Assembly: GCA_020216805.1 (NCBI GenBank)
Contig: JAIWNN010000128.1
Span: 1-19,679 of the forward strand
Origin: Desulfarculus sp.
Lineage (GTDB): Bacteria; Desulfobacterota; Desulfarculia; Desulfarculales; Desulfarculaceae
Direction: 5' to 3'
DNA length: 19,679 nt
Below are positions 1-19,679 of the stretch, one piece after another. The translations under genes and the position numbers were made by a program. Below the pieces are notes generated by a model. It did not search any database, was not told where the DNA came from, and saw nothing but the letters and a program-made list of their open reading frames with translations. Within the stretch, counting starts at the first letter, position 1; each line of letters starts with the position of its first letter.

Positions 1-424
1 CGGGCAGGCGGACCGGTCCGGTCGCCGCCGGGCCCGCCTGTCCGCCAGCCGCCGCCCGGTCGAACCGGGCCACGGCGTCGGGCGGAAACTCGCCCGGGTC
101 CGGACGCCAGCCGGGATCGGCCGCCTTGGCTTGGGCGTAGCGGACCTCGGCCTCGGCCTGGTCCCCCCGGGCTTCGGCCACCAATCCCAGGTGGAAGTAG
201 GCCCTGGCCCGCTGGGTCGGGCTCAGGCCGCCGGCGGCTAGAGCCTGTTTCAAAGCCAGCTGGGCCTGGTCCCATTCGGAGAACTGGCAGTGCTCCTCCC
301 CCTGCCTGAGCAGCCGGGAGCCGTCGGCGGCCGGCAGAGGGGCGGCCGCAACCCCGGTCAGACCACCCCAGACCAGACAACCCAGAAGCATCCGCGCGAC
401 CCAACTCCAGCCCAACCTCGCCAT
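1..424 (-). CDS. Exported TPR-like protein, partial (C-terminus beyond left edge)
   Basis: An open frame begins at ATG 424 and runs off the window after about 141 codons. A strong Shine-Dalgarno (AGGAGG, 5 bases before the ATG) fixes the start. The N-terminus looks like a signal peptide: an Arg/Trp-containing n-region, a hydrophobic stretch around residues 12-25, and an AAA-P site near residues 26-29. Residues about 36-105 are helical and TPR-like (QGEEHCQFSEWDQAQLALKQ, then ARAYFHLGLVAEARGDQAEA). It is therefore probably a periplasmic or envelope-attached protein-interaction factor. A promoter lies immediately upstream, so it seems transcribed separately from the K+ transporter operon that ends 91 bases before it. 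LLGC at residues 13-16 resembles a lipobox, but it sits at the start of the hydrophobic stretch, so a lipoprotein is less likely. The function is unknown. Confidence 0.75.
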   Translation of the reverse strand, partial: MARLGWSWVARMLLGCLVWGGLTGVAAAPLPAADGSRLLRQGEEHCQFSEWDQAQLALKQALAAGGLSPTQRARAYFHLGLVAEARGDQAEAEVRYAQAKAADPGWRPDPGEFPPDAVARFDRAAAGGQAGPAATGPVRLP

Positions 425-451
425 GTCTTCCTCCTGGTCACGGTTGGCTGA

Positions 452-480
452 ATTATCGCATCAGGCTCCCCGCCGGCCAA
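452..480 (-). promoter_or_regulatory. Sigma70-like promoter for the TPR-like gene
   Basis: On the minus strand TTGGCC (480-475) and GATAAT (457-452) are separated by exactly 17 bases. The -35 matches the consensus at 4 of 6 positions and the -10 at 5 of 6. The predicted transcript starts about 20 bases upstream of the ATG at 424, just ahead of an AGGAGG ribosome binding site. It lies in the 91-base gap after the TrkH stop and is the best promoter-like match in the window. This is a consensus reading by eye. Confidence 0.55.
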
Positions 481-515
481 GCCCCCGGCCCGCCCCCACC
501 CCAGGGGCGCTCGGG

Positions 516-2039
516 CTAGGCCCGGGGGGCGCCGCGCCGAAGACCGCCAAGCCCGGGGTTTCTCACCACGAACCCGAGGTCCTTGGCCAGTTTCAGCAGG
601 CCCACCATGACCATGATGATCTCCAGGCGGCCCACCAGCATGGCCAGGGTCATGGCCCACAGGGCCGGGGCCGGGGTGGCGGTGGAGGTGACGCCCACCG
701 AGAGCCCCACCGTGCCCAGGGCGCTGGCGAACTCGAACAGGCTGTCGGATAGGCCGTAACCGTACAGGGTCAGCCAGAGGACCCCGGTCAGGTAGATGGC
801 CAGATAAAGGAAAACGAACACCCCCACCTGGCGCAAAAGGCCGTCGTCGATCGCCTCGCGCTGCTCGCCCTGCCATAGTTCGGGCCGGGTCACCACGCTG
901 GCCGGCAGGAACAGGCGGCGCACCTCCCAGAGTGCGGCGCGATAAAGCACATAGATCCGCAACTGCTTGATGCCGCCGGCGGTGGAGCAGATGCCGCCGC
1001 CGATCAGCATCAGCCAGGTCAGGATCAGCAGGGCGGTGGGGTTCCAGTGGTCATAGGGAATGGAGTTGAAGCCGGTGGTGGTCAGGGCGCTGACGGTCTC
1101 GAAGGCCGCCACCCGCAACGCCTTGTCCCAGTGGGGAAACATGGAGGCGGTGGCGGCCAGGAACATCCCGGCCACCGCCAGGGGCAGCAGGAAGGCCATC
1201 AGACGCACCTCGCCGTTGCGCAACACCGCCCGCCAGCGCCCCTTGAGCAGGGCGTAGCTGGTCAGGAAGTTGAGGTTGCCCAGGATCATCAAGGCCATGC
1301 TCACCGCCTCCACCCGACCGCTGTCCCAATAGCCATAGGATTCGGCCCGGGTGGAGAAACCGCCGGTGGAGACGGCGCAGATGGAGTGGTTCAGGGCGTC
1401 GAACCAGGACATTCCGCACAGGCGAAAGGCCACTACCCCGGCCGCGATGTAGCCCAGGTAGATGCCCCAGACCAGGCGCAGCGAGCGCTTGACGTGGGGC
1501 ACCAACTGGCGGTCGCGACCCTCGGCCGCGCTGAGCCCCGCCCCCACCGGCCCGCCAAAGGCGGCCAGCATCATGATGGCCAGCCCGGCCCCGCCCACCA
1601 GTTGCATGGTGCTGCGGTAGAGCAGGACCAGGTGCGAGGCCTTGGTCACGTCCACCACCGACAGGCCGGTGGTGGTCCAGCCGCTGATGGCCTCGAAGGC
1701 GGCCTGGGAAAAGCTCAGGCCGGCGGTGGGCATCAGGGGAAGGGCGCCGGCCACCATGGCTCCCGCCCAGGCCAGGAGCACGATCACCGCGCCCTCGGCC
1801 AGGGTCAGGGGTACCGGCTCCCGGGGGCGCAGGGTCAGCCAGAGCAGACCGCCCCAGGCCATCAGACCCAGACCGGGGGCCAAAAAGGCCGGAGCCTGGC
1901 TGGCCTCCTCCGGCCAGGCCAAGAGGACCAGCAGGGGCGAAATGATGAACAGCCCCAGCAGCAGGTGGATCAGGCCGGCGTAGGCCAGGATGGCGCGGTA
2001 GCGCGCGCGCAGAAAGGCGGCTTGGCGTAGGGGTTGCAC
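516..2039 (-). CDS. trkH: TrkH/KtrB-family potassium-transporting membrane subunit
   Basis: This 507-residue polytopic membrane protein has the four pore-loop repeats of the SKT (Trk/Ktr/HKT) superfamily. The filter segments are TTTGLS (122-127), STGGFS (224-229), TTTGFN (320-325) and GTVGLS (442-447), each with the conserved filter glycine. The gating-loop region GGGICSTAGGIKQLR (347-361) and the GRLEI motif near 470 are also family hallmarks, and the length is normal for TrkH/KtrB. It should form the K+ pathway in the inner membrane, gated by a cytoplasmic RCK ring. The start is GTG, one base after the stop of the upstream RCK gene, which suggests translational coupling. It is the last gene of a six-gene operon. 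K+ versus Na+ coupling cannot be told from the sequence. Confidence 0.93.
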   Translation of the reverse strand: MQPLRQAAFLRARYRAILAYAGLIHLLLGLFIISPLLVLLAWPEEASQAPAFLAPGLGLMAWGGLLWLTLRPREPVPLTLAEGAVIVLLAWAGAMVAGALPLMPTAGLSFSQAAFEAISGWTTTGLSVVDVTKASHLVLLYRSTMQLVGGAGLAIMMLAAFGGPVGAGLSAAEGRDRQLVPHVKRSLRLVWGIYLGYIAAGVVAFRLCGMSWFDALNHSICAVSTGGFSTRAESYGYWDSGRVEAVSMALMILGNLNFLTSYALLKGRWRAVLRNGEVRLMAFLLPLAVAGMFLAATASMFPHWDKALRVAAFETVSALTTTGFNSIPYDHWNPTALLILTWLMLIGGGICSTAGGIKQLRIYVLYRAALWEVRRLFLPASVVTRPELWQGEQREAIDDGLLRQVGVFVFLYLAIYLTGVLWLTLYGYGLSDSLFEFASALGTVGLSVGVTSTATPAPALWAMTLAMLVGRLEIIMVMVGLLKLAKDLGFVVRNPGLGGLRRGAPRA

Positions 2040-2040
2040 T

Positions 2041-2706
2041 TCAGGCCTCGTCCCCCAGCAGGCAGCGCATGGCCGGGGCGTAGCTTTCGGGGGTGGTCAG
2101 GATGATCAGGCGGTCGCCCTCGGTCAGGCGGTCCGGACCCCGGGGCACCAGCACCGCCTCGCCCCGGATCACGGTGCCGATGAGAGACCCCGGAGGCATG
2201 CCCAGCTCCTGCAGCGAGCGCCCCACCGCCGGCAGCCCGGCGTGCAGGACCACCTCCGAGACCGTGACCTTGCCCTGGGCCAGGGGCATCAGGTTGACGA
2301 TCTCGTCGAACCCGGCCTGCTGCTCGATCAGGGTGGCAATGATGTGGGTGGTGGAGAAGGCCACGTGGATCCCCAACTGGCGGAAGACCTCCAGGTTGTC
2401 GGGATCGTTGACCAGGGCCAGGGTGCGCGGCACCCCGAACATCTTGGCCGCCAGTTGGCAGGCCACCAGGTTGTCCTGGTCCCGGAGGGTGATGGCCAGC
2501 ACCGCCTCGGCCTCCCGCGCCCCGGCCGCCTCCAGGACCGGAGGATGGCTGCCGTCGCCGCAGAGCACCAGGGCCTTGACCTCGCGCGAGAGGCGCTCGC
2601 ACTCCGCCGGGTCCTGACTGACGATGACCGGATGGTGGCCCTTGCTGACGAAGAGCTTGGCCAGGAAGTAGACCACCCGCCCCCCGCCGATGATGATGAT
2701 CTTCAC
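2041..2706 (-). CDS. TrkA/KtrA-type RCK subunit with TrkA-C domain, altered nucleotide site
   Basis: This 221-residue cytoplasmic regulator has an N-terminal Rossmann (TrkA-N) domain at about 1-125 and a TrkA-C ligand-binding domain at about 135-218. Such subunits form the gating ring under TrkH/KtrB and bind nucleotides (ATP/ADP or NAD(H)). The glycine-rich loop reads IGGGRVVYFL, so the third glycine of GxGxxG is Val12, and the acidic residue that should end beta-2 is Ser30 (IVSQD). The neighbouring 142-residue RCK keeps both. This copy may therefore bind nucleotide weakly or not at all, although its C-terminal domain is complete. The GTG start overlaps the upstream stop (GTGA), and the trkH start follows its own stop by one base. 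Strong membership of the K+ uptake complex; the nucleotide-binding inference is moderate. Confidence 0.9.
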   Translation of the reverse strand: MKIIIIGGGRVVYFLAKLFVSKGHHPVIVSQDPAECERLSREVKALVLCGDGSHPPVLEAAGAREAEAVLAITLRDQDNLVACQLAAKMFGVPRTLALVNDPDNLEVFRQLGIHVAFSTTHIIATLIEQQAGFDEIVNLMPLAQGKVTVSEVVLHAGLPAVGRSLQELGMPPGSLIGTVIRGEAVLVPRGPDRLTEGDRLIILTTPESYAPAMRCLLGDEA

Positions 2707-3131
2707 CGTCTGGCCTCCCCGCTCTCGCGTAGGGTGGTGAGCAGGGCCTCGCCGGCCAGGGTGGTGGGGCAGACGGTCTGGATGCCGAACTGGCGGTAGG
2801 CCTCCTCGCGGGCGGGGTCGGCCACCCGGGCCATGACCCGGGGCACCGCGAAGACCTTTTGCCCCACCTGGGCCACCATCAGGTTCACGTTGTCCTCCTC
2901 GGCCACGGCCAGCAGCAGGTCGGCCTTGTCCAGCCGGGCCTGGCGCAGGACCTCGGACTCCACCGCGTCCCCCACCAGCTTGAAGCCGCTGAACTGGGCG
3001 TCCAGGGCGCTGAAGGCCTCGGGTCGGCGGTCGATGACCACCACGCCATGCCCCTGGGCGCTGAGCCCGTTGGCCAGGTGCGAGCCCAGGCGGCCGCAGC
3101 CCACGATGACGATGAAAAGGCTCTTGGGCAT
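2703..3131 (-). CDS. TrkA-N (RCK-N) only potassium-uptake regulatory subunit
   Basis: This 142-residue protein is essentially one Rossmann domain with no TrkA-C half. The nucleotide loop VGCGRLGSHL (10-19) has the full GxGxxG, and Asp34 (VVIDRR) ends beta-2 as expected for ribose binding. It should be the nucleotide-sensing partner in a heteromeric RCK ring with the 221-residue subunit encoded directly downstream, with which it overlaps by 4 bases. ATG at 3131 is preceded by GGAG at 7-base spacing. A short gap of 15 bases separates it from the response regulator gene. A single-domain RCK beside a two-domain RCK and a TrkH is a recognisable arrangement, but the stoichiometry is unknown. Confidence 0.88.
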   Translation of the reverse strand: MPKSLFIVIVGCGRLGSHLANGLSAQGHGVVVIDRRPEAFSALDAQFSGFKLVGDAVESEVLRQARLDKADLLLAVAEEDNVNLMVAQVGQKVFAVPRVMARVADPAREEAYRQFGIQTVCPTTLAGEALLTTLRESGEARR

Positions 3132-3146
3132 CTTTAGTCTCCGGCT

Positions 3147-3836
3147 CTAGCGGCCCTTATTCCCGGCGTCGTCGTCCCAGGCGATGCCGCCCTGCCCCCG
3201 GTGGCTGACCAGGCGCTCCAGGTTGGTCTGGGCCGGGGCGTAGGCGGGGTCCACCTCCACCGCCAGGCGATAGTTGCGCAGGGCCTCCTCGCGGTCGTGC
3301 AGGATCTCGTGCAGGGCTCCCATCAGGTTGAATCCCTCGGCCCGGTAGGGGTCCAGGCCCACCGCCTTGCGGGCGTGGTCCAGGGCGGCGGCGAAATTGC
3401 GGCGGCGGATGGCCTGCTTGGCCAGCTCCAGCCGGCCGCGATAGTCGCGGGCGTCGGCCTCGGTCAGGGCCTCGCGGTGGGAAACCCGGTTGACCAACTC
3501 CCGGATTTCCTCGGGCGAGAAGGGCTTGGCGATGAAATCCACCGCCCCCAGCTTCATGGCCTCCACCGCCCGCTCCACGCTGCCATAGGCGGTGATCATG
3601 ATCACCGCCACGTCGGGGCGCTCCCGGCTGGCCCGCTCCAGCACCGCCATGCCGTCGATGCCCGGCAGGCGGTAGTCCAGGATCATCACCCCAACGCTGG
3701 GATCGGCCAGCATCTCCAGGGCCTCCTCGCCGCTCAGGGCGACCAGCACCGGACGACCCAGGGGCTTCAAGGCCTGGCCCAGGGCCAGCCGGATGTTCTT
3801 TTCGTCGTCCACCACCAAGATCGTGTCCTGGCTCAT
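3147..3836 (-). CDS. Response regulator with receiver domain and TPR output
   Basis: The 229-residue protein has a complete receiver domain at about 4-122: acidic pocket Asp10/Asp11, phosphoacceptor Asp54 (ILDYRLPGIDG), Thr82 and Lys104 (AKPF). The remainder (about 130-210) holds two TPR-like repeats (AKQAIRRRNFAAALDHARKA, then ALHEILHDREEALRNYRLAV) ending in DP turns. There is no helix-turn-helix or enzymatic output domain, so it should act through protein-protein contacts. The ATG overlaps the stop of the upstream sensor kinase (ATGA), making the pair almost certainly cognate, and the next genes encode the RCK subunits and the K+ channel. Possible partners are therefore the RCK/TrkH complex or another regulator; this is inference. 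Confidence 0.9.
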   Translation of the reverse strand: MSQDTILVVDDEKNIRLALGQALKPLGRPVLVALSGEEALEMLADPSVGVMILDYRLPGIDGMAVLERASRERPDVAVIMITAYGSVERAVEAMKLGAVDFIAKPFSPEEIRELVNRVSHREALTEADARDYRGRLELAKQAIRRRNFAAALDHARKAVGLDPYRAEGFNLMGALHEILHDREEALRNYRLAVEVDPAYAPAQTNLERLVSHRGQGGIAWDDDAGNKGR

Positions 3837-5707
3837 GCCGGTACTCCATCGCCCTCCGGCGAGGACGCCAGGGGCAAGGTGAAGGTGAAGGTGGCGCCCT
3901 TACCGGGGCTGGATTCCACCCAGATGCTCCCGCCCATGGCCCGGATCAGCTCCCGGCACAGGGTCAGGCCCAGCCCGGCCCCTCCGGAGGGGCCATTGCC
4001 GGCTTGGGAGAATTTCTCGAAGATTCTGGCCTGTTGCTCCGGGGGAATGCCCGCGCCGTCGTCGGCCACCCAGACATGCAGGAACCCGCCCGCCGCCTCG
4101 CCCCCGACCCGGACATGGCCTCCGGCCGGGGTGTAGCGCAAGGCGTTGCCGATCAGGTTGGTCAGCACCCAGGTGAGTTTATGCGGATCGCCCAGGGCCG
4201 CGGGCAGGTCCGGCGGCATCTCCAGGGCCAACTCCGCGCCCTTGTCCCGGGCTTGGGGGGCCAACACCTCCACCGCCTGGCGGGCCAGGGCCGGCAGGGA
4301 GACCGGAATCCGGGCCAGGCTCAGGCGGCCGGACTCCAGGCGGGAGAGGTCCAAAAGGTCGTCCACCAGGGCCCGCAGGCGCTGGGCCTCCTCGCGGGCG
4401 GCGGCCAGCAGGGCGCGCTGGTCGGGGTCCAGCTTGGCGGCGGCGGTCTCGGCCAGGCTGCCCAGGCCCAGGATCATGGCCGCCAGGGGGGTGCGCAGTT
4501 CATGGGAGGCGGTGAGCACGAACTCGCTCTTGAGGCGGTCCAACTCGCGCAGGCGGGTGACGTCCTGAAAAAGCGCCACCGCACCCACCAGGCCCTCGCC
4601 CTCGCCCCGGGCGGCGGTGACTGAGACCTGGAAATGCCGGCGCGCCGGCCCCTGGCCCACGGTCAGCAGACGGGGCTCGCCCTCCCGGGCCGAGTTGGGC
4701 TCGGCCGGGGCCATGGCCGCCCGGAGGCGGTCGAAAAGGCCACGGTCCGGCACCACCTCCAGGACGTGGCGGCCCAGGACCTCCACCCCCGCCACACCCA
4801 GGGCGGCGGCCCCGGCCGGGTTCAGGCCCACCACCCGGTAGTCCTTGTCCACCACCAGGAGCCCGTCGTGCACGCTGCGGATGATGGCCTCGTTGCGCCG
4901 TTTCTCGGCCACCAGGCGCTCCAGGTTCAGGGCGTGGAAGGCCCTGAGCTTGGCGGCCATGCCGACGAAATCCCCGGCCAGGCGGCCCAGCTCGTCGCTG
5001 GAGTCCACGCTCAGGCTCACCGCGTAGTCTCCGGCGGCGATGCGACCGGCCGCCGCGGCCATTTCCTCCAGGGGGCGGGTCAGGCGGCGGGAGAGCAACA
5101 GGCTGAATACCAAACCCAAGGCCACCGCACCGGAGCCAATGGCCAGGGTGGACCAGACCGCCCAGCGGCCCACGGCCTGGGCCTGGCCGGAAGAGGCGAA
5201 CATCGCCTCCTGGTTCAGATCGCGCAGAGCCTGGCAATGGTCGCGGGTGGCCAGGAAGGCCGGCAGGAGGGCGCGGTGATAGAGCTCGCCCAGATCGGCC
5301 CGGGAACCGGCCAGGGCCTGCTCCAGATGGGTCACGGCCTCCAGGTAGGCCCGGTAGCTCGTCTCCAACCGGGCCAGGAGGTCGCTCTCGCCGGGCACGG
5401 TGATGTTGGCCTTGGCCCGGCCCAGCCACTGCCAGACCTGGGACTCGCCCTCGCCCAGTTGGCGGCGGGCCTGGTCGCCAAAGCCCAGGGCCAGGAGCAG
5501 CACCGCGCTGTCCTGACGCTCCAGGGCGGCCAGCATGCTGTCGGCGGCTAGGATGCTGGCGTAGTTCTCCTTGAGGATGCGCTCGGCCGCGCTGGAGAGC
5601 CGCTCCAGGTTGACCACCGCCCACAGGCAGACCAGGGCCACCAAAAGCAGGCTGGCGCCATAGCCAGCCAGGATCTTGCCGCGCAGGGATTTGGGGCGCA
5701 GGTTCAA
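3833..5707 (-). CDS. Membrane sensor histidine kinase (KinB-like sensor, HAMP, PAS, HisKA, HATPase)
   Basis: This 624-residue inner-membrane kinase has TM1 at about 12-33, a helical periplasmic region at about 34-180 resembling KinB-type sensors, TM2 at about 182-206, HAMP at about 207-260, PAS at about 272-382, HisKA with the phosphoacceptor in ASHELRTPL (His402), the N box (NLIGNALRYTP, about 517-527), and nucleotide-binding glycine boxes DDGAGIPP (549-556) and GGAGLGLTL. All catalytic motifs look intact. The start is TTG, overlapping the stop of the cysteine-cluster gene (TTGA), and its stop overlaps the response regulator start. It should phosphorylate the TPR response regulator. The stimulus is unknown; osmotic or K+ status is only a guess from the operon. 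Confidence 0.93.
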   Translation of the reverse strand: MNLRPKSLRGKILAGYGASLLLVALVCLWAVVNLERLSSAAERILKENYASILAADSMLAALERQDSAVLLLALGFGDQARRQLGEGESQVWQWLGRAKANITVPGESDLLARLETSYRAYLEAVTHLEQALAGSRADLGELYHRALLPAFLATRDHCQALRDLNQEAMFASSGQAQAVGRWAVWSTLAIGSGAVALGLVFSLLLSRRLTRPLEEMAAAAGRIAAGDYAVSLSVDSSDELGRLAGDFVGMAAKLRAFHALNLERLVAEKRRNEAIIRSVHDGLLVVDKDYRVVGLNPAGAAALGVAGVEVLGRHVLEVVPDRGLFDRLRAAMAPAEPNSAREGEPRLLTVGQGPARRHFQVSVTAARGEGEGLVGAVALFQDVTRLRELDRLKSEFVLTASHELRTPLAAMILGLGSLAETAAAKLDPDQRALLAAAREEAQRLRALVDDLLDLSRLESGRLSLARIPVSLPALARQAVEVLAPQARDKGAELALEMPPDLPAALGDPHKLTWVLTNLIGNALRYTPAGGHVRVGGEAAGGFLHVWVADDGAGIPPEQQARIFEKFSQAGNGPSGGAGLGLTLCRELIRAMGGSIWVESSPGKGATFTFTLPLASSPEGDGVPA

Positions 5708-6327
5708 ACGTCGTTTTCCGCCTGGCGGGGGGCCAGGAAATAGGGGCAGGCCTGGTGGGCGGGGTTCTCGCAGAGGTCAAGCAGACGGTCGCGCCCCAGC
5801 ACCAGGCGGTTGAGATAGGCCCCGCAATAGGCCAATTCGTGCTTGTCATCAACAGGTTGGTGGTTCAGGAACGGGCAGATTTCCCGCAGGACCCGGGCCA
5901 GGGGCTGGCCAGGGTTTTCCGTTGGGGGGGACACCGGCAACTTGGCTCCGCTGGGGCGGAAAACTACCCATTTGACCCCGGCGGCGGCCAGAGAGGCAAG
6001 TAGACCTCGATGACGTTGGGAAACCACCGCCACCAGGGGTAGTCGGCTCGACGCCGGATGGTGGGCCAGGGCCTCGCAGAGCTCCAGCGCCTCTTTTCGT
6101 TGGCTCAGGTCCCCGCCCGCGACATAGACCACCAGCCCGCTTGCCTCTCCCTGGGTGGCCCGGGACAGGAACGCCACCGGATTGGCGCTGACCCATAGAC
6201 CAGGCCGGCCTCGCCAATCGGCCGGCGCGGCGGGATTGAAGATCAACCGATCGCCCACCTCGCCCAACTCCACCACCTTCCTCCCCACCCGCCGCCGCCA
6301 TGGCGGTCTGGCCGGGGGTAAGAGCAT
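5704..6327 (-). CDS. Unrecognised protein: degenerate receiver-like core plus four-cysteine C-terminal cluster
   Basis: I do not recognise a named family. The 207-residue protein (counting from ATG 6327) has a central stretch at about 44-126 whose alternating strands and helices follow the receiver pattern: VVYVAGGDLSQ where the phosphoacceptor strand would be, LELCEALAHH, PLVAVVSQR, and AAGVKWVVFRPSG where KPF would be. An Asp (73) and a Ser (103) exist but Arg124 replaces the receiver lysine, so phosphorylation is doubtful. The C-terminus has Cys151, Cys168, Cys186 and Cys194 (CPFL, YCGAYL, LCENPAHQACPYF), a possible metal or Fe-S site. It is the first gene of the kinase/K+ uptake operon and its stop overlaps the kinase start. 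TTG at 6339 is an alternative start; an in-frame stop lies just before it. No clear ribosome binding site is visible. Confidence 0.72.
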   Translation of the reverse strand: MLLPPARPPWRRRVGRKVVELGEVGDRLIFNPAAPADWRGRPGLWVSANPVAFLSRATQGEASGLVVYVAGGDLSQRKEALELCEALAHHPASSRLPLVAVVSQRHRGLLASLAAAGVKWVVFRPSGAKLPVSPPTENPGQPLARVLREICPFLNHQPVDDKHELAYCGAYLNRLVLGRDRLLDLCENPAHQACPYFLAPRQAENDV

Positions 6328-6452
6328 GGACCGGGCCAAGCGTCATTTTGCCAGCGGGATCAGCTAGGTATGCCGGAAGCTGGCGGACGGGGGGAGGCGG
6401 AGCCGGCTAATCCCGAATTCTGCAATCAAAGCGCGCCGCAGATTTCAAGACA

Positions 6453-7790
6453 TCAGTCCAGAAGATACTTTTTGCGTTTGCGCCAGAGGGTGGCGGGGTC
6501 GATGCCCAGGATGGCGGCGGCCTCCTCCATGGTCCGGGCCTGGGTCAGCACCTGGCGAATGTGCTCGCGCTCCACCTCGGCCAAGGATCTCAGGTCCGCC
6601 CCGCGCCCGGCCTGGGCCGGGAAGGCGGCGACATGGGCCGGCAAGTCGGCCGGGGTCACCTGGGCGGAGCGGGCCACGATGGCCGCCCGTTGCATGGCGT
6701 TCATCAGCTCGCGCACGTTGCCCGGCCAGGGGTAGTGGTTCATCAGGGCCAGGGTTTCTTCCGCCAACTCCTTGGCCGGTCGGTTGTTTTCCTTGCAGTA
6801 GCGCTTCAGGAAGATCTCCGCCAGCAGGGCGATGTCCTCGGGCCGCTCCCGCAAGGGCGGCAGACTGAGATCGACCACGTTGAGGCGATAGTAGAGGTCC
6901 TCGCGGAAAACCCCCTCCTCCACCGCCCGCTCCAGGTTGCGGTTGGTGGCGGCGATGATGCGGGCGTCCACCCGCTGGACCCTGGTGTCGCCCAGACGGC
7001 TGAACTCCCGGCTTTGCAAAAAATGCAGGAGCTTGGCCTGGATGGCCGGTGACATCTCGCTGACCTCGTCCAGGAAGACGGTGCCGCCGTCGGCCTCGGC
7101 CAGCTTGCCGCGCTTGTCGGCCACCGCGCCGGTGAAGGCGCCCTTGACGTGGCCGAAAAGGTCGCTCTCCAGCAGGTTCTCCTGCAACACCGTGCAATCC
7201 ACCCGCACGAAGGGGCCTTCCTGGCGCGGGCTCCAGTCGTGGATCAGCCGGGCCACCACCCCCTTGCCGGTGCCGCTCTCGCCGCTGAGCAGGATGCCGG
7301 CGTTGGAATCGGCCACCTGGCGGGCCAGGCGCAACAGGGAGCGCATGCGGCGGGAGCGGGTGAACAGGTCGCCCTGGCGCTCCACGCCCTTCAGGCGCAG
7401 GCGCAGGCGCTCCACCTCCTGCTCCAGGCCCTCCACCCGCCGGATCATGTCCAGCACGTGCTCGATCTGGGCCGGGGTGAAGGGCTTGGGCAGGTAGTCG
7501 AAGGCGCCCAGCTTCACCGCCCTGACCGCGGTCTCGATGGTGGCGTGGGCGGTGATGATCACCACGTAGGGCCGTGGCTGGCCGGCCGCCATCTGGCCCA
7601 GCACCTCCAAGCCGTCCAGGTCCGGCAGCTTGAGGTCCAACAAGACCACGTCCGGCCTTTGGGCGGCGAAGCGCTCCAGGGCCATTTGACCGCTGCTGGC
7701 GGCGATCACCTCCCAGCCCAGGTCCTCCAGGCACAACTCCAGCGTGGTCAAGATGTTGCGGTCGTCATCCACCACCAGGACCTTGCGCAT
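6453..7790 (-). CDS. NtrC/AlgB-type sigma54-dependent response regulator
   Basis: The 445-residue protein has three domains. The receiver (about 2-118) has Asp8/9/10, phosphoacceptor Asp52, Thr80 and Lys102. The AAA+ sigma54-interaction domain (about 140-375) has Walker A GESGTGKG (170-177), the sigma54 loop GAFTGA (217-222), Walker B-like GGTVFLDEV and the arginine-finger region FREDLYYRLNV. A C-terminal Fis-type helix-turn-helix (EEAAAILGIDPATLWRKRKK) binds DNA. It should activate sigma54 promoters when phosphorylated. It starts four bases after the stop of the KinB-like kinase gene and is almost certainly its partner, which parallels KinB/AlgB. Its stop lies about 125 bases upstream of the K+ uptake operon, so that operon is one conceivable target, but I found no correctly spaced sigma54 promoter there. 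Confidence 0.95.
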   Translation of the reverse strand: MRKVLVVDDDRNILTTLELCLEDLGWEVIAASSGQMALERFAAQRPDVVLLDLKLPDLDGLEVLGQMAAGQPRPYVVIITAHATIETAVRAVKLGAFDYLPKPFTPAQIEHVLDMIRRVEGLEQEVERLRLRLKGVERQGDLFTRSRRMRSLLRLARQVADSNAGILLSGESGTGKGVVARLIHDWSPRQEGPFVRVDCTVLQENLLESDLFGHVKGAFTGAVADKRGKLAEADGGTVFLDEVSEMSPAIQAKLLHFLQSREFSRLGDTRVQRVDARIIAATNRNLERAVEEGVFREDLYYRLNVVDLSLPPLRERPEDIALLAEIFLKRYCKENNRPAKELAEETLALMNHYPWPGNVRELMNAMQRAAIVARSAQVTPADLPAHVAAFPAQAGRGADLRSLAEVEREHIRQVLTQARTMEEAAAILGIDPATLWRKRKKYLLD

Positions 7791-7794
7791 GGCC

Positions 7795-9306
7795 TCACCC
7801 CTGCTCCACCGGAATCCAAAAATCGAAGGTTGTGCCTTCTCCCAGTCTACTGCTCACGCTGATGTCCCCCCGGTGCTGCTCGATGATTTCCTTGACGATG
7901 GCCAGACCCAGGCCGACGGTGCCCATGGCCTCGCGCGCGGCGAACTGGGCGTAGCGGTCGAAGATGTGGGGCAGGTATTCCGGGCGGATGCCACTGCCGC
8001 TGTCCTGGCAGCGAAAATTGACTCGCCCGCCGTCGCGGGTCACCTCCAGGTTGATCCGGCCCCCCGGGGGGGTGTAGCGCAGGGCGTTGCCCACCAGGTT
8101 GGTGATCACCCAGGGAAAGCGAAAGGAGTCCATGTTCACCGCCGGCAAGGCGCTCCCGTAGCGAGTGGTCAGACTGACGCCCTTCTCCTCGGCCTGGAGG
8201 AACAGCGGCCGCAGGCAGGTCTCGATCATTTCCGGCAGATTTATCAGCTCTCGGGGCCGGGGCGTGGCCATGGCCTCCAGGCGCGAGAGGTCCACCAGCT
8301 CGTTGATCAGGGCCGAGAGCCGGCCGCAGTCCTCCACCGCGGTCTCCAGCAAACGGCGCAGGCGTTCGTCCCCGCCCGGGAGGGGATGGCGGGCCAGGAG
8401 ATTGACGCTCATGCCCAGCGAGGTCATGGGGGTTTTGAGCTGGTGGGAAAGGTCGGCGATGAAGCGGGACTTGGCCTGCTCCGCCTCCAACACCTTGCGC
8501 TGCTCCGCATTCAGCTTTTGCAGGTTGGCCTGGTCGAATTCCTGCAGCCGTTCGAACAGACGGTTGAACTCGGTGGTGAGCACCGCGAGCTCGTCCTGAC
8601 CGCGCACCTCCAGGCGGGGATATTCCTGACGATCCTGGCGCAGTTGAGTGATGCTCCGGGCCAGATCCACCAGGGGACGGCTGATGCGACGGGAGATGAA
8701 AAAGCTGAAGACCAGGGTGAATGCGGCGGCGGCGGCCAGCAGGGCGATCGAATAAATGCGGGCTTGCTGAGCGACGCGCTGGGTTTCCTGGTCGGCGCGC
8801 GCCATGGCCTGCTCGTTGACGGCGATCAATTGAGCCAGGTTGGTTTCCACCTCGTTCTGGACCTGGAGAAGCCGGCGATAGTTGGTCGCCGTCCAGTCCA
8901 TCCCCTTGGCCTGGGCCTGGCGCAGGGAGGCGAATAAATCCTGGTAACGCACCAAGGAGGCCGCCAGCTCCTCCGCCAGCTCCCGCTCACCCGGTTCGGT
9001 GACGTTGTTTCGGCAGACCGCGGCGGCTTGGCTGAGGTCTTGATCATCCCTGCTGTGATCTCCAACCGGCGGCGCCTGGCCCAACAGGGCGGCCGCCAGC
9101 CAGTCCTGGCGATTCTGGATGACGCGGTTGATTTGATGGGCGGCCTGGATGCTCTTGTAATTCTTGGCCAGGATGGTCTCGGCCGAGCGGCCCAGGGCGC
9201 CGAGGTTGGCGTAATCCAGAAAGATGACCACCACCAGGATGGCGGCCGGGATCAGGATGCCGTAAAAAAGCTTGGCCCGCAGGGAGAACCGCCATGGGGC
9301 GTTCAT
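7795..9306 (-). CDS. KinB-like membrane sensor histidine kinase
   Basis: This 503-residue inner-membrane kinase (from ATG 9306) has TM1 at about 12-32, a helical periplasmic sensor at about 33-180, TM2 at about 184-205, HAMP at about 206-258, a short coiled coil, HisKA with His288 in LSHQLKTPM, the N box NLVGNALRYTP (about 403-413), and glycine boxes DSGSGI and GTVGLGLAI. It has no PAS domain. The sensor region is similar in layout and local sequence (LGALGRSAETILAKNY) to the other kinase at 3833-5707 (LERLSSAAERILKENY). ATG 9306 was chosen because AGAGGGGG lies about 9 bases upstream and the protein then starts like its paralogue; ATG 9312 and GTG 9339 are in-frame alternatives. Its partner is the NtrC-type regulator next to it. 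Confidence 0.93.
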   Translation of the reverse strand: MNAPWRFSLRAKLFYGILIPAAILVVVIFLDYANLGALGRSAETILAKNYKSIQAAHQINRVIQNRQDWLAAALLGQAPPVGDHSRDDQDLSQAAAVCRNNVTEPGERELAEELAASLVRYQDLFASLRQAQAKGMDWTATNYRRLLQVQNEVETNLAQLIAVNEQAMARADQETQRVAQQARIYSIALLAAAAAFTLVFSFFISRRISRPLVDLARSITQLRQDRQEYPRLEVRGQDELAVLTTEFNRLFERLQEFDQANLQKLNAEQRKVLEAEQAKSRFIADLSHQLKTPMTSLGMSVNLLARHPLPGGDERLRRLLETAVEDCGRLSALINELVDLSRLEAMATPRPRELINLPEMIETCLRPLFLQAEEKGVSLTTRYGSALPAVNMDSFRFPWVITNLVGNALRYTPPGGRINLEVTRDGGRVNFRCQDSGSGIRPEYLPHIFDRYAQFAAREAMGTVGLGLAIVKEIIEQHRGDISVSSRLGEGTTFDFWIPVEQG

Positions 9307-9343
9307 GGTCATCCACCCCCTCTGGAGAACGGGATCCACCTTT

Positions 9344-9364
9344 TCCTACTCTACATCCTACTCT
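9344..9364. repeat. Short tandem direct repeat upstream of the KinB-like kinase gene
   Basis: The 9-base sequence TCCTACTCT occurs at 9344-9352 and again at 9356-9364, a 12-base period, about 40-60 bases upstream of the kinase start (minus strand: AGAGTAGGA twice). It is AT-richer than its surroundings. It could be a regulator binding site for the kinase/NtrC operon or chance. No convincing -35/-10 pair was found in this 183-base gap (9307-9489). Confidence 0.3.
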
Positions 9365-9402
9365 GCACCTTGGGGGCGGACCTTCGGCGGCCGGCCGATG
9401 AC

Positions 9403-9425
9403 CCCCGGGGCTTGGCCACCCGGGG
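9403..9425. other. GC-rich hairpin in the gap after the prmA-like gene
   Basis: CCCCGGG (9403-9409) pairs perfectly with CCCGGGG (9419-9425) around a 9-base loop. It lies downstream of the prmA-like stop on the minus strand and upstream of the kinase gene. There is no following T run, so it is at best a weak terminator or pause site. Confidence 0.25.
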
Positions 9426-9489
9426 CCTGGAGCCATTCCGCTGGGGGTGGCCAGCCCGCCCACCCGCGATGGCCGGGCGGACGTCGCGC

Positions 9490-10377
9490 CTAAACCGGCG
9501 GGCGCTCCCGTCCCGGATCGGCCCAAAGCTGGCCGATCCAACCGGCCTGGGCGGCCTGGTCCCGGCGCTCCAGACCCAGGTCGCCCAGGGCGCGGTCGAC
9601 TTCGGGGGCGAATTCCTGGCGGAAACCGCTGACCACCAACCGCGCCCCCGAGGCCAGGCAGCGAGCCAGATGGGGCGCGACGGCGAGCAGGAGCGGACCG
9701 GGCAGGTTGGCGGCGATCAGGGGCAGCCGTCCGGCCAGGACCGCGTGGGTGGCGCGGACAAAGGCCACCCGTCCGCCGGCCAGGGGGTTGAGGCCCCGGT
9801 TGCGGGTGGTGGCCCGGGCCGCGGCCGGATCGGGGTCGATGGCCGCGACCTTGAGCCCGGCCAGGAGCGACATGGCCAGGGCCAGGACTCCGGTGCCCGC
9901 GCCCACGTCGGCCGCCCAGGATCCGGCCGGAGGCGGCTCCTGGTCCAACAGACGGGCCAGCAGGAGCAGGTTGAGGCGGGTGCTGGGGTGGTCGCCGGCC
10001 CCGAAGGCGGTCAGGGGATCGATGACCAGCACCTCCGGTCCGGCCGGCAGTCCGCTCCAGGCCGGGGTCAGGGCCAGGCGGGGGTGGATGCGATCCAGGG
10101 GCGGGGCCTGCCAGGCCGCCCGGGGGTCGGGGCCCATGATCCGCGCCACCTGGGCCGGCTGACCGGCCAGAGCCGCCAAACCCTCCACCGCCCGGCGTCC
10201 GGCATCATCCTCGGGCCAGACCGCGATCAGGGCCGCGCCCTCCAGCCAAACCGCCGCCGCGCCGTTTTGTCGGCTCCAGCGCAACAACCGCCGGGCCAGG
10301 CCCCGCAGGGCCACCGGTTGGCGGGCCAACAACCAAGCTGGCTCCGGCGGTTGCTGGTGCAGCGCCGGATCAGACAC
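9490..10377 (-). CDS. prmA: PrmA-like ribosomal protein L11 methyltransferase
   Basis: The product (295 residues from GTG 10377) has the PrmA signature: VIDPLTAFGAGDHPSTR before the SAM fold, motif I DVGAGTGVLALA, an acidic end of beta-2 (AIDPDP) and AANLPGPLLL in place of the usual NILA-PLL motif. PrmA trimethylates lysines and the N-terminus of ribosomal protein L11 using SAM. The length is normal, but the N-terminal substrate-recognition domain is divergent, so another protein substrate is possible. GTG 10377 overlaps the end of the hybrid kinase gene by 8 bases (GTGTCTGA); GTG 10395 is an in-frame alternative with a 26-base overlap and no ribosome binding site. Overlap implies co-translation with the kinase. 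Confidence 0.83.
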   Translation of the reverse strand: MSDPALHQQPPEPAWLLARQPVALRGLARRLLRWSRQNGAAAVWLEGAALIAVWPEDDAGRRAVEGLAALAGQPAQVARIMGPDPRAAWQAPPLDRIHPRLALTPAWSGLPAGPEVLVIDPLTAFGAGDHPSTRLNLLLLARLLDQEPPPAGSWAADVGAGTGVLALAMSLLAGLKVAAIDPDPAAARATTRNRGLNPLAGGRVAFVRATHAVLAGRLPLIAANLPGPLLLAVAPHLARCLASGARLVVSGFRQEFAPEVDRALGDLGLERRDQAAQAGWIGQLWADPGRERPPV

Positions 10378-12835
10378 CGTCCGGCTCTTCCCCACGGCCC
10401 AGGGCCCGGGCCAACGCCTCCAGCAGGCGTCCGCGCTCCACCGGCTTGTAGAGGATGTCGTCCAGGCGCGCCGATCCCAGCCGGACCTCCGGGGGCAAGA
10501 GGTCCCGGGTCCAGCCGGTGAGCAACAGAAAGGCCGGCGAGGGGCGCAGGCGGTCGGCGGCCAGGGCCACCTCCCAGCCGCTGCCGTCGGGCAGCCCCAG
10601 ATCGCAGATCACCACCTGGGGCCGATAATCGGTCAGGCCGGCCAGGCCCTCGGCCAGGTCCCGGGCCCAACGCACCTGGTAACCGGCGGTGGTCAACTGG
10701 CTCTGGATGCCCAGGGCCACCAGACTTTCATCCTCCACCAGCAGCACCCGATCACCGGTCGTCCCCGCCCGTGGCGTCGGTGGCGGCGCGGCCAGGGGCG
10801 GCGGCTGGGCCCGGAGCAGCTCCACCACCGCCTCGCAGCCCTGGCCGGGTCCGGTTTCCAAGCGCAGATCCCCGCCCAGGGCGCGTAGGATGCCCCGGCT
10901 GCTGGGCAGGCCCAGGCCGGACCCCCGCTTGGTGCTGAAAAAGGGCTCGAAGGCGCGAGCGGCCGTCTCCGGGTCCATCCCCGGCCCCTGATCGTGGAAG
11001 CTGATCGTTACCAGGCCATCCTTTTCTCGGCCCCGCACCCGCAGCACCCCTCCGCCGGGCATGGCCTCCAGGGCGTTCTTGACCAGGTTCAGGAACACCT
11101 CCAGCAAGGCCCCCTGGTTGGCCCGCACCCAGAGCGGGGCGGCCAATTCCAGAACCAGCTCCACCCCGGCTCCGCCAGCCGGTCGCCAGGCCTGGCTGGC
11201 GATGCGCACCGCCCGACGCGCCTCCTGGGCGGCGTCCACCACCGGCTCCGAATCATCCAGGGGAGCTGGGCCGGCGTTGGTCCAGGCGGCCAGGCGCTGG
11301 ACCAGCTGGCCCCCGCTGCGGGCGCTCTCGATGACGTTGGCCAACAGCTCTCCCACCTGTTCCGGGTCCCAGCGGCGCTCGGCCAGGATGGTCTGGACCG
11401 CCTGGGTGTTGCTCAACACCGCGGCCATCAGGTTGTTGAAGTTGTGGGCCATGCCGGCGGCCATCTGGCGCAGGGTTTCCTGGGCCTGGTGCAGGGGGGT
11501 GACGTCGTGGATGAAGGCCTCGACCTCCAGGGCCTCGCCCTCGGCGCTGACCACCCACGCGGTGTGCCGGGCCCATCCTTGGCTGCCGTCCTTGCGCACG
11601 AAGCCGTACTCGGTGGTGATCGAGTCGCCGGGCTTGGCTCCGGCCAGGAAGCGCGCCGCCGTCTGGTAGTAATGCTGGTACCAGGGGTCGGGCAGGATGC
11701 GACGGGTCAGCCCCGGATCGGCCATGATCTCCTCCGGGCTGTAGCCCAGCAGGGTCTCGCATCCGCGATTGACGTATTCCACCTCCAGGCGGTTGTTGCG
11801 GGTCCAGCGGCTGCGGGAAGCCATCACCGGGGCCCGGTCCAGCAGGCTGACCACCCGCGCCAGCTCCCGGCTGGTCTGGGCCAGGTCCTCCTGCACCTTG
11901 ACATGATTGGTGATGTCCATCCCCAGGCTCAACACCCCCCGGCGCCCCTGGGCGGTGGGCAGGCCCACGTGACGCCACTGGATAACCCGTTGGACTCCGA
12001 GAGCCGGCGGCGTCAACACTGTCTGGCTGGCGGCCTGGCCCTCGCTGCCCAGGCCCGCCAGCAGTCGGCGCAACTCATCGACGCCCTCGCCGCTGGCCAT
12101 CAGAGCGGGCCCATCTTGCCGAACGACCTGCCCCAGTCTCAAACCCAGCAGGTCCAACCATTCCTGGTTGGCCCAGACCACCGCCAGGTCGTCGTCCAGG
12201 CGCACCGCCAGCCCCGGCAGGCGCTCCAACACCAGCTCCAACTCCCGACGCGGTCGCACCAGATCGCTGACGTCGCGCACCACCCCTTCGACATGGGTGA
12301 CGTAGCCATCCTGGTCCCGCACCACCCGGGCCTTCTGCTGGACATAAAGCTCCGCGCCGTCGGCCCGCACCGCATGCACCACCTCCAACTCCTTGGGCAG
12401 ATCACCGCTGGACAAGGCTTTGGTGGCGGCGACGCGCACCCAATCCACATCGTCGGGGTGCGTGGTCTTGAAAATAAAAAACGGGGTGGCCCGAATCTGG
12501 TCCAGGGGCCAGCCGAAAATGCGCTCGGCGGCGGGATTGACCAGGTCATACAGGCCGGTGTTGACATCCAGCCTGAAGGACATGTCAGGGGATTCACGCC
12601 ATAATTGATTGATCAGGCGCTGGGTGCGCAGCCGCCGGAGGGCGGCGGCGGAAAGGCGTAAACGAGGGGCGGTCGAGCCAGGTTTTTTTCCCAATCGCTG
12701 CTCCATGCGGCTGGCGGCTTGACGCCAGGCTGGCGATTTTCCGAGGGACGCCCCCTTGCCCCCTCGCGGCCCCGCCTCGCCAACCATCCGAAATATCTGG
12801 CGTTGCGCCATCATTGGCGCCTGCTGGCGGACCAT
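10370..12835 (-). CDS. Soluble hybrid histidine kinase, multiple PAS domains plus receiver
   Basis: This 821-residue protein has no membrane segment. After a basic N-terminal region (about 1-75) come three PAS-like domains at about 78-190 (FRLDVNTGLYDLVNPAAERI), about 195-312 and about 330-450 (YVNRGCETLLGYSPEEI). The kinase core has His464 in GMAHNFNNLMA, an H box of the HxFNN type, the N box NLVKNALEAMPGGG, and glycine boxes DQGPGMDP and GSGLGLPSS. A C-terminal receiver (about 695-815) has Glu/Asp near 701-702, phosphoacceptor Asp745 (VVICDLGLPDGSG) and Lys797 (LYKPV). It probably phosphorylates itself and then its own receiver, with a separate partner not in this window. ATG 12835 has AGGTGG upstream; ATG 12706 is a later option without a ribosome binding site. 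Confidence 0.92.
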   Translation of the reverse strand: MVRQQAPMMAQRQIFRMVGEAGPRGGKGASLGKSPAWRQAASRMEQRLGKKPGSTAPRLRLSAAALRRLRTQRLINQLWRESPDMSFRLDVNTGLYDLVNPAAERIFGWPLDQIRATPFFIFKTTHPDDVDWVRVAATKALSSGDLPKELEVVHAVRADGAELYVQQKARVVRDQDGYVTHVEGVVRDVSDLVRPRRELELVLERLPGLAVRLDDDLAVVWANQEWLDLLGLRLGQVVRQDGPALMASGEGVDELRRLLAGLGSEGQAASQTVLTPPALGVQRVIQWRHVGLPTAQGRRGVLSLGMDITNHVKVQEDLAQTSRELARVVSLLDRAPVMASRSRWTRNNRLEVEYVNRGCETLLGYSPEEIMADPGLTRRILPDPWYQHYYQTAARFLAGAKPGDSITTEYGFVRKDGSQGWARHTAWVVSAEGEALEVEAFIHDVTPLHQAQETLRQMAAGMAHNFNNLMAAVLSNTQAVQTILAERRWDPEQVGELLANVIESARSGGQLVQRLAAWTNAGPAPLDDSEPVVDAAQEARRAVRIASQAWRPAGGAGVELVLELAAPLWVRANQGALLEVFLNLVKNALEAMPGGGVLRVRGREKDGLVTISFHDQGPGMDPETAARAFEPFFSTKRGSGLGLPSSRGILRALGGDLRLETGPGQGCEAVVELLRAQPPPLAAPPPTPRAGTTGDRVLLVEDESLVALGIQSQLTTAGYQVRWARDLAEGLAGLTDYRPQVVICDLGLPDGSGWEVALAADRLRPSPAFLLLTGWTRDLLPPEVRLGSARLDDILYKPVERGRLLEALARALGRGEEPDGV

Positions 12836-12888
12836 TCGGGCCCCACCTGGGCGGCCCAGGCGGCCGCCGGTTGGTCAAGGTGTGAATC

Positions 12889-12917
12889 ATGTTACTAAAG
12901 CTGGCGCGGAGCGGCAA
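12889..12917 (-). promoter_or_regulatory. Possible sigma70 promoter for the hybrid kinase gene
   Basis: On the minus strand TTGCCG (12917-12912) and TAACAT (12894-12889) are 17 bases apart, each matching the consensus at 4 of 6 positions. The transcript would start around 12882, leaving a leader of about 47 bases before ATG 12835. The site lies in the 211-base gap between the divergent kinase and HesB-like genes. Confidence 0.4.
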
Positions 12918-12991
12918 GGACCAGTCCCGCCCCCACCGGAGGCGTCCATGGAAATTTCGCGCCCCCACTTGCCGGGGGGGGGAATCGTTGC

Positions 12992-13007
12992 CATTATTTC
13001 AGTAATG
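12992..13007. promoter_or_regulatory. Small perfect palindrome upstream of the selenoprotein gene
   Basis: CATTA (12992-12996) and TAATG (13003-13007) form 5-base inverted arms around TTTCAG, in an AT-rich patch inside otherwise very GC-rich DNA, about 40 bases upstream of ATG 13047. A TTGCCA hexamer (12988-12993, 5 of 6 to a -35) overlaps it, but no -10 is at the right distance. It could be an operator for an Fe-S or redox regulator. Very tentative. Confidence 0.25.
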
Positions 13008-13046
13008 ATTTTTCGCCCGCGCACCGGGCAGGAAGGATTGATCAAA

Positions 13047-13367
13047 ATGATCGAAGTGACCGAGGCCGCCAGCAAGGCCATCAAGGCCTTCATGGAAGAG
13101 CGGCAACTGAGCTCGGCGCTGCGGGTTTACCTGCAGGCCGGAGGCTGAAGCGGCCCCTCGTTGCGACTGGTTCTGGACGAACCGAAGGACAACGACGAGA
13201 AGTTCGAGGTGGACGGGCTGACCTACCTCATCGACAAGGGGCTGGAACAGCAGAGCGGAACCGTGAAGGTGGACTACGTGGACAACGGCTGGCAGGCTGG
13301 CTTCGTGCTCAGCAGCGCCAACCCCCTGGCCGGGGGCGGCGGTTGCGGAACCTCCTGTAGTTGTTGA
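13047..13367 (+). CDS. HesB/IscA-like selenoprotein (in-frame TGA 13146-13148 = Sec34)
   Basis: Reading TGA at 13146 as selenocysteine gives a 106-residue HesB-like protein that matches the next gene along its whole length, on both sides of the TGA (MIEVTEAASKAIKAFMEER before, PSLRLVLDE and SGTVKVDYVDNGWQ after). Sec34 (QAGGUSGP) aligns with Cys34 of that paralogue, the first of the conserved HesB/IscA Fe-S ligands; the tail CGTSCSC supplies the others. HesB-related selenoproteins are a known family in anaerobes. A SECIS-like hairpin follows the TGA. ATG 13047 was chosen because the paralogue starts identically (MIEV); AGGAAGG lies 10 bases upstream. An in-frame ATG at 12948 with GGAGG would add 33 residues. 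Likely role: Fe-S cluster carriage or redox chemistry. Confidence 0.87.
13158..13195 (+). promoter_or_regulatory. Bacterial SECIS-like hairpin
   Basis: Directly after the in-frame TGA (13146-13148), TCGTTG (13158-13163) pairs with CAACGA (13190-13195), and inside it GGTTC (13169-13173) pairs perfectly with GAACC (13179-13183) around the five-base loop TGGAC. The apical loop begins 25 bases after the TGA and has G as its second base. Both features fit the rules described for bacterial SECIS elements (loop 16-37 bases after UGA, a G in the first two loop bases). It would recruit SelB-GTP-Sec-tRNA. The internal loop between the two stems is asymmetric. Confidence 0.75.
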
Positions 13368-13555
13368 CGCCGGTCTGAGCGGTCGGGCGAGGGCGGTCCC
13401 CAGCCCCCTCGTCTGGCCCCTGAACCCGGCCCGGCGCGGGAATCCAGGCTTCGACACCGCCTCCGAGAAAATTCCATTCCAGGCCGTTGCAGAGCGTCTC
13501 GTCGCCATCCCTGGAACGATTGTAACGCGTCGAAATTCAATCATAGGAGGCTGTC

Positions 13556-13915
13556 ATGATCGAAGTCAGCGCGACCGCAAGCCAAGCCATCAAGGCTTTC
13601 ATGCAGGAGCGCAACCTCAACGCGTCCCTGCGGGTCATGCTCCAGGCCGGAAGCTGCTGCGGAGGCCCCTCCCTGCGCCTGGTGCTGGACGAAAAGAAAG
13701 ACGGCGACCAGTGCCACGAGGTCGACGGACTGACCTACCTCATCGCCCAGGACCTGGCTGAGCAGAGCGGCACGGTGAAGGTGGATTACGTGGACAACGG
13801 CTGGCAGCAGGGCTTCGTGCTCAGCAGCGCCAAACCCCTGGCCGGGGACAGCGGCGACTCCTGCGGGTGCGGCTCCAGCGGCGGCTCCTGCGGCAGCGGC
13901 GGCTGCGGCTGCTGA
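13556..13915 (+). CDS. HesB/IscA-like protein, cysteine paralogue with Cys-rich tail
   Basis: This 119-residue paralogue of the selenoprotein 188 bases upstream has Cys34-Cys35 (AGSCCGGP) at the Sec position. The core is nearly the same (DGLTYLI, QSGTVKVDYVDNGWQ, GFVLSSA-PLAG). The C-terminal tail is longer, glycine/serine-rich, with five cysteines including two CGC triplets, which is more than the usual single CGC of IscA-type scaffolds. A role in Fe-S cluster binding or transfer, or metal/redox handling in the cytoplasm, is likely. AGGAGG lies a few bases before ATG 13556, a stronger ribosome site than the selenoprotein's. A strong terminator follows 19 bases after the stop. Confidence 0.9.
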   Translation: MIEVSATASQAIKAFMQERNLNASLRVMLQAGSCCGGPSLRLVLDEKKDGDQCHEVDGLTYLIAQDLAEQSGTVKVDYVDNGWQQGFVLSSAKPLAGDSGDSCGCGSSGGSCGSGGCGC

Positions 13916-13933
13916 TCCATATCCCCAAGCTCA

Positions 13934-13972
13934 CGGCGGGGGTGGTCCCGAACCGCCCCCGCCGCGCGTTTT
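13934..13972 (+). terminator. Rho-independent terminator after the HesB-like pair
   Basis: A 12-bp stem with one G-T pair is formed by 13934-13945 and 13953-13964 around a 7-base loop (TCCCGAA). TTTT follows at 13969-13972 after four bases. It sits between the convergent HesB-like gene and the 152-residue hypothetical gene, so it could also act on the opposite strand. Confidence 0.75.
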
Positions 13973-13986
13973 CCGGCCGCCGGACG

Positions 13987-14445
13987 CTAGGCCTCGCGCA
14001 AGGCCCCCGCTCGGGCGGCCAGGGCCTTGGCCTCGGGGTGGCGCGACTGGCCCAGGATCGATTCCACCGCCGCCAGGCAGGCCCTGACCACCGGCACGAG
14101 CGGCCGCGAGCGGCCAAGCTGGGCCTTGAGGCAGGTCAGGTCGGCCATGAGGTCCCCGGCCGCCGGCTGGCCCAACCCCAGGTCCAGGGCCTCCAGCGCC
14201 GCCACCAACCCGGCCAGGTCCAAATCCCCACCGCCCCCGCCCAGCAGGCCCCGTCCCTGATCGGTCAGGCGCACCTTGCCGCTGAGGTTCACCACCTCCA
14301 GGATCCCGCCGGCCATCAGGTCCATGGCCAGCACCTCGGCGGCCGGTCGGTCCAGGCCCATTTCGCCCCCGGCTTGCCAGAGGTTGGCCTGGTCGCCGGC
14401 CTGGTCCAGGCGGCGCAGGAGATCAAGGTGCTGATCGCTGAACAT
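13987..14445 (-). CDS. Hypothetical protein with winged-helix-like N-terminus
   Basis: I do not recognise a named family for this 152-residue protein. Residues about 1-70 look like a winged helix: helices FSDQHLDLLRRLDQAG and DRPAAEVLAMDLMAGG, then EVVNLSGKVRLTDQGRGLL, which fits a beta-wing. After a glycine-rich linker, residues about 80-152 are alanine/leucine-rich helices. It could be a small transcriptional regulator or an adaptor. ATG 14445 was chosen over the longer frame from 14517 because AGGAAG lies 4 bases upstream and conserved-looking sequence begins there. It is convergent with the HesB-like genes and divergent from the radical SAM gene. A TTGACC hexamer at 14517-14512 (minus) may be its -35, but no good -10 follows. 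Confidence 0.68.
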   Translation of the reverse strand: MFSDQHLDLLRRLDQAGDQANLWQAGGEMGLDRPAAEVLAMDLMAGGILEVVNLSGKVRLTDQGRGLLGGGGGDLDLAGLVAALEALDLGLGQPAAGDLMADLTCLKAQLGRSRPLVPVVRACLAAVESILGQSRHPEAKALAARAGALREA

Positions 14446-14527
14446 GACGCTTCCTCGCGTGGGGGTGGTTGGGGAGGGACTTTCTTCCAAACTGCCACGC
14501 CCCCGCCCGAGGGTCAATAGCCCCGGG

Positions 14528-14557
14528 GTGACGGAAAACCGGGCGGGGTGTTATCCT
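14528..14557 (+). promoter_or_regulatory. Possible promoter of the radical SAM gene
   Basis: GTGACG (14528-14533) and TATCCT (14552-14557) are 18 bases apart, each matching the sigma70 consensus at 4 of 6 positions, about 42 bases upstream of the TTG start. A perfect 7-bp hairpin (14564-14570 with 14574-14580, loop GGC) would sit at the very start of the transcript. Confidence 0.35.
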
Positions 14558-14598
14558 TGAGGCCCCCGCCGGCGGCGGGGTAGCTAGGGGAGGAATGC

Positions 14599-16356
14599 TT
14601 GCGCCGCAACTGGCGACCATTGTTGGAACACCACCGCGCCCTCCTGGCCAGGGAGCGCGGCGCGGTGCGCAAGGAGCCCGGCGGCCGGCTCAACCTGGCC
14701 CTGATCTACCCCAACACCTACGCCGTGGGGCTGGCCAACCTGGGACTGGCGGTGGTCTACCGCCTCTGCAACCAGCGCGGCCACGTGCTCTGCGAGCGGG
14801 CCTTCTTGCCCGACCGCCAGTCCCGGCCCCTCTACGCCAAGACCGGCGCGCCGCTGCTGACCCTGGAGTCCGGCCGCCCGGTGGCCGATTTCGACCTGGT
14901 GCTGGCCTCCATCTCCTTCGAGAACGACGCCCCTAATCTGGCCGCCATGCTCGACCTGGCCGGCCTGGGCATGCGCGCCATTGACCGCGCCGGCCCCCTG
15001 GTGGTGACCGGTGGGGTGGCGGCCATGCTCAACCCCGAGCCCCTGGCCGAGATCGTGGACGGCTTCCTGCTGGGCGAGGCCGAGGTGGTGTTGGGGCCCT
15101 TCCTGGAGGCCCTGGACCGCCACCGCGACCTGCCCCGGGCCGAGCTGCTATACGCCCTGGCCCGCAAGGTGGAGGGTTTCTACGCCCCCGCCCTCTATGA
15201 GCCCCGCTACTCCCCGACCGGCATCCTGACCGGCATCCACCCCTCGCGCCCCGGTCTGCCCGAGCGCGTGCGCGCCCCCAAGTACCAGGGTCCGGCCGCC
15301 GGTCTGGCCCAGAGCGTCTTCTCCGCCCCCGGCCCCGAATTCGGCGAGATGACCCTGCTGGAAGTGGGCCGGGGCTGCGGCCACGCCTGCCGTTTCTGCG
15401 CCGCCGGCCATGTCTACCGCCCTCCCCGCCTGGGCCGGGCCCAGGACTATCGCGATGCCGCCCTGGCCGCCGCTGCGACCGGCGGCCGGGTGGGGCTGGT
15501 CTCGGCCGCGGTCACCGACCTGCCCGGCTTGGATGGCCTGGCCCGGGAGATCACCGCCGCCGGGGGCAAGCTCGGCGTCAGCAGCCTACGCGCCGACCGC
15601 CTGACCCCGGAGCTGGCCCGGGCCCTGGCCACCGCCGGCCACCACAGCGTGGCCCTGGCCCCGGAGGCCGGCTCCGAGCGCCTGCGCCGGATCATCAACA
15701 AGCACCTGACCGAGGAGGACCTCCATCGCGCCGCCGAGACCCTGATCGGCGCCGGGGTGGCCAACCTGCGCCTGTATTTCATGATCGGACTGCCCGGCGA
15801 GGGCGATGACGACCTGGAATCCCTCATCGCCCTGGCCAAGAGCCTGCGCGCGCAAGTGGTCAGCGCCGCCCGGCCCCTGGGCCGCCTGGGCCAGCTCACC
15901 GTCAGCCTCAACGCCTTCATTCCCAAGCCCTGGACCCCCTTCCAGTGGGAGCCCATGGCCCCCCTGGCCCTCATCGGCCAGCGCCTGGCCCGGGTCCAGG
16001 ACGCCCTCAAGTCCACCGCCAACCTCAAGGTCATCCATGACGTGCCCAAGTACGCCCAACTCCAGGCCGTCCTGGCCCGGGGCGACCGCCGCCTAGGCCA
16101 CCTGATCACCACCCTGGCCCAGGGCCATAACCCGCCCAAGGCCTACGGCCTGGCGGGCGTGGACCCGGATTTTTACGCCCATCGCCGCCTCCAACCCGAC
16201 CAATTCCTGCCCTGGTCGATAGTCGACCATGGCATCGACCACGACTATCTTTGGCAAGAAGCCCAACGCGCCGCCCAGGGACTAGCCTCCCCCACCTGCC
16301 ACCCCGGCCGTTGCACCCGCTGCGGCGCGTGCGAGGGAGGCGGGGAGGGGGAGTAG
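14599..16356 (+). CDS. B12-binding-type radical SAM protein
   Basis: This 585-residue protein has an N-terminal cobalamin-binding-like Rossmann region (about 30-170, ALIYPNTYAVGLANLGL and VVTGGVAAMLNP), then a radical SAM core with the [4Fe-4S] motif CGHACRFC (Cys260, Cys264, Cys267), and LAPEAGSERLRRIINK and YFMIGLPGEGDDD further on. A C-terminal four-cysteine motif (Cys567, 572, 575, 578; CHPGRCTRCGAC) probably holds a second metal or cluster. It resembles an uncharacterised radical SAM family often followed by a DUF2344-type partner, which is absent here. The start is TTG 14599 with AGGGGAGG 5 bases upstream; ATG 14595 is in another frame. The substrate is unknown; a cobalamin dependence is plausible but unproven. 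Confidence 0.9.
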   Translation: MRRNWRPLLEHHRALLARERGAVRKEPGGRLNLALIYPNTYAVGLANLGLAVVYRLCNQRGHVLCERAFLPDRQSRPLYAKTGAPLLTLESGRPVADFDLVLASISFENDAPNLAAMLDLAGLGMRAIDRAGPLVVTGGVAAMLNPEPLAEIVDGFLLGEAEVVLGPFLEALDRHRDLPRAELLYALARKVEGFYAPALYEPRYSPTGILTGIHPSRPGLPERVRAPKYQGPAAGLAQSVFSAPGPEFGEMTLLEVGRGCGHACRFCAAGHVYRPPRLGRAQDYRDAALAAAATGGRVGLVSAAVTDLPGLDGLAREITAAGGKLGVSSLRADRLTPELARALATAGHHSVALAPEAGSERLRRIINKHLTEEDLHRAAETLIGAGVANLRLYFMIGLPGEGDDDLESLIALAKSLRAQVVSAARPLGRLGQLTVSLNAFIPKPWTPFQWEPMAPLALIGQRLARVQDALKSTANLKVIHDVPKYAQLQAVLARGDRRLGHLITTLAQGHNPPKAYGLAGVDPDFYAHRRLQPDQFLPWSIVDHGIDHDYLWQEAQRAAQGLASPTCHPGRCTRCGACEGGGEGE

Positions 16357-16360
16357 AAGT

Positions 16361-16435
16361 GGGGGCGTGGGGGAAACCCCTTTCTTTGGGGGCCCAAAAA
16401 AGGGGTTTCCCCCACGCCCCCTTCCCCAAAGAAAG
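16361..16435. repeat. Large palindromic element with two competing hairpins
   Basis: Two perfect 23-base inverted arms (16361-16383 and 16399-16421) flank a 15-base centre that is itself nearly palindromic (TTTGGG...CCCAAA). In addition, CTTTCTTTGGGG (16380-16391) is perfectly complementary to CCCCAAAGAAAG (16424-16435), so a second stem can form only if the first opens. It starts four bases after the radical SAM stop and precedes the DUF6178-like gene by about 140 bases. It may be a dispersed REP-like palindrome, a terminator or an attenuator. There is no T run after the main stem on the plus strand. Confidence 0.8.
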
Positions 16436-16522
16436 CCGCAAGGGGGGTAGGGTCGATGCAAATGTTGGTTGTCGGCCGAGAAGCTCCACCTCGAAAAAGT
16501 TGTTTCACGAGGAGCGCCAGCG

Positions 16523-16585
16523 ATGAAGCAATCTCTTCTCCAACCTGCGCGATGCCTAACCGGCCAAGGAGGCCGCGATGTCTGA
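16523..16585 (+). CDS. Possible 20-residue leader peptide overlapping the next start
   Basis: A short frame (starting MKQSLLQPARCL) has an excellent ribosome site, GAGGAG at 16509-16514, 8 bases before its ATG. Its TGA stop (16583-16585) overlaps the start of the downstream gene (ATG 16578) by 8 bases. This could couple translation or be a chance open frame. The peptide has no recognisable features. Confidence 0.3.
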   Translation: MKQSLLQPARCLTGQGGRDV

Positions 16586-18332
16586 CGAGCTGACCACCGC
16601 CGATCTCCTGCGCGATCCCGGCCGCCTCCTGGCCCTGGAGCGGCGCGACCCGCGCGCGGCCGAGGCCCTGTGGAACCACCTGAGCCCGGACCAACGCCTG
16701 CGCGTGGTCCTGGCCGCCTCCCCGCCCCAGCGCGAGAAGCTGATCACCCTGGCCCCGAACAGCCTGGAGCTGACCCAGGCCCTGGCCCCGGACGAGTTCG
16801 CCGCCACCGTCCTGGCCCTGGGCCCCGAGGACGCCGGCCAGCTGATCGAGTTTTCCAGCGACGAGCAGTTGACCTACGTCCTGGACCTCACCGGCTGGGT
16901 GCGCGAGGACTTCGCCCCCTCCCGCTACGAGACCTGGCTGCCCCTGGTCCTGGAGGCCGGCTCCGAGCGGTTGCAGCGTTGGCTGGAGTCCACCGACCTG
17001 GAGGTGCTGGCCCTCCTCTGCGCCCACTGGTTCCGGGTGGTCAAGTGGCTGCCCAGCCAGGACCAGCAGGAGCCGCCCGACGATTTGCCAAGCTTCACCT
17101 TGGACGGCGTCTATTTCATCGATTTCCGCGACGAAAGCGCCTCCAGCCTGCCAGCCCAGGTCCTGGTGGTGCTGAAAAGCGAGCTGGAGCACCGCTATTA
17201 CGAGGTGATGGAGGCCATGCTCTGGGAGTCGGCCGCCGGCATGGCCGAGGATGCCCGGCGCTGGCGGGGGGGGCGGCTGCAGGATCATGGCTTCCCCGAG
17301 CGACTGGAGGCCCTGGAGCTCTGGGCCCGCCCCGCTCCGGGCGAGGCTGACTGGCGAAACCTGCCCACTAAGGCCGAGCTGGGCTTCCTGCGCGAGGCCC
17401 CGCCCCGCTCCGACGCCCTGCTGAACCTGCTGGATCCCGACCTTTCCCTGCCCGCCCTGGCCAGCGGGATGGACCCGGCCGCGGCCGACGCGTTGAAGGC
17501 CGAACTGGCCTACGTGGCCAACTGCGCGGTGGTGGCCCTGGACGCCGATCCCGCCCAGCCCGAGGCGGTGGCCCGGGCCGGCCGCGAGGGCCTGGCCCTG
17601 GTCAACCTGGGCCTGGAGCTGATGACCCGTGAACGCCCAGAGGAGGCCGCCCAGGTGCTGGCACGCATGACCTGCGCCGCCCTGGCCCGCCAGGGCGCGG
17701 CCGCCATCCGGGCGTTGAACCAGCGGGCCTGGGCCCTGATGCGTGACGGCTGGCTCAAGGACATCCCCAACGGCCTGCACTTCCTGGACCCGCCCCTGGA
17801 CCGCTGGCTGGGTGGTTTGCTCTTCCCCAAGCCCCGCTGCCACGACCCCCGCCTGCCCGAGGGGCGCGAGTACCGCGCCTTCACCACCCGGGAGGACCTG
17901 GACCGCGCCGCCCACGCCCTGACCCAGGCCGAGTTCTGGCCGGTGCTGCTGTTTGATCTCCTGGGTCTGGACCGCCGGGAGCTCAGGGCCCTGTTTGAGC
18001 GTAAGATCTGGCCCGAGGACTCCCGCGAGGTCCGGGCCAGCGGGGTGGTGGCCACCTGGCTGGCCCGCCAGGCCCTGGGCCTGCCCGGCCTGGCCCCCCT
18101 GCCTCCGGCCAGCCTGGGACCGGCGGTGGCCGCCCTCAAGGCCGGACTGCAAGGCCCCCTGGCCCGCCGGCTCCACCAGTCCTGTCAGGCCCTGGCCGAT
18201 CCCGTCCAGGCGGCCCTGGCCCGGGAGACCCTGGGCCAGACCTTGTGGCTCATGGCCCAAGAGCTATCCGGCCTGGATCCATCCCAAACCCTGGAGCCCC
18301 GGTTCGTGGGTCTTTTGGTGATCGAGCGATGA
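16578..18332 (+). CDS. DUF6178-like protein of unknown function
   Basis: The 584-residue, leucine/alanine-rich, mostly helical protein resembles the DUF6178 family I associate with Desulfobacterota; this is recognition by memory of layout and is not certain. The N-terminus (about 1-130) is helical (LLRDPGRLLALERRDPRAAEALWNHL, in repeats ending LSPDQRLRV, LAPDEFAATV and SDEQLTYVLDL), reminiscent of HEAT-like or MgtE-N-like repeats. No transmembrane segment, signal peptide or catalytic motif is visible, so it is probably cytoplasmic. AAGGAGG precedes ATG 16578. Its stop overlaps the ubiE start (ATGA), so the two are probably made together; a link with quinone biosynthesis or respiration is inference. 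Confidence 0.8.
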   Translation: MSDELTTADLLRDPGRLLALERRDPRAAEALWNHLSPDQRLRVVLAASPPQREKLITLAPNSLELTQALAPDEFAATVLALGPEDAGQLIEFSSDEQLTYVLDLTGWVREDFAPSRYETWLPLVLEAGSERLQRWLESTDLEVLALLCAHWFRVVKWLPSQDQQEPPDDLPSFTLDGVYFIDFRDESASSLPAQVLVVLKSELEHRYYEVMEAMLWESAAGMAEDARRWRGGRLQDHGFPERLEALELWARPAPGEADWRNLPTKAELGFLREAPPRSDALLNLLDPDLSLPALASGMDPAAADALKAELAYVANCAVVALDADPAQPEAVARAGREGLALVNLGLELMTRERPEEAAQVLARMTCAALARQGAAAIRALNQRAWALMRDGWLKDIPNGLHFLDPPLDRWLGGLLFPKPRCHDPRLPEGREYRAFTTREDLDRAAHALTQAEFWPVLLFDLLGLDRRELRALFERKIWPEDSREVRASGVVATWLARQALGLPGLAPLPPASLGPAVAALKAGLQGPLARRLHQSCQALADPVQAALARETLGQTLWLMAQELSGLDPSQTLEPRFVGLLVIER

Positions 18333-19045
18333 TGGACGAGACGACCCAGGTCCGCGAGGTCCGCCGCATCTTCAATCGGGTGGCCCCGGTCTACGACCTG
18401 CTCAACCGGATCTTGAGCCTGCGCGAGGACGTGCGCTGGCGGCGCTTCGTGGCCCGCTCCTTGCGCCTGCCGGTCGACGGCGGCCGGGTGCTGGACGTGG
18501 CCACCGGCACCGGCGACCTGGCCCTGGCCATCGCCGCCCGGCCGGAGCGGCCCCGGGTGGTGGGGCTGGATCTGGTGCCGGCCATGCTGACCCCGGCGGC
18601 GCGCAAGGCCCGCCGGGCCGGGGCCCCCCTGGCTCTGTTGGCCGGAGACGCCCTGCGCCTGCCCTTCCCCGACGCCAGCTTCGACGCGGCCACCATCGCC
18701 TTCGGCATCCGCAACATCCCCCGCCGGGTGGAGGCCATGGCCGAGATGGGCCGGGTGCTCAAGCCCGGCGGCCGCCTGCACGTGCTGGAGTTCACCACTC
18801 CCCGCCGCCCAGCCGTGCGCCGGCTCTACACCCGCTACCTGCGCCACCTGCTGCCCCGCCTGGGCGGGTTGGTGTCCGGCGACGCCAGCAGCTATCAATA
18901 CCTGGCCGACACCATCCTACGCTTCCCCCCGCCCGATGAATTCCGCCGGGAGATGGTCGCCGCCGGGCTGGTCGCCCCCCGCTCCCACTCCTTGACCCAA
19001 GGCATCGCCTGGGTCCACGTGGCCGAGAAGCCCTTGACCGACTGA
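18329..19045 (+). CDS. ubiE: UbiE/MenG demethylmenaquinone methyltransferase
   Basis: The 238-residue class I SAM-dependent methyltransferase has the UbiE/MenG hallmarks: RVAPVYDLLNRILSL near the N-terminus, motif I DVATGTGDLALAIA, post-I GLDLVPAML, DALRLPFPDASFDAATIAFG-type motif II leading to FGIRNIPRR, and RVLKPGGRLHVLEF. The C-terminal SYQYLADTI is also typical. It methylates the ring of demethylmenaquinone (or the ubiquinone precursor); an anaerobic deltaproteobacterial host would make this a menaquinone enzyme. ATG 18329 overlaps the upstream stop (ATGA), and the longer frame from 18245 lies inside the neighbouring gene and is not used. ATG 18332 is a possible second start. Confidence 0.92.
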   Translation: MMDETTQVREVRRIFNRVAPVYDLLNRILSLREDVRWRRFVARSLRLPVDGGRVLDVATGTGDLALAIAARPERPRVVGLDLVPAMLTPAARKARRAGAPLALLAGDALRLPFPDASFDAATIAFGIRNIPRRVEAMAEMGRVLKPGGRLHVLEFTTPRRPAVRRLYTRYLRHLLPRLGGLVSGDASSYQYLADTILRFPPPDEFRREMVAAGLVAPRSHSLTQGIAWVHVAEKPLTD

Positions 19046-19111
19046 GCCGACCGCACGGCGGAGGGAAGGGCTGCGGGGAGCGGTCGCGGCTGGGGCCAGG
19101 CCGGCCGTGGA

Positions 19112-19679
19112 TCAGCGGCCAGCCTGCAACACCTGGCCAAAGAGCTGATCCCAGAGCCCCAGGACGCGCTCCAGACCGAAGCGCCCGCAGACCTGGGGCG
19201 CGGCCTGGGCCAAGGCCGTGCGGCGGGCGGGGTCGGCCATCAGGCCCTCCAGGGCTTGGGCCAGGGGCTCCAACTGGCCCCGGGGAACGATCAGTCCGTC
19301 CACCCCCGGGCGGATGATCTCCCGCACCCCGGTGCCGCAGTCCGTGGCCACCACCGCCAGGCCGCAGCTCATGGCCTCCAACAGGCTCATGGGAAAGCCC
19401 TCGTATTCCGAGGAGAGGGCGAAGATCTCGGCCCGGCGCAGGTGAGTCAGGGGGTCTTCCACCCGTCCCGGCAGGTGGACCCACGGCCCCAGACCCAGCT
19501 CGCCCGCCAGGGCCTCCAGCCGGGGGCGCTCCGGTCCCTCGCCCAGGATCGCCAGCCGCCAGGCGGGCTGCTTGGCGCGGGCCAAGGCGAAGGCCCGGAT
19601 CAGAAGGCCGAAGTTCTTGCCCGGGTCCAGGCGCCCCATGGCCACCACCGTGGGTCCCTCGGGCCAGAGCCGGGGCAGG
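19112..19679 (-). CDS. GT4-type glycosyltransferase, partial (N-terminus beyond right edge)
   Basis: About 189 codons of the C-terminal half of a glycosyltransferase are visible, open to the window edge; the ATG/GTG codons near 19636-19648 are internal. The B-domain motifs of the GT-B fold GT4 family are clear: GRLDPGKNFGLLIRAF, LAILGEGPERPRLE, HLPGRVEDP, and the nucleotide-sugar site SSEYEGFPMSLLEAMSCG with the two glutamates of the EX7E motif, followed by ATDCGTGVREII. It transfers an activated sugar, probably in lipopolysaccharide, exopolysaccharide or capsule synthesis. Donor and acceptor are unknown. It converges on ubiE, with a 66-base gap. Confidence 0.92.
   Translation of the reverse strand, partial: LPRLWPEGPTVVAMGRLDPGKNFGLLIRAFALARAKQPAWRLAILGEGPERPRLEALAGELGLGPWVHLPGRVEDPLTHLRRAEIFALSSEYEGFPMSLLEAMSCGLAVVATDCGTGVREIIRPGVDGLIVPRGQLEPLAQALEGLMADPARRTALAQAAPQVCGRFGLERVLGLWDQLFGQVLQAGR

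Follow-up and report, generated by a model that had tools for sequence, protein, structure and literature searches.

A gene at positions 13047 to 13367 of the DNA analyzed here (a 19,679-nucleotide stretch of Desulfarculus sp. contig JAIWNN010000128.1, called the window below) probably makes a selenocysteine (Sec)-containing A-type Fe-S carrier-like protein by SECIS/SelB read-through at UGA 13146. Judging from the sequence comparisons that follow, we give this reading a probability of roughly 0.88. It would confirm a selenoprotein where ordinary ORF calling splits the gene in two. The features of the gene are as follows.

13047..13367, + strand: putative gene for a Sec-containing, A-type Fe-S carrier-like protein of the IscA/HesB type; 106 residues and a stop codon, from translation and profile matches
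13030..13036, + strand: AGGAAGG resembling a ribosome-binding site, 10 bases ahead of the ATG, read from the sequence
13146..13148, + strand: in-frame TGA, probably decoded as Sec at residue 34, where IscA has its first cluster-ligand Cys
13169..13183, + strand: apical SECIS hairpin GGTTC-TGGAC-GAACC, from folding and from comparison of TGA and Cys copies
13158..13195, + strand: possible full SECIS with lower helix, a prediction that is not significant against synonymous recoding
13365..13367, + strand: terminal TGA, best taken for a plain stop codon, as relatives that share the CSC ending terminate in TAA, TAG, or TGA

Reading frame, family, and ligand site

The preliminary description of this DNA had proposed a frame broken by a single TGA, and translation bears this out: the TGA at 13146-13148 is the only one in frame between the ATG at 13047 and the terminal TGA at 13365-13367. 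It was also right that standard annotation would yield two broken ORFs (calling with table 11 gives 12756-13148 and 13161-13367) and that homology to the downstream paralogue continues on both sides of the TGA, with 73% identity between the two products. Across the TGA, the window product also shares 86% identity with the nearest protein from a congener. A second Sec at the terminal TGA was considered and is unsupported, since the stop codon varies among relatives that share the CSC ending (TAA or TAG in L014, L017, L025, and L029; TGA in, e.g., L016, L024, and L038).

The read-through product is a member of the NCBIfam family NF038090 (IscA_HesB_Se), which it matches over its full length at 125.6 bits (curated cut-off, 85). 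The downstream Cys copy also matches at full length and above the cut-off (102.7 bits), and none of 14 control genomes exceeded 85 bits. Many NF038090 relatives, among the matches listed, carry an in-frame TGA; the window gene shares this and the full-length match with them and is distinct only by its adjoining Cys twin. The broader models TIGR00049 (61 bits; cut-off, 58.8) and Pfam Fe-S_biosyn PF01521 (37.2 bits; cut-off, 26.3) were also matched by the read-through product. Scores fell below the cut-offs of the IscA equivalog TIGR02011 (49.8 bits; cut-off, 150.6), SufA TIGR01997 (45.9 bits; cut-off, 136.2), and ErpA NF010147 (47.3 bits; cut-off, 117). Similarity to TIGR01911 (HesB_rel_seleno) is partial, at 40.8 bits against a cut-off of 66.35, and the protein is not a member of that group.

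The gene thus belongs to an already known HesB/IscA selenoprotein family, as had been said of it, and the Cys copy alongside is the less usual detail. In the portion of Zhang et al. 2006 (PMC1794560) considered here, Table 1 holds 11 HesB-like selenoproteins, several of them from Deltaproteobacteria; two Sec-to-Cys conversions are reported within the HesB-like family, and the legend to Figure 4 describes a Desulfitobacterium Cys form that keeps a SECIS remnant. That set may correspond to either the NF038090 or the TIGR01911 group. The same portion makes no mention of tandem Sec/Cys pairs, which may be in print elsewhere.

The TGA aligns with the Cys of the GGCSG or SGCSG motif in AQ_1857, HI1723, and Escherichia coli IscA. 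We take this residue to be the first of three cluster ligands, so that the earlier placement of Sec on an Fe-S ligand cysteine stands. Position 34 is Sec or Cys in all of 28 aligned sequences, C100 does not vary among them, and C106 is nearly invariant. An AlphaFold model built from the 28 sequences, with Cys in place of Sec, had a mean pLDDT of 83.2 and a pTM of 0.69; the pLDDT was below 50 in the tail (residues 97 to 106), where the presumed ligands lie. A Foldseek search with the model returned IscA 1r94 as the best PDB match (E value, 1.6e-7; TMq, 0.74), followed by the [2Fe-2S] IscA 1x0g. The window protein shares this predicted fold and the first ligand Cys position with canonical IscA, SufA, and ErpA, and it differs from them in its sub-cut-off scores, in Sec for the first Cys, and in its tail, which ends CGTSCSC.

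On these comparisons and the model, the protein is most likely an A-type carrier with a selenolate as its first ligand, in which Sec34 and the tail cysteines C100, C104, and C106 most likely bind an Fe-S cluster or iron and pass it onward. A Sec-based redox or selenium-handling protein that has the IscA fold and is not a cluster carrier is unlikely, if still worth weighing: the Cys-rich tail with its CxC ending beside Sec34 would suit such a protein, as would the scores under the equivalog cut-offs, whereas the location of Sec at the cluster-ligand site and the invariance of C100 and near-invariance of C106 are what we would expect of A-type carriers. In a carrier, selenolate for thiolate could alter the lability or redox behavior of the cluster; any advantage of selenium there is presumptive.

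The hairpin downstream of the TGA

The apical stem (5 bp) is formed by 13169-13173 and 13179-13183 and closes the loop TGGAC at 13174-13178. Such a hairpin shortly after the UGA, with a G in the apical loop, is shared with bacterial selenoproteins. When the peptide was held fixed and codons were drawn from 13 window genes, the full stem paired in register in 2.6% of synonymous draws, and the same apical stem appeared in the minimum-energy fold in 1.0%. The 0.026 chance value is partly explained by a rare Val codon, GTT (13 of the 397 Val codons in the 13 window genes); the Cys twin has GTG at this point of the stem. The apical stem therefore exceeds chance modestly from the window gene alone. 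Overall folding energy was weakly distinguished from dinucleotide shuffles (z, −2.32; 8 of 200 shuffles equally good) and ordinary under synonymous recoding, with 52% of recodings folding equally well. Because of this, we dropped overall energy as evidence for a SECIS and relied on the apical hairpin, and the window gene alone lends no support to the lower helix. The two-part hairpin of the preliminary description accordingly keeps its apical part, loop TGGAC included, and loses its lower stem as far as the window gene goes; the 25 bases said to separate it from the TGA lie between the TGA and the loop, not the stem. An Rfam search at gathering thresholds returned no match within the window.

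The main weight for the SECIS, which we regard as strong, comes from comparison across copies of the gene. A profile search of 107 loci, picked by score, for second copies in the family, or for a visible pair (G348), gave 122 copies, of which 92, including that of the window, carry TGA at this codon and 30 carry Cys. The Cys set includes distant ordinary IscA-type sequences (L051 and L052) and identical pieces from one congener, G003 (L039 and L119). The TGA copies come from many families of the phylum plus a few other records. All five pairs of a stem at bases 21 to 25 and 31 to 35 after the codon, enclosing a loop of 5 bases, are present in 89 of the 92 TGA copies and in none of the 30 Cys copies. 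At registers 1 to 3 bases off in either direction, the stem was found in at most 1 of the 92 and at most 2 of the 30, respectively. The loop of the 89 complete hairpins is TGGAT in 68, TGGAC in 20, and TGGCT in 1. Three TGA copies fall short of the full stem: L022 and L090 (4 of 5 pairs each) and L122 (1 of 5). In L122 (genome G070, around 1600-1650), the stretch after the TGA folds into another hairpin.

Among 90 TGA copies, a count that omits L122 and L044, the middle pair of the stem (13171/13181) is C-G in 70, T-A in 19, and T-G in the remaining one. Its switch maps onto the tree as two changes of one base and three of the other, too few for the sign test to have power, and we consider the covariation suggestive, not strong.

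The protein beyond the TGA is conserved in nearly all TGA copies, L044 diverging after 74 matched residues. Relatives with a plain stop and nothing conserved downstream, a concern of the preliminary description, were not what we found: TGA, protein, and hairpin are kept. A frameshift was rejected on this conservation of TGA and protein together with the TGA-specific hairpin across copies. Carriage on plasmids was also considered and set aside; tblastn matches in 18 records were only 28.6 to 37.0% identical, 17 of them to annotated Fe-S assembly proteins, and the remaining record (Acetoanaerobium) has no annotated feature there.

Selenocysteine machinery and the decoding of the UGA

The comparative evidence suggests that SelB with Sec-tRNA(Sec) would bind the hairpin just past UGA 13146, with insertion of Sec at residue 34. 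The host bin (1.83 Mb, 55% complete) contains selA (602 bits), selB (379 bits), and selD (364 bits), all above their cut-offs, and its selD carries an in-frame TGA of its own. We did not find selC in the 55% complete bin, where four matches below the cut-off of the tRNA-Sec model are tRNA-Ser, tRNA-Trp, tRNA-Ser, and tRNA-Gly. A tRNA-SeC with anticodon TCA (70.4 bits) is present in two of the five congeners (G002 and G004); in the other three (G001, G003, and G005), the tRNA-Sec model had no match above the cut-off. Of the four genes that had been named as a check on Sec, selA, selB, and selD are hence in the bin itself, and selC is seen in the two congeners.

One of these congeners, G002, also has a tRNA with the Cys anticodon GCA and a long variable arm (locus L058, 1501-1597). 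The Rfam tRNA-Sec model matches it at 56.7 bits (gathering score, 47), and ARAGORN calls it tRNA-Cys; in a DNA search of 20 genomes of the family, it turned up in 1 and was absent from the host bin. This Sec-like tRNA-Cys could be of interest in itself. Sec-like tRNA-Cys species have reportedly been proposed as opal suppressors in deltaproteobacteria, and the G002 tRNA would lend itself to an account in which a suppressor tRNA reads the UGA as Cys or another amino acid and not as Sec. We consider such suppression very improbable: an anticodon GCA reads UGC and UGU and not UGA, the DNA search placed the tRNA in only 1 of the 20 family genomes, a SECIS-like hairpin lies downstream of the TGA, and a proper tRNA-Sec with anticodon TCA exists in both G002 and G004.

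Hardly credible is a pseudogene or sequencing error, in which the TGA would simply be a nonsense mutation and the intact Cys copy downstream would do the work, for while that copy and the two-piece ORF call might invite it, the same TGA recurs in 92 copies with the protein conserved beyond it in nearly all, the hairpin is specific to those copies, and selA, selB, and selD are present in the bin.

The tandem Cys copy and neighboring genes

The features of the region that follows the Sec gene are listed here, the last two given for context.

13556..13915, + strand: tandem paralogue with CC replacing Sec, no hairpin, and a longer Cys-rich tail, from profile match and comparison
13545..13550, + strand: ribosome-binding-like AGGAGG of the Cys copy, read from the sequence
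13987..14517, − strand: convergent gene that neither Pfam nor NCBIfam matches at an E value of 0.01
14599..16356, + strand: radical SAM protein, TIGR03960-like (361.1 bits, below the cut-off of 462.3)

The Cys twin is intact, begins 188 bases downstream of the Sec gene, and has 2 of the 5 stem pairs of the apical hairpin. By tree path, its nearest sequences are Sec copies of congeners and the window's own. Most likely it is a duplicate in which Sec was swapped for Cys and the SECIS was lost, a direction of change that we infer. A Cys copy on the same strand accompanies the Sec copy in 14 of the 91 loci that have one, with 127 to 380 bases between the matched stretches; this rate is biased by the choice of loci, and contig ends may hide further twins. 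One of the 91 (L017) has a second Sec copy. The Sec copy precedes its Cys twin in 11 pairs and follows it in 3 (L084, L088, and L089), and the pairs are spread over four families (f1, f6, f20, and f45).

We built a quick tree from 119 sequences over 109 columns. Of its 115 forks, 51 are open, and it does not give the direction of Sec/Cys change; it leaves out 3 of the 122 copies (L119, partial; L052, distant; and L044, diverging). A single ancient duplication behind all 14 Cys twins (a single clade) was rejected by the AU test (P, 3.8e-6), a value weakened by the choice of the test after inspection of the tree. On starred branches, the twins of L016 pair as sisters (98), as do those of L129 (100) and both Sec copies of L017 (99). 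The tree requires a minimum of 14 Sec/Cys changes, or 6 counting starred branches alone. From the rejected single clade, the sister twins, and these repeated changes, we conclude that the pairs arose more than once. The position of the window's own twin on the tree is weakly supported.

Other genomes of the genus and family show different states of the locus. Congener G001 has the same convergent neighbor and radical SAM gene with no twin between, as would be expected if the window's lineage had gained the twin or G001 had lost it. Congener G003 (97% complete), in which selA and selB are present, yielded only the Cys form, which suggests that the genus can do without the Sec form. At L120 (genome G011, same family), again only the Cys form was found, adjoining the same radical SAM gene; Sec may have given way to Cys in place at this locus.

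It is possible, though doubtful, that pairs which arose repeatedly act as a unit, either as a selenium-regulated switch or as a mixed selenolate/thiolate dimer on one cluster. Were the switch to operate, the Sec form would be made when selenium is plentiful and the Cys form when it is scarce. Shared regulation of the twins was considered and gained no support from a simple promoter and terminator scan of 12830-14020, which returned no site on the + strand. In any case, the Sec/Cys twins are matched natural pairs in one genome with which the contribution of selenium to an A-type carrier could be tested.

The convergent gene and the radical SAM gene were each matched beside the Sec gene in 11 of the 106 fetched loci, which have short flanks. 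Farther downstream, a full-length DUF6178 protein (16578-18332, + strand; 436.9 bits) is flanked by the radical SAM gene and a UbiE-like methyltransferase.
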